Origin: Anaerolineae bacterium
Lineage (GTDB): Bacteria > Chloroflexota > Anaerolineae > Anaerolineales > Anaerolineaceae
Assembly (NCBI GenBank): GCA_013178295.1
Contig: JABLWW010000005.1
Location: forward strand, 1 to 64,000
Reading direction: 5' to 3'
Length of the DNA: 64,000 nucleotides
The notes under the pieces were generated by a model. The model was not told the origin of the DNA, ran no database searches, and saw only the letters and a program-made list of their open reading frames with translations. Position 1 is the first letter of the stretch. Each line of letters begins with the position of its first letter. Of the stretch, positions 1 to 64,000 are shown piece after piece. A program made the position numbers and the translations under genes.

Positions 1-264
1 AAAGCCAAGAAGAGGAATATACTTGTACATGGGAGCCTCCTTGCCGATTTGTTATTCACAAAACGAAGTTTATCGGTTTTGAGGCTCCTTTCAATATCTC
101 TTGTCCGATCTCATGTCCGAAGTTCAGACTACGCTTCTTGACAGTTCGTCCTGGATGGAATACTATTAGGCGGCAGTTTATTGGTTGGCTACCGTGTGTC
201 CAGGTACGTTTTGCGACGTTTTTAGGCGGTTTAATTCTTGTGGCATGACAAATTGGAGTGGTAT

Positions 265-873
265 GTGAATCAAGTTGCCGATAAAAAACCAAAAACCTTT
301 TCAGACTTTGTTCGTCTGGCATTGAAAGATGTTGTTGAACCACTGGCGGCTTTTGTCAACCGGCTGGGTATTCAACCAAATACCGTTACGCTGGCGGGAC
401 TGGCAGGGCAGATTGTGGCAGCATATTTTGTTGCTAACGGTAACATGACGGTAGGGGGGGTGATTATTCTTCTGACGGCGCCGTTTGATTTTCTGGATGG
501 GACGATGGCGCGTTTGCGCGGGGAACCTACGTCGTTTGGCGCCTTTGTTGATTCGGTAACAGACCGCTATTCGGAGTTGGTGGTTTTTGGGGGGCTGCTC
601 TGGTATTATATTTCCCGGCAAGATTGGCTGGCTTGTATGTTGGTCTATCTGGCTGTGGTAGGTTCGCAGATGGTTCCCTATGTGCGTGCTCGTGCAGAGT
701 CGTTGGGGCTTGAAGCAAAGGTGGGGGTTCTTTCTCGTCTGGAACGTTATATTGTGTTGGTGCCAGCGTTGATTTTCAATCGTCCGATAATTGCGCTGTG
801 GATACTTGCTGTGCTGGGAAACTTCACCGCTTTCCAGCGCATTTATCATGTTCGCAAGCAAGCCCTTTCTTAG
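265..873 (+). CDS. CDP-alcohol phosphatidyltransferase family protein
   Basis: Integral membrane enzyme that would transfer a phosphatidyl group from a CDP-alcohol (CDP-diacylglycerol or similar) to an alcohol in phospholipid synthesis. The family signature DG-x2-AR-x8-G-x3-D-x3-D is complete: D78, G79, A82, R83, G92, D96 and D100 in this 202-residue reading. Hydrophobic segments flank the motif and fill the C-terminal half. I chose GTG at 265 because GGAG lies six bases upstream; an in-frame TTG at 238 would add nine residues. The acceptor alcohol (inositol phosphate, glycerol phosphate or other) cannot be told from the sequence. It sits about 90 bases before lgt on the same strand, so both act in the membrane envelope. 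Confidence 0.85.
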   Translation: MNQVADKKPKTFSDFVRLALKDVVEPLAAFVNRLGIQPNTVTLAGLAGQIVAAYFVANGNMTVGGVIILLTAPFDFLDGTMARLRGEPTSFGAFVDSVTDRYSELVVFGGLLWYYISRQDWLACMLVYLAVVGSQMVPYVRARAESLGLEAKVGVLSRLERYIVLVPALIFNRPIIALWILAVLGNFTAFQRIYHVRKQALS

Positions 874-965
874 GGAAAAAGAACGCCAAAGGGCGTATGC
901 AGTTTTTGTGCTGTTGTTGCGCAGGTACTTTTTCTGTTTTTGAGTTTTTTTAGAGGAGATTTTTG

Positions 966-1817
966 ATGTTTGTTGATCGGTATGGTATCCATCTGGGCGT
1001 GTTTACAATTCACTTCTATGGCTTGATCATCATGCTGGGGGTAATTGCTGCCGCGTTGATGTCGCGTTCTCGCTGTAAAAAGTATGGACAGGACGCTGAG
1101 CGTGTATGGGACATGCTCACCTGGCTTCTGATTGCTGGTGTGATTGGTGCCAGGATATGGCATATTATTACTCCGCCGCCTTCGATGGTTGAGCGCGGTA
1201 TTACGGTAGGATATTATCTCACCCACCCTCTGGATGCGATAGCCATCTGGCGCGGCGGGTTGGGTATTCCTGGTGCTGTTATTGGCGGTGTTTTGGCGCT
1301 TTTTATTTATACCCGTCGAAACCGGCTCAGTTTTACCACTTGGCTGGATATTATTGCCCCCGGATTGATTTTGGCACAAGCGATTGGGCGCTGGGGAAAT
1401 TTTGTGAACCAGGAGTTATATGGTGCTCCGACCAATCTTCCCTGGGCGATTTATATCGAGCCTTTCTATCGTTTGCCAGAGTACTCTAATGTTGAGTACT
1501 ATCACCCTCTCTTTTTGTACGAATCAATATGGAACCTGCTTTCCATGTTTTTCTTGATATGGTTTGGCAATCGCAATGCCGATCGCCTCAAGTCTGGGGA
1601 TGTTTTCTTGTTATATTTGGTTTGCTACCCGGTAGGCAGATTCTTGCTTGAGTTTTTGCGCCTTGATTCGGCGATGATTGGGAGCATTAATGTCAACCAG
1701 ACGTTGATGGCGGTGATTGCCTTTGTCTCTGCGCTGCTCTTTCTCTACCGTCATCGTTCCGACAAGAATATGAGCAATGATGACGAAGCTGACGAAACCG
1801 CCGGCTCGCTGGCGTAA
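966..1817 (+). CDS. lgt: Prolipoprotein diacylglyceryl transferase
   Basis: Transfers diacylglycerol from phosphatidylglycerol to the lipobox cysteine of prelipoproteins, the first step of lipoprotein maturation, in the cytoplasmic membrane. The Lgt signature GRWGNFVNQE is at residues 141-150, and HPLFLYES lies further on, as in the family. Length (283 residues) and about seven hydrophobic segments fit. ATG at 966 follows AGAGGAG closely; a TTG one codon earlier is less likely. The window encodes several lipoproteins that would be its substrates (at 15322, 29757, 40243 and 52424). The last ~20 residues are acidic and not part of the conserved core. Confidence 0.95.
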   Translation: MFVDRYGIHLGVFTIHFYGLIIMLGVIAAALMSRSRCKKYGQDAERVWDMLTWLLIAGVIGARIWHIITPPPSMVERGITVGYYLTHPLDAIAIWRGGLGIPGAVIGGVLALFIYTRRNRLSFTTWLDIIAPGLILAQAIGRWGNFVNQELYGAPTNLPWAIYIEPFYRLPEYSNVEYYHPLFLYESIWNLLSMFFLIWFGNRNADRLKSGDVFLLYLVCYPVGRFLLEFLRLDSAMIGSINVNQTLMAVIAFVSALLFLYRHRSDKNMSNDDEADETAGSLA

Positions 1818-1899
1818 TGCTTGATGCTCAAGGCGAAAGAGTTGGTAAGGCGGGCATAAAAGATCAGGTTTTTTGCTTGCCTGCCGTTTTGAAGTATGT

Positions 1900-2823
1900 A
1901 TGATACACGCCGAAGATTTGACCAAAAGGTTTGACGATATTCTTGCCGTTGACGGGGTCAATCTGAATGTGGGCGCTGGTCAGGTGCTTGTTCTTCTGGG
2001 CCCCAATGGCGCTGGCAAGACTACAACGGTGCGCATGCTCACCTCTATCCTGGTTCCGACGCGCGGGCGGGCGGTGGTTGCGGGGTATGATGTGATTCGT
2101 CAGCCTGAAAAGGTTCGGGCATCAGTCGGAGTTCTAACAGAGCATCATGGCCTGTATGGCAGAATGAATGCCCTGGAGTATCTTGAGTTTTTTGGCAGTT
2201 TGTATGCCATCCCGCAGCCGCATCTGCGTCAGCGCATTGAGAACTTACTGGAGCAATTTGGGCTGTTGGATGCGATGCGGAGGCGTCTTGGGGAGTACTC
2301 AAAGGGAATGCGGCAGAAACTGGCGCTGGTGCGCGCCTTGTTGCATTCGCCTCCAGTGTTGCTGCTTGATGAGCCTACTTCTGCGATGGATCCGGAGAGC
2401 GCGCGTACTGTGCGCGATGCGCTTCACACCTTGCGTTCCAGTGAGCGGGCAATTATTCTGTGCACACATAATCTCTTTGAAGCTGAGGAGCTTGCTGACC
2501 AGGTTGCCCTTATCCGCCGTGGGAGAATTATCTTGAATGATACCATTGCAGGTATGAAGGCTGCTTTGCTTGGCCCGCCGGAGTACGAAGCCAGGGTTGT
2601 CCAGCAGATTGATGGCTGGAAAAGCGATTTGCCTGCCGGTGTCATGCTGGTTGCCAGCGCTCCGGGCACTTTGCGCTTTCAGGTAGATCGCCCCCAAATC
2701 AACAACCCGCTTGTGCTTCGTCTGTTGTTGGAAAGTGGTTTAGATGTTGTCTCTTTTCAAGAGGTGCCGCGCAGTCTTGAGAAAGCTTATCTGGCTGCAG
2801 TGAATATGCCAGAGCATCCGTGA
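1900..2823 (+). CDS. ABC transporter ATP-binding protein (ABC-2 exporter type)
   Basis: ATPase subunit of an ABC-2 type exporter resembling NatA/CcmA. Walker A GPNGAGKTT is near residues 34-42, a signature YSKGMRQKLALVR near 132-144, and Walker B LLLDEPTSAMDP follows, then the H-loop region THNLFE. The 307-residue length includes a C-terminal ~80 residues beyond the core that often contacts the permease. ATG at 1900 begins the usual beta strand (MIHAEDLTKRF); an upstream ATG-less extension to 1873 is unlikely. The stop overlaps the GTG start of the permease gene, so the two are co-translated. Cargo is unknown. Confidence 0.9.
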   Translation: MIHAEDLTKRFDDILAVDGVNLNVGAGQVLVLLGPNGAGKTTTVRMLTSILVPTRGRAVVAGYDVIRQPEKVRASVGVLTEHHGLYGRMNALEYLEFFGSLYAIPQPHLRQRIENLLEQFGLLDAMRRRLGEYSKGMRQKLALVRALLHSPPVLLLDEPTSAMDPESARTVRDALHTLRSSERAIILCTHNLFEAEELADQVALIRRGRIILNDTIAGMKAALLGPPEYEARVVQQIDGWKSDLPAGVMLVASAPGTLRFQVDRPQINNPLVLRLLLESGLDVVSFQEVPRSLEKAYLAAVNMPEHP

Positions 2824-4262
2824 CAGATTGGTTTGATAAGATGTCGGATTTTGTTGAGTCTGTTCGCTTCTCTTTGTTGATCACCCGCCGTGAGATACGC
2901 GATCAGCTGCGCGACTGGCGGATCATTTTTCCCGTCCTTGCGCTGACGGTCTTTTTCCCATTTTTGATGAACTTTACCGCCCGGCAAATTCTCGGGTTTG
3001 TTGAAAAATATGGGGCGTCTATCATTGCCGAGCGCCTGGTACCTTTTTTACTGATGATTGTGGGCTTTTTCCCGATTTCTGTTTCGCTGGTGATAGCCCT
3101 TGAAACGTTTGTGGGTGAAAAAGAGCGCGGCAGTATTGAGCCGCTGCTCAACTCACCGCTTATGGATTGGCAAATTTATCTGGGAAAACTTTTGGCGGCT
3201 ACTGTGCCGCCTCTAGTATCCAGTTTTTTGGGGATGGGGGTGTATCTTGCTGGGCTTTTTATCAAGGGAGTGGCTTTGCCGCCGTTTGCGCTGTTGGTGC
3301 AGATAGCAGCTCTAACGGCTGTTCAGGCTGTGATGATGGTTGCCGGGGCAGTGGTGGTGTCTTCTCAGGCAACCTCGGTGCGGGCGGCAAATTTGCTTGC
3401 CAGCTTCATCATTATTCCTGCCGCGCTGCTCATCCAGGGCGAAAGTATTGTGATGTTCTGGGGTAATTTTGAAGACCTGTGGTGGGTGGTGCTGGGCATT
3501 TTTGTGTTGACCATTCTGCTGGTGCGCGTTGGGCTGGCGCATTTTCGCCGTGAGGAGCTTCTTGGGCGCGAAATTGATGTGCTGAATTTGCGCTGGGCGT
3601 GGCAGCGTTTCCGTTCAGAGTTTGTTGGGGAAGCAGCTACTGTGTGGCAGTGGTACGCTGGCTTGTTTAGTCAGACGCTTCCCCGCATGCGGTTTGCGGT
3701 TGTTGCCATGACGGCTCTGGCTGTGGTGGGGAGCGTTCTGGGCTATCATCAGATTAATCGCTTTATGATACCCATTAGCGAGACGATACTGCAGGATCTG
3801 GACGAGAACCTGCACCGCATGGCAACTGCCTGGGCGCTGCCCAATCTGCTGCCTGTGTTGATGATTTGGTGGCAGAATGTGCGCGTCATGCTTCTGGCGA
3901 TGATCCTGGGTGTGTTTTCGCTGGGTATTCTGGGGGGGCTGCCGCTGCTTGTTTCGATGGGGGTGGCGGGGTATCTGGTTGCTCTACTTTCTGCAAACGG
4001 GCTGCCTACGCTGGGGTATCTGGCGTTTGTCGTCCCGCATGGTATTATTGAAGTCCCAGCTTCGATTCTTGCTACAGCAGCCATCTTCCGGGCAGGGGCT
4101 ATTCTGGCGACGCCCACGCCTGATAAAACCGTAGGTGAAGTTTGGCTGTTGGCGATGGCTGATTGGTGCCGTGTGATGGTGGGGATTGTGATACCTGCTC
4201 TTCTGCTGGCCGCCTGTGTTGAAGCCTGGATAACGCCGCTGGTTGCATTGCGATTTTTTTGA
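2820..4262 (+). CDS. ABC-2 permease fused to a SpoIIM (DUF95) domain
   Basis: Membrane subunit partnering the ATPase just upstream. The N-terminal ~240 residues look like an ABC-2 permease of the NatB kind: a first membrane span near 40, then FVGEKERGSIEPLL near 100, typical of these exporters, and four more hydrophobic segments. From about residue 285 the protein changes into a stage II sporulation protein M-like module, with the FVVPHGIIEVPA stretch that marks this family and three to four further spans. It starts with GTG overlapping the previous stop (GTGA). Separate SpoIIM-like proteins occur in many non-sporulating bacteria near ABC and RDD genes; here the two parts are one 480-residue polypeptide. 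Fusion and function are inferred from sequence only. Confidence 0.8.
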   Translation: MTDWFDKMSDFVESVRFSLLITRREIRDQLRDWRIIFPVLALTVFFPFLMNFTARQILGFVEKYGASIIAERLVPFLLMIVGFFPISVSLVIALETFVGEKERGSIEPLLNSPLMDWQIYLGKLLAATVPPLVSSFLGMGVYLAGLFIKGVALPPFALLVQIAALTAVQAVMMVAGAVVVSSQATSVRAANLLASFIIIPAALLIQGESIVMFWGNFEDLWWVVLGIFVLTILLVRVGLAHFRREELLGREIDVLNLRWAWQRFRSEFVGEAATVWQWYAGLFSQTLPRMRFAVVAMTALAVVGSVLGYHQINRFMIPISETILQDLDENLHRMATAWALPNLLPVLMIWWQNVRVMLLAMILGVFSLGILGGLPLLVSMGVAGYLVALLSANGLPTLGYLAFVVPHGIIEVPASILATAAIFRAGAILATPTPDKTVGEVWLLAMADWCRVMVGIVIPALLLAACVEAWITPLVALRFF

Positions 4263-4287
4263 GTAGGATGCGAGACTTACGGTGACC

Positions 4288-5604
4288 ATGCAAACCTATC
4301 ATATCTGGACGGAAGGCTGTCAGATGAACGTTGCAGATGCGCGGCGTGTTGCGGCGGCGCTAGAGCAATTGGGTTATCAGCCAGCGGCGCGGGCTGAGGA
4401 AGCTGAAGTGATTGTACTCAACACCTGTGTTGTGCGGCAAAGTGCAGAAGACCGGGCAATTGGGCGGCTTAGCTCTCTGCGGGCGATTAAAAAGCGAAAG
4501 CCGCAGGTGGTGATCAACGTAATGGGCTGTCTGGTGGGATATAAAGAGAATTCGTTGCTCAAGGAGCGCTTTCCGTATGTGGATGTGTTTTCTCCGCCGT
4601 CTGATCCATTGCCGCTGGTGCATTTTTTGCTTCAGCGCGAGGGAAAGCAAATTGACTTTGAGGAAAAGAGGGTAAGAGACGTTGAAATGTATGGCGAAAT
4701 GACTCTGCCATACAGCGAACGGGGCAAACAGGTGTCGGTATTTCTGCCCGTGGTGTATGGCTGTTCGCTTGCCTGTACATATTGCATTGTGCCATATCGG
4801 CGCGGCGCAGAAAGAAGTCGCCCACCCGGAGAAGTGCTTGAAGAAGCCAGAAGGCTGGCGGAGCAAGGCGTGCGCGAGATTACGCTGCTGGGGCAAATTG
4901 TTGATCGTTATGGTATTGACCAACCCGGCTATCCATCACTTGCCCGGCTGCTTGTTGAACTTAGCAAAGTAGACGGGATTGAACGTTTGCGCTTTCTGAC
5001 TTCTCATCCGCGATGGATGACGGATGAACTGCTGGATGTGGTGGCAAGTGTCCCCAAAGTGATGCCGCATATCGAGATTCCGGTGCAATCGGGCGATGAT
5101 GAAATCTTGCAAAAAATGAGACGCGGGTATACTGCCGATCAATATCGTCAACTGATTGCGCGTATTCGCCAGCGTATTCCCAATGTGGCGATTGCGACAG
5201 ATTTGATCGTTGGCTTTCCGGGAGAAAGCGAAGAACAGTTTCAACGCAGTTACACGCTTTTGCAGGAACTCCGATTGGATGTGGTGCATCTGGCGCGCTA
5301 TTCGGTGCGCCCCGGGACTTTAGCGGCACGGCAAATGCCGGATGATGTGCCTGAGGAGGAAAAATGGAGGCGGTTTCGTCTTGTGGAGGACTTACAAGAG
5401 AAGATTGCTGAACAAATCCATGCTGCCTGTTTGGGCAAGGTTGAGCAGGTGCTGTTTGAGAACCGGGTGAAGGGGCGCTGGCGCGGGCGGACACCAACCA
5501 ATAAGCTGGTATTTGTTGAGACAGAAGAAGATATAGGTGGCAAGGTGCTTGCGGTTGAAATCATTCGTACTGGTGCATGGTCTATGCTGGGTAAGTTGGT
5601 ATAA
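4288..5604 (+). CDS. miaB: tRNA methylthiotransferase, MiaB type
   Basis: Radical SAM enzyme expected to add a methylthio group to isopentenyladenosine-37 of tRNA. The N-terminal UPF0004 domain has the cluster cysteines in EGCQMN, NTCVV and GCL. The radical SAM motif CSLACTYC follows in the middle, then LTSHPRWM and PVQSGDD motifs, and a C-terminal TRAM-like segment. The GCQMN-D start favours MiaB over RimO or MtaB. Length is 438 residues, normal for the family. ATG at 4288 places the first cysteine at residue 11; a GTG at 4282 is possible. The stop overlaps the next ATG by one base (TAATG). Confidence 0.85.
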   Translation: MQTYHIWTEGCQMNVADARRVAAALEQLGYQPAARAEEAEVIVLNTCVVRQSAEDRAIGRLSSLRAIKKRKPQVVINVMGCLVGYKENSLLKERFPYVDVFSPPSDPLPLVHFLLQREGKQIDFEEKRVRDVEMYGEMTLPYSERGKQVSVFLPVVYGCSLACTYCIVPYRRGAERSRPPGEVLEEARRLAEQGVREITLLGQIVDRYGIDQPGYPSLARLLVELSKVDGIERLRFLTSHPRWMTDELLDVVASVPKVMPHIEIPVQSGDDEILQKMRRGYTADQYRQLIARIRQRIPNVAIATDLIVGFPGESEEQFQRSYTLLQELRLDVVHLARYSVRPGTLAARQMPDDVPEEEKWRRFRLVEDLQEKIAEQIHAACLGKVEQVLFENRVKGRWRGRTPTNKLVFVETEEDIGGKVLAVEIIRTGAWSMLGKLV

Positions 5605-6332
5605 TGATCATGAAGGTAATCTTAAAAGTGGTGCTTTCTTTTGTTTTGGTGGTAGCTTTGGTATGTGCCTACTATCTGATCAGACGCCCTTCTTTGGTTG
5701 GGCGCGGGAGTATGTTGATGGAATGGCTGCGGCAGCCGTCGGCACATCCTGACTGGATGGTAAAAGCAGGACAGCGATGTGCTGATGCTCCTTTTCTGTT
5801 TCCTACAGATGGCTATGTTGGTTTTATTTGGGATGATTCGTTCCGTCCTGGGCACCGCCACCAAGGGATTGATATCTTTGGAGGCGGTCAGCCTGGTCAA
5901 ACGCCGGTCTTTGCAGTGTATGATGGTTTTCTAACCCGTTTGCCTGAGTGGAAATCAAGCGTTATTATCCGCATTCCAGATGATCCTCTCCATCCGGGCA
6001 GGCAAATCTGGACATACTATACGCATATGGCAGACGCAGAGGGCGTTTCGTTTATATCGCCAGACTTTCCGCCTGGCACGCAGGAAGTCTTTGTAAAAGC
6101 GGGAACTTTTTTGGGTTTTCAGGGTAATTACTCGGGCAATTCTCTTCGTCCTGTTGGCGTCCACTTACATTTTTCTATCGTGCAAGACGATCCGCAAGGA
6201 GGTTTTCTGAACGAGTTGGATATCCGAAACACGCTGGATCCGAGTTCTTACTTCAAGATGAAGCTCAATGCTCATGAGAATATTTCGGATATCCCGGTTT
6301 GCCTGCCGTTGTATGGAGAGAGTGAGACATGA
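5604..6332 (+). CDS. Membrane-anchored M23 (LytM-type) metallopeptidase
   Basis: Likely a cell wall peptidase acting outside the membrane. A single hydrophobic segment at residues 4-25 should anchor or export the protein. The M23 zinc motifs are present: HQGIDI (H and D ligands) near residue 92 and HLHFSI near 190, with a conserved Y-T-H-M between them. The sequence between motifs is longer than in minimal LytM domains. It overlaps its neighbours by 1 and 4 bases, so it is translated with miaB and the acetyltransferase. Natural substrate, peptidoglycan cross-links, is inferred from the family. Confidence 0.8.
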   Translation: MIMKVILKVVLSFVLVVALVCAYYLIRRPSLVGRGSMLMEWLRQPSAHPDWMVKAGQRCADAPFLFPTDGYVGFIWDDSFRPGHRHQGIDIFGGGQPGQTPVFAVYDGFLTRLPEWKSSVIIRIPDDPLHPGRQIWTYYTHMADAEGVSFISPDFPPGTQEVFVKAGTFLGFQGNYSGNSLRPVGVHLHFSIVQDDPQGGFLNELDIRNTLDPSSYFKMKLNAHENISDIPVCLPLYGESET

Positions 6333-7159
6333 AAATTCACCTCAATATGGTTTCTTATCGTGATATTGTCAGCGGGTTGAAACATCTTGGGCTGGACCCT
6401 GCCAGGCCTGTGATTGTTCATGCCTCTTTGTCGGCGTTTGGGGATGTCCAGGGGGGGGCCGAGACGATTCTGGGGGCGTTAATGGCGGTTGTGGATGCGC
6501 TGATCATGCCCACGTTTACGTATAGAACAATGGTTATCCCAGAAGAAGGTCCGGAACATAACGGCATCACGTATGGATCGGGGCGAGATTTGAACCGCAT
6601 GGCAGAGATTTTTGTCCCGTCAATGCCAGCAGATCCCTTAATGGGTGTCATTGCGGAGACCTTGCGAAAGTATCCGGGTTCCAGCCGCTCGCGCCATCCT
6701 ATTCTGTCCTTTTCGGGGGTGAACAGTGAGCGTTCGTTGCAGTTGCAGAGTATGCAGGATCCGCTGGCACCCATAGCCGATATCACCGAGCAAGGCGGAT
6801 GGGTGTTACTGATGGGGGTGGACCACACCGTAAACACCAGCATTCACTATGCGGAGAAATTGAGCGGGCGGAAACAGTTTATTCGCTGGGCATTGTCCCC
6901 TCAGGGAGTTTTAGAATGTCCCGGATATCCGGGGTGTTCGGATGGCTTTGAGCAGGCTGCGCCCCAGCTTTCTGAGATCACCCGCCAGGTCAATATTGGT
7001 GAAGCTACTGTAAAGGCGCTCCCATTGCAGGAGATGTGTACCATTTTGACGCAAATGTTGTTGGATGACCCGTTGGCATTGTTGTGCAGCCGTCCGGATT
7101 GTGAACGCTGCGCGGATGTCCGCTATTCTGTGGCGCAACCCCGCAAGGGGCATGTGTGA
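6329..7159 (+). CDS. AAC(3)-family N-acetyltransferase-like protein
   Basis: Member of the antibiotic N-acetyltransferase (AAC(3), PF02522) fold, which moves acetyl from acetyl-CoA to an amino group. Visible family features are VIVHASLSAFGDVQGG near residue 30, MPTFTY near 69, SRHPILSFSG near 129, and the MGVDHTVNTSIHYAE segment near 172. 276 residues is the usual size. The genomic setting (between an M23 peptidase and a sensor kinase, ATGA-overlapped with the peptidase) argues for a chromosomal, perhaps cell-wall-related role rather than acquired aminoglycoside resistance. The C-terminal CSRPDCERC pair of cysteines is not typical and could bind metal. Substrate unknown. Confidence 0.7.
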   Translation: MKIHLNMVSYRDIVSGLKHLGLDPARPVIVHASLSAFGDVQGGAETILGALMAVVDALIMPTFTYRTMVIPEEGPEHNGITYGSGRDLNRMAEIFVPSMPADPLMGVIAETLRKYPGSSRSRHPILSFSGVNSERSLQLQSMQDPLAPIADITEQGGWVLLMGVDHTVNTSIHYAEKLSGRKQFIRWALSPQGVLECPGYPGCSDGFEQAAPQLSEITRQVNIGEATVKALPLQEMCTILTQMLLDDPLALLCSRPDCERCADVRYSVAQPRKGHV

Positions 7160-7180
7160 GCATAACAAGTGTGGGTTTTG

Positions 7181-7189
7181 TGCTATACT
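7181..7189 (+). promoter_or_regulatory. Extended -10 promoter for the histidine kinase
   Basis: TGcTATACT, an extended -10 element, 36 bases before the ATG at 7225. No good -35 is visible at the normal distance. It lies in the 65-base gap after the acetyltransferase gene. Confidence 0.4.
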
Positions 7190-7224
7190 GAAATCAGTTT
7201 GAACATTGAGGCAATTTTGTTTCT

Positions 7225-8787
7225 ATGTTAGAAAAGCCACAAGCGACGCTCACCCTGCTTTACAATATCAGCCGCGAGCTTGCCACTTCGCTTGACCTCA
7301 ATACTGTCCTTGGGCGGATTTTGGTTTTATCAACCAGCAATGTTGGAGCAGAGCGTGCTTCTCTGATTGCGCTGAATGAGCATCAGTCTCCTATTGCAGC
7401 GGCGCTTGTTTTTAACAATGAACTGATACCGGCTACGGTCGAGCAATTACAGGCGATTCTTGATCATGGGCTGGCTGGTTGGGTGCTTCGCCACCATCAA
7501 GCCGTATTGATCAAAGATACCAGCTCTGATGAACGCTGGTTTCGCAGGCCGGACGATGATGTCAATCAGAGCGGGGCGAAATCAGCTATTTGCATTCCCC
7601 TGGTGGTTGGTGCGGAGCAGATTGTGGGTGTGCTGACCATCGTTCATCCGGTTCCCGGCTTTTTTAACGATGAGAGGTTTGCACTGCTTCAGGCGATTGC
7701 GGATCAGGCGGGGATAGCGATTTATAATGCTTTACTATACAAAGAATTACAGGCATCTAATCATCGTTATCGTGAGTTATTTGAAGCCAGTGTTGATCCG
7801 ATATTAATTTCTGATTGGAAGGGAAATATTTTAGAGGCTAACCGCAGAGCGGCAATGCTTACCGGTATAGATGTGGTTGAGCTATCCATGCAGACAGTGT
7901 TTAAGCTTCACCAGTTGGATTGGGACTGGCTGGATAAGAATATATCCGTTTTACATGAGAATAAGACGCTGACATACGAGTCGCTTTTATGTATGCGTGA
8001 TGGAAACAAGATTCCGATTGAGGTGTATGTTCATAAAGTAAATATTGAAGGGGGGGAATATTTGCAATGGATTTTGCGCGATATATCGGACCGCAAAGCG
8101 TTTGAAACCCTGCGTGAAGACCTGTATGCCACGATATATCATGATTTGCGTGCACCGCTGTCGAATATCATTTCAAGCCTGGATGTTCTGGCTTCTGTGG
8201 TTTCAGATTGCGGGGATGAAACCATGAAGCAGCTTGTCTCGATTGGCACGCGCTCGGCTGAACGATTGCATCGCTTGATCAGTTCACTGCTGGATATCAA
8301 TCGGCTTGAAACGGGAAAATCCATTATCAGACCAAAACCACAAAGAATCTATCAGCTTGTTGAAGATTCGATTGACACAGTGTTGCCGAACGCAGCGGGC
8401 AAAGAGCAGACGATATCCCGTGCTCTGGATGATGGTTTGCCAATGGTTATGGTGGATGAGGAAATGATACGGCGTGTTATTATCAACTTGCTAGAAAATG
8501 CAATAAAGTATTCTCCTCCCAAAACAGAAATCAGCGTTGGAGCGAAGCTGCATGATGGCTGGGTGCTGACATGGATACAGGATCATGGCCCCGGTATCCC
8601 TGAGGACGCTCGCGAGAAGATATTTGAAAAGTATACAAGACTTAAAATAGACGGTGTGCCTAAGGGTATTGGTTTAGGGCTTTCCTTTTGCCGTCTTGCG
8701 CTTGAAGCGCATGGTGGAAAAATATGGGTGGAGGGTGGTGAGGAAACGGGCAGCCGGTTCATGTTTTTGCTTCCCGTTGCCTCTTAG
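7225..8787 (+). CDS. GAF-PAS sensor histidine kinase
   Basis: Soluble sensor kinase with a GAF domain (about residues 10-170), a PAS domain (about 180-300) and a kinase core. The H-box IYHDLRAPLSN is near residue 309, the N-box INLLENAIKYS near 422, then DHGPGIP and GIGLGLSF for the ATP lid. No membrane span is seen, so the signal should be cytoplasmic (ligand or redox state through GAF/PAS). No response regulator is encoded next to it, so it is an orphan kinase in this window. All catalytic motifs look intact. Confidence 0.9.
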   Translation: MLEKPQATLTLLYNISRELATSLDLNTVLGRILVLSTSNVGAERASLIALNEHQSPIAAALVFNNELIPATVEQLQAILDHGLAGWVLRHHQAVLIKDTSSDERWFRRPDDDVNQSGAKSAICIPLVVGAEQIVGVLTIVHPVPGFFNDERFALLQAIADQAGIAIYNALLYKELQASNHRYRELFEASVDPILISDWKGNILEANRRAAMLTGIDVVELSMQTVFKLHQLDWDWLDKNISVLHENKTLTYESLLCMRDGNKIPIEVYVHKVNIEGGEYLQWILRDISDRKAFETLREDLYATIYHDLRAPLSNIISSLDVLASVVSDCGDETMKQLVSIGTRSAERLHRLISSLLDINRLETGKSIIRPKPQRIYQLVEDSIDTVLPNAAGKEQTISRALDDGLPMVMVDEEMIRRVIINLLENAIKYSPPKTEISVGAKLHDGWVLTWIQDHGPGIPEDAREKIFEKYTRLKIDGVPKGIGLGLSFCRLALEAHGGKIWVEGGEETGSRFMFLLPVAS

Positions 8788-8807
8788 TTTTCAAAGCAGG
8801 AGAAAAC

Positions 8808-9671
8808 ATGCAGGAAATTGCTGAAAACGTTTTTATTGAAACTTCTTTTCCTGGGTTAACTGTAGGGGTTATTGGTGCAGCACACGGGCCTGTACTGATT
8901 GATACACCGTTTCGTCCGGAGGACATACGCACTTGGCGTGCGACGATACAAAATCTGGGAGGGGGTGTAAACCGTTTGCTGATCAACCTGGATGCTCATG
9001 CCGACCGCACATTGGGTGTCAGAGCTATGGATTGTACGGTGGTTGGGCATGAAGCTATGTCTGAGATCTTCCGATCGCGCCCGATGACTTTCAAGGCGCA
9101 GCCTGCGGGGGCAGGGTCTGAATGGGAGCTTTATGAAGGTCTGGGCAGTACCAGGTGGGCGCCGCCTGATATTACTTTCTCGGATGAGTTGATCATTTAT
9201 TGGGACAGCTTTCCAATTATTTTGAAAGAGTGCCCCGGCCCTTCCGTTGGTTCCATCTGGGCTGATTTGCCAGAACAACAGGTGCTTTTTTTGGGTGATC
9301 TGGTTGTCCGCGATCAGCCTCCTTTTTTGGCGATGGCAGATATACCATCCTGGATTATGAGCCTTTCGCAGTTATTGTCGCCTCAGTACAAGAAATATCA
9401 GTTTATTGTGAGCAGTCGCGGAGGGCTTGTTTCTCGCGAGCACATTGAGCGGCAGAAAAAGTTTCTTGAGAAGGTTCAAAAGCTGTTGAGCACTCTGGCT
9501 GAATCGCAGGCGGGGGAAGAAGAGGTGGAGCTTGTGATCCCAGAGTTGATGCAATTTTATTCGTCTTCGGTGGCAAGAGAAGATCACTTGCGGAACAGAC
9601 TGCGCTGGGGGCTGCGCCATTACTATAAACGGCATTATCTTCAGGCGGGCTCAGAACCCCTTGAGGAGTAA
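8808..9671 (+). CDS. Metallo-beta-lactamase-fold protein with degraded metal site
   Basis: The N-terminal third follows the metallo-beta-lactamase fold: a first strand with HGPVLIDTP near residue 27, then a position equal to the HxHxDH motif near residue 62, and LFLGDLVV near 162. But the motif reads NLDAHADRTLG, so only one of the three metal histidines and the aspartate remain. The later histidine region reads CPGPSVGS instead of the usual HTPGHSxGS. It probably binds metal differently or not at all. The last ~80 residues are helical and charged. Good ribosome site (AGGAG, six bases spacing). Function unknown; the asparaginase gene follows 26 bases later. Confidence 0.6.
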   Translation: MQEIAENVFIETSFPGLTVGVIGAAHGPVLIDTPFRPEDIRTWRATIQNLGGGVNRLLINLDAHADRTLGVRAMDCTVVGHEAMSEIFRSRPMTFKAQPAGAGSEWELYEGLGSTRWAPPDITFSDELIIYWDSFPIILKECPGPSVGSIWADLPEQQVLFLGDLVVRDQPPFLAMADIPSWIMSLSQLLSPQYKKYQFIVSSRGGLVSREHIERQKKFLEKVQKLLSTLAESQAGEEEVELVIPELMQFYSSSVAREDHLRNRLRWGLRHYYKRHYLQAGSEPLEE

Positions 9672-9697
9672 TCTTTTTTACAAGGGGTGCGGTATAC

Positions 9698-10753
9698 ATG
9701 CTATATTCAGATTGCTGTTCTCTTATTGAAGTGACAAGGGGGCGTATTGTTGAATCCATCCACTTTGGTGCCATTGCGGTGGTGGATTCAAATGGCAGGC
9801 TGTTATGCGGCTGTGGCAATGTGGATGCGGTAACGTATTTGCGTTCAGCGTCGAAGCCCATTCAGGTATTGCCATTTTTGGAAGACGGCGGGATGGAAAC
9901 GTACCGTTTTACCGAGCAGGAACTGGCAATTATGTGTGCTTCACATTCCGGGACGGATGAGCATGTGGCGGTTATTCACGCGATGCAGCATAAGGTTGGT
10001 CTGTCAGATGCGGATTATCTGTGTGGCACACATCCGCCGATGCATTGGCCAACACGTAGGGCGATGTTGCAGCGTGGCGAGGAGCCGACGCCCAGCCGCC
10101 ATACCTGCTCCGGTAAGCATACAGGGATGCTTGCGTTGGCGCGTTTGCGTGGTTGGCAGTTGGAAGATTATATTCGACCTGAACATCCTGTTCAACAGCG
10201 CATTATTAAGACCTTTTCCGAGATGAGCGATGTGCCTGTTGAGGATATCCAGATTGGGATTGACGGTTGTTCGGTGCCGGTTTTTGGTGTTCCGCTGCGT
10301 AATGCGGCGCTGGCTTTTGCTCGTTTGGTTGATCCTATCCATGCCGGTCTTGATGAACGTAGAGCGGCTGCCTGCCGCAGGGTTGTGCAGGCGATGGTAA
10401 CATACCCAGGCATGGTTGCTGGACCAGAGCGTTTTGACACTGATTTAATGCTGGCTGGCAAAGGGAAAATTGTTGCTAAGGTTGGCGCTGAGGGGTATCA
10501 ATTGATTGGCATTGAACGCGGAGCGCTGGACAAAGACAGCCCTGCTCTGGGGATTGCATACAAAATATCCGATGGCGACGAGGCAGGTAGGGCTGGTCCG
10601 CTTGTTGGTCTTGAGGTGCTGCGTCAGTTGGGTTTCGTTTTCCCTGTGGAGACAGTTGGTCTTGCCAGGTATGATTCCCGTCAGATGAAAAATTATAAAA
10701 AGTTGATTGTGGGTGAAATTCGCCCATCCTTCCATTTGCAATGGCGGATGTAG
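9698..10753 (+). CDS. L-asparaginase II-type protein (PF06089)
   Basis: Resembles the asparaginase II family first described in rhizobia, which is unrelated to the bacterial type I/II threonine amidohydrolases. Family features seen: RSASKPIQVLP near residue 50, ASHSGTDEH near 88, HTCSGKHTGML near 131 and IGIDGCSVPVFG near 185. The SxxK and SGKH motifs are the likely active site. Length of 351 residues is normal. The reaction would be L-asparagine to aspartate and ammonia, in the cytoplasm. Its 3' end overlaps nth by 13 bases. Confidence 0.85.
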   Translation: MLYSDCCSLIEVTRGRIVESIHFGAIAVVDSNGRLLCGCGNVDAVTYLRSASKPIQVLPFLEDGGMETYRFTEQELAIMCASHSGTDEHVAVIHAMQHKVGLSDADYLCGTHPPMHWPTRRAMLQRGEEPTPSRHTCSGKHTGMLALARLRGWQLEDYIRPEHPVQQRIIKTFSEMSDVPVEDIQIGIDGCSVPVFGVPLRNAALAFARLVDPIHAGLDERRAAACRRVVQAMVTYPGMVAGPERFDTDLMLAGKGKIVAKVGAEGYQLIGIERGALDKDSPALGIAYKISDGDEAGRAGPLVGLEVLRQLGFVFPVETVGLARYDSRQMKNYKKLIVGEIRPSFHLQWRM

Positions 10754-11475
10754 CGCAACAGAACCTTTCTGCACTGGCAGGAGAGGTACACAAACGTCTG
10801 AAGCTGGTTTTTGGAGAACCGGCATGGCGTCGTGCGCACACCCCCCTGGATGAGTTGATATCCACGATCCTTTCACAAAACACAAATGACCGAAACCGCG
10901 ATATTGCTTTTGACAGGCTGCGAAAGCGGCTCCCCAACTGGGAGGCGGTTCGTGACGCTGACGTGGGACAGGTGGTTGATGCCATCCGCATAGCGGGGCT
11001 TGCCAATCAAAAAGGGGCGCGTATTCAGGAGATTTTACGTCAGATAACTGCTGAGCGGGGCAATCTGGATTTGTCTTTTCTGTGCACTCTTTCCACAGAT
11101 GAGGCACGTTCATGGCTCTTACGCTTTAAGGGAGTGGGGCTGAAGACGGCGGCGATTGTGCTGTTGTTTTCTCTGGACAAGCCGGCTTTTCCAGTGGATA
11201 CCCATATTTATCGCGTTAGCGGGCGTGTTGGGTTGAGACCGGCAGATATGCGTGTGGAGGAAGCACATCATCACCTTGAAGGGTTATTCAACCCACATGA
11301 TTATGGTGTGGTGCATTTGAATCTGATCCGTCTGGGCAGAGAGATCTGTCATGCGCGCAAGCCAGATTGTGATCATTGCCCTTTGTGTGATATCTGCAAT
11401 TTTGCCCATGCCAATATGGTGGAGTGCAATCAAAATCCCCTTGAAGAGCCAGCAAAGGGCTTTTCAAGGGGATAG
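10741..11475 (+). CDS. nth: Endonuclease III family DNA glycosylase/AP lyase
   Basis: Base excision repair enzyme that removes oxidised pyrimidines and cuts at AP sites. The helix-hairpin-helix is at LRFKGVGLKTAAIVL with the catalytic lysine (GVGLKTA), the catalytic aspartate lies in PVDTHIYRV, and the [4Fe-4S] loop C-x6-C-x2-C-x5-C is complete near residues 204-220. It is 244 residues, slightly longer than E. coli Nth because of N- and C-terminal extensions. The last 13 codons lie inside a long hairpin (11435-11473) that probably ends transcription. Confidence 0.92.
   Translation: MADVAQQNLSALAGEVHKRLKLVFGEPAWRRAHTPLDELISTILSQNTNDRNRDIAFDRLRKRLPNWEAVRDADVGQVVDAIRIAGLANQKGARIQEILRQITAERGNLDLSFLCTLSTDEARSWLLRFKGVGLKTAAIVLLFSLDKPAFPVDTHIYRVSGRVGLRPADMRVEEAHHHLEGLFNPHDYGVVHLNLIRLGREICHARKPDCDHCPLCDICNFAHANMVECNQNPLEEPAKGFSRG
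11435..11473. terminator. Sixteen-bp hairpin between convergent nth and metK
   Basis: Arms 11435-11450 and 11458-11473 pair along 16 positions with one G-T wobble and a seven-base loop. No clear T tract follows on either strand. It lies wholly inside the last codons of nth and 26 bases beyond the metK stop, so it could serve both convergent genes. Confidence 0.5.
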
Positions 11476-11498
11476 CAGGAACACAAGGGGTGAAATTT

Positions 11499-12713
11499 TT
11501 ACTTTAATCCAGCGGCATCGCGTAGCAGGTCGGCTTTGTTGGTGCGCTCCCAGGTAAGGTCAAGGTCATCGCGCCCGAAGTGCCCGTATGCTGCAATCTT
11601 TCGGTAGATGGGTTTGCGCAGGTCGAGGTCGCGGATAATAGCGCCAGGGCGCAAGTCGAAGTGTTGGCTGATGAGATTGGCGATCTTTTCGTCGGGGATT
11701 TTGCCTGTGCCAAAAGTTTCGACATTGATACTGAGTGGGCGAGCCACACCGATGGCATAGGCGACCTGTATCTCGCAACGGTCAGCCAGACCGGCAGCGA
11801 CAATATTTTTAGCTGCCCAGCGGGCGGCATAAGCTCCAGAGCGGTCAACTTTTGTGGGGTCTTTGCCGCTGAAGCAGCCGCCACCATGTCGTCCCATTCC
11901 TCCATAGGTGTCTACGATGATCTTGCGTCCGGTAACTCCCGAATCGCCCATTGGGCCACCAATAACAAAACGTCCGGTTGGGTTGACGTATATTTTCATG
12001 TTGCGGTCAACCATCTCTTTGGGGAGGACAGGTTTGATGATGTATTCAATCACACCTTCCCGGATGGTTTCGTTGGATACTTCAGCAGCGTGCTGTGTGC
12101 TGATCAGAACGGTATCAATGCGTTTGGGTTTTCCGTATTCGTATTCGATGGTGACCTGAGATTTTCCATCTGGGCGCAGCCAGTCCAGCAGATGGGTTTT
12201 GCGCGCCTCTGCCAGGCGGCGGGTCAGCTTGTGTGCCAGATAAATGGGCATGGGCATCAGTGTGGGAGTCTCGTTGCAGGCGTAGCCGAACATCATTCCC
12301 TGATCTCCGGCACCCACTGCTTCGATATCGGCGTCGTTCATTTCTCCTTTTTTTGCTTCCAGAGCGTTGTCAACGCCCAGAGCGATATCCCCTGATTGGG
12401 CAGCGATTGCGGAAAGAACGCCACAGGTATTGGCGTCAAAGCCTTTGGAGCTATCGTCGTAGCCGATGTTGCGGACGACATCACGCACCAGGATATCGAA
12501 ATTGACAAAGGCTTTGGTGGTGATTTCGCCAAGGATCATCACATAACCAGTCTTGGTTGCGGTTTCGCAGGCTACCCGCGAGAATTGATCCTGTTCAAGA
12601 CAGGCATCAAGGACGGCATCGCTGACCTGGTCGCAGAGTTTGTCGGGGTGTCCCTCGGTGACCGATTCGGAAGTGAATACGTAATGTGCTGAACTCATAA
12701 AGGTGGTGGTCAT
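11499..12713 (-). CDS. metK: S-adenosylmethionine synthetase
   Basis: Makes S-adenosylmethionine from methionine and ATP in the cytoplasm. The N-terminal [20 protein letters not shown] holds the first catalytic residues, [12 protein letters not shown] is the adenosine/methionine signature near residue 132, and [16 protein letters not shown] the P-loop-like signature near 278. 404 residues, full length. Start ATG at 12713 has AAGGAG 13 bases before; an ATG five codons later (12698) is also possible. Expression is controlled by a SAM-I riboswitch in its leader. Confidence 0.97.
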
Positions 12714-12740
12714 ATTTGGTGTTTAACTCCTTTTTAAGTA

Positions 12741-12774
12741 TTTTGCCCCTCCAGGCATGTTGTGAGGGGCAAAA
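12741..12774 (-). promoter_or_regulatory. Expression-platform hairpin of the metK riboswitch
   Basis: Perfect 11-bp stem (12764-12774 with 12741-12751, loop of 12) downstream of the SAM-I aptamer on the minus strand. Its 5' arm can also pair with GAGAGGGC at 12789-12796, which overlaps the 3' strand of aptamer helix P1. This gives the usual either/or choice. The stem is followed by TACTTAAAAAGGAG, not by a U run, and the metK ribosome site comes directly after it. Confidence 0.65.
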
Positions 12775-12791
12775 ATAATCTACTTGCTGCC

Positions 12792-12910
12792 CTCTCATCT
12801 GCCAGAAATAATCCATCTGCAGGAATTGGCACCTTTGGCTGGCGGGTGCAAACACCAGCCTGGTTGCCGAGGTTTCACAGGGCCAGTCCCTCCACCTCTC
12901 TGGATAAGAG
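12792..12910 (-). ncRNA. SAM-I riboswitch (S box) aptamer upstream of metK
   Basis: On the minus strand the leader carries the S-box core: AGAGGTGGAGGGACTGGCCC, then GTGAAACCTCGGCAACC, and later GGTGCCAATTCCTGCAG. Helix P1 forms from CTCTTATC (12903-12910) and GATGAGAG (12792-12799), eight pairs. This is the classical SAM-I arrangement, expected to lower metK expression when SAM is plentiful. Confidence 0.95.
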
Positions 12911-12941
12911 CGCCTCTAGGGGCTATTTTGTTGTCAGCAAG

Positions 12942-12970
12942 ATATTATCATAACATGATTGGGGTGTCAA
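12942..12970 (-). promoter_or_regulatory. metK promoter
   Basis: TTGACA (12965-12970), 17-base spacer, TAATAT (12942-12947) on the minus strand. Transcription would start near 12935, 25 bases before the riboswitch. Confidence 0.7.
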
Positions 12971-13039
12971 TGAGCGCAAAATGGGAACATTTACCAGAGA
13001 GGCAGGCAAATAAGAATATAATGGAGTGGTGAGTAGCGT

Positions 13040-15289
13040 ATGATTGTCAAAAACTTGCTGCGCCGAAAAGGCAGAACAATCTTGACTGTGCTGGGTATTA
13101 GCATTGGGGTGGCAGCCATTGTCGGTTTGGGTTCGATGGCAGATAGTCTTCAGGCGGGGTATCAATCTGTACTTACTGGCAGCAAGGCAGACTTGATTCT
13201 TAGTCAGCCTAACACGTTTGATACCAGCTATAGCTCAGTGGATGAGAAAATTGGGCAGCATCTGGCGGCTATGCCGGAGGTGGCTGCTGTATCGGGCATG
13301 TTGCAGGGGATTGTTCAATCTGAAAATGTGCCATATTTTTTTGTGTTTGGCTATCCAGAGGATAGTTTTGTTCTTAAGCGTTTCAACATCATTCGCGGTA
13401 TTGGGTTAGCTGACGCCGCTACACAACGGGTCAGGGGCAAACCCCTGATACTGGGTTCAGCGGCAGCTGAATCGCTAAAAAAAGAGGTGGGAGACGCTCT
13501 GCGTTTAACGGGTACGGTATTTCGGGTTGTGGGGATTTATCAGACGGGGGATGCATTTGAAGACAGCGGAGCGGTTTTTCGTCTGTCTGATGCCCAGGAG
13601 CTGCTTGGAAAACCGCGTCAGGTGAGTATCTTTTATATCCAACTTAAGGATGCGGACTTACAACAAAGGCTGAAAAAACGGCTGGAGAGAATTTACCCCG
13701 ATCTTGAACTCTCAACAAGCAGCGAATATGCTGATAAACAACTTATGAGTTCTTCTGGAAAAGTGTATGTGTGGGTGATCGCTGGCATAGCCGTTTTGCT
13801 TGGTGGGGTAGGGATGATGAACGCTCAGTTGATGTCTGTCTTTGAGCGTACAAGAGAGATCGGTGTACTGCGGGCGGTTGGATGGAAACGCAGGAGGATA
13901 CTGGGCCTGATTTTGGGGGAGACCGTACTCGTTTGTTTGGTAGGCGGTACGCTGGGCATTGTTCTGGGGTGGGTGTTGTTGGCGTTGGTGTCGCAGCAGA
14001 CGGTGCTTTTTGGTTCCACTGCATCCAATATACGCCCTGGGCTTATTTTGCAGGCGTATGTGGTGGTGTTAATGATGGGGCTATTGGGGGGATTATATCC
14101 TGCCTGGCGGGCGTCAAGTTTTGCGCCAATTGAGGCGATTCGATATGAAGGAGGAAGTGCGGGAGCAAATGCCCGCAGACTGCCGTTTGGTGGAATGGCA
14201 GTACAAAGTCTGTGGCAGCGGTTGACGCGCACGCTTCTCACTCTCAGCGTGATATCGCTTACCGTGGGGAACATTCTGGCAATGGATGCGCTGATGGAGG
14301 GCATGGCAAAGGAGTTCACTGGGCTTGCTACCGGCTCAGACGTTGAAATCATGGTGCGTCAGGCAGATGTTTCAGATACAAGCCTGAGCGCCCTGGATAG
14401 TTCGGTTGGAGCGAAGATAGCTGCTATTCCTAATGTGGCACATGTCAGCGGGATGTTGCTGACGGCGGTAATGCTACCCGAAACGGGCGGGTTTTTTATT
14501 ATTCAGGGTTATGCGCCTAATGAGTATGCTATTCGTCGTTTCAAGATCACCAATGGCGAAACCTTGAAAAATAATCGTCAGATGATTATTGGGCGGTTGA
14601 TTGCACAAGCCCTGAAAAAGCAAGTGGGCGATTCGATTGAACTGAGCGGAGTGCGTTTTCGCATTGTGGGAATATTTGAAACTGGCATTGGCTGGGAGGA
14701 AATGGGGGGCGTGATGACTCTCCGGGATGCCCAGACCTTTATGGGGCGCCCGCGCAAGGTAACCATGTATGCGGTGAAGGTAGCTGAATCTGCCCGCCCT
14801 GAGGAAGTTGTCGAACAAATCAATCGTAAAATCCCGGAGGCGTATGCCGCTTTGAGCGGTGATTTTGTTGAACAGATGCCGGATATGCAGAATACCAGAG
14901 CGATGATGTTGGGGATTTCGCTTTTGGCGATCGTTGTGGGCGGAATGGCCGTCATGAATACGATGCTGATGGCTGTGTTGGAACGCACGCGAGAGATTGG
15001 TGTTTTGCGCGCCGTTGGGTGGCGAAGATTGGCTATTCTGGGGATTATTGTGCGCGAATCGCTGATTATGGCTTTGATTGGTGGCGCTTTGGGTGTTGTG
15101 TTTGCTTTTTTGCTTGCCCTGATCTTAAAGCTGATACCAGACGTGCGTGAGATGGTTTCTTTTCTGTGGACGCTTAAAGTGTTCTTCAGGGCACTGCTGG
15201 TTACGCTGATATTAGGCACGATTGGCGGTTTATATCCTGCCTATCGTGCGACTCGATTACATCCTGTTGAGGCTTTGCGTTACGAGTAA
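13040..15289 (+). CDS. FtsX/MacB-type ABC permease, internally duplicated
   Basis: A 749-residue protein made of two tandem MacB-like units. Each has an N-terminal membrane span, a periplasm-like core domain, and an FtsX module. The repeats are obvious: ERTREIGVLRAVGWKRRRIL and GGLYPAWRASSFAPIEAIRYE-like in the first half (about 275-375) are echoed by ERTREIGVLRAVGWRRLAIL and a GGLYPAYRATRLHP segment in the second (about 650-749). One polypeptide could thus supply both halves of the transporter. It heads an operon with an HlyD-like lipoprotein, an ATPase and a sortase fusion. No strong ribosome site; a TATAAT at 13017-13022 lies close to the ATG. Confidence 0.88.
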   Translation: MIVKNLLRRKGRTILTVLGISIGVAAIVGLGSMADSLQAGYQSVLTGSKADLILSQPNTFDTSYSSVDEKIGQHLAAMPEVAAVSGMLQGIVQSENVPYFFVFGYPEDSFVLKRFNIIRGIGLADAATQRVRGKPLILGSAAAESLKKEVGDALRLTGTVFRVVGIYQTGDAFEDSGAVFRLSDAQELLGKPRQVSIFYIQLKDADLQQRLKKRLERIYPDLELSTSSEYADKQLMSSSGKVYVWVIAGIAVLLGGVGMMNAQLMSVFERTREIGVLRAVGWKRRRILGLILGETVLVCLVGGTLGIVLGWVLLALVSQQTVLFGSTASNIRPGLILQAYVVVLMMGLLGGLYPAWRASSFAPIEAIRYEGGSAGANARRLPFGGMAVQSLWQRLTRTLLTLSVISLTVGNILAMDALMEGMAKEFTGLATGSDVEIMVRQADVSDTSLSALDSSVGAKIAAIPNVAHVSGMLLTAVMLPETGGFFIIQGYAPNEYAIRRFKITNGETLKNNRQMIIGRLIAQALKKQVGDSIELSGVRFRIVGIFETGIGWEEMGGVMTLRDAQTFMGRPRKVTMYAVKVAESARPEEVVEQINRKIPEAYAALSGDFVEQMPDMQNTRAMMLGISLLAIVVGGMAVMNTMLMAVLERTREIGVLRAVGWRRLAILGIIVRESLIMALIGGALGVVFAFLLALILKLIPDVREMVSFLWTLKVFFRALLVTLILGTIGGLYPAYRATRLHPVEALRYE

Positions 15290-15321
15290 AATAAGGATAG
15301 GGAAATCAGGAGGATATGGTG

Positions 15322-16512
15322 ATGTATCTTTGGTGCAAAAGAGGATGTGTAGTGCTTTGGTTGCTGGTTGTTTTGCTGATTAGCTCATGCGGCGGCAAGC
15401 CAGCAACGATGACGTCAACGCCTGTGGAAGATGAGGGGGAAGAGTTTGTCCCGGTGATTAGTGCGACGGGAAAGGTTGTCCCACAACATTGGGCAACGCT
15501 GGGGGTAAAATCCACAGGAGTGATTGAGGAGCTGCTGGTTGTGGAAGGCGAGGAAGTTGTCGAAGGCCAGGTGATCTTAAGGCTGGGGGGTCGAGAACAG
15601 GCAGAGGCTCTGATCACGTCGGCTAAACTGGAGGAAATTGCTGCCCGGCAGGCGCTGGATATGCTTTACAAAGATTTGGATAGAAGCCGTGCTCTGGCGC
15701 AGCAAAGACTGGCAGATGCACGCAAAATGCTTGAGGATGCTGAGAAGAGGAGAAAGTATAAAGACTATGGGCGTGCCTCTCAGGCGACACTGGATGCGGC
15801 GAGGGCGAATTATATCCTTGCCCAGGATGCCTTTGAGGATGCTGAAAAAGATTTTAAAGATGTCGCCTGGATGGCGGAGGACGACCCGGCGCGGGCTGCC
15901 GTTTTGAGTCAATATGCTGCTGCCAGGGCGGTGCGCGATCGCGCTTTGGAAAATCTGAACTGGCTGTTGGGGCGTCCGAATGATGTGGAAATTGCACAGG
16001 CAGATGCGGCTGTGGCGCTGGCAAAGGCTGAGGTGGAAGCCGCACAGAGAGATTTGGATGATTTGAAGGATGGCCCAGACCCGGATCAATTGGAACTGGC
16101 ACAGGCGCGTTTATCGAATGCCGTTGAGGCGTTGGATGCTGCCCGCAAAGCTTTGGAAGACCTGACGCTTAAAGCGCCTTTTGACGGAACGGTTAGCAGG
16201 TTGTATGTGCGGGCGCAGGAATGGGTTGCGCCAGGTCAGCCGGTGGTTTTGCTGGGAGACCTGACACAATTGATTGTGGAAACGACTGATCTGAGCGAAA
16301 TTGATGTGGCGCAAATTGATGTGGGTAATCCGGCGACGGTTACATTCGATGCCCTGCCTGAAGTGGTTGCCCAGGCTCAGGTTACCCGAATTGCCCCAAA
16401 GTCAAGCGAGGGTTCGGGCGTGAATTACACAGTAACCATAGCTTTTGAGGATGTGCCTGAGCGGCTTTTGTGGGGTATGACCGCATTTGTGGATATACAG
16501 ACCAACAGGTAG
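15322..16512 (+). CDS. HlyD/MacA-like lipoprotein adaptor
   Basis: Extracytoplasmic adaptor of the MacAB-like system. A signal peptide with lipobox LISSC ends at about residue 23, so Lgt should lipidate it. Then a barrel-sandwich half (GVIEELLVVEGEEVVEGQ), a long alanine- and glutamate-rich coiled coil (about 85-260), the second half motif LKAPFDGTVSRL, and a beta-barrel domain. ATG 15322 is chosen because CAGGAGG lies eight bases upstream; the ATG at 15316 is too close. In a monoderm cell it would project from the outer face of the membrane. Confidence 0.88.
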   Translation: MYLWCKRGCVVLWLLVVLLISSCGGKPATMTSTPVEDEGEEFVPVISATGKVVPQHWATLGVKSTGVIEELLVVEGEEVVEGQVILRLGGREQAEALITSAKLEEIAARQALDMLYKDLDRSRALAQQRLADARKMLEDAEKRRKYKDYGRASQATLDAARANYILAQDAFEDAEKDFKDVAWMAEDDPARAAVLSQYAAARAVRDRALENLNWLLGRPNDVEIAQADAAVALAKAEVEAAQRDLDDLKDGPDPDQLELAQARLSNAVEALDAARKALEDLTLKAPFDGTVSRLYVRAQEWVAPGQPVVLLGDLTQLIVETTDLSEIDVAQIDVGNPATVTFDALPEVVAQAQVTRIAPKSSEGSGVNYTVTIAFEDVPERLLWGMTAFVDIQTNR

Positions 16513-16525
16513 AACTGGATAAGAT

Positions 16526-17386
16526 ATGGCTGCAGATTGGATTGTCGAGACACGCCGGTTGACACGCGTTTATGGCGATGGAGAGAGCATTCGCGCGCTG
16601 GATGGGATTGATCTCACCGTAGCCGCGGGTGAACTGGTGGCGATTATGGGGCCTAGCGGTAGCGGCAAAAGCACATTGTTAAATATATTGGGGGCGCTGG
16701 ATAAGCCCACTTCAGGGGAAGTTTGGGTAGATGGCTGTGACCTGGTGAATCTGAAGGATCAGGATGGTTTTCGATCAAAATCTGTTGGCTTTATATTTCA
16801 ACTGCATAACCTACTACCTACGCTCACAGCGCTTGAAAATGTCGAGGTGCCAATGATGGGGCATTTCAATGCTGCGGATAAAAAACGCCGCGCTGAATAT
16901 CTGCTCTCGTTGGTGGGGCTACAAGATCGAAGACATCATTTGCCCTCTCAGCTTTCTGGAGGGCAGCGGCAAAGGGTGGCAATTGCACGCGCACTGGCGA
17001 ATAACCCGCGTTTGGTGCTGGCAGATGAGCCTACCGGTGCGCTGGATACCGCCTCTGGTGAAGAACTGATGAGGTTAATCCGCGATCTCAATCAAACCCA
17101 GGGTACCACTTTTCTGGTGGTGACGCATGATGCGTTGGTTGCCCGTCAGACCAAACGGATTGTTATGATGCGTGATGGTAAGATTGAGAGAGAGGATATT
17201 GTGGGTTCACCGCTTGAAGAAGATTTGAAATTGTGGCAGTACTCGGTGCTTGGGCAGGGTATTCTAAGCGGCAGTGAAGATGTGATGAGAATGTTCTCGC
17301 TGAGTGAGAGGGAGCAGAAGGTGTTAAAGACGTTTTTACGCAAAGGAATGCCCAGCGTTTCCACGTATTCGGCAAAAGGTTCATAA
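16526..17386 (+). CDS. MacB/LolD-type ABC transporter ATPase
   Basis: ATPase that should drive the FtsX-type permease at 13040. Walker [10 protein letters not shown] is near residue 43, the signature [15 protein letters not shown] near 148, Walker [13 protein letters not shown] near 170, and the H-loop VVTHD. About 55 residues beyond the usual end carry acidic and helical sequence (from about 230), not typical of the family; this tail may contact the permease. The next gene starts three bases after its stop. Confidence 0.92.
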
Positions 17387-17388
17387 CC

Positions 17389-19416
17389 ATGCCAGTGACA
17401 CCTTTACGCGGGTTATTACATATTGGAGGGGTGATTATTTTGCTTTTTGTTCTCCTTGTTGTCCCTCAACAAGGTGTTTCCCGCGCTGAGTTCTCTGCCT
17501 TGGACGGCGGAGGCGGAGTCGAGCTTGTTCAAGATGTTAACAAAGGTGTGGGAGGGTCGTCTCCAAACTGGTTGACAGCGGTTGGTGATGCGCTGTTTTT
17601 CTCGGCGGATGATTCTGTGTATGGAAATGAGTTGTGGATCTGTGTTCCGCCATACACCAGTGCGCGTATGGTGGCGGATATCAATCCGGGTGTTGGCAGT
17701 TCATACCCCAGCGGGATCGCCGCCATTGGCTCTACAGTATTTTTCAGCGCGAATGATGGCAAAAATGGATATGAGTTGTGGCGTAGCGATCCTCCTTACA
17801 ACCAGTACAGCACGTTTCAGCTACAGGATATTAATCCTGATGGAGATGCTTCTCCACAGGGTATGGTTGCCATCGGAGCGGGGCTTTTCTTTCAGGCGAA
17901 CAACGGAGCAGATGGTCTTGAACTATGGAAGACCGAACCGCCTTATCATGTGGCTTTTCAGGTAGCGGATATTTATCCTGGCAGCGGGGGTTCTAACCCA
18001 TACGAGCTTACACCTGTAGGATGGTATTTGTTTTTTATTGCCCGCGGTTGGTTTGGTGAGGAGTTGTGGATGACGCAGCCCCCCTATGATGCCACCAGCA
18101 CAAGGAGAGTTGTGGATTTGTATCCGGGTGGTAATGCATATCCCGGTGAACTAACGCCGATTGGCAATACGCTCTTTTTTAGAGCCAATGATGGGGCACG
18201 CGGCTATGAGCTTTGGAAAGTAGATCCTCCTTACGACGAAACGACGTTGTCTATTGTCAATGACACCACCAAGCCCCCCTCCGCCGAAATGCTGGCCTTT
18301 AATCCAAACGGTTCGTATCCGAGCCATTTGACCCCTTTGGGCGATACGCTCTTTTTTGTGGCAAATGTCAATACGATTGGAAACGAACTCTGGAAGACTG
18401 TACCGCCGTATAGTCTGACAAGCACTTCCAGGGTAGAGGATATCAATTTGACTCCGCTTCCTGCGCCGTTTCAATTTTTTACCGCGGGTTCTGATCCGCA
18501 GGATTTGACCCCTGTGGGTTCCACCTTGTTCTTTAGCGCTGATGATGGCGTGTGGGGTAGGGAACTATGGAGAACAGATCCGCCGTATAGCCATGCAGGA
18601 ATGGCGGTTGAGATCCGTGCCGGTGCTCAGGGTTCAAACCCTGAAAAACTTGTTTCGATTGGTAGCACACTTTTCTTTCGCGCGAATGATGGAAAAGCTG
18701 GCATCGAGTTGTGGAAATTAGACCCGCCATATAACGAGGCTGTGCTTGTACAGGATATCCGCCGGGGGAGCAGCGGTTCTTTTCCTGATCTTTTTCAGTC
18801 TATTCAGCGAACTTTGTTTTTCCGTGCCTCGAATGACAGTAATGGTAATGAAGTGTGGCGCTATAACGCCAATCTGCGGGCTCCATCTACGGGCTTCAAG
18901 CGCGGGCAGGCAACGTCTCTGGCTGTACAACCTATCGAGAAGCAATACTCGAATATAGGAGATATTGTTTTGGAGATTCCAAAGATAGGCGTATCTGCTC
19001 CAGTTATTGGCGTTCCGATTACCGCAGATGGCTGGGATTTGAGCTGGTTGTGGAAACAGGCAGGATACCTGGCGGGAACGGCGTTCCCTACCACACCTGG
19101 CAACACAGTCATTACAGCGCATTTGTATTTGCCGGATGGCAGCCCTGGCCCGTTTGTTGATTTGCATCAACTGGGGTGGGGGGATCAAGTCTTGATCCAT
19201 GCCTGGGACAAGCGATATGTCTATGAGGTGCGTTCTACTGAAGTGGTTTTACCCGAGGATAGCCGTGTGTGGTCCTCTGAAGAGCTGGATTGGGTTACGC
19301 TGGTTACCTGTCAGACGTATGATGAAGCCAGCGCAAGTTACAAACAGCGGCTTGTTGTACGTGCGGTCCTCACTGCAGTTCAGGATGAAGATGCATTGCC
19401 CCAGCGAGCAGAATAG
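17389..19416 (+). CDS. ELW-repeat protein with C-terminal sortase domain
   Basis: A hydrophobic segment at residues 8-27 exports or anchors the protein. Residues ~40-510 hold nine repeats of 50-60 residues, each with LFF-x-A-DG and then ELW-x4-PPY (for example GYELWRSDPPY, GRELWRTDPPY); the last is degenerate (EVWRYN). They suggest a beta-propeller. The last ~150 residues are a sortase fold: LEIPKIGVSAPVIG, the histidine in NTVITAHLYLPDG, the cysteine in WVTLVTCQTYDE, and the arginine in KQRLVVRAVL. All three catalytic residues are present. Sortases cut cell-wall sorting motifs; a repeat domain on the same chain is unusual. It is the last gene of the MacAB-like operon. Confidence 0.8.
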   Translation: MPVTPLRGLLHIGGVIILLFVLLVVPQQGVSRAEFSALDGGGGVELVQDVNKGVGGSSPNWLTAVGDALFFSADDSVYGNELWICVPPYTSARMVADINPGVGSSYPSGIAAIGSTVFFSANDGKNGYELWRSDPPYNQYSTFQLQDINPDGDASPQGMVAIGAGLFFQANNGADGLELWKTEPPYHVAFQVADIYPGSGGSNPYELTPVGWYLFFIARGWFGEELWMTQPPYDATSTRRVVDLYPGGNAYPGELTPIGNTLFFRANDGARGYELWKVDPPYDETTLSIVNDTTKPPSAEMLAFNPNGSYPSHLTPLGDTLFFVANVNTIGNELWKTVPPYSLTSTSRVEDINLTPLPAPFQFFTAGSDPQDLTPVGSTLFFSADDGVWGRELWRTDPPYSHAGMAVEIRAGAQGSNPEKLVSIGSTLFFRANDGKAGIELWKLDPPYNEAVLVQDIRRGSSGSFPDLFQSIQRTLFFRASNDSNGNEVWRYNANLRAPSTGFKRGQATSLAVQPIEKQYSNIGDIVLEIPKIGVSAPVIGVPITADGWDLSWLWKQAGYLAGTAFPTTPGNTVITAHLYLPDGSPGPFVDLHQLGWGDQVLIHAWDKRYVYEVRSTEVVLPEDSRVWSSEELDWVTLVTCQTYDEASASYKQRLVVRAVLTAVQDEDALPQRAE

Positions 19417-19435
19417 GAAGGGCAAGTGGGGTGAA

Positions 19436-20353
19436 TTATTGTCTTTTGACCTGGAACTGATCGAAGTCGCGGGCGACAAAAGTTTCAGGAAAGATGGCTT
19501 GGGCTTCTTTAAGGATGTCCTTTTCGCGATAGCGGCGTGATATATGCGTCAGGATTAACTGCCCAACGCCTGCTCTTCTTGCCAGCTCGGCAGCCTGTTG
19601 TGCCGTGAGATGTGAGAAACGCCGCGCCATGTCAGCCTCAGATTGCAGGTAGGTTGCTTCGATGATCAGGGTATCAGCGTCATGGCAGGCTTCTTCGAGA
19701 CCATCCGTGTCGCCGGTATCCCCAATGATGACCAGACGCACGCCGGGTTTATAGTCTCCAAGTACACTGTCAGGATCAATATGACGCCCATCCGGGAGTG
19801 TAACTGGTTTGCCGTCTACCAAATCTCTCCGCCATGGTCCGGGAGGGATTTGTAAAGCCTCTGCGCGCTCTGGCAGAAAGGGACGCCTTCCTTTTTCGGC
19901 GAAGATAAACCCATAGGAGTCGGAGCCGCGATGAAGAACAGGAAAAGCAGTGATGGTGAAATTTTGTGCTTCAAAGAATTCTCCCCCACTGATGGCATGC
20001 AGGCGGATGGGCATGGGAGGGGTAGCCCCCCGCAGAACAACAGAAAAAAGGAGATCGCGAATGCGCTCCAGCGAAAAAGCGCCAGCAAATATCTCCATTT
20101 CATCAATTGTTTCCCAGCGCATGAAAGTTGAAAGCAGCCCTGCTAAACCCAAAATGTGGTCGAGATGCGCATGGGTGATGAGTATACGGGTAAGATTTTT
20201 GAAACCCAATCCGGATTGTAAAATTTGACGCTGGGTGCCTTCGCCGCAATCTATCAAGAAGCGATATTCTTCGTGTTTAACGACCAGCGCTGGGAGATTT
20301 CGGTGGATAGATGGAGCTGATGCAGAGGTGCCAAGAAAAATGATTTCGAACAA
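19436..20353 (-). CDS. rnz: Ribonuclease Z (tRNase Z)
   Basis: Removes the 3' trailer from tRNA precursors. The zinc motif HAHLDH is in ITHAHLDHILGL near residue 60, with FLGTSASAP at the start, the later SHLTAQQAAELA and LTHISRRY. 305 residues, normal for the long bacterial form. The start is TTG at 20353, with AAGGAG six bases before. It faces the preceding sortase-fusion gene with a 19-base gap and is divergent from rpsA. Confidence 0.93.
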   Translation of the reverse strand: MFEIIFLGTSASAPSIHRNLPALVVKHEEYRFLIDCGEGTQRQILQSGLGFKNLTRILITHAHLDHILGLAGLLSTFMRWETIDEMEIFAGAFSLERIRDLLFSVVLRGATPPMPIRLHAISGGEFFEAQNFTITAFPVLHRGSDSYGFIFAEKGRRPFLPERAEALQIPPGPWRRDLVDGKPVTLPDGRHIDPDSVLGDYKPGVRLVIIGDTGDTDGLEEACHDADTLIIEATYLQSEADMARRFSHLTAQQAAELARRAGVGQLILTHISRRYREKDILKEAQAIFPETFVARDFDQFQVKRQ

Positions 20354-20445
20354 TGAAAGCTCCTTGTGTGTAGTCTAACTATTTTACCGCAACTTGGCGG
20401 TTTGTTTTGATGGAGGGGTTTCACGAATTTGGGGGAGAATCAGGG

Positions 20446-20474
20446 TTGTCAAGATTCTATTTCACCTTTATAAT
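20446..20474 (+). promoter_or_regulatory. rpsA promoter
   Basis: TTGTCA (20446-20451), exactly 17 bases, TATAAT (20469-20474). Start of transcription near 20481, about 30 bases before the ATG. One of the best sigma-70 matches in the window. Confidence 0.85.
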
Positions 20475-20511
20475 AGTTTTCAACCTTTTAGCAGCGGAGA
20501 AATTATATTGT

Positions 20512-21780
20512 ATGGATCAGAATGATGCCCGTCAAAATCAGGAGGCGAAGCCCGAAGAAGACCTGAATCTGGATAGCAATAATATGGCAAGCTTGTTGGA
20601 GAGGGAGGGAATTGATATTGACTTCCCCAAAGCGGGCGAGATCAGGAAGGGTGTGATCGCCAGCATTAGCCAGGGTCAGATACTGGTCAGCGTGGGAACG
20701 AAGTCGGAGGGTGTGATCAGCGGAAAAGAGTATGAGATGATTCCTGCTGACGAGCTCCAGACACTTCATGTGGGGGATGAAATCTCGGTCTATGTGGTCA
20801 ACCCGGAAGACCAGAATGGCAATTTGACATTGTCGTATACACGCGCGCGCGAGGAGAGAGACTGGCTTCGCGCCGAGGAACTGTTGACCAGTAAAGCGAG
20901 CTTCACCAGCACCATTATAGGGTACAACAAAGGCGGGCTTATTGTTCCGCTGGGTGGTTTGCGGGGGTTTGTGCCTGCTTCCCAAATTAGCCTGTCGAGA
21001 CGGGCTGGGTTATCGGGTAGCACACCAGAGGAAAAATTCAACGAGATGTTGAATAGTCCGATTGAGGCGTGTGTGATTGAAGTTGACCGAGAGCGTCATC
21101 GTTTGATTCTATCCGAACGTGCGGCTGCCACTGAAACACGTGATACCCTCAAAGAGCGGGTCATTGGAGAGTTGGAAGAGGGAGATGTGCGTGTAGGACG
21201 CGTGACCAGTCTGGCTGATTTTGGGGCTTTTGTCAATATCAGCGGTGCGGATGGTCTTGTACATCTATCGGAAATCTCTTGGGAGCGTATCCGCCACCCT
21301 AACGAGGTTCTGAAGGTTGGTGATGAGGTCAAGGTTAAGGTCATCAGCATTGACCGAGAAAAGAAAAGAATTGGTTTATCCATCCGGCAGTTGTTGGAAG
21401 ACCCTTGGGCGCAGCAGGTGGCAGAATATCAGGTGGGGCAACTTGTTGAAGGGGTTATTACCCGCCTGACAAAGTTTGGCGCTTTTGCACGTTTGAAAGA
21501 TGATGTCGAGGGGCTGATTCACATTTCGGAAATCAGCGAAAAGCGGATTGAGCATCCGAAAGAGGTCTTGCACGAGGGTGAAAAGCTTCCCTTGCGTATT
21601 ATCAAAATTGATGCTGCCAACCACCGCATTGGGTTGAGCATTCGCAAGGTGGACTCAATGGCTTTTGCGGATATGGACTGGCAAACCCTTTTGGAAGAGA
21701 CTTCTGAAGGAGAGGGGGAACCACTAAATAGTGCAAGTGATCAAGAAGAGGAACCGCCTGACAAAGGTATTGCTGACTGA
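20512..21780 (+). CDS. rpsA: S1 RNA-binding domain protein, probable ribosomal protein S1
   Basis: Four S1 domains in 422 residues: about 45-115 (EIRKGVIASISQGQILVSVG), 130-205 (less conserved), 215-290 (VGRVTSLADFGAFVNISGADG) and 300-375 (EGVITRLTKFGAFARLKDD). The last two are the most typical. S1 helps bind mRNA to the 30S subunit. The short acidic N-terminus fits short-form S1 proteins. I take ATG 20512, just after the promoter, not the 35-residue upstream extension that would cross the promoter. A strong terminator follows. Confidence 0.85.
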   Translation: MDQNDARQNQEAKPEEDLNLDSNNMASLLEREGIDIDFPKAGEIRKGVIASISQGQILVSVGTKSEGVISGKEYEMIPADELQTLHVGDEISVYVVNPEDQNGNLTLSYTRAREERDWLRAEELLTSKASFTSTIIGYNKGGLIVPLGGLRGFVPASQISLSRRAGLSGSTPEEKFNEMLNSPIEACVIEVDRERHRLILSERAAATETRDTLKERVIGELEEGDVRVGRVTSLADFGAFVNISGADGLVHLSEISWERIRHPNEVLKVGDEVKVKVISIDREKKRIGLSIRQLLEDPWAQQVAEYQVGQLVEGVITRLTKFGAFARLKDDVEGLIHISEISEKRIEHPKEVLHEGEKLPLRIIKIDAANHRIGLSIRKVDSMAFADMDWQTLLEETSEGEGEPLNSASDQEEEPPDKGIAD

Positions 21781-21792
21781 TCGAACGGCTAC

Positions 21793-21824
21793 GAGCGCAT
21801 CAGGGGATGGTGCGCTCTTTTTTT
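21793..21824 (+). terminator. Rho-independent terminator after rpsA
   Basis: Nine-bp stem (21793-21801 with 21809-21817, one U-G pair), seven-base loop, then seven T residues. It ends just before the ribosome site of the dipeptidase gene. Confidence 0.9.
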
Positions 21825-21834
21825 GGAGTGGTTT

Positions 21835-22935
21835 GTGAACTTGATTATTGATGCACACTTAGACCTTGCATACAGTGCCCTGTCTTTTGGAAGGAATTAT
21901 CATCTTTCATCTGCCGAGATCAGAGCGCTTGAGAGTCAGATGCATTTTGCCGCCTCGCCGGGACAGTGCGTTTTGGGTTACCCGGATTTTCGACGCGGGG
22001 GGGTGGCGCTGGTATGTAGCACTTTGTTTGCTTCTCCTCATCGTTATATTGAATATGAGGATGAGAAAATTTATTATAGGGACGCGCATGAAGCGCGTGT
22101 TTGGTTTGAAAAAGAGCTAAAGTATTACGCAGAATTGAGCGATTCTTCGCTTGGCCATTTTCGGATTGTCCGTTCAAAAGCTGGCCTGAAAGATTTATTT
22201 GTCTGCTGGGAGAAAAGTCTTGCTCATCAATCTGAAAATAATCTGCCAGTGGGCATTATTTTGCTGTTGGAGGGTGCCGAGGCGCTGGGCGATTTGGCTG
22301 AGCTGGAGGATTACTGGAGGCAAGGGGTACGAATTGTTGGCCCGGTATGGGCAGGTATTCGTTTTTGCGGTGGGACATACGAGCATGGCGGATTTACCGC
22401 TGAGGGCTATCGTTTGCTTGAGATGATGGCTGACCTGGGGATGATCCTGGACATTGCTCACATGACTGACCGCTCTGCACAGCAGGCGTTGGATAAGTAC
22501 CCGGGCGGTGTCATTGCCAGCCACGCCAATTCGCGAAAAGTCCTTAGGGGCGAACTGGGGGAGAGGCATCTGACCGATGAAGTGATAAAACGTCTGGCGA
22601 TGCGGGATGGGGTCATTGGAGTTATTCCGGGCAACTCTTTTCTCCGACCGGGCTGGAAACGAGGGGATGATCGCAGACTGGTTACTTTGAATGATCTGAT
22701 TGCGCATATTGACCATATTTGCCAGATTGCGGGAGATGCCAGACACGTGGGAATCGGGACGGACTTTGATGGCGGCTTTGGTTACCCCGCAATTCCGCTT
22801 GAGATGCAAACCATTGCTGATTTGCAAAAATTGGAGCCGGAACTAACACAACGAGGATATTCCCCTGAAGATATTGCCGCGATTTTCCATGGTAATTTTC
22901 GACGGTGTCTTGAGGCTTATTTACCTGAAGAATGA
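21835..22935 (+). CDS. Membrane dipeptidase family protein (peptidase M19)
   Basis: Zinc dipeptidase of the renal dipeptidase family. Motifs: IIDAHLD at the start (first metal pair), LLLEGAEAL near 145 (bridging glutamate), DIAHMT near 210, VIASHANS near 230, and GIGTDFDGG near 310. These match the expected metal ligands. GTG at 21835 is preferred, with GGAG six bases before; a TTG at 21823 overlaps the terminator T run. 366 residues. Natural substrate may be a dipeptide or D-amino-acid peptide. Confidence 0.9.
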   Translation: MNLIIDAHLDLAYSALSFGRNYHLSSAEIRALESQMHFAASPGQCVLGYPDFRRGGVALVCSTLFASPHRYIEYEDEKIYYRDAHEARVWFEKELKYYAELSDSSLGHFRIVRSKAGLKDLFVCWEKSLAHQSENNLPVGIILLLEGAEALGDLAELEDYWRQGVRIVGPVWAGIRFCGGTYEHGGFTAEGYRLLEMMADLGMILDIAHMTDRSAQQALDKYPGGVIASHANSRKVLRGELGERHLTDEVIKRLAMRDGVIGVIPGNSFLRPGWKRGDDRRLVTLNDLIAHIDHICQIAGDARHVGIGTDFDGGFGYPAIPLEMQTIADLQKLEPELTQRGYSPEDIAAIFHGNFRRCLEAYLPEE

Positions 22936-23432
22936 ACAGAGATGATCGTCAGTTGGCTGAAGCTTTGATAACTGCAGACCGGCACGGCTCAAATTTATTG
23001 CCACAATTTTCACGGCGGCGGGTAAGAGTGGGGCTTTCGCTTACTTTAGTTGGCTTTGCTGTTTTTATATTGGGGGCAAAGCCGAGTATTTTTGGTGTTG
23101 ATCGTAGTCCGGTGATTGGGTTTGTGCAGATTGCGGTTTTTTTGGTGGGGTTGGCGATCATCTGTATTGGGGGATATATCAGCTTGATGGCTCTTTGGAA
23201 GGGCGAGCCTCTCTCAATCGCCGCAGATTTTGGGCAGCGAATGGTGGCGACTGGGTATGTGGTAGCCGTGTTTTCCGGGATGGCAGATGTGTTTGGTTTT
23301 GGAAGTCATCATTTGCCAGGGGTGCCCTATTTTGGGGAGTGGCAGGCTGGTGGGGTGATGATGGGTCAGTTGTTGATTGCCATAGGGTTTTTACTTTTGA
23401 TCCCATATTCGCGACAGAAGGTCTCTAAATAA
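22932..23432 (+). CDS. Small polytopic membrane protein, unknown
   Basis: I do not recognise a family. 166 residues with four likely membrane spans (about 34-52, 63-85, 100-120, 138-158) and a charged N-terminal 30 residues. The start ATG overlaps the dipeptidase stop (ATGA), so the two are translated together and may cooperate. No catalytic motif is visible. Confidence 0.65.
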   Translation: MNRDDRQLAEALITADRHGSNLLPQFSRRRVRVGLSLTLVGFAVFILGAKPSIFGVDRSPVIGFVQIAVFLVGLAIICIGGYISLMALWKGEPLSIAADFGQRMVATGYVVAVFSGMADVFGFGSHHLPGVPYFGEWQAGGVMMGQLLIAIGFLLLIPYSRQKVSK

Positions 23433-23453
23433 AATCTTATTAGGGCAGGAATG

Positions 23454-23462
23454 TGCTATAGT
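23454..23462 (+). promoter_or_regulatory. Extended -10 promoter before the M16 pair
   Basis: TGcTATAGT, with the last base 10 bases before the ATG at 23473. Transcription would start about four bases before the start codon, so the mRNA would be nearly leaderless. No ribosome site is visible. Confidence 0.45.
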
Positions 23463-23472
23463 TATAAGTACT

Positions 23473-24768
23473 ATGGTAGAGACATCTACGCAAGTTACAA
23501 CAACGCGTTTGCCAAATGGGTTAACCATCTGGCTTAAAGAGATTCACACCGCGCCAATTATCAGCCACTGGGTTTGGTATCGGGTAGGCTCTCGCAATGA
23601 GATAGTGGGCAAAAGGGGTATTTCTCATTGGGTGGAGCATATGCAATTCAAAGGCACACCAAAGTTTCCGGCACATGTATTGGATAAAGCCATCTCGCGC
23701 ACCGGGGGGTACTGGAATGCATTTACCTATCTGGATTGGACGGCGTATTTTGAAACAATGCCTGCCGATAAAATTGATCTTGCACTGGAATTAGAAGCGG
23801 ATCGAATGGATAAGAGTGTCTTTGACCCGCAGGAAGTCGAAGCCGAGCGCAACGTAGTCATTTCGGAGAAAGAGGGCAATGATAACGAACCGCTTGCCCG
23901 TCTGGGGACGGCGGTTCAAAAAGCGGCCTTTGATTGTCATCCCTATCGCTATGAAGTGATCGGCGAACTGGAAGACCTCCAGGCAATATCTCGTGAGGAC
24001 TTATATCAGCATTATCGCACCTATTATGTGCCTAATAATGCCTTGATTGCTGTGGCGGGCGATTTTAAGACTGATGATATGATTTCCCGTCTGGAGGGGC
24101 TTTATGCAGGTTTGCAGCCCGGCGTCATACCCACCTTTCCTGTGTATGATGAACAGAAATTATCTGGGGAGCGTCATGTCGAGGTGAATGGTTCGGGAGA
24201 GACGACCTATCTGCAGGTTGTGTACCGAACACCTAGAGCAGCTGAAGATCATTTTTTTGCGCTGTCTGTGATTGACAGCATCTTAGCTGGCCCAACCAGC
24301 TTGAATATGTTTGGTGGCGGTGGAATCTCCAACAAGACAAGCCGCCTGTATCGTGCTCTTGTAGAAACTGAACTGGCAGTTGCTGTTTATGGGGGAGTTC
24401 AGGCAACCATTGATCCTTTTCTGTATCAAATTACGGTGACGCTTCGCCCGCAACGCAGCCCAGCAGAGGTATTGGCAAGGCTTGATGACGAGATGAAACG
24501 TTTGATGGATGCGTATGTGCCTGATGCAGAGGTGCAGCGCTCCATCAAGCAAGCGAAAGCTCTGTTTTCCTATGGAAGTGAGAGCATTGCCAATCAAGCT
24601 TTTTGGCTGGGGTATGCAGAGATGTTTGCCAATTATGAGTGGTTTCAAAAGTATTTGGAACGTCTGGAGATGGTTACTCGCGAGGACATTCTGACAGTTG
24701 CGCGTAATTATCTTGACTCATCAAACCGCGTGGTTGGGGTGTATATCCCTGACGGGAATATGCAATGA
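23473..24768 (+). CDS. M16 family zinc peptidase, catalytic subunit
   Basis: Peptidase related to mitochondrial processing peptidase and insulinase. The inverted zinc motif HxxEH is intact in ISHWVEHMQFKG near residue 55, with the third ligand expected in EAERNVVISEKE near 130. 431 residues. The following gene encodes a similar protein without the zinc motif, ATGA-overlapped; such pairs form heterodimers in which one subunit is catalytic. No signal peptide, so it should act in the cytoplasm. Confidence 0.9.
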   Translation: MVETSTQVTTTRLPNGLTIWLKEIHTAPIISHWVWYRVGSRNEIVGKRGISHWVEHMQFKGTPKFPAHVLDKAISRTGGYWNAFTYLDWTAYFETMPADKIDLALELEADRMDKSVFDPQEVEAERNVVISEKEGNDNEPLARLGTAVQKAAFDCHPYRYEVIGELEDLQAISREDLYQHYRTYYVPNNALIAVAGDFKTDDMISRLEGLYAGLQPGVIPTFPVYDEQKLSGERHVEVNGSGETTYLQVVYRTPRAAEDHFFALSVIDSILAGPTSLNMFGGGGISNKTSRLYRALVETELAVAVYGGVQATIDPFLYQITVTLRPQRSPAEVLARLDDEMKRLMDAYVPDAEVQRSIKQAKALFSYGSESIANQAFWLGYAEMFANYEWFQKYLERLEMVTREDILTVARNYLDSSNRVVGVYIPDGNMQ

Positions 24769-26054
24769 GCGTTTCCAAAATGGCTCTTAACACTTTGCCG
24801 GGAGCGGATGATATTACCCGAGTGGTGCTGCCAAATGGTATCACCGTGTTAGCCCGCGAGAACCCCAACAGCCCTTCTATGGTGATCAGCGGCTATCTTG
24901 GGTGTGGCAGTCAGTTTGATCCTGATGATAAACTGGGGCTGGCATATTTCACCTCGCTGGCTTTGATGCGGGGCACAGAGCAACGCGATTTTCAAACAAT
25001 TTATCATCAACTGGAATCGATGGGTGCCAGCCTGGGATTTGGCGTGAGTGTCCACAATGCCAGTTTTGCCGGGCGCTCTTTAGTAGAGGATATTTCTTTG
25101 CTTCTGGAGATACTGGCGGATTGTATTCGCCACCCGGTCTTTCCCGCTGAGCAGGTGGAACGGTTGCGCGCACAAATGCTGACTGCTCTTGCCATTCGCG
25201 CTCAGGATACGGCGGACATGGCTTCGTTAACCTTTGACCGTATTCTCTTTTCAAAACACCCCTACGGGAAACCAGAGGATGGATATGTTGAAACGATTCA
25301 AAATATTTGTCTGGAGGATATTGCAGCATTTCACCGTGCCTGTTATGGTCCTTCGGGGATGGTGATCGCTGGAGTTGGAGCACTTGCCCCTGCCCGGTTG
25401 ATACAGGAGGTGGAGAGGGCTTTGGGCGACTGGCAGAATCCAAATCAATCCCCTATACCTGAATTGCCGCGCATCTCCCCACCTCAAGACGCGGTGCGTC
25501 AGCATGTTGAGATTCCGGGCAAATTTCAGACAGATCTGGTGCTGGGCACACTGGGACCAAAGCGTTCTTCACCGGATTACATGGCTGCAATGTTGGGGAA
25601 TAACATCCTGGGACAGTTCGGCATGATGGGGCGGATTGGCGATGTGGTGCGTGAAAAGGAAGGTCTGGCGTATTATGCCAGCACCAGCCTTAATTGCTGG
25701 ATAGAAGCCGGATCGTGGGAAGTATCTGCAGGGGTCAACCCGTCCAATGTTGACCGGGCACTTGAATTGATTCTTGCAGAGATCAGGCGCTTTGTGAAAG
25801 AACCCGTCACGCGCGAAGAGTTGGAAGACAGCCAGGCGAATTTTGTTGGCAGGCTGCCACTGTCTATGGAGTCGAATGCGGGTGTTGCTAATGCCTTGCT
25901 GAATCTGGAGCGTTTTCAATTGGGGTTGGATTACTACCGCCGTTACCCTGAAATGGTGGCAGAGGTAACCCCCGAGATGATACTGGAAACGGCGCGTACA
26001 TATCTTGACCCTGAGCGGCTTATTGTTGTTAGCGCGGGGACAAGCAAAGAGTGA
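24765..26054 (+). CDS. M16 family peptidase-like protein, non-catalytic subunit
   Basis: Same fold and length (429 residues) as its upstream neighbour. At the HxxEH position it reads LAYFTSLALMRGT, so the zinc site is lost. The C-terminal half keeps the family's LAYYAST segment and the tyrosine and arginine-rich substrate-binding region. It overlaps the catalytic subunit by four bases, as expected for an obligate partner. Confidence 0.88.
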   Translation: MSVSKMALNTLPGADDITRVVLPNGITVLARENPNSPSMVISGYLGCGSQFDPDDKLGLAYFTSLALMRGTEQRDFQTIYHQLESMGASLGFGVSVHNASFAGRSLVEDISLLLEILADCIRHPVFPAEQVERLRAQMLTALAIRAQDTADMASLTFDRILFSKHPYGKPEDGYVETIQNICLEDIAAFHRACYGPSGMVIAGVGALAPARLIQEVERALGDWQNPNQSPIPELPRISPPQDAVRQHVEIPGKFQTDLVLGTLGPKRSSPDYMAAMLGNNILGQFGMMGRIGDVVREKEGLAYYASTSLNCWIEAGSWEVSAGVNPSNVDRALELILAEIRRFVKEPVTREELEDSQANFVGRLPLSMESNAGVANALLNLERFQLGLDYYRRYPEMVAEVTPEMILETARTYLDPERLIVVSAGTSKE

Positions 26055-26064
26055 ACGGGCAACG

Positions 26065-26475
26065 ATGCAGTTTGTACTTAGAACGGGTATAGATCTGGTT
26101 GAAATTGAGCGGCTTGCTAGATTGCGACCTGAAATACGCGAGCGCTTTATACATAGGGTTTTCACTGAGCGGGAGTTAGCTGATGCACACCATTCGGATG
26201 CCAGTCTTTGTGGGCGGTTTGCAGCAAAAGAAGCGGCTGCGAAGGCGCTTGGCTGCGGGATAGGGCTAATTGGGTGGCAGGATATTGAGGTGGTGCGGGG
26301 GCAGACTGGGGAGCCGTTTCTTAATCTTAAAGGTAAAGCGCTGGATATCGCTCAGGCGAAGCAACTTGAGCTCTGGTCAGTGAGTATCAGCCACACGAAG
26401 GGATATGCTGTAGCAGTCGTGATAGGGATAGGGGGAATTGGTGATATACTGCGTTCAGGCGAGAATACAGCATGA
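26065..26475 (+). CDS. acpS: Holo-[acyl-carrier-protein] synthase
   Basis: Transfers phosphopantetheine from CoA to acyl carrier protein. Family motifs: TGIDLVEIERLA (magnesium aspartate) at the start, FTERE near 32, and GRFAAKEAAAKALG near 50. SVSISHTKGYAVAV closes the domain. 136 residues. ATG 26065 is 10 bases after the previous stop; an in-frame upstream reading would overlap the peptidase gene. This gene and panBEC share the CoA/ACP pathway. Confidence 0.92.
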   Translation: MQFVLRTGIDLVEIERLARLRPEIRERFIHRVFTERELADAHHSDASLCGRFAAKEAAAKALGCGIGLIGWQDIEVVRGQTGEPFLNLKGKALDIAQAKQLELWSVSISHTKGYAVAVVIGIGGIGDILRSGENTA

Positions 26476-27110
26476 AACTTCTGATCGTCAGTGATCAAGA
26501 GGTCGACCTGATTTACAGCCCCGTTATCAAATCACAGTTTGGTGATTGTGATATGGTGATAAGCTGTGGTGACCTCTCATATTATTACCTGGAGTATATT
26601 GTAAGCAGTCTTGATGTTCCGTTGTATTATGTGCGCGGAAATCATGCCTTTGCCGTTGAATATGGATGTGCTGGAGAGTGCAATGCTCCCTTGGGTGGTG
26701 TAAACTTGCATCAGGATTGTGTGCGCCACGAAAGCGGGCTTTTATTGTCAGGGATAGAGGGGAGTGTTCGCTATAATCAGGGGCCTTATCAGTACACGCA
26801 ATCTGAAATGTGGTGGATGGTTTGGAGGTTGGTGCCCAGGTTCTTATATAATCGCCTTAGATATGGGCGTTATTTGGATATTTTTGTTACCCATGCGCCG
26901 CCGTGGAAGATTCATGATTGTGAAGATTTACCACATCATGGCATTAAGGCGTTTCGCTGGCTGATCAAGGTGTTTCGTCCCAGCTTTCATTTGCATGGTC
27001 ATACACATCTGAGCTTGCAGAATCCAGTTGCTTTTACCACGTTTGGCACAACGCAGGTTGTTAATGTATATGGATACTACCGTCTTGATGTATCTTTGCA
27101 ATTACCCTAG
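26472..27110 (+). CDS. Calcineurin-like metallophosphoesterase
   Basis: Binuclear-metal phosphoesterase of unknown substrate. Motifs: VSDQEVD at the start, SCGDLSYYYLEY, YVRGNHAF, THAPPW and HLHGHTH. The first motif lacks the usual DxH histidine (DQE), a change seen in one branch of this superfamily. 212 residues. ATGA-overlapped with acpS. Its stop codon shares CTAG with the convergent gene at 27107. Confidence 0.8.
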   Translation: MKLLIVSDQEVDLIYSPVIKSQFGDCDMVISCGDLSYYYLEYIVSSLDVPLYYVRGNHAFAVEYGCAGECNAPLGGVNLHQDCVRHESGLLLSGIEGSVRYNQGPYQYTQSEMWWMVWRLVPRFLYNRLRYGRYLDIFVTHAPPWKIHDCEDLPHHGIKAFRWLIKVFRPSFHLHGHTHLSLQNPVAFTTFGTTQVVNVYGYYRLDVSLQLP

Positions 27111-27346
27111 CTGGGCTCCATGCGGTTGCTAATCCCTAGCCAGAAGTGGTTGGGCAGAATCTGGCGGCTGGAACGGATTTCAATTCCTTCAGCTTTCTGG
27201 CGTTTTTGGTTCAACATGCTTGGGTGTACGAAGCACAGGTCAGGTTTTCTGCCATATTTGTTCTGGTAATAATTCGCAGCGCGGCACACCTTGATGACCA
27301 GGTCGGTTTTAGGATCGTTATCAAACCACAACATACCCGTATTCAT
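27107..27346 (-). CDS. Small conserved-looking protein, unknown
   Basis: 79 residues, no known domain that I can name. It begins MNTGMLWFDNDP and has a repeated helix region CRAANYYQNKYGRKP then LCFVHPSML. Composition and order look like a real folded protein. It has its own strong promoter and an AGGAG site 10 bases before ATG 27346; an in-frame GTG at 27352 is closer to the site. Similar short proteins are, to my memory, common in Anaerolineae, but I cannot confirm this. Confidence 0.6.
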   Translation of the reverse strand: MNTGMLWFDNDPKTDLVIKVCRAANYYQNKYGRKPDLCFVHPSMLNQKRQKAEGIEIRSSRQILPNHFWLGISNRMEPS

Positions 27347-27369
27347 GATCACTAATCTCCTAAATAGAA

Positions 27370-27398
27370 AATATGTTCCATAAACAACATTTATTGTA
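27370..27398. promoter_or_regulatory. Palindromic stretch at the start of the small-gene leader
   Basis: Just after the -10 on the minus strand is ATAAATGTTGTTTAT, in which ATAAA and TTTAT are inverted around TGTTG. It overlaps the expected start of transcription and could be an operator. Confidence 0.3.
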
Positions 27399-27421
27399 CA
27401 TTAGTTCTATTTATAAGTCAA
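27393..27421 (-). promoter_or_regulatory. Promoter of the small unknown gene
   Basis: TTGACT (27416-27421), 17 bases, TACAAT (27393-27398) on the minus strand; expected start near 27386, forty bases before ATG. Confidence 0.7.
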
Positions 27422-27473
27422 GAAATTTTAAGATGCAAGATATGGTGGTATTTTTAGCGGATTTGCGGTATCC

Positions 27474-27486
27474 TTAACGGCGTTAA
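27474..27486. repeat. Short perfect palindrome upstream of frr
   Basis: TTAACGgCGTTAA, 13 bases, 58 bases before frr. It could be a regulator site; no partner is known. Confidence 0.3.
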
Positions 27487-27543
27487 TCAAGGTTTGATAA
27501 TTGCTGTGCAGGAAGTCAATGAACATTTTAGAAGCTGGAGGTC

Positions 27544-28104
27544 ATGATGATCAAGGAATCTTTGCATGAAGCCGAAACACGGATGAAGGGTGCAATACAG
27601 GCTCTGGAAGAGGATTTGGCTGGCATTCGCACTGGCCGCGCTTCTCCTGCGCTGGTAGAAAGGCTGATGGTGGAGTACTACGGCGTACCTACACCATTGA
27701 TTCAACTTGCTACGATCAGCGTACCTGACCCTCGCACGTTGATGATACGCCCCTTTGAACCTGCAATTTTGCGTAACATTGAGCGTGTCATTCTGACGTC
27801 GGAGTTGGGCTTAACACCCAATAATGATGGCAAGGTAATCCGCTTGAATATACCGCCTTTGACCGAAGAGCGCCGCCGCGATCTGGTCAAGTTTGTCAAC
27901 AACCGTCTTGAGGAAGGGCGCGTAGCGGTACGCAATGTGCGCAGAGATGTTCTTAAAGATTTACGCGATTTTGAGCATGAGAAATTGATCACTGAGGATG
28001 ACTTGAAACACGCTGAGGAAGAGATGCAAAAGCTGACGGATAAGCTGATCCAGCAAATTGACGCCATTGGTGAGCGCAAGACTAAAGAGATTATGGAAGT
28101 TTGA
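27544..28104 (+). CDS. frr: Ribosome recycling factor
   Basis: Splits the post-termination ribosome with EF-G. Standard sequence: RTGRASPALVERLMVEYYG near residue 30, NDGKVIRLNIPPLTEERR near 97, and the C-terminal helix. 186 residues, full length. Two adjacent ATG codons (27544 and 27547) follow GGAG. Often frr lies after pyrH and tsf; here uppS and cdsA follow, the other common neighbours. Confidence 0.97.
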   Translation: MMIKESLHEAETRMKGAIQALEEDLAGIRTGRASPALVERLMVEYYGVPTPLIQLATISVPDPRTLMIRPFEPAILRNIERVILTSELGLTPNNDGKVIRLNIPPLTEERRRDLVKFVNNRLEEGRVAVRNVRRDVLKDLRDFEHEKLITEDDLKHAEEEMQKLTDKLIQQIDAIGERKTKEIMEV

Positions 28105-28117
28105 GCGATTGAACCCA

Positions 28118-28852
28118 ATGAGTGAGCCTTTGAATAAATCTGAGCTTGTCAAACTTCCTTTGCATGTGGCAATTATTATGGACGGCAACGGGCGCTGGGC
28201 AGCGGCGCGTGGGCTGCCGCGCCTGGCAGGACATCGGGCAGGGACGGAGAATCTGCGCGAGGTTATTCGCGCAACGGTGGAATTTGGTGTCAAATATTTG
28301 ACCATCTATGCGTTTTCAACCGAAAATTGGGGGAGACCTCAAGAAGAAATCAATGGCTTGATGCGTATTCTTGAGGACGTGATTGACCGTGAATTGGAAG
28401 AGCTGAATCGTGAGGGTGTGCAGCTGCGCCACATTGGTCATCTTGAAGGGTTGAGTTCTCTTTTGCAGGAGAAAGTACGCCACGCAATTGCGTTGACAAA
28501 ACAGAATGACCGTTTGGTTCTATCGCTGGCGTTCAATTATGGCGGTCGTGATGAAATTACCTGTGCAGTGCGCAGGATAGTAGAGGACGGGGTCAAACCA
28601 TCGGAGATAACTCAGGAATTGATTGCTTCGTATTTGTTCACAAGTGGTTTGCCTGACCCGGATTTGATTATTCGCACCTCTGGCGAGATGCGAGTTAGCA
28701 ATTTTTTGATCTGGCAGGGGGCATACGCTGAACTATATGTAACAGATGTGTTGTGGCCTGATTTTGGCAGAGAGGATTTGTTTGCGGCATTGAAAGATTA
28801 TGCTACAAGGGATAGACGTTTTGGTAAGCTTTCTGACAGGAGGTGCGGGTAG
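28118..28852 (+). CDS. uppS: Undecaprenyl diphosphate synthase
   Basis: Makes the C55 lipid carrier for cell wall synthesis from farnesyl diphosphate and isopentenyl diphosphate. The catalytic IIMDGNGRWA is near residue 20, with LRHAGHRAG-like LAGHRAG, YAFSTENW near 68, and IRTSGEMRVSNFL near 190. 244 residues. It lies 13 bases after frr and before cdsA, the usual order. Confidence 0.96.
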   Translation: MSEPLNKSELVKLPLHVAIIMDGNGRWAAARGLPRLAGHRAGTENLREVIRATVEFGVKYLTIYAFSTENWGRPQEEINGLMRILEDVIDRELEELNREGVQLRHIGHLEGLSSLLQEKVRHAIALTKQNDRLVLSLAFNYGGRDEITCAVRRIVEDGVKPSEITQELIASYLFTSGLPDPDLIIRTSGEMRVSNFLIWQGAYAELYVTDVLWPDFGREDLFAALKDYATRDRRFGKLSDRRCG

Positions 28853-28855
28853 CCT

Positions 28856-29671
28856 GTGTTATTTCAACGCTTGCTGGTGGTGATCGTCCTTGTACCTCTT
28901 GTAGCATTACTTGCAGCGGTTGGCGGCATCGTCTTTCAATTTTTCATAGCCCTTGTACTGAGTATTGCTGTCTGGGAATTTTGGCGGATTTTTTATCGGG
29001 GAGGCTATGCGCCTTCAAAATTGCTGATGATTGGTGGGGTGTTGTTGCTAACCCTTGCACCGGATAGGGAAGTATTTGGCTTTGATGGAAGCGCGTTTGT
29101 GTTCAGCCTGTTGTTGCTTGTAACAATGACGGTGCATTTGGTGGCGTATGAGCGCGGGGGCGAAGGAGCATTCACTGATTTCTGTATTACCATTGCGGGG
29201 GCTGCTTATTTGGGATGGTTGGGTAAGTACTTGATATATCTACGCGCTTTGCCAGATGGTTTGTGGTGGTTATTGCTGGTTATTCCGGCTGTGTGGTTGA
29301 CAGACGTTGGGGGGTATTTGCTGGGGGGAGCTTTTGGTAGGCATAAAATGGCAGTCAGGTTGAGCCCCAAAAAAAGCTGGGAAGGGTATGCGGGGGGGAT
29401 TGTTTTTGCGGTGCTTGGCTCTATGCTGCTGGCTGCCTTGTGGAATCTGCGCTCTCCCATGATCACTGTGGGAAAAGGGGCAGTTATTGGGCTGGTGATC
29501 AGCATCTTATCTCCTTTAGGCGATCTGGGGATCAGTATGCTCAAACGCCAGTTCGGCTTGAAGGATACCAGTCGTCTATTGCCAGGGCATGGCGGAATGC
29601 TGGATCGTATTGATTCGATGCTGTGGTCAGGTGTGTTGGGGTATTATTTGATCGTTATTCTCTGGCTGTAA
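28856..29671 (+). CDS. cdsA: Phosphatidate cytidylyltransferase
   Basis: Makes CDP-diacylglycerol from phosphatidate and CTP in the membrane. The CDS signature is near the C-terminus: SMLKRQFGLKDTSRLLPGHG followed by GMLDRID. About seven or eight spans. GTG start at 28856 with AGGAGG 11 bases before. Its product would be the substrate of CDP-alcohol phosphatidyltransferases such as the one at 265. Confidence 0.95.
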   Translation: MLFQRLLVVIVLVPLVALLAAVGGIVFQFFIALVLSIAVWEFWRIFYRGGYAPSKLLMIGGVLLLTLAPDREVFGFDGSAFVFSLLLLVTMTVHLVAYERGGEGAFTDFCITIAGAAYLGWLGKYLIYLRALPDGLWWLLLVIPAVWLTDVGGYLLGGAFGRHKMAVRLSPKKSWEGYAGGIVFAVLGSMLLAALWNLRSPMITVGKGAVIGLVISILSPLGDLGISMLKRQFGLKDTSRLLPGHGGMLDRIDSMLWSGVLGYYLIVILWL

Positions 29672-29694
29672 GGTTAAGCAGCTTTCCGAGAAGT

Positions 29695-29738
29695 TAGGCG
29701 TAGCAAAAATAGTGCAATAGCCGTTCTTGCTACGCCTA
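29695..29738. terminator. Bidirectional hairpin between cdsA and the SIMPL gene
   Basis: Perfect 12-bp inverted repeat, TAGGCGTAGCAA (29695-29706) and TTGCTACGCCTA (29727-29738), with a 20-base loop, between convergent genes. No long T run, so it may be a weak terminator. Confidence 0.5.
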
Positions 29739-29756
29739 GTTCTTTGTCTATGGTGT

Positions 29757-30476
29757 TTATTTGATTATGTATGAAATATTTGCATCTACCTGTACCACTA
29801 ATTGCCCAGCTGCGGTAGGGACATTGCCGCCAATACCACCCATGTCCCTCATTTTCCCTTCGTAAACGGGCATGGGATAGCTGGTATATGCGTTGAGGGA
29901 AAAGACCTTGCCAAGTTCAATGCCAGCATTTTGGGCAAGCTCTTCTGCCTGTTTCTGTGCATCCTGAATCGCCAGTTTTCTGGCTTCTGCAAGGGCGGCA
30001 GTTTTATCCATGACATCAAACTGGATGCCGTAAATGTTGTTTGCGCCGTTGCGTACAACTGTGTCCAGCAAGTTGCCCAGCTTCTGAAGGTCGCGCACGG
30101 TTACATAGACGGTATTCTCGACCACATAGTTTGTAGAGATTTGCTCTCCCATTTCATTATATTGTGGTTCGGGATATATGTTGAAAGCGGTGGTTTGGAT
30201 ATATTTATCCTCTACGCCGAACGATTTGATAGCTTCGGCAATTGCTGCAGCCTGCTTGCTGTTTTGTTCTAGTGCAGTGGCAACATTTTCGTCTTTTGTG
30301 CGTACCCCAATGGAGATATAGGCAACATCTGGTGTCAGATATACTTTGCCAATGCCGGTTACGTTAAGTGTGCTTGGCGGTTGTGTATCTGAGGGCTGAG
30401 ATGGAATAGCAGAACATGAAGCCAGCGCAATCAGTGTTGTGCAAACCAGAACCAGCAAAAAGAATTTTGTTTTCAT
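29757..30476 (-). CDS. SIMPL (DUF541) domain lipoprotein
   Basis: Secreted lipoprotein: signal peptide with LASCS near residue 20. The rest is a SIMPL/DUF541 domain, with TLNVTGIGKVYLTPDVAYIS at its start and ARKLAIQDAQKQAEELAQNAG near 170. This family occurs on the outside of many bacteria, with unclear function. 239 residues. AAGGAG lies eight bases before the ATG. Confidence 0.88.
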   Translation of the reverse strand: MKTKFFLLVLVCTTLIALASCSAIPSQPSDTQPPSTLNVTGIGKVYLTPDVAYISIGVRTKDENVATALEQNSKQAAAIAEAIKSFGVEDKYIQTTAFNIYPEPQYNEMGEQISTNYVVENTVYVTVRDLQKLGNLLDTVVRNGANNIYGIQFDVMDKTAALAEARKLAIQDAQKQAEELAQNAGIELGKVFSLNAYTSYPMPVYEGKMRDMGGIGGNVPTAAGQLVVQVDANISYIIK

Positions 30477-30544
30477 GAAAGTTTCTCCTTGATTTTGGTA
30501 AGATGGATCTTTGATATTTAGACGTTTGCATCTTAAGAATAGTT

Positions 30545-30565
30545 CCCAAGCCTCTCAGGCTTGGG
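30545..30565. repeat. Nine-bp hairpin in the divergent spacer
   Basis: CCCAAGCCT, CTC loop, AGGCTTGGG. It lies between the divergent SIMPL and carbamoyltransferase genes, 78 bases before the latter's ATG. No T run follows. Confidence 0.5.
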
Positions 30566-30642
30566 GGTATAAAGGGGTAAAAATTCGTGTTAGAATCGGT
30601 TATTCTGTGTATACAGCAGCAAAAAAATCTTTGAGGACAAGC

Positions 30643-32409
30643 ATGATTATACTTGGGATTACAGACAATCATACTTCAAGTGCCTGTCTTTTGAAAGATG
30701 GGCACATTCTTGGTATGGTGAGTGAAGAACGGTTTAATCGGATTAAGGGTTGGATGGGTTTTCCAGAGCGTTCTGTGCGCTGGCTGCTTGAGTCGAACGG
30801 TTTGAGCGGGGCAGAGGTGGATTTTGTGGCGATTAACCGTCTGGGTGGCTTACCGGTTGGCGATATTGAAAAGGCGGATCAGTCCTTGCTTCGCAAGGGG
30901 ATCAAAGCTGTTTGTCGCATTGCGCCAGACGGTTTTTTAGGCTCTAACTTTGTCAAGGATGTTTACCTACGTTATGCGGTTGCTACCGCTGACTTTGGCG
31001 GTGTACGGAATTCTCTGGCGGAATTGGGGATTGATTCTTCTAAGTTGCGCCGTGTTGAGCATCATTCTGCTCATGCTGCCACGGCGTATTATCTGGCGAA
31101 TTTCTACGACCCTGAAGAGACAGTGCTCATTTTTACAATGGATGGGTCAGGAGATGCACTGTGTGCCACGGTATCGCTTGGGCAACAAGGTTGTATTCGC
31201 CGTATCCACGCCATTTCTACCTATCATTCGCTGGGTGAGATGTACACCAGGGCGACCCAGTATCTTGGGATGAAGCCGATTGAACATGAGTATAAAGTCA
31301 TGGGTTTAGCGCCCTATGCGCCGGAGGCGCTGGCGGAAAAGGCATACCAGATATTCAAAGAGTTCTTTGTTCTGTCGCCCGATGGTCTTAGTTTTCAAAA
31401 TCGCAGTCATAGAGTGTTTGACGATCTGATTCATTTATACATGGAGCGTTTGAAGGGGATGCGCTTTGACGCTGTTGCCGCAGCCGTCCAGCGTGTACTC
31501 GAGGAAGTCGTTGTAGCTTATGTGCGCAACTGGATTAGAAAGACGGGTATTCGTAAAATTGCTCTGGCTGGCGGGTCGTTTATGAATGTGAAGCTCAACA
31601 TGCTCATTTCGCAGCTGCCTGAGGTTGAGAATCTCTTTATTATGCCAAGTTGCAGCGATGAGAGCACGTGTCTGGGGGCGGCGCTGAAGGTATATGCAGA
31701 TGAATGTCGCGCGCTGGGAAAACAACTTCAGGTTGAAGCGTTGATGCATCTGTACTATGGGCCAGAATATGGCGAGCGGGAGCTGTTAAGCGCGCTAGAA
31801 AAACATGCCGGTGAGGTGTGTTGGAAGAAATCTGCGAAAATTACTGACGAGGTCGCCGATGTATTGGTGAAGAATGGAATTGTGGCACGGCTGGCCGGGA
31901 GGATGGAGTTTGGAGCGCGGGCGCTGGGTAACCGCAGCATACTGGCGAATCCTTCTGAGATGCGCAATGTATCTAATATCAATCGGGCTATCAAAATGCG
32001 CGACTACTGGATGCCTTTTGCGCCGGTTATTCTTGAAGAGCGTCAACATGATTATGTGATTAACCCGCGAAGCTGGCCAGCAAAATATATGATTAACGCC
32101 TTTGAGTCAACCCCTTTGGCGCAAAAGGAACTTATCTGCGGTCTGCACCCCGCTGATTTGACATGTCGTCCTCAGTTTGTTACCCGAGAGGATAACGAAG
32201 GGTACTATGATATTGTTAAGAAGTTTGAAGCCAAGACAGGAATTGGGGGGCTGTTGAACACCAGCTTTAATCTGCATGGTGAACCCATTGTGTGTACGCC
32301 TGAGGATGGAATTTCGACTCTGTTGCGCTCAAAGATAGATTATCTGGCGGTATCCGATTACCTGGTCTGGCGCAAAGATATGCCAGCACCTGAAGAGTTT
32401 GTGCGTTGA
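30643..32409 (+). CDS. Carbamoyltransferase, NodU/CmcH/TobZ family
   Basis: Transfers a carbamoyl group from carbamoyl phosphate to a hydroxyl of a sugar or natural product. The N-terminal kinase-like (YrdC-free, HypF-like Kae1) domain starts at ILGITDNHTSSAC; HHSAHAATAYY near residue 140 and MDGSGD near 168 are the metal and nucleotide sites. The C-terminal domain has MEFGARALGNRS and NTSFNLHGEPIVCTPED. 588 residues. ATG 30643 follows GAGG by six bases; a 44-residue upstream extension is rejected. It heads a cluster with a glycosyltransferase, which suggests a carbamoylated glycan or glycolipid. Confidence 0.9.
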   Translation: MIILGITDNHTSSACLLKDGHILGMVSEERFNRIKGWMGFPERSVRWLLESNGLSGAEVDFVAINRLGGLPVGDIEKADQSLLRKGIKAVCRIAPDGFLGSNFVKDVYLRYAVATADFGGVRNSLAELGIDSSKLRRVEHHSAHAATAYYLANFYDPEETVLIFTMDGSGDALCATVSLGQQGCIRRIHAISTYHSLGEMYTRATQYLGMKPIEHEYKVMGLAPYAPEALAEKAYQIFKEFFVLSPDGLSFQNRSHRVFDDLIHLYMERLKGMRFDAVAAAVQRVLEEVVVAYVRNWIRKTGIRKIALAGGSFMNVKLNMLISQLPEVENLFIMPSCSDESTCLGAALKVYADECRALGKQLQVEALMHLYYGPEYGERELLSALEKHAGEVCWKKSAKITDEVADVLVKNGIVARLAGRMEFGARALGNRSILANPSEMRNVSNINRAIKMRDYWMPFAPVILEERQHDYVINPRSWPAKYMINAFESTPLAQKELICGLHPADLTCRPQFVTREDNEGYYDIVKKFEAKTGIGGLLNTSFNLHGEPIVCTPEDGISTLLRSKIDYLAVSDYLVWRKDMPAPEEFVR

Positions 32410-33134
32410 TAGAAGGTCATTCTCCGAAAATTCTGGTGATCATCCCGGCTTTCAATGAAGGACCGCGGGTGGGTGCAGTGGTCAGGTCTGTATATGCGCT
32501 GTTTCCAAAGGCATCTGTTCTGGTGATTGATGACTGTTCTACCGATAACACGCGCGAGCAGGCACTCAAAGCTGGCGCGTTGACGGTTTCGCACCCTTTC
32601 AATTTGGGGTATGCCAGCGCGTTAGAAACAGGATATCTGTATGCGGTACAACACATGTACGATATTGTTGTCCAGATGGATGGGGACGGACAACACATTG
32701 CTGAAGAAATTAATAAAATTCTTCAACCTGTGCTCAACCATGAAGCGGATATTGTGATAGGCAGCCGTTATAAGAATAAGAGCGTTGAAGGATACCGCAC
32801 ACCATTGACGCGCCGTCTGGGTCAGCGTTTTTTCAGCGTGATTTTCTGGATACTCACTCGTCAGCGCATCACCGACCCGACTTCCGGTTTTCAGTGTTTG
32901 AATCGCAAGGCGCTTGAATTGTATATTAAGGGAGATTTCCCAGATGACTTTCCGGATGCGGATATGTTGTTGCTGGCGCATTATTCTGGTTTGACTGTTC
33001 GCGAGGTCTCTGTAAGGATGGTTGAGCGGAGCGAGGGCGTTTCTATGCATGCTGGATGGAAACCGGTATATTACGTTCTCAAAATGCTCCTGTCCATGTT
33101 TATGGTTTCATTGAATTATCGAAAGATGAGGTAG
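32406..33134 (+). CDS. Glycosyltransferase family 2 (dolichyl-phosphate mannose synthase-like)
   Basis: GT-A fold transferase. Nucleotide-sugar motifs: ILVIIPAFNEG at the start, VIDDCSTDNT near 40, QMDGDGQH (DxD) near 95, then GSRYKNKSVEGY and TDPTSGFQC. It would move a sugar to a polyprenyl phosphate. It starts with TTG overlapping the carbamoyltransferase stop (TTGA). A DUF2304 partner follows, as is common for such enzymes. Confidence 0.88.
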   Translation: MIEGHSPKILVIIPAFNEGPRVGAVVRSVYALFPKASVLVIDDCSTDNTREQALKAGALTVSHPFNLGYASALETGYLYAVQHMYDIVVQMDGDGQHIAEEINKILQPVLNHEADIVIGSRYKNKSVEGYRTPLTRRLGQRFFSVIFWILTRQRITDPTSGFQCLNRKALELYIKGDFPDDFPDADMLLLAHYSGLTVREVSVRMVERSEGVSMHAGWKPVYYVLKMLLSMFMVSLNYRKMR

Positions 33135-33136
33135 AT

Positions 33137-33469
33137 ATGTTACCCCGACAATTTGTTGCTTCTCTCATTATCAGTTTTGCGCTGCTGATATTTATCATCT
33201 GGCTGATCAAACGCGGCAAGCTTGATATTGCTTACTGTTGGATCTGGTTGTTTATTGGGATTGCGGCGCCTTTTATTGTGCTCAATTATGGTGCGTTACA
33301 GTGGGTCACCGGGGTAATTGGTGCAATCACACCGACCACGACTCTTTTTCTGTTTGGGATTTTGATTCTGTTTTTGATCTGTCTGCAACTTTCCATCGCC
33401 GTATCATCCCAGCGGAGACAGATCAAGCGTCTGGCGCAGAAGCTGGCGTTGCTCGAAGAGAAAAGTTAA
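33137..33469 (+). CDS. DUF2304 membrane protein
   Basis: 110 residues with three membrane spans (about 7-24, 37-55, 68-90) and a charged C-terminal helix. Matches the pattern of DUF2304 proteins, which lie beside GT2 enzymes and may anchor them in the membrane. ATG 33137 is used; an earlier in-frame start would run inside the glycosyltransferase gene. Confidence 0.75.
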   Translation: MLPRQFVASLIISFALLIFIIWLIKRGKLDIAYCWIWLFIGIAAPFIVLNYGALQWVTGVIGAITPTTTLFLFGILILFLICLQLSIAVSSQRRQIKRLAQKLALLEEKS

Positions 33470-33475
33470 GGAGCT

Positions 33476-34894
33476 ATGCTTCGCGTTTTACTGGCTTCAG
33501 CGCCCCTCACTATCGAAGAGCGGTACGGGGTGTTTGCAGAGGCGGCAAATACGCAGCCTTCATTTGCGCTGGTTTGTCTGGGGGCGATCGCTTTGCAAGA
33601 AGGTGCCGATGTTCGCCTTATTGATGCTTCGGCTGAGGGTTTATCGGTTGGTGAAGTCTTTGATGAAATCCTTGTATATAAGCCGGATGTTTTGGGGATT
33701 ACTTCCACAACCCTTGGGATAAATGCCTCAGGCGAGCTGGCAAAGCGTGTCAAGACAGCTATGCCCAGAGTTATCACATTGATTGGCGGGTGCCATGTGA
33801 CCGCGATTCCGTTGGAAACGATGGAGGAGTTCAGCAGTTTTGATATTGGGGTGCTTGGCGAGGGCGAAAGAACGTTCGCTGAACTGTTGTCGCAGATACG
33901 CGAAAAGGGAGGGGTATCACCCGTTCTGGAAGGAACGGTTATGCGCGTTAACGGGGAAATCAAGATGGGTGCACCCCGCCCGTTGATCAGGAATTTGGAC
34001 GAATTACCGCTGCCAGCCTGGCATCTGTTACGCGGCTTTCCTAATTTTTTTGTGCCATCACCAGCGCGTATCCGCCGTTCTCCTTGTGCGTCTGTGGTGT
34101 TTACACGTGGCTGTCCCAACCAGTGCAGTTTTTGTGACAGATCAGTGTTTGGCAGACAGGTACGTGGGTATAGTGCTTCTTATGCGTTGCGTATGGTGCG
34201 CGATCTGCGTGATAATTATGGTGTCAAGGAAATCCTCATTGAAGATGACACTTTTATCGCTTCACATCGGCGGGTGAGAGAATTTTGTGAGTTGCTGATT
34301 GCAGAGAAAATAGACATTACCTGGTCTTGTCTTGGTCGCGCCGACCGGGCAGATAAGGATCTGTTGCGGCTGATGAAACTTGCCGGGTGCTGGCATATTG
34401 GTTATGGGGTTGAGTCAGGGGATCAGCGTATATTGGACGCCATGCACAAGAATGAGACAATCGAGGAAATCGAAAAAGCTGTTCTTATCAGCAGGGAGGT
34501 GGGGCTGAGAACTAAAGGTTTCTTCATGGTGGGGTTTCCTGGCGAAACGCGCGAATCACTGCGTTTGACGCGGGCACTTGCTTTACGGCTGCCCTTGGAC
34601 GATATTTCTGTGATGCAGCTAACACCTTTTCCGGGGACCGAGCTATATGAAACTGCGCATCGTTTTGGCTCTTTTGAGCGTGATTGGCGTAAGATGAATA
34701 CGCTCAATACAGTATTTGTTCCACATGGGTTTACTGCCGAAGAGCTGGACAACGCTCGTCGGGAAACATATACTGCCTTTTATCTGCGTTTGAGTGTGGT
34801 GTTAAAAAAGATCGCGGACGTGATACGTGCCCCGCGATTGTTTCGGTATTATTTTCGGGCGTTTCTTGTTTTATTGCGGCTGCAGGCTAAATAA
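33476..34894 (+). CDS. B12-binding-domain radical SAM protein
   Basis: The N-terminal ~150 residues fit a cobalamin-binding domain (ALQEGADVRLIDAS, then VLGITSTTLG, IGGCHVT, GEGE). The radical SAM motif is FTRGCPNQCSFCDRS near residue 210. No DxHxxG motif for base-off B12 is visible, as in many members. C-terminus helical. Such enzymes methylate or rearrange unactivated carbons in lipids, hopanoids or natural products. Its stop overlaps the convergent rlmB by 24 bases. Confidence 0.85.
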   Translation: MLRVLLASAPLTIEERYGVFAEAANTQPSFALVCLGAIALQEGADVRLIDASAEGLSVGEVFDEILVYKPDVLGITSTTLGINASGELAKRVKTAMPRVITLIGGCHVTAIPLETMEEFSSFDIGVLGEGERTFAELLSQIREKGGVSPVLEGTVMRVNGEIKMGAPRPLIRNLDELPLPAWHLLRGFPNFFVPSPARIRRSPCASVVFTRGCPNQCSFCDRSVFGRQVRGYSASYALRMVRDLRDNYGVKEILIEDDTFIASHRRVREFCELLIAEKIDITWSCLGRADRADKDLLRLMKLAGCWHIGYGVESGDQRILDAMHKNETIEEIEKAVLISREVGLRTKGFFMVGFPGETRESLRLTRALALRLPLDDISVMQLTPFPGTELYETAHRFGSFERDWRKMNTLNTVFVPHGFTAEELDNARRETYTAFYLRLSVVLKKIADVIRAPRLFRYYFRAFLVLLRLQAK

Positions 34895-35629
34895 AGCCGT
34901 TTGTCTAGCCTGGAGGGCGGCATATAAGACGATCGAGCCTGCCACTGCTGCGTTGAGTGAGGCGATGTTACCGCGCATGGGCAGCTTGAGAAGCAGGTCG
35001 CAAGATTTTCGCGTCAGGCTGCGTAGCCCCTCGCCCTCATTGCCAACCACCAGTGCCAGCGGGATATCCAGGCGTGTGGATTGAAGCGGCTGCGCTTGCG
35101 GGCTGTCTTCAAGCCCGATGACCCAAATGCCAGCCTGCTTGAATGTTGTGATTGCCTGACTGAGATTGGATTGTGCAATGAGCAGATGTTCCGTAGCACC
35201 GGCGGAGGCGTGTACGACGGCTGGCGTTACACCCGCGGCGTGCGCCAGGGGTAGGATGACCCCATGAATCCCTACTGCCTCTGCGGTACGTAGCAACGTT
35301 CCCAGATTTTGCGGATTCTGAATGGTGTCCAGAATAAGAATGAAAGGGGGTTCATTTTGTTTTTGCGCCTGGTTGAAAATATCATGCAATGCGGCGTAGG
35401 GGTACTGACTGACCTCCAGCCTGATCCCTTGATGGTTCTCAGCCGTTTTATCAAATTGCCTGCGGTGGATGTACGTTACCGGCAGGTGTAATTGGTGAGC
35501 CAGGTGGACAATGTTTGCCAGCTGCCCTTGCGTTTTTGTACCCTCAGCAATTTCCAGACGAAAGATGTGACGCTTTCTGGCTTTAAGGACTTCATAAACC
35601 GGGTTACGCCCGGTGATCCACTCTTTCAC
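34871..35629 (-). CDS. rlmB: 23S rRNA 2'-O-methyltransferase, TrmH/RlmB family
   Basis: SpoU-type methyltransferase with an N-terminal substrate-binding domain ([11 protein letters not shown]) and a C-terminal knotted SAM domain: [29 protein letters not shown] and [16 protein letters not shown], the three SpoU motifs. 252 residues. The start overlaps the cysS stop by four bases, and cysS-rlmB is a common pair. Confidence 0.9.
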
Positions 35630-37020
35630 TTCCAGCGCCAGGTGCTCCCTTCTTTACTATCTTCAATAACAACGCCCAAATCAAGGAGACGGTCTCTTAT
35701 TGTGTCTGAGAGTGCGAATAATTTCTGCTTGCGTAGTTCAGAGCGCAGTTCCACGAGCAGGTCTATGAAAGCTGCTGCCTGGTGTTTTTCTGTCGAGGGA
35801 GTCTCCATCTTAAGTCCGAAAACGTTGAGCAGTTCACGGAGCGTATCCTGAGCGGCTTGTAGCTCTTGATTTGTAGCACCCTCAGCGCGTGCCTGATTGA
35901 TGACACGTACCAACTCAAAAAGGTATCCCAGTGCCCCCGCGGTGTTGAAATCATCATCCATGGATGCAACAAAACCCTCGCGGGTGGCTGCAATCTGGTT
36001 CTTCAGGGTTTGCAGCATTTGTTCTGAAGCTCCTGCAGCGTTGGGCAATGCGGGGCGCAGGGCGGAGTGCAGGCGATCAAGGGCGCGCTCGGTTTGCTCT
36101 AACACCTCATCGTTAAACGTGAGCGGGTTGCGATAGCCTGAGTTGATCACCATAAGCCGCAACACATCGCCGCTGTGCTGTGTAAGAAATGCTTCGATGC
36201 TGACAATGTTGCCCAGAGATTTTGACATCTTTTCGCCGCTGAGTTGTAACATGCCGTTATGTACCCAGTAGCGGGCAAAGGGCTTGCCAGTCAGGCTTTC
36301 AGTCTGTGCGATTTCGTTTTCGTGATGCGGAAAGACGAGGTCGTTCCCACCGCCATGGATGTCAATTTGTTCGCCCTGATGAGCGAGGTTCATGGCGGAG
36401 CATTCAATGTGCCATCCAGGACGCCCCTTTCCCCATGGGGATTCCCAAAAGGGTTCATTGGGGCGTGCTGCCTTCCACAGCGCAAAGTCCATGGGGTGTT
36501 CTTTGCGGCTGTCAACCTCAATGCGCGCACCAGCTTGCATATCTTCGAGTTTGCGCCCAGAGAGTTTGCCATAATCCTCATCTTTTTGAACGCGAAAATA
36601 GACATCTCCATCTACGGGATAAGCATACCCCTTTTCAATGAGTGTCTGTATCATGGAGATAATCTGGGGGATGGTTTGTGTTGCCCGCGGGTTTATTGTG
36701 GCTGGCAGAATGTTGAGATCTTTCAGGTGTTGCTGAAATTCCTGAATATACCCTTCAGCCAGATCAAATGGGTCTATTCCCATTTCATTTGCTCGCTGAA
36801 TGATTTTGTCGTCCACATCGGTGAAGTTCATTAAGAACTTTACCTGATAACCACGATATAGGAGGTAACGTCGAATAATGTCAAAGACCAGAGCGGACAT
36901 GGCATGCCCGACATGGGCTTTGTTATATACTGTTGGCCCACAAACGTACATTTTCACCACACCCGGCTCAAGGGTTTCAAAATTTTCTTTTCTGCGTGTC
37001 AAAGTGTTGTAGATTTGCAT
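35626..37020 (-). CDS. cysS: Cysteinyl-tRNA synthetase
   Basis: Class I aminoacyl-tRNA synthetase. The HIGH-like motif is AHVGHAMS near residue 34, the zinc/cysteine site CGPTVYN precedes it, and the KMSKS motif EKMSKSLGN is near 265. ATG 37020 with GAGGAG seven bases before is preferred to an eight-residue extension. Full length at 464 residues. It follows yacL by four bases. Confidence 0.96.
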
Positions 37021-37024
37021 GCAA

Positions 37025-38110
37025 TTACTCCTCTGGTTTTGCAAAGATCATGCGTCCTGCAGCAGTTTGCAGCACTTTGGTTACATTTACGGTAATTTCT
37101 TTATCCAGATAGTTGCGCCCATTTTCAACGACGACCATTGTACCGTCATCCATGTATCCTACGCCCTGGTCAGTTTCTTTACCTTCCTGAATGACCCGTA
37201 TGGTTAGGATTTCGCCGGGAAGAAGCACCGATTTGACGGCGTTGGCAAGCTCGTTGACATTGAGCACGGTTACACCTTGTAGCTCGGCAACCCGATTCAG
37301 GTTGTAATCGTTGGTAAGGATGGGGCAGCGCAATTGGCGGGCAAGGATGACAAGCTTGTCGTCCACATCGCGGGCGCCTTCGATATCAATGTCGCTGATG
37401 CGTACGGGAATGGAGGGCTCTTTTTGTAGTTGTGCGAGGACTTCCATGCCGCGCCTGCCGCGTTGACGGCGCAGATTGTCGGCGGAGTCGGCAATGTATT
37501 GCAATTCATTAAGCACAAAGCGTGGAATGAGCAATGTGCCGGGGAGGAAACCTGTGCGAGCAATATCGGAGATACGCCCGTCAATGATAACACTGGTGTC
37601 CAGCAGAATCGTCCGCCCGCCAGCCCATTTGCTTCCTCCCTCGTCTTTGTCGAGCGCGGCTGGGGAGCGACTGAAAACCGTTGACAGGACAGAGAACAGG
37701 TCGTTTTGGCGGACAATAAATATTGCCACACCAAAATAGCCAAACAACAAAACGCCAATGAAAGGCAAAACTTCTCCAAAAGGCGGGGGCAATAAAGATA
37801 TTGGAAAAGCTAAAAGGGCAGCGATGATTAAGCCGGCGATTAAGCCGATCAGTGCAGCGAATAATGTTTGTGCTGGAACTCGAACTAATAAGGCGCGCAA
37901 CCCGCGCACAGGTCGTATGGTAATAAGAGGTGTAAGAATAAGTCCAAAAAGGGCGCCTACCAGCCCGATAGTGATGGCATAAGCCTCAACAGGAAACGGA
38001 ATGATGTCTGGACCGGAATTGGCAATTCGCCCAATGGAGGCGCCCCAGAAAACGCCCAAAACGCAAAAGACAATCATTCCAATTAAACGAATAACAAAAT
38101 CAATGCTCAT
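37025..38110 (-). CDS. YacL-like membrane PIN-TRAM protein
   Basis: Four membrane spans in the first 130 residues, then a PIN nuclease domain ([15 protein letters not shown] near 170, with the acidic DVDDK and TNDYNL sites) and a TRAM-like C-terminal domain. This is the YacL architecture, a possible membrane-bound RNase. YacL genes usually lie near cysS, as here. Start ATG 38110, with GAGGAG before. Confidence 0.9.
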
Positions 38111-38175
38111 AAATTCTCCTCTTTATGGGGTTGTTAAAGTACCGAATGATTATTGAAGATGATTCCAGCAAAGAG

Positions 38176-38204
38176 ATGATAGCATGGTAATAGGGATAAG
38201 TCAA
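38176..38204 (-). promoter_or_regulatory. Promoter of the yacL-cysS-rlmB operon
   Basis: TTGACT (38199-38204), 17 bases, TATCAT (38176-38181) on the minus strand, just after the Rel-like gene's stop. Expected start near 38169. Confidence 0.7.
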
Positions 38205-38208
38205 TTGT

Positions 38209-40083
38209 TTATGCCAGCAGCTCGAAAGTTTTGCATTCAATGTTACAGTTTTTATACGAGTCGGCGAGCGTTTCGATTTTCTCCGGGGGCAGGTTTTTGA
38301 GTACCAGACGCAGTGCAAAGCCGCCGTCAGGGAGCGTATCGGTGACTGAGCGAATAATGTTTGCGCCCTGATTCGAGGCAAGACCAGCCAGACGAGAAAG
38401 CACCCCGGGCTTATTGGATTGGCTTGTAGCTACAAAGTACACGGTGACCCATCCCAGCTCCTGGCGTGTGATGTGTGTTTCCTCCAACGCGGCAGCAACA
38501 TCTGAGAGACGGATTGCACCTCCGCCGATAGCAGCGTACAGGTCTTCCAGGCTGACGCACGCTAGACGCTCTAGCAAATTGTCAACGCGGTCCTTTTCCA
38601 ATACCTGAACATCGCGCAGGTCTGCAATACCCTGAGTGGCAAGCAAAGGCTTGATCATCTCACGACCTTTTTCTGCAGCGGTTCTCAGTGATTCTGTAAT
38701 CAGGACGACACGAAGCAGGCGCGCGGTTTGTTCATTACAGTAGTTTAACCATTCTTCGTTGGGCTTGAGACGCGGCCCACTGGTAACCACCTCGATCACA
38801 TCGCCTGGTTTTACAAGCTCAGATAGTTTTGCCAGGTTGTTGTTGACCTTTACCGCGCTGATTTTGTCGAGCAAAAATTCCTGTTGTATGGAAGCGACGG
38901 CATCCAACACAGTTGATCCGTCTGGCAAAAAACGCACTCCCCCTGTAGGTGTCAGAATTGCCATGGGACGGTAAGCGCTCAAATCTTTTTTCTGTCGGAT
39001 GGCATGTACTACCCCCCAGTGGTTTTCATCTTCCATTTCGGTGGTGGCGATGGCGACCTCGATGGCACCATAATCGGGTAGCCAGGCGGTTATTTGCAGG
39101 GCTCGATAGCCGTTTTGTGGGCAGGCGATATAATCATCAAAACGGTTATGATCGAGATAAACGCCCAGATAGCGGTTAATTGCAGGCAGAAGCGCATAAC
39201 ATGCTTCTTCGTCATTGCTATCCACCAGCATGCGAAAACTGACAACATCGTTGACTGCTGCGAATGAATCCAATGAGGTTTTGCGCGCCTGTGCCATACG
39301 GCGCAGCTTTTGCCATAACTGCCAGTAGCCGTTGACGATGATTTCTACTCTGCCAGCAATGCCTCTGGCGCCAAGTATGCTGGCAAGCTGTTCCATCATG
39401 TGGTTGATGAATGAAGACTGCATTCTTGGGTCGCTGTCGATTTTGTCTTTTACGTATTGATATGTCTGCGGGTCGGCGTGTGGAAAAGCCATATCCTCCA
39501 GCCAGCGTCTCCATTTGTAACAGTTTAAGATGCCAGCCAGCTTACCGTAGGCGCGGATAGCCTCTTCGGCTTTTTTGATCCTCTTTTCCGATGACATATA
39601 TTCGAGCGTCATGATGTTATGGGTTTTGTCTGCCAGTTTTACAAGGTATACACCGGGGTCACGGTAGCTTGCCAGTTTTCGCAGAGTTTCGAGTTCGCGC
39701 GATTGCCCATCATGGGGGGTACTCAGCTTGGTAACCCCATCTACGATATAGGCAATATCTTCCCCTAGCCGGCCGGGAAATTTCTTACGGATATCATCGA
39801 AACTTCCGCATCTATCTTCAACACAGTCGTGGAGCAGGGCGGCAATTGTCCAGGCTTCATTGCTAACAAGCTTGTCCAGGAAGGCGGCGATCCAGACACA
39901 GTGGGTTTCGAAATAAGGCTCACCACTTAACCTTTTTTGCCCGGCATGGATACTTTTACCCCACTCATAAGCGGTTTGAATAGCTTCTGTGCGGGGGGTG
40001 AATTCTTTATCAATCCCTATTTCCTCTAACAGGCTGGGGCGGATGCTATCTACTTTCTCGACTCTTATCATACTTTGCTCCAT
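38209..40083 (-). CDS. RelA/SpoT homologue with degenerate synthetase domain
   Basis: Multidomain (p)ppGpp enzyme. The hydrolase HD domain is intact: RLSGEPYFETHCVWIA, ALLHDCVED near 83 and KLADKTHNI near 150. The synthetase domain (about 230-375) is present but altered: the GRxKxxYSI motif reads NGYWQLWQKL, the GYxSxHT motif is NGYRALQIT, and the EVQIRT motif is EVAIATTE. A TGS domain (PTGGVRFLPDGSTVLDAV near 395) and a C-terminal ACT domain (SNKPGVLSRLAGL near 560) follow. The protein is probably a ppGpp hydrolase or regulator rather than a synthetase. 624 residues, shorter than usual Rel. Confidence 0.8.
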   Translation of the reverse strand: MEQSMIRVEKVDSIRPSLLEEIGIDKEFTPRTEAIQTAYEWGKSIHAGQKRLSGEPYFETHCVWIAAFLDKLVSNEAWTIAALLHDCVEDRCGSFDDIRKKFPGRLGEDIAYIVDGVTKLSTPHDGQSRELETLRKLASYRDPGVYLVKLADKTHNIMTLEYMSSEKRIKKAEEAIRAYGKLAGILNCYKWRRWLEDMAFPHADPQTYQYVKDKIDSDPRMQSSFINHMMEQLASILGARGIAGRVEIIVNGYWQLWQKLRRMAQARKTSLDSFAAVNDVVSFRMLVDSNDEEACYALLPAINRYLGVYLDHNRFDDYIACPQNGYRALQITAWLPDYGAIEVAIATTEMEDENHWGVVHAIRQKKDLSAYRPMAILTPTGGVRFLPDGSTVLDAVASIQQEFLLDKISAVKVNNNLAKLSELVKPGDVIEVVTSGPRLKPNEEWLNYCNEQTARLLRVVLITESLRTAAEKGREMIKPLLATQGIADLRDVQVLEKDRVDNLLERLACVSLEDLYAAIGGGAIRLSDVAAALEETHITRQELGWVTVYFVATSQSNKPGVLSRLAGLASNQGANIIRSVTDTLPDGGFALRLVLKNLPPEKIETLADSYKNCNIECKTFELLA

Positions 40084-40111
40084 AATCCACGGCGATGGTC
40101 TGTCGTTAGGA

Positions 40112-40131
40112 TATTATACCTAACAGGACAA
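40112..40131. promoter_or_regulatory. Inverted repeat over a -10-like element upstream of the Rel-like gene
   Basis: GTTAGG and CCTAAC are inverted around ATATTATA. On the minus strand this contains TATAAT, about 33 bases before the Rel-like start. It may be promoter and operator together; the -35 is poor. Confidence 0.35.
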
Positions 40132-40170
40132 AGCTCTATGTTTATTTCTATATCGTATGCGAAAAATGGG

Positions 40171-40198
40171 TTCACAGAGCAATTTTTTATGTTATATT
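40171..40198 (+). promoter_or_regulatory. Possible promoter of the secreted lipoprotein gene
   Basis: TTCACA (40171-40176), 16 bases, TATATT (40193-40198), 45 bases before ATG 40243. Confidence 0.4.
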
Positions 40199-40242
40199 TA
40201 CCTTTACTGTCCCGTACTTCAGGTTGTGTTATTGAGGTTCTT

Positions 40243-41106
40243 ATGGCGCGACGAATCTTTTTCTTTGTGATGGTCTTATGTGTTCTTCTTGCTGCCTGTG
40301 GCCCATCTGTGGATGCTCCAGCAACGCAGACGGCTGTGTTTGCAACGGCACTGATGCAGGTCCAGACCGAGATGGCGCAGGTAACCAATACCCCTGCTAT
40401 ACAGCCTACACCTGAGTCTGCTTCTCCACTGCCTGTGGAGACAACCGTGCCTGATGATGTTGAAGGCAGTCTGCATACCCCACAGCCTACAATTGCTGCC
40501 CCGCCGCCTTCTGGCCCGGTGATCTTTGAGGATGCATTTGATGTGATTAGCGAGGATTGGAAGACGGTCTGGGTAACTACCTATACAGAGAACTTGAGTA
40601 AGTCCACTGTGGGCGCCGATCAGGGATGGTTGTTTTTTGACCTTAAAGACAAAGCTACCATGCTCTATTCTTTCTATACCCCGCTGGTTGAGAAAGACGT
40701 TGTGATCGAAACGGTTAATGATATGGATGGCTCAGGACAGACCGAGGTATCCGTGGCATGCCGGGCGAGCAGCGATTATACGTCGTGGATGGATTTCCGT
40801 ATATTTTATTTCTATGAATATGCTATCTATGCTTATGATCGCTCATCAGCCAGCACGGGACAGAATCCTTATACTGAGTTAGTGCGGGCGCCTTTTTCAC
40901 GCGACCTGCTTTTCCCAGGAGAGAATAACCTGATACGGGCAACTTGCAAGCAAAACACATTTGCTCTGGAACTGAATGGCACTCAGCTAGGCAGTGTGCA
41001 GTCGGATAAGAACATATCGCCGGGTTTTGTGGGCGTGGGTGGTATTTCCCCAATGGATTCGGGGGCGGCGGTCTGGTTTGATTATGTCAGGGTAACCAGG
41101 CCATAG
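40243..41106 (+). CDS. Secreted lipoprotein with concanavalin-like domain
   Basis: Signal peptide with LLAACG lipobox near residue 20. A proline- and threonine-rich linker runs to ~90. The remaining ~195 residues begin IFEDAFDVISEDWKT and end SGAAVWFDYVRVTRP, like a LamG/DUF1080 jelly-roll carbohydrate- or ligand-binding fold. No catalytic motif is seen. ATG 40243 follows GAGG by five bases. The next gene (CAP/LysM) starts seven bases after its stop, so they form an operon. Confidence 0.7.
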   Translation: MARRIFFFVMVLCVLLAACGPSVDAPATQTAVFATALMQVQTEMAQVTNTPAIQPTPESASPLPVETTVPDDVEGSLHTPQPTIAAPPPSGPVIFEDAFDVISEDWKTVWVTTYTENLSKSTVGADQGWLFFDLKDKATMLYSFYTPLVEKDVVIETVNDMDGSGQTEVSVACRASSDYTSWMDFRIFYFYEYAIYAYDRSSASTGQNPYTELVRAPFSRDLLFPGENNLIRATCKQNTFALELNGTQLGSVQSDKNISPGFVGVGGISPMDSGAAVWFDYVRVTRP

Positions 41107-41113
41107 ACTTTTG

Positions 41114-42142
41114 ATGTCTCGAATCGTTTCTCTATTTCTGTTTGTTGTCTGTCTGATGGCAGTTCCCGTGCCTGGCGGTGTTCATCGGGCTTTAGCGCAG
41201 GGTTTCAGCGCTTATGACCTGATCGCTGCTGTTAATTCCTTGCGCGCAGAACAGGGTCTGCCGCCGCTCAACGTTAATGAAAGCCTGATGGTGGCTGCTC
41301 AGGGACAGTCAGAGTATATGGCACAGCTTGGCACCTGGTCACATGAGGGACCAGGAGGCTCGACGCCGAAAAGCCGCGCCGCCGCAGCGGGGTATGGAAG
41401 TGGGGCAACAATTTATATTTCAGAGAATGTGGCTCAGCTGAGCAGTTCCACAGGGACGCTGGAGTATCTTCTCTATACTGTTTGGGCAGATGCTATTCAC
41501 TGGAATACAATGACCAATGTTTATGCCACCGATGTGGGCGCTGGTGTTGCAGCGGCGGGTGGGTACGTGTTTTACACGCTGGATGTAGGCTATGTTTCGG
41601 GTGTTCCTGCCAGCTCAAACACGTCAGCACCGGGTACTGTGCAGGCTACTTCTCCGTCTTTTCGCACGCCGTTTGTAACGCGCCCGCCGACTGAAATGGT
41701 CAAACCGGTGCTGACTGTAACGCCCAACCCTGATGGAAAAATTGTCCATGTGGTAGAGATTGGGCAGACGTTGTGGAGTATTGCGGTTGCTTATGGTGTG
41801 AAAATTGCGGATATTACCCGTTTGAATGGGATGCCTACCAATTCTGTCAGCATCTATGAAGGGCAAAAACTTCTCATTCAACCTGCTTTTACCCTTACCC
41901 CGACATCCACAGAGACATTAACCCCTTTACCTCCTTCGCGCACACCGCGTCCTACGTCCACGCGCAATTTGACGCCACTTGTGTTTACTTCCCAGCCCAC
42001 CGCAACTGAAACGATTCAGCCGCTTTTGCCCGGGCAGACAGAGGGAGAACTCAACCCTCGCAATCTGGGGCGGGTGATTATCGCTATTTCTGCCTTTGGC
42101 ATTCTGGCGGTGTTAGCCAGCTATCTTCTCAAGCGGAAATAA
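41114..42142 (+). CDS. CAP (SCP/PR-1) and LysM surface protein
   Basis: Signal peptide cleaved around residue 27. A CAP domain follows (about 30-165), with LRAEQGLPPLNVNESL, WSHEGPGG and a C-terminal DVGAGVA strand. A LysM module (HVVEIGQTLWSIAVAYGV, about 215-260) should bind peptidoglycan. A Pro/Thr-rich linker leads to a C-terminal membrane span and KRK tail. So it is a wall-associated protein anchored by its C-terminus. ATG 41114; a TTG one codon earlier is possible. Confidence 0.85.
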   Translation: MSRIVSLFLFVVCLMAVPVPGGVHRALAQGFSAYDLIAAVNSLRAEQGLPPLNVNESLMVAAQGQSEYMAQLGTWSHEGPGGSTPKSRAAAAGYGSGATIYISENVAQLSSSTGTLEYLLYTVWADAIHWNTMTNVYATDVGAGVAAAGGYVFYTLDVGYVSGVPASSNTSAPGTVQATSPSFRTPFVTRPPTEMVKPVLTVTPNPDGKIVHVVEIGQTLWSIAVAYGVKIADITRLNGMPTNSVSIYEGQKLLIQPAFTLTPTSTETLTPLPPSRTPRPTSTRNLTPLVFTSQPTATETIQPLLPGQTEGELNPRNLGRVIIAISAFGILAVLASYLLKRK

Positions 42143-42145
42143 GCC

Positions 42146-42922
42146 TCAGATCATAAAATCTTCTCCCCGCCACAAACCGTGATCGGGGGCGTGAGGGACA
42201 AATTTTGCTTCACCTGGTTTATTTTTGCCATTCCCGTTCCCATTGTCGTTTGTGCTTTCGACGGCGGAAGGTTGATTTTTCAGAAAGTGAAGGGTCTCTT
42301 CAACTGCGTTGAGCCGTTTCATGACGTAAGCCAGGGATTCGCCGATAGTATCTGGAAGTTTGTTGTGATTGAGGTCTGGTCCTGGCAGGCTGGGCTGACT
42401 GCGGACGACAATTTGACCAGGGACACCCACAACAACAGAGTTTTTGGGAACGTCTTTGACCACCACTGCGTTGGCGCCAATACGGCTACCTTCTCCAATG
42501 GTGATAGCTCCCAGAATTTTTGCGCCAGCGCCAATCACCACATTGTCTTCGATGGTGGGGTGACGTTTGCCTTTTTGCAAACTGACGCCGCCTAAGGTGA
42601 CGCCGTGATAGATGGTGACGTTGCAACCTATTTCGGATGTCTCGCCAATCACGACACCCATGCCATGATCAATGAACAGGCTGTGACAAATTTTTGCGCC
42701 TGGATGAATCTCGATGCCTGTCAAGGCTCGGGCGATTTGCGATACGACTCTTCCCAAGAGCTTCATGTTACGACACCAGAGCCAGTGTGCCAGCCGATAG
42801 AACCAGATGGCGTGTAATCCTGGGTAGCAGAGGAGTATTTCCAGCTTGTTGCGCGCAGCAGGGTCACGCTGCAAAGCAGATTGTATATCGTCGTTTATGG
42901 TGGATAAAATCTTTTTGATCAT
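42146..42922 (-). CDS. cysE: Serine O-acetyltransferase
   Basis: Makes O-acetylserine for cysteine synthesis. Left-handed beta-helix hexapeptide repeats with [31 protein letters not shown] and the loop [17 protein letters not shown]. The catalytic HGMG histidine is present. 258 residues; the C-terminal ~60 residues beyond the helix are longer than usual, with an [10 protein letters not shown] linker. ATG 42922; an in-frame TTG at 42934 is possible. It has a long structured leader. Confidence 0.9.
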
Positions 42923-43001
42923 TTTGATACTCAATTATCGAATAAGAACTTTTGATTGCTAATATTTTTCTGAGCTTGTTTTTATTTTGAGGGCTGTTAA
43001 T

Positions 43002-43070
43002 AAAAAAGACAGCGCTTTGCGCCCTATTTGCTATTGCTTTAATCAATGCGGGGCTGCTTCCGCGCTGTCT
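43002..43070 (-). terminator. Terminator-like hairpin in the cysE leader
   Basis: On the minus strand AGACAGCGC (43062-43070) pairs with GCGCTGTCT (43007-43015), nine bp across a 46-base loop, followed by five T. It lies about 80 bases before the cysE ATG, so it would stop transcription before the gene unless an alternative fold forms. Confidence 0.65.
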
Positions 43071-43168
43071 GATATTATGCGCTATCAGTTTATCTTATCG
43101 GCGGATGCTACAAGCCCCGCCCAAAACACAAGCAACTGTATCTCATCATCTCATGTTCCTTTTGTCTT
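43002..43168 (-). ncRNA. Structured leader RNA of cysE, class not recognised
   Basis: From the promoter start (near 43168) the leader can form an eight-bp GC-rich stem, GCGGGGCT (43113-43120) with AGCCCCGC (43048-43055), which encloses the 5' arm of the terminator, and a six-bp hairpin CTGATA/TATCAG (43083-43088 with 43069-43074). The long stem and the terminator cross each other, so they exclude each other. No T-box, SAM or cobalamin consensus is seen. I propose an attenuation device that controls cysE. Confidence 0.5.
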
Positions 43169-43174
43169 GAGATG

Positions 43175-43203
43175 ATTATAGTTAATATGACAAAAAAAGT
43201 CAA
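43175..43203 (-). promoter_or_regulatory. cysE promoter
   Basis: TTGACT (43198-43203), 17 bases, TATAAT (43175-43180) on the minus strand. Expected start near 43168, about 245 bases before the cysE ATG. Confidence 0.8.
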
Positions 43204-43211
43204 GTTTAAAT

Positions 43212-45221
43212 TTATTTTTTGCAATTGTGAACATTGTACAGACGGCGAAAGTCCGCCGTGCGTTTGTCTTTATGCTCTCTTATTAATTGGACGCAGGGGT
43301 CTTTCTCAAAAATTTGCTTGTATGGCGTGTCAATGTCATACCAGAAGACGTAATCCAGATATACGTAATCAAATCCACCTGCTCTTATCTGATATGGGTC
43401 AGGGTTGGCAAGCAATTTTTCCCATTCTGGTTTGGCGACCAGCCAGGTTTTGGAAGAGTTGGTGTAACGTCCGAGTACAGTTGTCGCGCGATAGGGTATG
43501 GGATCAAATACCAGAGCCCGCTTTTCCAATCTGTCCCAAAATTCTTTTTCCATGCGGGCATCCAGCGGCGTAATAAAGTTTGATAGAACGGGCTTTTGCG
43601 CAGCGATAAGTTCGATGCCAAACAAGATGACTCCACCGAAGATAATGAGCGTACCAGCGGCCGCCAGAAGGGCTTTGAGTCTGCCTGAGCGGTGAGATGC
43701 CCAGCGCCACGCCAATGGCACTGCCCAAAGCGCCGCCAGACCGATGAAGGCGTAAAGCCGAGAGGTGTTGCGCACCCCAGCCGATCCAGTAAATTGCACC
43801 AGCAATAACAGGATAGATAGAAACCCTGAGGTGATAAGCGCAGCTTCATACCACCTTTGCAAACGAAAGGCTTTGATGCCCCAGGCGAACACGAGTGGCA
43901 GCAAGAAAATGACAGGCCCAATTTCCAGAAATGCAGTCAGGATGTGCAGCGGGTTATTGAGTGACAGGACACCCAGATGAGATGAGACAATGGTGGGCGG
44001 CCAGACAAACTGAAACCCGATTGTCTGGTAGGTATCCGCTGAGGCTGTCATGGCAGCTGACTGGATGCCTCTTTGAAACAGTTCGCTCCACGTACCGCCC
44101 TGTAGCAGGGTTACAATGACGTAAGCGGCGAGGACAATCCACCAGGTTCTCAGCGTTTTGGGTATTCGTAGAGAACGGTTTTTCAGCATATAGAAGGCGG
44201 TTATCATTGCCCAACTGGCAAGCAGAAGCGGCAACCCCGTTTCGCTGATCAGGGTGGAGGATGAAAGCAGGATGACTGAAATCAATCCTCCTGCCCAGCT
44301 TTTCCAGCGGTTAAAGGTCAGCAGTAGCGGGAAGGCAATGGCAGTATCAATCAGACCGTTTGGTCCAAACGCCAGAGCCCAGGGTTGATTGATTCCGCTG
44401 ATGAAGGCAAATGGGTAAGCAAAAGGACCGCCACCCTCAATGTTCCAGGGAAGGGTCAGGGCAGTGAATACATCCGGAGCTGTCTGCGCGCCGCTGCCAA
44501 TCATTTGAATATTTTCCGAGATGGCTTGGAGGGCACTTTTGGGCAGCAGTAGAAGAAGCCAGCGTGTTCCCATTCCAAAAAGTGCAAATAGCGCGCCGAT
44601 AAAGCCTGCTATTTTGCTGAAGGTGATGCGCTGTACCCAGAGACTGACGAGAGAAACCGCCAGCCCGGTGGAAAGCCCGCGCGCAATGTCCAGGGCTGTC
44701 CATGGGAAAAGGTCTCCCAGACGCATCATTTGGGCGGAGAACAGCAGAAGAAAATAATGATAACCGTAGGGGGCTTCAGGGTTGAGGGCAAAGCGTGGGG
44801 GAATGTTGCCTGCAGCCAGCAACGATGTAGTGGGAAGGTGCGCATAGTCATCAAATATAGCCACCCCGCGGTTGATCAGAAAAAAGATATATGCAATGGC
44901 AAGAACAGGAACCCAAGTGGATAAAGAGGCTTTGACCTTGAGGAGAGAAGAAAAACCTGAGGGTATTTTCAGTACAAAGCCAATGAGAAAGACTAACGCT
45001 GCGGCAGCCCAGAAAGCTCCTGGCGGCGGTAGCAGTTGCCCAATGAGATTCGCCAGCCAGTTTTCCAGCACAAGCCCAATTGCCAGACCAACCAAGCAAT
45101 ATTCGTTTTCTCTTAGCCGAAATGCGCTGTGGGCAATCCATATTCCGCCAATTGCCCAAAGAAAGCCCCATGCCAAAAGCGCACCACCTGTTTGCAGGTT
45201 GTTTAGGAAGATTTCCATCAT
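43212..45221 (-). CDS. Large polytopic membrane protein, possibly GT-C type
   Basis: 669 residues with about 12-13 membrane spans. An early loop contains VAIFDDYAHLPTTSLL near residue 120, resembling the acidic loop of GT-C glycosyltransferases, then YGYHYF. A C-terminal ~110-residue soluble part ends the protein (from about 555). It is not in a clear gene family to me. Candidate role: polyprenyl-phosphate-sugar transferase. Its stop lies 9 bases before the cysE promoter on the same strand. Confidence 0.6.
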   Translation of the reverse strand: MMEIFLNNLQTGGALLAWGFLWAIGGIWIAHSAFRLRENEYCLVGLAIGLVLENWLANLIGQLLPPPGAFWAAAALVFLIGFVLKIPSGFSSLLKVKASLSTWVPVLAIAYIFFLINRGVAIFDDYAHLPTTSLLAAGNIPPRFALNPEAPYGYHYFLLLFSAQMMRLGDLFPWTALDIARGLSTGLAVSLVSLWVQRITFSKIAGFIGALFALFGMGTRWLLLLLPKSALQAISENIQMIGSGAQTAPDVFTALTLPWNIEGGGPFAYPFAFISGINQPWALAFGPNGLIDTAIAFPLLLTFNRWKSWAGGLISVILLSSSTLISETGLPLLLASWAMITAFYMLKNRSLRIPKTLRTWWIVLAAYVIVTLLQGGTWSELFQRGIQSAAMTASADTYQTIGFQFVWPPTIVSSHLGVLSLNNPLHILTAFLEIGPVIFLLPLVFAWGIKAFRLQRWYEAALITSGFLSILLLLVQFTGSAGVRNTSRLYAFIGLAALWAVPLAWRWASHRSGRLKALLAAAGTLIIFGGVILFGIELIAAQKPVLSNFITPLDARMEKEFWDRLEKRALVFDPIPYRATTVLGRYTNSSKTWLVAKPEWEKLLANPDPYQIRAGGFDYVYLDYVFWYDIDTPYKQIFEKDPCVQLIREHKDKRTADFRRLYNVHNCKK

Positions 45222-45324
45222 TTTCTCAAGGATAGATTATAACCCATTCCCATTTTGGGTAATGGTTATCCTTCTTGTAATGGTTTGCTAACGATATTTC
45301 TGTTCTTATTGCTCAGGAATCGTA

Positions 45325-45330
45325 TATAAT
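45325..45330 (+). promoter_or_regulatory. Possible -10 element for the CheW gene
   Basis: TATAAT about 84 bases before ATG 45414; the -35 region (near TTCTTA) is poor. Confidence 0.3.
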
Positions 45331-45413
45331 TTGGGGTGTACAAGGTATTCGCTGTTTTGGTCAAAATAGGGCTGATGGATGGCTATCATTGCAAATGCTG
45401 ATGGAGGTTTATG

Positions 45414-46283
45414 ATGAATCGTCGAAAGAAGTTAGAAGATACACTTGGTGAAATTTTTGCCAAGCCCATAAGCAAGCGCGCAGAGCTGGTGACACAACCA
45501 CCAGCTGGCGAAGATGCCAACCCTCCAGAGCCCCCGGTGAAGACACCGGCAACTGTGAAGCCAAGACCCAAGAGAACACCTGCGCCCAAAAAGGTGGTTG
45601 AGCCGCGCAAGGCGAAACAAGCGGTTCCTGTGCTGCCGCACGCCGAAACGGTTTTGGAAACAGCACAGCCTGTAGTGGAGGAAAATAAAGAGCCTTTTCC
45701 TGTGGTTCCCTCGGCAGCAAAGGATGCAGTTGTGGTTTCTGCTGCTTCTCCGGCAGCTTCATCAGCGCCTGCAGTGGCCTTAGCTAAGATTGAAGAGGTG
45801 TCAGACAAAGAACTAGCTGTCCCAGAAGATTTTGATAAGGACATGCATATTCTTGTGTTTGCATTGGCAGATACATACTATGGTTTGGATGTTGCTGGTG
45901 TTCAGACGATTATCAAGCCGCAGACGATCTATATTGTTCCGGGAACAGTGCAGTTTATCAAGGGTGTTATCAATTTGCGGGGCAACGTTGTTCCCATTAT
46001 TGATTTGCGCAATCGTTTTGAACTTCCGGAGGTTGAGTTCACTCCGGCAACGCGGTTTGTTGTGGTGGAACTTGGAGAAGTGATGGCTGGGCTGATTGTT
46101 GATTCTGTTCTGGGGGTGGAGATTATCCAGGCAGGTATGGTGGAACCGCCGTCGCGTGTCATCATGGGCGCGCATACCCGCTTTTTGAAGGGCGTGGCAC
46201 AGATGGATGGACGATTGGTGCTGATGTTAGACTTGGAGCAAACCTTAAAAGTCTCTGCTCAAGAGGGAAGCTTCGCTGGCTAA
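45414..46283 (+). CDS. CheW-like protein with long N-terminal linker
   Basis: The C-terminal ~150 residues are a CheW domain: ILVFALADTYYGLDVAGVQTI near residue 145, INLRGNVVPIIDLRNRF near 185, and FLKGVAQMDGRLVLMLDL at the end. The first ~135 residues are rich in Pro, Ala, Lys and Glu, probably disordered. CheW couples chemoreceptors to CheA; no che or flagellar gene is near. It may belong to a type IV pilus or other sensory array elsewhere. ATG 45414 is six bases after GGAGG. Confidence 0.85.
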   Translation: MNRRKKLEDTLGEIFAKPISKRAELVTQPPAGEDANPPEPPVKTPATVKPRPKRTPAPKKVVEPRKAKQAVPVLPHAETVLETAQPVVEENKEPFPVVPSAAKDAVVVSAASPAASSAPAVALAKIEEVSDKELAVPEDFDKDMHILVFALADTYYGLDVAGVQTIIKPQTIYIVPGTVQFIKGVINLRGNVVPIIDLRNRFELPEVEFTPATRFVVVELGEVMAGLIVDSVLGVEIIQAGMVEPPSRVIMGAHTRFLKGVAQMDGRLVLMLDLEQTLKVSAQEGSFAG

Positions 46284-46293
46284 GCAGTAGGTT

Positions 46294-47331
46294 TCACAAA
46301 TTTGGCTGTTTGTTCTCAATCTGTTCAGGTTTATTTTTGACGTTATCAGCTTCGTAGCCTATCTGGGCAAGGTATTTGAGTAATGCCTTGGAAGTGCCCA
46401 ACCCAATTGATGAAAACAGAATAATGCCCAGCAAAATAGCCAGGAATCCAAAGGGCGGGAAGGCGGCAGAGGTGGCCGCCAGGACAGGGGCAAGCGCAAA
46501 AGCAATGGCGATTGCCAGCACCCAAGCGAGGAACATGATGGTTCCCCGTGCCCATATATTCCAGGCAAACCAACCTGAGCCCCATATAAAGAACTCCGCG
46601 ATGATAGCCAACCCGGCGCGCGGGTGGGTTTGTGTTAGCTCAAGCACTTTACCTATTCCGCGTTTAAGCTTGTGCATCTGGTAAATTGCATATATCAGGA
46701 TACCCAAGACAGCCAAAACACTGAGAGCGAAAAGCGCAACCAGAAGCCAGGGGTTTATCCTGCTGAGCAGAAGAACCAAACCCATCATAACAATGGACAT
46801 GATATTTTCAAGGGTGGCGTAGGTGGGTGCTGCTGCGCCGCCGGTTGAACCGGTTGATGCACTAAGGGCAGGCTTTGTAACTGCCCGCAGTGCCGTCAGA
46901 GAAGTGCCTGCTACAGCACTGGCTCCCGAAATCAGATATCCTGTTGCGCCAATTTCGCCTGCTGAGGTGAATATTTTCAGCGTTTCCAGCATCTGACGGA
47001 GCTCAGGGTTGAGATTGGCGATGATACCAGCAGTTGCTAGAGCAATTATTGCTGAAGAAAATGGGACAACAAACCCGTGTAGGAAATTGGAGATGGTGTT
47101 GACCACATGCATGGCTCCGGGTGATAACAATGAAGCGTAGGCTGGGGCGTTGGAGAGAATCCAAAACACTGCAACAATGCTCATGAACCAGTATGTGGAC
47201 ATAAATTGCATCGGTGGCGCAAGTTCAATGATTCCTGTGCGGGATGCAATAGAAATAATCAGCAGACTTAGGTATTGGTCGGAGACACCAACCAAACCGC
47301 CCGCTGCAATGGCTGAAAGTATCAGCTCCAT
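46294..47331 (-). CDS. Polytopic membrane protein, possible DUF4126 relation
   Basis: 345 residues with about eight spans: an N-terminal block (about 20-140) and a C-terminal block (about 185-320). The Ala-, Thr- and Gly-rich middle (SASTGSTGGAAAP) is a linker. The first half vaguely recalls DUF4126 membrane proteins. I cannot give a function. It ends 11 bases from the CheW gene, convergently. Confidence 0.5.
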   Translation of the reverse strand: MELILSAIAAGGLVGVSDQYLSLLIISIASRTGIIELAPPMQFMSTYWFMSIVAVFWILSNAPAYASLLSPGAMHVVNTISNFLHGFVVPFSSAIIALATAGIIANLNPELRQMLETLKIFTSAGEIGATGYLISGASAVAGTSLTALRAVTKPALSASTGSTGGAAAPTYATLENIMSIVMMGLVLLLSRINPWLLVALFALSVLAVLGILIYAIYQMHKLKRGIGKVLELTQTHPRAGLAIIAEFFIWGSGWFAWNIWARGTIMFLAWVLAIAIAFALAPVLAATSAAFPPFGFLAILLGIILFSSIGLGTSKALLKYLAQIGYEADNVKNKPEQIENKQPNL

Positions 47332-47411
47332 TTTCTGCTCCTCTTGTAAGTTACGTTTCTATCACAGTATACGAGAAACGACAAAACCTGTTGCAAAAGC
47401 AAGGTGAGCAA

Positions 47412-47454
47412 TGAAAAGCCATGCCCGGCAGCTTTTTTTGCTGTCCCGGGCATG
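47412..47454 (-). terminator. Terminator after the CBS gene
   Basis: CATGCCCGG (47420-47428) pairs with CCGGGCATG (47446-47454), continued by CAGC/GCTG inside with a two-base bulge and a T-rich loop. On the minus strand GGCTTTTC follows. A stem of 13 bp. Confidence 0.75.
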
Positions 47455-47492
47455 ATAGAAAGACCTTTTTTGTGAATGCTTCTGCAAGTTCC

Positions 47493-47936
47493 CTAGAGGT
47501 TGTACCCTGAACCCATGATGTAGTTTTCAAGCCCGCGAATAAGAACTTCCTGGTCGCTGATGATTGACTTCACGACATCACCGATGGAAATTACTCCGAT
47601 AACTTTTCCGCTTTCGACGACTGGAAGGTGGCGGATGCGTTTATCGGTCATCAATGCTGAGCATTCAGCCATTGTTTGATCGGGCCCCACATAGTATACG
47701 GGTGTTGTCATCACTTTGGAGACAGGTTCCTCGGCTTTGACGCCTTTGAGGATTCCCTTACGGGCGTGGTCGCGTTCAGAAAAGATACCTTTTACTTTAT
47801 CTCCTTCCATCACCAGGACTGCGCCGACGTTTTTCTCTTCCATAAGCTTTAGAGCGTTCAAGATAGACTCGTCGGGAGAGACGGATACAATTGAGCTTCC
47901 CTTTTCTTTCAAGATTTGCCGAACAGTTGTTTTCAT
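47493..47936 (-). CDS. Two-CBS-domain protein
   Basis: 147 residues forming one Bateman module: VSPDESILNALKLMEEKNVG, then VKGIFSERDHARK and VYYVGPDQTMAECSALMTDK with RIRHLPVVESGKVIGVISIGDVV. CBS pairs sense adenosine nucleotides. No enzyme domain is attached, so it is a stand-alone regulator of unknown partner. AGGAGG is six bases before the ATG. Confidence 0.93.
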   Translation of the reverse strand: MKTTVRQILKEKGSSIVSVSPDESILNALKLMEEKNVGAVLVMEGDKVKGIFSERDHARKGILKGVKAEEPVSKVMTTPVYYVGPDQTMAECSALMTDKRIRHLPVVESGKVIGVISIGDVVKSIISDQEVLIRGLENYIMGSGYNL

Positions 47937-47986
47937 GATGAACCTCCTGACTTTACCTCAAAAAATTAATAACATACCTTAAGGAT

Positions 47987-48015
47987 AGTGTATAGAATTT
48001 TTTGTCTGTTGTCAA
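47987..48015 (-). promoter_or_regulatory. Promoter of the CBS gene
   Basis: TTGACA (48010-48015), 17 bases, TACACT (47987-47992) on the minus strand. Confidence 0.65.
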
Positions 48016-48039
48016 AGTGAATTTTGGAAAATGGACGGA

Positions 48040-49113
48040 TTATGTGTCTTGTACAATGGTGGGGATGATAATGTGGGGCGGTTTTTTGAACGGATTTAGT
48101 CGGGTGGCAGGGGTGATAAATTCTTTTACGTTGCGCTCAAGGGCTTTTTTCAGCAGAGGGATTTTGTCTTTGTACCACTGGTGGGCTTCCTGGTTGTTAT
48201 TTCGGTTGACAATTTCCTTTTCTTCTTCAAAGTACTCGATGCTCTTTTCCCACTCTGCCACAGCCAGATGTTGCTGGTTGTATTCCCATAGTGCGATGCC
48301 TTTCAGCCATCTTGTAATGGCGTCGTGGTGTTGCCGTGAGGGGAGCGAGCTTAAGCCTTTTTGATAATACTTCAAAGCTCTGTCATAATTAGAGACCAAA
48401 TAGGAGGCTAACCCGCAGAAGATGTAAATTTCCTCTTTTTCTTCGGCTTCCTGTTTGTTTTCGGCAATACCAGCCAGTTTGCCAAGCAACTTGAATACCT
48501 GTTGGTAATCTTTACAGATAATCAAACTGGTTATTCTAATGCGCCAGTCATGTATGGCTTGGCTGAGATGATTGGGTGTGAAATAGTCCAGCCATGTGTA
48601 AATGTATTCTGCTGTGCTGATGAGGTCTATCTCCATACTCTCTAAAGTTTTGGCATACCATTCTTTGGTAAAGGGGAGCTTCCTGATAAGATTTGGGTCA
48701 GCGGCATTTTTCTCAAAGTTTTGATAGGCAGAAAACCAGCTTTGATAGACAGTTGGATTACGCAGCCATTTTTCGATGATGCCCTGTGCCCATTGGGCGG
48801 TTGCACAGTAGTGGCGGTGTTCAGCAATGTTAGGGTCTTGTTTTTTGTAAAAATCTAGCGCTTCTCTGATCAACACAGAAGCCTCTTCGTAGCACTGAAG
48901 CTCGCAGTTAGCAGCAGCGGCATTCAGGCGGATTTCTGCCTTTTCGAAAGGGCTGTCTGTAAATGATAGGGTATTACGCAAAAGGTTTGTTAATTGTTTG
49001 GGCTGGGAGACATCGAAGAACTGCGCAACAAACGGCTGGTTCTCTTTGCGGATGGCGGTGGTATTGGTGCTAAGGACGTTTAGCCATGAAAGGGCAGTAG
49101 TTAACGAGATCAT
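48040..49113 (-). CDS. TPR-like protein of the SPFH operon
   Basis: 357 residues of helical repeats: FEKAEIRLNAAAANCELQCYEEASVLIREAL, GLASYLVSNYDRALKYYQKG and LAVAEWEKSIEYFEEE fit TPR units. No membrane span or signal. It lies 12 bases after the SPFH gene at 49126. Similar genes follow SPFH proteins in some bacteria, but I do not know a named family. It may be the cytoplasmic adaptor of the membrane assembly. Confidence 0.6.
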   Translation of the reverse strand: MISLTTALSWLNVLSTNTTAIRKENQPFVAQFFDVSQPKQLTNLLRNTLSFTDSPFEKAEIRLNAAAANCELQCYEEASVLIREALDFYKKQDPNIAEHRHYCATAQWAQGIIEKWLRNPTVYQSWFSAYQNFEKNAADPNLIRKLPFTKEWYAKTLESMEIDLISTAEYIYTWLDYFTPNHLSQAIHDWRIRITSLIICKDYQQVFKLLGKLAGIAENKQEAEEKEEIYIFCGLASYLVSNYDRALKYYQKGLSSLPSRQHHDAITRWLKGIALWEYNQQHLAVAEWEKSIEYFEEEKEIVNRNNNQEAHQWYKDKIPLLKKALERNVKEFITPATRLNPFKKPPHIIIPTIVQDT

Positions 49114-49125
49114 TGCGTTTATTTC

Positions 49126-50472
49126 TCAGTCTCTTTTGTCTTCGGGAGGATTTTTCTTGTATTGCTGGCGCATGGCTTCGAATACTCTTGCAGTTCTGGC
49201 TGAAAGCAATTTTTGAATGTTTTTAGCTGGCTGATCGGTGAAATCAATGTCTTTTAATGCACTGACAACGCTGAAAATGAACTGCATTTGGGCTTCGGCG
49301 CGTCCTAATTCTTCGAGGGCGAGACGTGTCCCTTCGGCGCGGGCGCGCAGGGCTTCGGCACTGCCTGCCCATTCGGCTGCCCAGGTATCAATACGTTTTT
49401 CAAGGACGTTTTCGCTGGCAGCGAAGTGTCCAATGTCGAGCGAGATTACTTTGACGCCGATATTCCAGGTGCGGATATTATCGAGGATGTTATTGCGTAT
49501 TGTGGTGCGAACGTCGTAATTTTCCTTTGGGGCAGTTAGCTGGTCAAATGTATATTTGCTGATTTCGTTGCGAATTTCGGTCTGTACCAGTAGTCTTACC
49601 GTGTACTGGACGGATTGTAATCCTTGCTCGGCTACATTGCGGTTATTTGCCATACGCCGCAGGGCTTCCAGGTCGAAGGGGTAGGGGTCCTCTAGGGTAC
49701 GGTCAAGGTAGCGGCTTTTGCCTTCAGCAGGATCCTGCAAACCGCGTGAGATGATACGGTAGCGGTAATGGATGTCTCTCATGACAATACGAATACCATC
49801 TCGGGTAACAAGATAGCCGATTTCGCGGTCGGCGCCAAGTTCGGGGATATATTCGTGCTGGTCATCGAGCACAGCTATTTGCCCGATGGTTTCAAACCGC
49901 CTCAGCGCTGCATCCATGGTGATGCCGGAACGGGAAGGACTTCTGAGGTTGCGGAAGATGACAGCATTTCCGGGTTGGATGATAACATCACCGGGACCGC
50001 CGATAACATTAAGAGAGTTAAACTGCCCCTCCGCCAACACAGGCTGCCCATCATCAATGACCAAACGCGGGCGCAGAAAAGCAGCGTAGATTCTGAAGAC
50101 AGAGTAAATCAGGTAACGGAGGGCATAGCGTAGTAAGGGAAGCTCGTATACGTCCCTGATGAAAGATGCACCAGCGATGAGAGCGATGATCAAGGCGCTT
50201 CCGGGCGCTATCAAATAGGAGAGGAATGAAGACAGGCGCTCTCTTCCGGATGAAGGTGTGGTAAAGGCGTCGCTGGCGGTGTTGGCAAGTGCCAGAACTG
50301 TCAGCAGGACGATGGAGGCGAGCAAGGTTGCTATCAGCCCTTCGATGTCCAGTGGATCAGCAAAGAAGGAGCGACGTATCTGTTGCCATCCCCCGCTCCT
50401 GTCAATCAGATAGACGATCATGAAAAGGAGGATAATCAGAAGAATGAGAACTGGAATCAGAAAGGACATCAA
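49126..50472 (-). CDS. SPFH/band 7-type membrane protein
   Basis: 448 residues. Three N-terminal membrane spans (about 4-24, 46-66, 88-106) precede a soluble SPFH-like region (about 130-370). RSPSRSGITMDAALRRFETIG and LVTRDGIRIVMRDIHYRYRI are typical of a distant SPFH beta domain, and IDTWAAEWAGSAEALRARAEG is the coiled-coil tail. SPFH proteins form rings in membranes. It partners with the gene upstream. Confidence 0.75.
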   Translation of the reverse strand: MMSFLIPVLILLIILLFMIVYLIDRSGGWQQIRRSFFADPLDIEGLIATLLASIVLLTVLALANTASDAFTTPSSGRERLSSFLSYLIAPGSALIIALIAGASFIRDVYELPLLRYALRYLIYSVFRIYAAFLRPRLVIDDGQPVLAEGQFNSLNVIGGPGDVIIQPGNAVIFRNLRSPSRSGITMDAALRRFETIGQIAVLDDQHEYIPELGADREIGYLVTRDGIRIVMRDIHYRYRIISRGLQDPAEGKSRYLDRTLEDPYPFDLEALRRMANNRNVAEQGLQSVQYTVRLLVQTEIRNEISKYTFDQLTAPKENYDVRTTIRNNILDNIRTWNIGVKVISLDIGHFAASENVLEKRIDTWAAEWAGSAEALRARAEGTRLALEELGRAEAQMQFIFSVVSALKDIDFTDQPAKNIQKLLSARTARVFEAMRQQYKKNPPEDKRD

Positions 50473-50486
50473 TAGGCCTGTGTTTG

Positions 50487-52313
50487 CTAAAAACGCATTG
50501 GAGGTTCGCCAGTGCCAGTACCCTGGGTACTGCCCGGGCTGGTTGTGTGCTCAGGGATGGCTAGGAGGTTGTGGGTGGTGCGCAATAAGCTGAGAATGTC
50601 GTCTGGTAGCATCTTTCGCGTGTAAGGGCTTTCGGCTACCATTGTCTCTATCCACTGTAAAACGCTAAGAGTCAGTGCTTCATCTGAGTGTTTGTTGATT
50701 TCGAAGATTTGTGTCAGGTTGGCAAGGATGGCTTCTTGTCTCTCTAGACGTGCTTTGGTTTGCAAACGCATGGCTTCCAAATCTTTGGTGGCTTGGGTGA
50801 TAATCTTTTGACTTTCGAGACTTGCCTGCCAGTTTTGGAGACGTTGTTCGTAAATTAAATCGGAAACCATCAGGTCTGTGAATCCAGCGGCAATGATTTT
50901 TATTCCCCTTTGCCTCAGCGGAGAAGGTCTGTTGAGGGGCAGGATCCTTGACACGCGCAACACGTCGGCAGGGTATTCGTGGTGGAGGGAAAGCTGTCCG
51001 CCTGTATGACGGTACGAGACGATACGGTAAGAAAGCAAGCCGCTGTTGACCATTTCCTGGTTGAGATTTTCGCGGATGCTGGTAATGGGGGCATCCGGCT
51101 CTGTGTGCGGGTCGGGGCTGAAGATCTGGTCAAAGTTATATTGGAGGAGAATGCGGCGGAAAGCCTCAATTGTGAGATTGAGCGGAAGGGCTTGCCAGGG
51201 AATCAGGTTGCCGTCTCGGTCGCGCGCCTGGTTAAAAGCAGCGTTGAAAACCCGCCCAGCGTTGAAAACTGGCTCAAGCGGAGGGGTGGGGAGGTCGTGA
51301 TAGGGAAGCAGGAAGGCAGTTCGATTTGACTGTGACTGGAAGGTCGTATGTATCTCAAGGGCGTCTTCTCTTTGAAGACAGTTCTTGATTTCGGTAACGC
51401 GGAGGTTGCCATTTTCCATTCTTCTCAGCGTGATGACGCGCAAGTTTTCTGGTTGCTGTTCTCCGATGTAGCTAACTTGTTGGATATCGGGATCCTGACC
51501 GAGTGTAAATAGCACCCACACGATTGTGGATACTTCGATGCCGTCGCGGGTGTAAGCGCGCACATTTAAGCGGCTGCGAGTTTGCCTTCTGAGATCAACA
51601 ATGGAACGGATGCGTTCGAGACGGCGGATGAATACAATCCCGGCGCCTTCGATGCGCGGCGAGTGGTAGCGATTATATAGCCCCAGCCCCCATAAAACGG
51701 CTTCGAGGATGATATAGAAAAAATTGCGAAGGGTGAAAGCAGGGACCTCTTCCTCAAGAACAATGGCGCTGTTGTAATCAACTACAGCCACGCCAATGCC
51801 GTTTCTTCGCATCTCTGCCTCACTGGCGGCTGTGCTGCCGTCCTTGACAAATATCGCTGGGCCCAGCAGTCCGAAGGTATGCAAGAGGAAGTGAAAAAGG
51901 GTTCTCCAGATTTGCTGGGCAATCAGTAGAAGATGATGTAAAGCAGTATGTGGGGAAGAGAGAGCTTGCCGGAGGATTTCACCTGTGTTGAGGGTATTAT
52001 AGATTTCGCGAAAGGTGGTGATTGGCAAAAGGGCTGGCGCAATGATGATAGCTGTCAGAATGAATATGATGAGAAAGTTCAGCAGGTTGACCAGAATAAT
52101 ATCTCTGGAAACCAGCATTGGCTCAGTAATTTCAATATTCGGTGTTTGTCCACCAAACAACAGGCTGATGTCAACGTAGAAAAGGGTGAACGTATCCCAG
52201 ATTTGTTTTCTGAATGTCAGAAAGAAGATAAACGCCAGCAAAAGCACAAACAGAAAGATTTGAACGTTTCTTCTCCTGAAAAATGGTTGAGGGATAATCG
52301 GTTGGTCTGACAT
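50487..52313 (-). CDS. SPFH/band 7-type membrane protein, long form
   Basis: 608 residues. Two clear membrane spans near residues 20 and 75, further hydrophobic stretches near 100-145 and 200, then an SPFH domain (about 225-450): YHSPRIEGAGIVFIRRLERI, LNVRAYTRDGIEVSTIVWVLF, and a coiled-coil C-terminus rich in Lys, Gln and Glu (about 495-570). The last ~25 residues are proline- and glycine-rich. I chose ATG 52313, which has GGGGG seven bases before. Unlike FloA or HflK it has a large insertion. Confidence 0.75.
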   Translation of the reverse strand: MSDQPIIPQPFFRRRNVQIFLFVLLLAFIFFLTFRKQIWDTFTLFYVDISLLFGGQTPNIEITEPMLVSRDIILVNLLNFLIIFILTAIIIAPALLPITTFREIYNTLNTGEILRQALSSPHTALHHLLLIAQQIWRTLFHFLLHTFGLLGPAIFVKDGSTAASEAEMRRNGIGVAVVDYNSAIVLEEEVPAFTLRNFFYIILEAVLWGLGLYNRYHSPRIEGAGIVFIRRLERIRSIVDLRRQTRSRLNVRAYTRDGIEVSTIVWVLFTLGQDPDIQQVSYIGEQQPENLRVITLRRMENGNLRVTEIKNCLQREDALEIHTTFQSQSNRTAFLLPYHDLPTPPLEPVFNAGRVFNAAFNQARDRDGNLIPWQALPLNLTIEAFRRILLQYNFDQIFSPDPHTEPDAPITSIRENLNQEMVNSGLLSYRIVSYRHTGGQLSLHHEYPADVLRVSRILPLNRPSPLRQRGIKIIAAGFTDLMVSDLIYEQRLQNWQASLESQKIITQATKDLEAMRLQTKARLERQEAILANLTQIFEINKHSDEALTLSVLQWIETMVAESPYTRKMLPDDILSLLRTTHNLLAIPEHTTSPGSTQGTGTGEPPMRF

Positions 52314-52365
52314 TGTCATGCCCCCGCGCCGGGTGGGGATACTATTCTGCCGGGATATGGGAATC

Positions 52366-52395
52366 AGTATGTCTTTGCGTGGTCAGGTTTGTCAA
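52366..52395 (-). promoter_or_regulatory. Promoter of the SPFH-SPFH-TPR operon
   Basis: TTGACA (52390-52395), 18 bases, CATACT (52366-52371) on the minus strand. Confidence 0.5.
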
Positions 52396-52423
52396 GTATG
52401 GTATCAGCAAAGGGTTGATTGGG

Positions 52424-52903
52424 TCAGGGGGTAAATTGTGGTTTGGCAACAGGCCCGCTGGGGATGTTTTCCCACTTTACACGAGGAATATTGAGTACCA
52501 TGCCCGGGCTTATTCGGTTTGGGTCAGCGATGTTGTTGGCTTCGGCAATGGCTTGTGGCAAAACCTGATAGGCACGCCCAATCATGTAGAGCGTTTCTCC
52601 GGATTGAACGATATGCTGCCCAAGATACGGCGAATCGTTGGGAGTGGGAGAGACTTCTGGTGCAACTTCTTCCGTGGGTGAGGGTGCCACAGTTGGAGGA
52701 GGTGTTAAAGTGGGGACTTGGGTGATTATTATGGGCGAAGGGCTTTGCAACGGTACACTGATTGTTGTCGTGGCTGGGGGCGATGTCACTTGCAGGGTTT
52801 TTTGGTAGGGCGGCTGCGTGCTGGCAGGGCGTGTGCAGGAGGTTATGATCAACGCGGTTGCCGTTAGAATGCTGAGCGCAAAAAGAGGTAAAGAAGGTTT
52901 CAT
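52424..52903 (-). CDS. LysM lipoprotein
   Basis: 159 residues. Signal peptide MKPSLPLFALSI... ends in a TSC lipobox at residue 21. A Pro/Ser/Thr-rich stretch runs to ~95, then one LysM module (HIVQSGETLYMIGRAYQVL) near 105-155. It would be membrane-anchored and hold peptidoglycan. ATG 52903 is used: an upstream extension would read through the promoter. No ribosome site; see the promoter. Confidence 0.85.
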   Translation of the reverse strand: MKPSLPLFALSILTATALIITSCTRPASTQPPYQKTLQVTSPPATTTISVPLQSPSPIIITQVPTLTPPPTVAPSPTEEVAPEVSPTPNDSPYLGQHIVQSGETLYMIGRAYQVLPQAIAEANNIADPNRISPGMVLNIPRVKWENIPSGPVAKPQFTP

Positions 52904-52910
52904 CGAATTA

Positions 52911-52939
52911 ACTATATTTGAGGTTGTTATGTTTGTCAA
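52911..52939 (-). promoter_or_regulatory. Promoter of the LysM lipoprotein, leaderless
   Basis: TTGACA (52934-52939), 17 bases, TATAGT (52911-52916). The expected start is at about 52904, one base before the ATG, so the mRNA would be leaderless. Confidence 0.75.
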
Positions 52940-52959
52940 TGTTTGTAATAATTTGGGAA

Positions 52960-52968
52960 TGATATAAT
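52960..52968 (+). promoter_or_regulatory. Extended -10 promoter of the GlpA/GlpB-like operon
   Basis: TGaTATAAT, about 33 bases before ATG 53002. The -35 is poor. It is divergent from the LysM promoter. Confidence 0.55.
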
Positions 52969-53001
52969 TTGAGCCTGTGAATTTAACGTTTAGGAGAGAA
53001 C

Positions 53002-54492
53002 ATGGCTGAAGCATACGATATCATCATCGTCGGCGGGGGGATAGTAGGTTGTATGGTTGCTCGCTACTTATCCCGTTACAAACTGGATGTGCTCCTTATT
53101 GAAAAGGAGGCTGATGTTTGTACCGGCGCCAGTGCAGCCAATACGGCTATTGTACATGCAGGGTATGATCCCATGCCCGGTTCGCTGAAGGCAAAGCTTA
53201 ATGTTGCTGGGAATGCGATGTGGGATACCCTAGCAGGGGAATTAAACTTTGCTTTTGATCGCAGGGGTGATTATGTGGTTGCAATTGGCGACGAGGAGCT
53301 TGCACATTTGCAGTGTCTGCTAGAGCAGGGCAAAAAGAATGGTGTGCCGGGTATTCATATTATCTCTGGTGAGGAGATGCGTAATCGTGAGCCGGAGATC
53401 AACCCATCGGTTAGTGGCGCTCTGTGGGCGCCCACAGGCGGGATTTGCGATCCATTTGGGGTGACCATTGCGGCGGCTGAAAATGCTATTCAAAATGGCG
53501 TCAAGGTGTATTTGGAAACAGCCTTTGAAGCGTTTATTATGGACGGTAAGCGGATTATTGGAGTGCGAACCAATCGGGGGGATTTTTATTGCCGCTGGGT
53601 GATCAACGCTGCTGGTTTATATGCAGATATGGTGATGCACAAAGCGGGTATTTATCCTGAATTTGTCATCAAACCGCGGCGGGGGGAATATTGTGTCCTG
53701 GATCAGGCCGACATAACAGTTCGTAATGTCCTTTTCCCCGTGCCTTCGAAAGCGAGTAAAGGAATTATGGTAACTGCCACAGTGCATGGGAATGCTTTGG
53801 TTGGGCCAAACTCGAATTTTATTGAGGATAAGGATGACTGTTCGGTAACCCGTGCTGGGTTAGATGAAATCTGGCATGGGGCGCGAAAGCTGATCCCTTC
53901 ACTGGATACCAGGCACGTGATTGCGATGTATGCAGGGCTGCGTGCCTGTGGGAATGCACCATGCCGCACGCCAGGTGTAGATTACCGCCAGGATTTCATT
54001 GTGGAGGTAGCGGAGGAAGTTTCTGGGTTGATCAATCTTGCTGGCATCGAATCTCCTGGTTTGACATCGGCTCCCGCCATTGCGCTGCGTGTGGTTGAGA
54101 TGCTTTTGGAGGCTGGTGAGCGCCTGGAGGAGAAAAAAGACTGGCAACCTATTCGCCCACCACGTCCCAGATTTCGCCATCTGCCGCGCGAGGAGCAACT
54201 GCGTTTGATACGAGAGGACAGCCGTTATGGCAGGATCATTTGCCGTTGTGAGATGGTCACGGAGGGTGAGATTGTGGCAGAAATTCATGCCCCGATACCG
54301 GCAAAGACCTATGATGCCATTAAACGCCGAACTTGGCTTGGCACAGGCAGATGTCAGGGATCTTTTGATATGCCTCGGGTGGTTGATATCTTGTCCCGCG
54401 AGCTTGGAATGTCTCCTTTTGAAATCAGCAAGCGGGGTGGTAGCTCACGATTTTTGCTATGCACCACCAAGGAGGTGAATCATGAAGATTAA
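53002..54492 (+). CDS. GlpA-like FAD-dependent oxidoreductase with BFD-type domain
   Basis: 496 residues of the glycerol-3-phosphate oxidase/dehydrogenase class. The FAD fold starts IIVGGGIVGCMVARYL; GASAANTAIVHAGYD and ESPGLTSAPA are typical. The C-terminal ~85 residues hold a BFD-like [2Fe-2S] domain: ICRCEMVTEGEIV and GTGRCQGSFD. It forms an operon with a GlpB-like gene (11-base overlap) and a DUF1667 gene. Substrate probably glycerol-3-phosphate or a related 2-hydroxy acid. Confidence 0.82.
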   Translation: MAEAYDIIIVGGGIVGCMVARYLSRYKLDVLLIEKEADVCTGASAANTAIVHAGYDPMPGSLKAKLNVAGNAMWDTLAGELNFAFDRRGDYVVAIGDEELAHLQCLLEQGKKNGVPGIHIISGEEMRNREPEINPSVSGALWAPTGGICDPFGVTIAAAENAIQNGVKVYLETAFEAFIMDGKRIIGVRTNRGDFYCRWVINAAGLYADMVMHKAGIYPEFVIKPRRGEYCVLDQADITVRNVLFPVPSKASKGIMVTATVHGNALVGPNSNFIEDKDDCSVTRAGLDEIWHGARKLIPSLDTRHVIAMYAGLRACGNAPCRTPGVDYRQDFIVEVAEEVSGLINLAGIESPGLTSAPAIALRVVEMLLEAGERLEEKKDWQPIRPPRPRFRHLPREEQLRLIREDSRYGRIICRCEMVTEGEIVAEIHAPIPAKTYDAIKRRTWLGTGRCQGSFDMPRVVDILSRELGMSPFEISKRGGSSRFLLCTTKEVNHED

Positions 54493-55759
54493 GCAGAAAT
54501 ATGATGTGGTGGTCATTGGTAGTGGGCCCGGCGGTCTAGCCGCGGCGATTGCTGCCAAAAAGACGGGGTGCGATGATGTTCTGGTGATTGAAAGGGATAT
54601 TGAGCTGGGGGGGATTTTGCTGCAATGTATTCACAATGGGTTTGGGCTGGAAATACTCAAGCAGGACTTGCCCGGGCCAAGTTATGCACAGCGCTTTGTG
54701 TCAGAAGCGCTGGGGCTAGGCGTGGAGACGCTGCTTGATGCGATGGTTCTGGATGTTTCGCCTCAGCGGCGCATTTTTGCTACTAGCCGCAAAGGTGGGC
54801 TTTATGACATTGAAGCGCGTTCCATCGTGCTTGCAATGGGTTGCCGTGAAAGAACTCGCTCCCAGATACGCCTGCCTGGGCCACGCCCTGCGGGAGTTTT
54901 CACGGCAGGCACGGCGCAGCGCTGGGTGAATGTTGAAGGGTATATGCCTGGGAGACGGTTTGTTGTTTTGGGGTCGGGCGATATTGGCATGATCATGGCG
55001 CGCCGTTTGACATTGGAGGGCGCAAAGGTCGAGCGTGTGGTCGAAATTATGCCGTATCTCAATGGGCTGATGCGTAATTATGTCCAGTGTCTGCTGGATT
55101 ACGATATCCCACTACAGCTGAGGCATACGGTCAACCGCATCATTGGAAATCATCGTGTCGAAGCGGTTGAAATTGTGGCGGTTAATGATCGCTGGGAGCC
55201 AATCTCGGGAACGGAAGAGATCGTCCCTTGCGATACCCTACTGCTGTCTGTAGGGTTAATACCGGAAAATGAGCTTTCGCGAAAGGCGGGGGTGTTGCTT
55301 GACCCACTCACCGGAGGTCCCTTTGTGGATGACCATTTCCAGACCAACGTGCCGGGTATATTTGCTGCAGGAAACGTTGTGCATGTGTATGATCTGGTGG
55401 ACTGGGTCACGGAGGCGGGGTATATTGCTGGCAGGAGCGCGGCGGCGTTTGCAATTGAGCTGCGCAGGTGGGAAAACCGCCACATGCCGCTGGTTGCCGG
55501 GGAAAATGTGCGCTATGTGGTGCCGCACGAACTAGACCGTGAGAGTCTGACGATGGGGGCAGTTCGTATCCAGCTTCGTGTAAAGCAGCCGATTGAATCT
55601 CCTGTTGTGGTTGAATTACGTAATGGAGAGGATGTATTGGTGAAAAAAGGCGAACCATACGCACGCCCCGGCGAGATGATTACGTTGACAATCCCTTCAA
55701 AGGTGTATGATCTGGTGCAAAAAGCCTCGGTATTATCTGTTCATGTTGTCCAACGGTAA
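54482..55759 (+). CDS. GlpB-like FAD/NAD(P)-dependent oxidoreductase
   Basis: 425 residues with two nucleotide-binding folds: VVVIGSGPGGLAAAIAA at the start (FAD) and FVVLGSGDIGMIMARRL near 160 (NAD(P)H). A later FAD motif is VPGIFAAGN near 290. No redox-active CxxC pair is seen. It should pass electrons between the GlpA-like subunit and a pyridine nucleotide. Confidence 0.85.
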   Translation: MKIKQKYDVVVIGSGPGGLAAAIAAKKTGCDDVLVIERDIELGGILLQCIHNGFGLEILKQDLPGPSYAQRFVSEALGLGVETLLDAMVLDVSPQRRIFATSRKGGLYDIEARSIVLAMGCRERTRSQIRLPGPRPAGVFTAGTAQRWVNVEGYMPGRRFVVLGSGDIGMIMARRLTLEGAKVERVVEIMPYLNGLMRNYVQCLLDYDIPLQLRHTVNRIIGNHRVEAVEIVAVNDRWEPISGTEEIVPCDTLLLSVGLIPENELSRKAGVLLDPLTGGPFVDDHFQTNVPGIFAAGNVVHVYDLVDWVTEAGYIAGRSAAAFAIELRRWENRHMPLVAGENVRYVVPHELDRESLTMGAVRIQLRVKQPIESPVVVELRNGEDVLVKKGEPYARPGEMITLTIPSKVYDLVQKASVLSVHVVQR

Positions 55760-55769
55760 GGAGATAAAC

Positions 55770-56126
55770 ATGCGCACCACAGAAAATGTGATTTGTATTA
55801 CCTGCCCCAAAGGGTGCACTCTTGAAGTTTTAAAAGACGGCGAGAGTATTTTGGAAATCAGGCAGGGGTGTAAAAAAGGGCATAGCTATGTACAGCAGGA
55901 GTTAACTGATCCGCGGCGTATGGTCGCATCTACAGTGAAAATACGGGGCGCATTGCATCCCTTGTTGCCTGTGTACACTTTGGCTCCCTTTCCAAAGGGG
56001 AAAATCCTCGAACTGATGAAAGCGTTGAGAGCGATGCAAGTGGATTCACCTGTCAAGACCGGGCAGGTTGTTTTGCCCAATGCGCTTGATACAGGAATTG
56101 ACATCATTGCCAGCCGCGATATGTAG
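55770..56126 (+). CDS. DUF1667 protein
   Basis: 118 residues with four cysteines near the N-terminus: ICITCPKGC and GCKKG, then QQELTDPRRM. This is the DUF1667 pattern, probably an iron-sulfur or metal-binding subunit, found after GlpA/GlpB-like pairs. The ATG at 55770 has AAGGAG seven bases before. Confidence 0.85.
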   Translation: MRTTENVICITCPKGCTLEVLKDGESILEIRQGCKKGHSYVQQELTDPRRMVASTVKIRGALHPLLPVYTLAPFPKGKILELMKALRAMQVDSPVKTGQVVLPNALDTGIDIIASRDM

Positions 56127-56177
56127 GCAACCCTTTTGGCGAGGTGCTCGCTGGTTGCTAGAAGAAAAGAAGCGATC

Positions 56178-56206
56178 TTGAAACCCCTACATAATTAGGG
56201 TACTAT
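56178..56206 (+). promoter_or_regulatory. Promoter of the DivIC-like gene, leaderless
   Basis: TTGAAA (56178-56183), 17 bases, TACTAT (56201-56206). The expected start is at about 56213, the A of the ATG; no ribosome site precedes it. Confidence 0.65.
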
Positions 56207-56212
56207 AAAGTT

Positions 56213-56596
56213 ATGAAAAATCTGCTGGAAAGGGTCAATAAGAGACGCCTTATTGCTATTGTGGGTCTCTTTGTGTTTATTGTTTTGCTGATGGACTTGA
56301 ATGCCAGGATTTCAGAGTACCTGGATGTGGTTTCGGAGCGCGATAAGATTCAGACCCAGGTAGCAGATCTGTGGCAGACGCAGCAGATTCTGCGAACGCA
56401 AATCGCTTATGCTACATCTGAAATGGCAGTAGAGGAGTGGGCGCGCGAGGAGGGGTATCTGGTTCGACCAGGGGATATCCGTGTTGTGCCTTTGCAAGCG
56501 CATCTGGTTACCCCGACCCCTCAGAGCACTGTGATTCCCACACCTGTTCTGGCTGAAAACTGGGAAATTTGGAAAGAAGTTTTTTTTGGCGATTAA
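56213..56596 (+). CDS. DivIC/FtsB-like septum protein
   Basis: 127 residues with one membrane span (about 13-31), a coiled coil (about 34-70), and a short C-terminal EEWAREEGYLVRPGDIRVV, the usual end of the DivIC/FtsB family. The rest is a Pro/Thr-rich tail. It probably acts in divisome assembly. It is alone; no other division gene is nearby. Confidence 0.75.
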   Translation: MKNLLERVNKRRLIAIVGLFVFIVLLMDLNARISEYLDVVSERDKIQTQVADLWQTQQILRTQIAYATSEMAVEEWAREEGYLVRPGDIRVVPLQAHLVTPTPQSTVIPTPVLAENWEIWKEVFFGD

Positions 56597-56600
56597 CCTG

Positions 56601-57077
56601 TCATGCTTGGGGTGGTGGGGAGGATTTATATTTAACCAGTGTGAGGGTGTTGCCTTCTGATGGGGATGTTGCGAAGGAGACCTCATCCATGATTTTGTAG
56701 ATAAAATACAGCCCCAGCCCTTGCTTCTTTTTGCGCTTGTATTTCTTGAGGGGGATAGTATCTTTGGGTATCCTGAATTTTTCTGGTTTGAAGGGTTTGC
56801 CATTATCCTGGAGAATGATCACCAGCCTGTCTTCTTCGAGATGGCAGGTGCAACAGATTTCCCCGATATCCTCACCGCCATAGGCATGCTCAATAATATT
56901 TGAGCAGGCTTCATCCACAGCGGTTTCAACGGAATACGTGGTACAACTATCAAAACCCGCCTGGGCACAGGCACAGCGGATGAATTCAGCTATTTTCGTC
57001 AGGCTTTCATAGCGCCCTGGAAATCTTTGGGAAGCGCTTACCTCTACCACAATGGTTTTAGAAATACCCCACTGCAC
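56601..57077 (-). CDS. RsbW-like anti-sigma factor/ATPase
   Basis: 158 residues with a GHKL (HATPase) domain: VDEACSNIIEHAYGG (N-box), IILQDNGKPF (G1) and KQGLGLYFIYKIMD (G2). Such proteins bind a sigma factor or act as a kinase of STAS proteins. GTG start at 57077 overlaps the STAS gene by 20 bases. The protein has four cysteines in the middle, CTCHLEE among them. No sigma factor gene lies nearby. Confidence 0.85.
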   Translation of the reverse strand: MQWGISKTIVVEVSASQRFPGRYESLTKIAEFIRCACAQAGFDSCTTYSVETAVDEACSNIIEHAYGGEDIGEICCTCHLEEDRLVIILQDNGKPFKPEKFRIPKDTIPLKKYKRKKKQGLGLYFIYKIMDEVSFATSPSEGNTLTLVKYKSSPPPQA

Positions 57078-57393
57078 TTAGAGTGTCGTTGAAGATTTTG
57101 AACAGTTCAGTGAATCCCACCAGGTCTAATGTAGAGCGAATGTTTTCTGGTATTTGTGCCAGCACAAGTTCCCCACGGTTGTAACGTTTGCAGTTTTTTT
57201 GCGTGTTGACCAGGACACGTAAGCCTGCGCTAGAGATGAAAGAAACATTGCAACAATCGAGGATAATTTTGTAGCGACCAGCGGCGGTAATTGCTTCTAG
57301 AGCTTCAGCGAGCTGGGGCGCTGTTGCACTGTCAATACGTCCTTCAACACTGATGAGGTCACAACGCTTAAATTGTTTTTGGGTAATGTTCAT
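57058..57393 (-). CDS. STAS anti-anti-sigma factor
   Basis: 111 residues. LISVEGRIDSATAPQL opens the STAS fold, and the phosphorylatable serine lies in NVSFISSAGLRVLV near residue 60. It would be regulated by the RsbW-like protein encoded next. ATG 57393 begins the domain; a 14-residue longer reading is rejected. Confidence 0.88.
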   Translation of the reverse strand: MNITQKQFKRCDLISVEGRIDSATAPQLAEALEAITAAGRYKIILDCCNVSFISSAGLRVLVNTQKNCKRYNRGELVLAQIPENIRSTLDLVGFTELFKIFNDTLSAVGYF

Positions 57394-57447
57394 TGGCTGG
57401 TATTCCGTTCTGTTATGAAAAAATTCATACCGCACTTGCCGGGTGAA

Positions 57448-57456
57448 ATTATATCA
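57448..57456 (-). promoter_or_regulatory. Extended -10 promoter for the STAS/RsbW pair
   Basis: TGaTATAAT on the minus strand, in the 65-base gap between panC and the STAS gene; expected start near 57441. Confidence 0.5.
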
Positions 57457-57458
57457 CG

Positions 57459-58310
57459 TCAGCCCGCGACGGGTGCGACCGTGAGTTCAATGTTATCAAT
57501 GAGACGCGTATCTCCCGTTTGTATAGCAATCAGCAGCAATGCCTGATCGGTGATGGTGTCCATGGGAAGAAAGGTCTTTGGATCTACACAGGCAGCGTAT
57601 TGCAGGATTACGCCGGTTTGCTGTTCCACAGTATGCTGAACGATTTCAACGAGGGGCGCGGTTTGTCTTTCGCCTTGTTCAAAGAGCTGCCGCGCAAGAT
57701 CAAGAGCCTGCACCATCACTTTGGCTGCGCTCCTTTGCTCTTGGGTGAGGTAGCAGTTCCTGCTGGACATTGCCAAACCGTCTTTCTCGCGAACGGTGGG
57801 GCAGACGACAATGTCTATGGGAAAGTTTAAATCTTCTGTCATTTGACAAATGATCGCCGCCTGTTGGGCATCTTTTTGTCCAAAGTAAGCTTTTTGTGGT
57901 TGTACACAGTTGAAAAGTTTTGCCACGATTGTGGCTACGCCGCGAAAGTGTCCCGGGCGTAGCGCACCTTCAAGCGGCTGGCTCAGCTTTTCAACGTCAA
58001 TCCAGGTTTGGTAACCAGGTGGGTACATACAGGCGTTGGTGGGTGTCCACAGCAAATCCACACCGGCTTTCTCAAGCAGAGCTATATCTCCCTCCAGGTT
58101 CCTGGGATACTTTTCGAAATCTTCGTGAGGTCCAAACTGGGATGGGTTGACATAAATGCTTACAACCACACTGCGACATTCGCTTTTTGCCCGCCGCACC
58201 AGGGAAATATGACCTTCGTGCAGGTAACCCATCGTTGGGACAAATCCGACAGGCTCGCACAATTTTTTTCTGGCTTTTCTAAGGTCAGTAAGGGAAGAAA
58301 CTGTGATCAT
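57459..58310 (-). CDS. panC: Pantoate--beta-alanine ligase
   Basis: Last step of pantothenate synthesis. FVPTMGYLHEGHISLVR (HIGH-type ATP site) near residue 23, VSIYVNPSQFGPHEDFEKYP near 50, and YFGQKDAQQ near 142 are all present. 283 residues. It overlaps panE by four bases. Confidence 0.96.
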   Translation of the reverse strand: MITVSSLTDLRKARKKLCEPVGFVPTMGYLHEGHISLVRRAKSECRSVVVSIYVNPSQFGPHEDFEKYPRNLEGDIALLEKAGVDLLWTPTNACMYPPGYQTWIDVEKLSQPLEGALRPGHFRGVATIVAKLFNCVQPQKAYFGQKDAQQAAIICQMTEDLNFPIDIVVCPTVREKDGLAMSSRNCYLTQEQRSAAKVMVQALDLARQLFEQGERQTAPLVEIVQHTVEQQTGVILQYAACVDPKTFLPMDTITDQALLLIAIQTGDTRLIDNIELTVAPVAG

Positions 58311-59233
58311 TTTTCCTGTTTTTTAGCCTCCAAAAGGGCTTTGAACATCAGCAGGACAGTTTGATTAACTGGTGTGGGAACACCGTATTGTGTGCCGTAG
58401 CGGATAACGGCACCGTTGATGGAGTCGATTTCACTGATTGCGCCGCGCCTGAAATCCTGGTACATGGAGGGATAGTTCCCAGCGGTGGCGCGGATCACTC
58501 TTTCTACGTTCGCAAAGGGGTCAGCGTGCGGGAGGGTAATCTTTGCGGCGCGGGCGACATTGGCAGCTTCCTGCACGATCATTTTCATTAGCTCACTGGC
58601 AAAAGAGTTGGTCAGCAGCTGACCGTTGGGTATTTGCATGATAGCCGTCAGCGGGTTGACGGCAGCATTGATGATGAGTTTTCCCCATTGCAATACTCGG
58701 ATGTCAGGTTCAAATTGTATGGTGAAACCAGCCTTTTGTAAGGCGGTAGTCAGCTCTTCCAAACGTTGGTCTTGGGGGAGAATCACCTCGCCGCGTTCAT
58801 GTGCTCGAATGACGCCTGGCTCCAAGAGCGTGGCACCCAGGGTAGTAACTCCCGCACAGGTGCGTTTTTGCCCAATACTTGCTGCCAGGATTTCATCGTT
58901 CCCTAACCCATTTTGTAGCGTTAGTGCGATGCCAGAGGCGGGAAGGCAGATTTTTAGTTGTTGGGCTGCCCAGTCGGTTTGCCAGGACTTTAGCAGGACA
59001 AGCGCAAGGTGAATATCATGGCAGTTTTCGGGATTGGAGATGGTTTCAATCCCCTTGACGTTGAGCTTTTGTTTGTCTGTGATCATGGTGATGCCGTTTC
59101 TGCGAATTGCCTGCAGCCCTTCGTCCCATGTGTCGAGCATGATGACAGACATTCCTGCTGCTCGCAGACGGGCGGCGAACAAACAAGCCATTGCGCCGCA
59201 GCCAAGGACAAGAAAAGGTTTTTCGCTGGTCAC
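58307..59233 (-). CDS. panE: 2-Dehydropantoate 2-reductase
   Basis: NADPH-dependent reduction of ketopantoate. The N-terminal VLGCGAMACLFAARL is the nucleotide site; the catalytic lysine region is WGKLIINAAVNPLTA near 178. 308 residues. Overlaps panB and panC by four bases each. Confidence 0.94.
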   Translation of the reverse strand: MTSEKPFLVLGCGAMACLFAARLRAAGMSVIMLDTWDEGLQAIRRNGITMITDKQKLNVKGIETISNPENCHDIHLALVLLKSWQTDWAAQQLKICLPASGIALTLQNGLGNDEILAASIGQKRTCAGVTTLGATLLEPGVIRAHERGEVILPQDQRLEELTTALQKAGFTIQFEPDIRVLQWGKLIINAAVNPLTAIMQIPNGQLLTNSFASELMKMIVQEAANVARAAKITLPHADPFANVERVIRATAGNYPSMYQDFRRGAISEIDSINGAVIRYGTQYGVPTPVNQTVLLMFKALLEAKKQEK

Positions 59234-60096
59234 TTTTCTACTAGCTTGATAAATTCTTGCCAGGCTTCTTCGCTCATCTCGAAGGAGTGTTCAGCATCTG
59301 GAAATGAGCGGCTTTCCACTTCGTTTTTGTAATCTGTCAACGCCTGATGAATAATGCTGCTGAGGTCAGCAAACCTTTTTACGAATTTGGGTTTGAAGCG
59401 GTCAAAAAGCCCAAGCATATCATGATACACAAGTACCTGCCCATCGCATCCGTTACCAGCACCAATGCCGATGGTGGGAATTTCCAAACGGCTTGAGATC
59501 AAGGAAGCCACGCGATCAGGTATTGACTCAAGCACAATGCTGAAACAACCGGCAGCCTGGAGAGCAAGGGCATCCTCCAGCAGATTCAGGGCGGCCCTGG
59601 CAGTTTTGCCCTGTGTGCGGAAACCGCCGAGCTGATGGACGCTTTGCGGTGTTAGACCGATGTGTCCCATAACCGGAATTCCAGTTTGAACAATGGCGCG
59701 TATTGTTTCGCTTCGTTCAGCCCCGCCTTCCAGTTTTACAGCGTCCATATTTGCTTCCTGCAAAAAGCGCCCGGCGTTGTATACAGCGTCTGAGATGGAG
59801 ATTTGATAGGACAGGAATGGCATATCGGCAATCAGCAGGGCGCGGCTGGCTCCGCGGGCAACAGCCTTACAGTGATGAAGCATGATGTCCATAGTTACTG
59901 GCAGGGTTGTTTCATGCCCCAGCACGACCATGCCCAGCGAGTCGCCGACTAAAATACTGTCTATGCCCGCCCTGTCAACCAGAGAGGCAGCGTTGTAATC
60001 ATAAGCAGTTACCATCGTAATTGGCTGATGGTTCTCTTTTTTTTGTCGAAAAGTCAGAGTGGTGACTTTTTTCTGCTCTCCTGAAACAGAGGACAT
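59230..60096 (-). CDS. panB: 3-Methyl-2-oxobutanoate hydroxymethyltransferase
   Basis: First step of the pantothenate branch. Typical motifs: MVTAYDYNAASLVDRAGID, LVGDSLGMVVLGHETTLPV and GAGNGCDGQVLVYHDMLGL. ATG 60096 is used, giving 288 residues; a 16-residue extension upstream is possible but lacks a ribosome site. It is the first gene of panB-panE-panC. No panD is seen. Confidence 0.95.
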   Translation of the reverse strand: MSSVSGEQKKVTTLTFRQKKENHQPITMVTAYDYNAASLVDRAGIDSILVGDSLGMVVLGHETTLPVTMDIMLHHCKAVARGASRALLIADMPFLSYQISISDAVYNAGRFLQEANMDAVKLEGGAERSETIRAIVQTGIPVMGHIGLTPQSVHQLGGFRTQGKTARAALNLLEDALALQAAGCFSIVLESIPDRVASLISSRLEIPTIGIGAGNGCDGQVLVYHDMLGLFDRFKPKFVKRFADLSSIIHQALTDYKNEVESRSFPDAEHSFEMSEEAWQEFIKLVEK

Positions 60097-60148
60097 TATC
60101 TTTTCCGTATGCTCGAAACAGATGTTTTGGCAAGCAAAGGGCAAGTAT

Positions 60149-61465
60149 TTAGTCGCAATGGTTATTTATTCCGCGCCCGATGCCAAAGTATTTGAAGCCC
60201 ATACAACGTAAGCGGTCGGGTTCCCAGAGGTTGCGCCCATCCATAATGACGGGCTGGCGCATGAGTTGGTATATCCGCTCAAAGTCAAGTTGTTTAAATT
60301 CGTTCCATTCAGTTGCCAGGACAAGTGCATCGGCGCCTTCGGCTGTCTCATAAGGGTTTTCGCAGAGGGTAACTTGTTTGAGAACTTCCCTGGCGTTTGG
60401 CATTGCCTGAGGATCATAAGCCCGAATGATCGCCCCTTCGTTTTGGAGCAGATGTATTACTTCTAGTGCTGGCGCTTCACGGATGTCATCAGTATTTGGC
60501 TTGAAGGAAATACCCAAAATGCCGATCACTTTGTCGTTGAGGTTTCCGAGTGCCCTTCGCAAAGTAAAGATGACCTTGCGCCGCTGGTTGCGGTTGATGT
60601 CCATGACAGCCTGCAACAGCTGCGGGTGGGTGCCGTGGAGAACCGCCATGTGTGCCAGCGCTTTTACATCTTTTGGAAAACATGATCCGCCCCAGCCAAG
60701 CCCAGCATCCAGGAAGTGATGCCCGATACGTTTGTCATAACCCATTCCCAGAGCAACTTCGCGGATATCAGCACCCATCTCCTCACATATATTGGCAATT
60801 TCGTTGATAAAAGACACCTTGGTAGCCAGAAAGGCATTTGAGGCGTATTTGATCATCTCCGCTGTTCTGAGATCGGTAATCAAGATGGGGCAGCGCAGGG
60901 TGAGGTACAACTTGGCAACTTTGTTTGCCGCCTCACGATCGGTAGAGCCCAGCACAACACGGTCAGGTTGCATGAAGTCGGCAATGGCTGACCCTTCGCG
61001 TAGGAACTCGGGGTTAGAGACGACGCTGAAATCAAGCGGTTTGCCCGCCCGTCGTTTTTTGATAATATCAGCAACCCAATCGCCGGTACCTACAGGGACG
61101 GTAGATTTGTTGATGACGATGATAGGGTCATTGACGACATCAGCGATTGACTCGGCAACTGCCCGCACATATTGCAAATCTGCCTCACCATCCACACCGG
61201 AAGGGGTGCCAACGGCAATAAACACGAATTCGGCGCCGTCAAGTGCCTCTTGATAGGAGGTGGTAAAAGAAAGCCGCCCGGCTTTGCTGTTATTAATCAC
61301 CATCTGCTCCAAACCGGGCTCATAGATGGGCATGATGCCCTCTTTTAACTTCGAGATGCGCTCAGGAGAAATATCCAGACAGGTTACGGTGTTACCAAGA
61401 TCAGCAAAGCATGTGCCGGTTACCAGCCCCACGTAACCTGTTCCAATGAAAACCAATTTGCTCAT
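60149..61465 (-). CDS. ugd: UDP-glucose 6-dehydrogenase
   Basis: Oxidises UDP-glucose to UDP-glucuronate, a precursor of acidic glycans. [19 protein letters not shown] binds NAD, and the catalytic cysteine is in GGSCFPKD near residue 262; [17 protein letters not shown] is typical. 438 residues. AGGAGG lies 10 bases before ATG. A related GDP-mannose enzyme is less likely from these motifs. Confidence 0.92.
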
Positions 61466-61632
61466 AAATTTATTTTTTCCTCCTAGTAAATTATATTACA
61501 GTTTCATGGAATGGTACGCTTTTTATCTGTGGTTTGAGGAAATGACTGATGTTAAAAGATGCTCGTGAGCTTTCTGGCTATAGTGATAGAATTAGGAAAG
61601 ATTTCTGCTTCTCAAGTAGGGAAAATGTTGAC

Positions 61633-62520
61633 ATGACAGCAACAGTTATCAATGGCAGGATGATTGCCGCTTCGATCCGCTCAGAGGTTGCCGCGGAGGT
61701 TCACATTTTGCTGGACAATGGTTACCCAAAGCCCGGACTGGCAACGGTGCTGGTTGGGGAAAACCCCGCTTCAAAGGTGCATGTCCAGGCAAAGCATAGA
61801 GCCTGTCAGGAAGTTGGCATCGAGTCGTTTGGATATGAACTACCTGCAACGGCTTCTCAACAGGAGGTTGAAGCACTGGTTAAAAGGTTGAATGAAGATC
61901 CGAGAGTGCATGGCATTCTGGTGCAAATGCCGTTGCCTTCTGGGATTGATGAAGAACGTGTGCTCAATGGTATTCGTGTTGAAAAGGATGTAGATGGCTT
62001 TCACCCATTGAATATTGGGCGGCTGGCGCAAAAGGGGAGGGAGCCTTTGTTTGTCCCATGCACGCCAGCAGGGGTAATGTATCTCTTAAGGCACGCAATT
62101 GGCGATTTGCAGGGAAAGAGGGCTGTTGTGATTGGCAGGTCGAATATTGTCGGGATGCCACTGGCACTGATGCTGTTACGTGCCAATGTCACGGTGACGG
62201 TTTGTCATTCGTACACGCGGCGGCTGGAGGAACATACTCGAATGGCGGATGTCCTCGTTTCTGCTATGGGAAAGCCTGCGGCTGTGCGCGGCGATTGGAT
62301 TAAGCCCGGGGCGGTTGTGATTGACGTGGGTTTTAGTCGCGTGGAGGATTTGAGCCAGAAAAGAGGTTACCGCTTGGTGGGGGATGTGGCTTTTGAAGAA
62401 GTAGCCCGTGTTGCTGGATATATCACGCCGGTGCCTGGTGGCGTGGGTCCAATGACGATTGCCATGTTGCTCAAGAATACGGTCAGGGCGGCGAAAATTC
62501 TTGGTCATAATGGCGAGTGA
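61633..62520 (+). CDS. folD: Bifunctional methylenetetrahydrofolate dehydrogenase/cyclohydrolase
   Basis: One-carbon metabolism, with NADP. Motifs: LATVLVGENPASKVHVQAK near residue 40, VHGILVQMPLPSGID near 90, GRSNIVGMPLALML near 165 and TPVPGGVGPMTIAML near 265. The position usually Tyr in SxxYV-x3-K is His here (SKVHVQAK), with the lysine kept. 295 residues. ATG 61633 is used. Confidence 0.95.
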   Translation: MTATVINGRMIAASIRSEVAAEVHILLDNGYPKPGLATVLVGENPASKVHVQAKHRACQEVGIESFGYELPATASQQEVEALVKRLNEDPRVHGILVQMPLPSGIDEERVLNGIRVEKDVDGFHPLNIGRLAQKGREPLFVPCTPAGVMYLLRHAIGDLQGKRAVVIGRSNIVGMPLALMLLRANVTVTVCHSYTRRLEEHTRMADVLVSAMGKPAAVRGDWIKPGAVVIDVGFSRVEDLSQKRGYRLVGDVAFEEVARVAGYITPVPGGVGPMTIAMLLKNTVRAAKILGHNGE

Positions 62521-62538
62521 AATTCGCCAAAAAGTTTA

Positions 62539-62553
62539 ATTTGTCGGACAATT
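62539..62553. promoter_or_regulatory. Upstream GntR operator (O1)
   Basis: ATTTGTCGGACAATT, a near-palindrome with one mismatch per arm. It overlaps the first two bases of the -35. Confidence 0.65.
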
Positions 62554-62580
62554 GACAAAAGTTAAGGAGTCTGTTAAACT
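62552..62580 (+). promoter_or_regulatory. Promoter of the GntR regulator
   Basis: TTGACA (62552-62557), 17 bases, TAAACT (62575-62580). Expected start near 62587, inside O2; 15 bases before ATG. Confidence 0.7.
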
Positions 62581-62583
62581 GTA

Positions 62584-62598
62584 ATTTGTCAGACAAAT
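62584..62598. promoter_or_regulatory. Downstream GntR operator (O2)
   Basis: ATTTGTCaGACAAAT, a perfect palindrome covering the start of transcription. Its centre is 45 bases from that of O1. Confidence 0.7.
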
Positions 62599-62601
62599 AC
62601 G

Positions 62602-63330
62602 ATGGCTTCTGAGAACACTCCGTTTTCCCGATTACAAATAGAACTGGCGAACCTGATTGCGAGAACATCAGCGGGTGAGCGGTTACCCAGCGAACCTAAG
62701 CTGGCAAGCATGCTGGGGGTTTCGCGCGCAACACTGCGTGAGGCGATGCGCACTTTTGAGGGGCAGGGCTTGATTCGCAGAAAGCAGGGGCAGGGGACGT
62801 TTGTGGTTGGACGCCCCAAGGTGATTGAAAGCGGGCTGGAGGTGCTGGAGAGTATTGAAACGCTGGCGCGCAAGATTGACCTGAAAGTGTCCATGGGCGA
62901 AGTCAAAGTGGAGATGATCAAAACGGACATGGAACAGGCGCAAGCGTTGGGGGTTACTGAAGGGGTGCAGGTTATCCGGGTAGATCGGGTGATTTATGCT
63001 GAGAATCGCCCGGTTGCTAGATTGGTGGATGTGCTTCCCTGCGACGTTATTCTTCCGGAGGAACTGAAGCAGGACTTTACAGGTTCTGTACTGGATTTTC
63101 TGTTGCGGCGTGGGGTGCCTGCTCTGTCTAATTCTCGAACAGAAATACGGGCTGTGGCAGCATCGCCTGAGGTGGCGCGTGCGCTTCAAATACAGCGCGG
63201 TGATGTTTTGTTACAATTCATTGCCAGACTATTTGACGTTTCGGGGAGGGTGGTTGACTATTCTCTGAGCTACTTTTTACCTGGCTATTTTCGTTTTCAT
63301 GTCATTCGAAAACTTGAGAAGGATACTTAG
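62602..63330 (+). CDS. GntR/HutC-type transcriptional regulator
   Basis: 242 residues. Winged helix of the GntR family (about 5-70): ERLPSEPKLASMLGVSRATLREAMR, then GLIRRKQGQGTFV. The C-terminal UTRA-like effector domain (about 95-240) contains VIRVDRVIYAENRPVARLVDVLP. Two palindromes frame its promoter, so it probably represses itself. pyrB is next, and folD before; the effector is unknown. Confidence 0.9.
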   Translation: MASENTPFSRLQIELANLIARTSAGERLPSEPKLASMLGVSRATLREAMRTFEGQGLIRRKQGQGTFVVGRPKVIESGLEVLESIETLARKIDLKVSMGEVKVEMIKTDMEQAQALGVTEGVQVIRVDRVIYAENRPVARLVDVLPCDVILPEELKQDFTGSVLDFLLRRGVPALSNSRTEIRAVAASPEVARALQIQRGDVLLQFIARLFDVSGRVVDYSLSYFLPGYFRFHVIRKLEKDT

Positions 63331-63400
63331 GAATTGTGCTCAACGAAGCGTGTGGCGGCTTCGCGATAAATCTCTCATATAAAAAACAGGAGGTATGATC

Positions 63401-64000
63401 ATGCGTAGCTTTTTGGGACGAGATATTCTTTCGTTGAAGGATTTTGAACGGGCAGAGTTCTTCCGCATCTTTGAGGTGGCTGATGAGCTGGCGCCAATTG
63501 CCCGCAATCGCCGCAACTGTGATCTGCTCAAGGAAAAGACACTGGTGGCGGCTTTTTATCAACCTAGCACACGCACGCGCCTTGCGCACGAGGCTGCTAT
63601 GCATCGACTGGGTGGGCATGTGTGCGGTTTTGCTGACCCCAAAATGACCCGTGCTGGTGATTTTTATCAGGAGTCGATCAAGGACACGGTGCATATGCTG
63701 GAGTATTATGGAGATGTGATTGTCATGCGCCACTTTCAACAGGGCGCTCCGCACGAAGCGGCGAAATGGGCGAGCATCCCGGTGATCAATGCAGGTGATG
63801 GCTGGGGAGAGCATCCGACTCAAGTCTTGACCGACCTGTATACGGTGCTTAAGGAGAAAGGCACGCTGGATGGGCTTACTTTCTTGTGCATTGGTGATAT
63901 GCGCATGCGTACCATGCACTCGATTTCTTATGCTATGAGCCAGTTTGACAGTAAACTCATCTATGTTTCTCCACCCAATATGAGCCTTTTGCCCGAGTTC
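63401..64000 (+). CDS. pyrB: Aspartate carbamoyltransferase catalytic chain, 5' part
   Basis: Runs off the end of the window after 200 codons with no stop. The carbamoyl phosphate motif PSTRTRLAHEAA is near residue 55, with the family's VPVINAGDGWGEHPTQ-like segment near 135 (here IPVINAGDGWGEHPTQ) and CIGDMRMRTMHS near 170. ATG 63401 follows AGGAGG by seven bases; an ATG at 63395 is too close. First step of pyrimidine synthesis. The usual SFE after STRTR is AHE here, and the loop lysine is DFYQESIKDT. Confidence 0.85.
   Translation, partial: MRSFLGRDILSLKDFERAEFFRIFEVADELAPIARNRRNCDLLKEKTLVAAFYQPSTRTRLAHEAAMHRLGGHVCGFADPKMTRAGDFYQESIKDTVHMLEYYGDVIVMRHFQQGAPHEAAKWASIPVINAGDGWGEHPTQVLTDLYTVLKEKGTLDGLTFLCIGDMRMRTMHSISYAMSQFDSKLIYVSPPNMSLLPEF

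Follow-up and report, generated by a model that had tools for sequence, protein, structure and literature searches.

Two SPFH sister families and a TPR-type third gene in Anaerolineae, with a SpoVK/CbbX-type AAA+ cassette as candidate partner

The closest described counterparts of the locus analysed here are systems with two SPFH paralogues. HflK and HflC (SPFH3) are adjacent, divergent paralogues with an AAA+ partner, FtsH, and their defining layout includes a single N-terminal span. PHB1/2 and erlin1/2 form mixed SPFH domes of two paralogues; they are eukaryotic, reside in other membranes, and offer no operon for comparison. Other relevant groups are the stomatin–NfeD and QmcA–YbbJ systems (SPFH1), in which an SPFH protein is linked to a helper gene, and the flotillins FloA, FloT, and YqiK (SPFH2), which are membrane scaffolds that combine an SPFH domain with a coiled coil. 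Extracts of two articles describe SPFH scaffolds from all kingdoms and the functions of most bacterial representatives as unclear (PMC12624060, PMC12005517). The SpoVK/CbbX/EccA group is presented, in part of another source, as comprising dedicated chaperones with narrow targets (PMC10659427), and excerpts on band-7/PspA/AAA+-propeller operons (PMC11237479) provide a precedent for the combination, at the membrane, of band-7 proteins with AAA+ ATPases and beta-propellers.

The window, i.e., the entire stretch of 64,000 nucleotides of an Anaerolineae genome that was analysed, encodes two adjacent, divergent SPFH proteins (A and B), an arrangement shared with HflK–HflC, followed by a TPR-type third gene (T), which sets the locus apart from that system. 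The presence of two SPFH paralogues, together with a larger number of membrane spans, also distinguishes it from stomatin–NfeD and QmcA–YbbJ, and none of the nine window proteins scanned against Pfam, including T and the products of the flanking genes, matched NfeD. Literature searches for SPFH proteins in Chloroflexi, Chloroflexota, or Anaerolineae, or in combination with LVIVD repeats, did not recover this SPFH branch, and a search for Anaerolinea and "Band 7 protein" found no literature. Of the papers recovered for SPFH proteins and Chloroflexi, PMC2636767 and PMC7159879, the latter mentions SPFH proteins only in its reference list; it deals with ternary FtsH systems that have a radical-SAM effector.

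Layout of the locus

All three genes are located on the minus strand. Gene A (positions 50487–52313) was called as an open reading frame of 608 amino acids; translation from the first ATG at 52319 would yield 610 amino acids (50487–52319), but the start at 52313 is, by eye, the better placed one, behind a G-rich stretch. Gene B (49126–50472) encodes 448 amino acids from a TTG codon, or 447 from an ATG one codon further on (50469), and gene T (48040–49113) encodes 357. The intergenic gaps of 14 bases (A–B) and 12 bases (B–T) agree with the three-gene operon layout of the preliminary description. For its proposal that one promoter drives all three genes, a promoter-like site upstream of A is present (TTGACA-18-CATACT; 52366–52395, minus strand; a consensus match only), but the scan returned 15 such sites in 5.8 kb, compared with 6.2 ± 2.8 in shuffled sequences, and a better site (11/12) lies at 52939–52911, next to a LysM gene and in the same reading direction. 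A single promoter for A, B, and T therefore remains putative. Rfam gave no match between positions 46000 and 54000. A reading of the locus as a conflict system was dropped because A, B, and T matched no defence model; in the PADLOC search (E ≤ 0.01), this was also the case for A and B of a related locus (L085).

Fold and membrane topology of A and B

The window proteins themselves are poorly recognized by family models. Protein A has no match in Pfam or NCBIfam at E ≤ 1, and B matches Band_7 of Pfam below the cut-off (E = 1.1e-3; 19.5 vs 23.6 bits) and no SPFH-type model of NCBIfam at E ≤ 1. Specific models of HflK and HflC, which the NCBIfam library presumably contains, matched neither the window proteins (E ≤ 1) nor A and B of another locus, L118 (E ≤ 1e-3). 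The predicted membership of A and B in Band_7 is based on the sequence matches of family members, not on the window proteins alone: Band_7 was detected in 12 of 28 aligned members of A (Pfam, E ≤ 0.01; best 1.7e-9) and in 15 of 28 of B (best 3.8e-12). The members of both alignments were chosen by hand, leaving aside the long fused A proteins of L091, L094, L109, and L111, the long A' of L087, the B protein of L093, and truncated members. At the sequence level, the profile of A retrieved stomatin of Pyrococcus (E = 5.6e-7) and HflC (E = 2.9e-4), whereas that of B retrieved no solved structure. No flotillin C-terminal domain was detected by Pfam in members of A or B.

Structure models (AlphaFold2) predict an SPFH fold in both proteins, with a long helix after it. 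The best matches in the Protein Data Bank to the model of A (mean pLDDT 82.2) are SPFH proteins. Its SPFH domain (50862–51866, minus strand; approximately residues 150–484 of the 608-residue form, as delimited by the secondary structure of the model) aligns with that of mouse stomatin (4fvg) over 109 residues (VIA-align Z 9.8, rmsd 1.9) and contains an inserted helix (residues 195–209). It is preceded by N-terminal helices at residues 15–33 and 64–95 and a further helix at 121–146, and followed by the predicted long helix (50700–50861, minus strand; residues 485–538) in the place usually occupied by the SPFH coiled coil. In the model of B (mean pLDDT 78.2), the SPFH domain, delimited by comparison with solved structures (49408–50067, minus strand; approximately residues 136–355), has its best single-domain match in the same mouse structure (Z 12.7, 107 residues, rmsd 1.8); human stomatin (9oh9) was matched by Foldseek with E = 1.2e-9, and the long helix would span residues 356–407 (49252–49407, minus strand). 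The three leading membrane spans previously proposed for B reappear as helices 2–25, 43–69, and 73–109, with low confidence in the first 80 residues (pLDDT 52–67). The SPFH fold of both proteins, already proposed from the window alone, is thus corroborated by the Band_7 matches of the families and by the structural matches of the models.

The ranking of structural matches shows likenesses to several of the described systems. The list of A is headed by 8rrh (Z 10.5; rmsd 16.0 over 237 residues) and 9o9z (Z 10.1; rmsd 10.2 over 232 residues), in line with a likeness to PHB1/2 and erlin1/2, and these two are level with the stomatin and erlin rows; the VIA-align comparison covers the structures in Foldseek's own list, and families absent from it may match as well. 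Both models matched 7vhq, 7wi3, and 9cz2 in Foldseek, which is the structural likeness to HflK–HflC, and 9bq2 and 9l3g, on the side of the flotillins, are among the fold matches.

Hydropathy analysis predicts at least one span in all 41 sequences of A (with window A counted twice) and all 40 of B. Exactly two spans were predicted in 27 of 41 and 25 of 40, and two or more in 35 of 41 and 36 of 40 sequences, respectively. Among the sequences of A, positive charge (K+R per 15 residues) is higher before the first span than between the spans (3.81 vs 1.46; in 23 of 26 sequences), and the density after the second span (1.52) is close to that of the loop, so the bias is confined to the N-terminal side. 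No bias is seen in B (1.78, 1.44, and 1.28; 11 of 23 sequences fit). This test covered the sequences with exactly two predicted spans and a clear core motif, which removed 14 of 40 in A and 17 of 40 in B. Three relatives (L091, L087, and L093) carry LVIVD or WD40 repeats between two predicted spans, i.e., their propellers are fused into the SPFH protein, which differs from the band-7/PspA operons; none of the window genes scanned with Pfam matched PspA. The SPFH domains of A and B, and the long helices that follow them, would most likely lie on the cytoplasmic side. This probable orientation would be a further difference from HflK–HflC, as is the prevalence of two or more predicted spans.

Conservation of the pair and its neighbours

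A and B are sister families that arose by one old duplication. Their profiles match each other (hhalign, 99.7%), and each family occupies one side of a branch in a tree with 40 rows per family (support 98 for A and 86 for B) that was rooted with Band_7 proteins, namely three canonical SPFH proteins encoded by the window's genome (a fourth Band_7 protein, L004, was left out). The families form a branch apart from these three, the only other SPFH proteins in the tree. Together with the lack of SPFH-type NCBIfam matches, this sustains the earlier view that their SPFH domains are unlike the HflK/C, flotillin, and stomatin types.

Among 400 genomes of Chloroflexota, 30 contain a match to B, all of them in the class of the window, and A is located immediately upstream of B on the same strand in all 30. 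Named species with this two-subunit family include Anaerolinea thermolimosa, Levilinea saccharolytica, and Ornatilinea apprima, and in seven genomes (G060, G086, G138, G169, G217, G301, and G428) a second copy is again an A–B pair. No strong A without B, or B without A, was present among the candidates scored (the best three per genome for B and the best four for A, which an orphan may escape). Since the pair is kept in all B-matching genomes of the sample, its association is more than chance. A search with tblastn matched neither B in plasmids nor A in phages, so a mobile origin is without support.

The third gene is recurrent as well. Protein T matches five TPR models, all under the Pfam cut-off (TPR_12, E = 1.5e-3), as are its other, unrelated matches, and received no family name from Pfam, NCBIfam, or PADLOC; it belongs to a conserved family encoded beside B in relatives. 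The window's B clade comprises 24 rows, of which 23 are readable, and in 19 of them T comes directly after B; T was not seen in L093, L131, and L135. With A–B in every B-matching genome of the sample and T behind B in 19 of the 23 loci of the window's clade that could be read, the genes keep together in related genomes, which is the check that the preliminary description had proposed. In other relatives, a TPR protein with a Peptidase_S24 domain takes the place of T.

A SpoVK/CbbX-type AAA+ protein, a coiled-coil protein, and an NrdG-like radical-SAM protein form a cassette that is linked to the pair in relatives. Of the 16 rows of the inner B clade, 14 have the AAA+ gene next to the pair; the exceptions are L083, which is cut by a contig end, and the window itself. 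Within the wider clade of 24 rows, the cassette likewise occurs in 14. A member of a distant pair clade, L183 (genome G448), has an AAA+ gene upstream of A on the same strand. The window's operon has no such neighbour; in the same genome, the cassette is located on another contig. Most simply, the linkage was gained twice, in two different arrangements, although one old linkage followed by losses could also account for it. Co-occurrence of pair and cassette gave counts of 11/3/2/45 in 61 relatives (Fisher p = 6e-8) and 10/1/2/24 within the family (p = 1.9e-6), values that ignore shared descent and rest on E thresholds chosen after the matches had been seen. Six genomes of the phylum sample have a full-length AAA+ match (E < 1e-100), and three of them lack the pair; the cassette is therefore not exclusive to it. 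The AAA+ protein of L085 exceeds the cut-off of TIGR02881 (479.9 vs 422.95 bits, with two AAA stretches summed). The Walker B pattern occurs twice in all 21 distinct AAA+ sequences and the Walker A pattern twice in 19. The cassette protein differs from SpoVK, CbbX, and EccA in having two AAA domains per chain, besides its association with coiled-coil and NrdG-like genes. None of the three AAA+ neighbours scanned contains a protease domain, in contrast to the situation in HflK–HflC.

Candidate function and alternative readings

The duplication pattern of A and B makes it likely that the two proteins form mixed rings. They would represent the two halves of a mixed assembly, working like HflK–HflC, PHB1/2, or erlin1/2, in which the subunits build a dome-shaped ring or arc at the membrane; two to three N-terminal spans would anchor it, and the SPFH domains and long helices would face the cytoplasm. 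T would be a cytosolic TPR adaptor bound to this scaffold, and in the window's clade the scaffold would most likely serve, or be remodelled by, the SpoVK/CbbX/EccA-type double AAA+ chaperone. We give this combination of mixed scaffold, TPR adaptor, and AAA+ partner about an even chance. Should A and B share one cage, they would add to the mixed SPFH complexes, with an AAA+ neighbour of the chaperone type instead of FtsH. In any case, this two-subunit SPFH family has recurrent partners, and its neighbours name candidates that can be tested: the TPR protein, a LexA-like peptidase, and a SpoVK/CbbX-type chaperone.

A more tentative reading, clearly behind an even chance, is that A and B are generic organisers of SPFH microdomains, each of them homomeric, with T loosely linked and the AAA+ neighbour kept by synteny within one family. 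SPFH paralogues in one operon with no known mixed assembly do exist, as in paFlo5-6-7 according to an extract of PMC13086221, and the three AAA+-bearing genomes that lack the pair would fit as well; but the absence of strong orphans among the scored candidates, the age of the A and B clades with A upstream in the loci read, and the probable double gain of the AAA+ linkage are harder to reconcile with it. The TPR-S24 proteins suggest instead a transmembrane sensor-protease, in which the SPFH pair would relay outside signals, received in some members by propellers between the spans, to a LexA-like TPR-S24 peptidase in the cytosol; a frequent coupling of SPFH proteins to proteases is noted in PMC2636767. 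Peptidase_S24 was detected by Pfam in third-gene proteins from different pair clades (L115, E = 1.1e-11; L134, 2.7e-16; L130, 1.5e-13; L181, 8.5e-9), and serine and lysine motifs are present in four of the seven sequences matched by a home-made S24 profile (L095, L115, L130, and L134). Such a role is nevertheless unlikely, because T of the window has no S24 match in Pfam and its clade mostly lacks the domain, neither motif was found in L181 and L177, the lysine motif is missing in L105, and the third-gene proteins of L179 and L180 have no Pfam match. A broader proposal, also rather improbable, is a class-specific dome of two SPFH subunits for outside-to-inside signalling, with sensor loops or propellers between the spans and a cage in the cytosol; its exchangeable TPR port would dock a LexA-like S24 peptidase or, within the clade of the window, the double AAA+ protein together with a radical-SAM activase. 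Such a dome would amount to a quality-control or activation machine comparable to HflKC–FtsH, with other parts and on the opposite side of the membrane.

The earlier statement that nothing in the operon names its client is true of the window, but relatives point to the SpoVK/CbbX-type cassette, and the sister pair family points to PsuG-type genes. There, a PfkB-type pseudouridine-kinase-like gene and PsuG are the commonest neighbours; of the 53 rows of the B tree, 19, spread over several families of the class, have one or both of them no further than three open reading frames downstream of B (e.g., L103, with PF04227 at E = 8.9e-121 and PfkB at E = 2.4e-49). The pair might accordingly organise the uptake or breakdown of nucleosides, with the window's pair as a derived copy. 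This is highly improbable, given that neither gene lies within three open reading frames after B in any row of the window's 24-row clade and that the kinase scores 154.6, far below a pseudouridine-kinase cut-off of 540. The label PsuK is by similarity only. The literature searched contained no paper on an operon of pseudouridine kinase and glycosidase, and on SPFH proteins and pseudouridine in bacteria only work that its titles and abstracts mark as unrelated. Because the neighbours differ, the clients of the window's pair and of the sister pair family may differ as well. The nearest cases outside the B tree are L095, where a fragment of B is accompanied by a TPR-S24 gene and PsuG, and L129, where PsuG is divergent and upstream; in L133 and L087, a first pair, T, a second pair, the kinase gene, and PsuG follow each other consecutively.

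Two divergent SPFH proteins in one operon

The membership of A and B, the two different membrane proteins of the operon, among the SPFH proteins is clear through their relatives but hard to see in either protein alone. At E ≤ 1, neither Pfam nor NCBIfam yields any match for window A; for window B, chance-level matches aside, they yield only Band_7, under the cut-off (E 1.1e-3). In the two alignments, of 28 members each, however, Band_7 is matched at E ≤ 0.01 by 12 A and 15 B sequences. Searched by sequence against solved structures, the A profile matches Pyrococcus stomatin (5.6e-7) and HflC (2.9e-4); the B profile has no match. AF2 models built from 19-row alignments (mean pLDDT 82.2 and pTM 0.65 for A; 78.2 and 0.59 for B) yielded 32 (A) and 47 (B) Foldseek matches against the PDB at E ≤ 0.001, namely stomatin, HflK/C, flotillin, erlin, prohibitin, QmcA, and major vault protein. 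In VIA-align, B aligns with mouse stomatin (Z 12.7, 107 residues, 1.8 Å), and A with prohibitin (Z 10.5, 237 residues, 16.0 Å) and stomatin (Z 9.8, 109 residues, 1.9 Å), which count as tied. A helical insert (residues 195-209) lies within the SPFH domain of A. The assignment of both proteins in the preliminary description is thus borne out.

The genes for A (50487-52319; 608 or 610 aa), B (49126-50472; 448 aa), and the TPR-like protein T (48040-49113; 357 aa) are all located on the minus strand, and the spacing of 12-14 bases noted previously was recovered on measurement (14 bases between A and B, 12 between B and T). The pattern TTGACA-18-CATACT, proposed as the operon promoter, is indeed present upstream of A (52395-52366, minus strand), but its role is uncertain, because such patterns are more than twofold commoner in a scan of the operon region than in shuffles (15 observed vs 6.2 ± 2.8) and a better site lies upstream of the operon (52939-52911). 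Another is found downstream of T (48015-47987). The better site sits immediately ahead of an internal ATG (52903) in the gene of a LysM protein upstream of A (52424-53014, minus strand); since this ATG would begin a lipoprotein-like signal (IITSC), the annotated start of the LysM ORF may be too early. Downstream of T, the same strand encodes a CBS-pair protein (47493-47936) and then a 345-aa DUF4126-like membrane protein (46294-47331; sub-threshold match, E 4e-5). A hydrophobic protein of 669 aa (43212-45221, minus strand) has no Pfam match at E ≤ 1.

Conservation of the pair and its third gene

In the phylum sample, the B profile matches 30 of 400 Chloroflexota genomes, all within the class of the window, and strong A matches (best E per genome 6e-21 or lower) are confined to the same 30 genomes (only the best three candidates per genome were scored for B, and four for A). 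Across the sample, 103 genomes have A matches; in the other 73 these are weak (E 8e-7 to 1e-3), a level that ordinary SPFH proteins would be expected to give. In all 30 genomes, B is immediately preceded by an A match in the same orientation, with 0-543 nt between the profile matches, which confirms that the two genes keep together; a second copy is also a pair in seven of them (G060, G086, G138, G169, G217, G301, and G428). When GTDB contigs were searched with patterns derived from A, an approach that reaches close relatives only, 20 loci were returned; the records all bear names of Chloroflexota taxa, among them Anaerolinea thermolimosa, Levilinea saccharolytica, and Ornatilinea apprima.

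The alignments of A and B match each other in hhalign (99.7%). A quick maximum-likelihood tree was built from 40 A and 40 B sequences together with three canonical SPFH proteins of the window's genome; in it, A and B each occupy one side of a branch (support 98, starred, and 86), most simply explained by a single duplication older than the sampled divergence.

In a B tree of 53 rows, the window falls in a 24-row clade (support 99, starred), and in 19 of these rows T is the next gene after B, in the same orientation, in agreement with the proposed association of the third gene with the pair. The 19 include partial genes at loci L091 (165 aa) and L127 (194 aa). T-like pieces at L081 are hidden by ORF calling, L083 is cut by a contig end, and T was not seen at L093, L131, and L135. 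Outside this clade, an S24 (LexA-like) peptidase domain was recognised in the third-gene product at L115, L130, L134, and L181 (Pfam) and at L095, L105, and L177 (home-made profile); both the Ser and Lys motifs are present in L095, L115, L130, and L134.

A PfkB kinase and/or PsuG is encoded within three ORFs after B in 19 of the 53 rows, all of them sister pairs outside the 24-row clade, and in none of the 24 rows of that clade. This second pair family, with a pseudouridine-kinase-like gene and/or PsuG (Indigoidine_A) downstream, occurs in several families of the class (L103, L106, L113, L115, L173, L174, L177, and others). Two SPFH pairs in a row are present at L133:9938-20187 and L087:8293-18383, where A-B-T is followed by A'-B', PfkB kinase, and PsuG; both A' proteins have a long stretch between their spans.

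Membrane topology and putative scaffold

Of 41 A sequences (window A counted twice), 27 have two spans predicted by hydropathy, as do 25 of 40 B sequences. In A, Lys and Arg are enriched before the first span (3.81 per 15 residues, vs 1.46 between the spans and 1.52 after the second; 26 sequences usable, 14 left out); no such bias was found in B (23 usable, 17 left out). Among seven examined members exceeding 700 aa, approximately 420-1000 residues separate the two predicted spans in L087, L091, L093, L094, and L133; in L109 a single span is called, and in L111 none precedes residue 281. Giant A or B proteins with such long stretches are encoded at L091:5134-9681 (1515 aa), L094:1104-5693 (1529 aa), and L093:10525-13206 (893 aa). 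Pfam scans of six of the seven (all but L094) showed LVIVD in L091, L087, and L109 and WD40 in L093, and no match in L133 and L111. The inter-span region of L087 includes a stretch rich in Thr and Pro, a feature known from extracellular proteins. The charge bias and the long inter-span stretches are compatible with a putative orientation with the N terminus and SPFH domain inside and the loop outside.

The SPFH folds, the duplication, the conserved gene order, and the recurring linkage were obtained by computation; beyond them, we infer that A and B most likely build one mixed dome on the cytoplasmic face of the membrane, to which T would most likely bind as an adaptor. There are precedents for mixed SPFH domes and for SPFH operons (PMC2636767, PMC12624060, PMC13086221, PMC11237479). 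Hinderhofer and colleagues assigned the SPFH proteins of 497 genomes to 12 subfamilies, in a study whose main text contains neither 'TPR' nor 'tetratricopeptide' (PMC2636767). No published description of the A-B pair was found among the matches listed in literature searches.

Linkage to an AAA+ cassette

An inner B clade (support 99, starred) comprises 16 rows, and in 14 of them the operon is flanked by a three-gene cassette that runs towards it from the opposite side. The cassette encodes a double AAA+ ATPase, a coiled-coil protein that belongs to no recognised family, and a radical-SAM protein (Fer4_12, NrdG-like). At L085, the ATPase scores 479.9 bits with TIGR02881 (SpoVK; cut-off 422.95), summed over two stretches, and the radical-SAM protein 90.8 bits, below the 126.1 of NrdG. 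All three genes are visible in 12 of the 14 rows; the cassette of L089 is cut by the contig end, and L081 lacks a radical-SAM ORF. The remaining rows are L083, which ends at a contig end but whose genome has T and the AAA+ gene converging on contig C307, and the window, whose genome carries the cassette on another contig (C16:244660-247155), apart from the pair (L168:12589-17340). In G448 (L183), a genome of a distant clade, the cassette lies upstream of A on the same strand. When mapped onto the B tree, the AAA+ neighbour requires three changes, of which starred branches force two; the linkage was most simply gained twice, the alternative being one old linkage followed by losses.

The pair (A at E < 1e-20) and the AAA+ gene (E < 1e-100) tend to occur in the same genomes, both in a set of 61 relatives (11/3/2/45, Fisher 6e-8) and within the family (10/1/2/24, Fisher 1.9e-6), although these values ignore descent and the thresholds were chosen after the fact. 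By contrast, three of the six genomes with a full-length AAA+ in the phylum sample lack the pair. AAA+ proteins of the SpoVK/CbbX type are described as dedicated chaperones of narrow targets (PMC10659427), and such a chaperone would be the most likely client machine of the scaffold in the clade of the window. The cassette was also observed without a matched SPFH pair in G025, and its AAA+ and coiled-coil genes only, likewise without a pair, in G022. Full-length double AAA+ relatives with longer frames (1087-1092 aa) occur outside the class of the window (G313:C73 and G410:C197).
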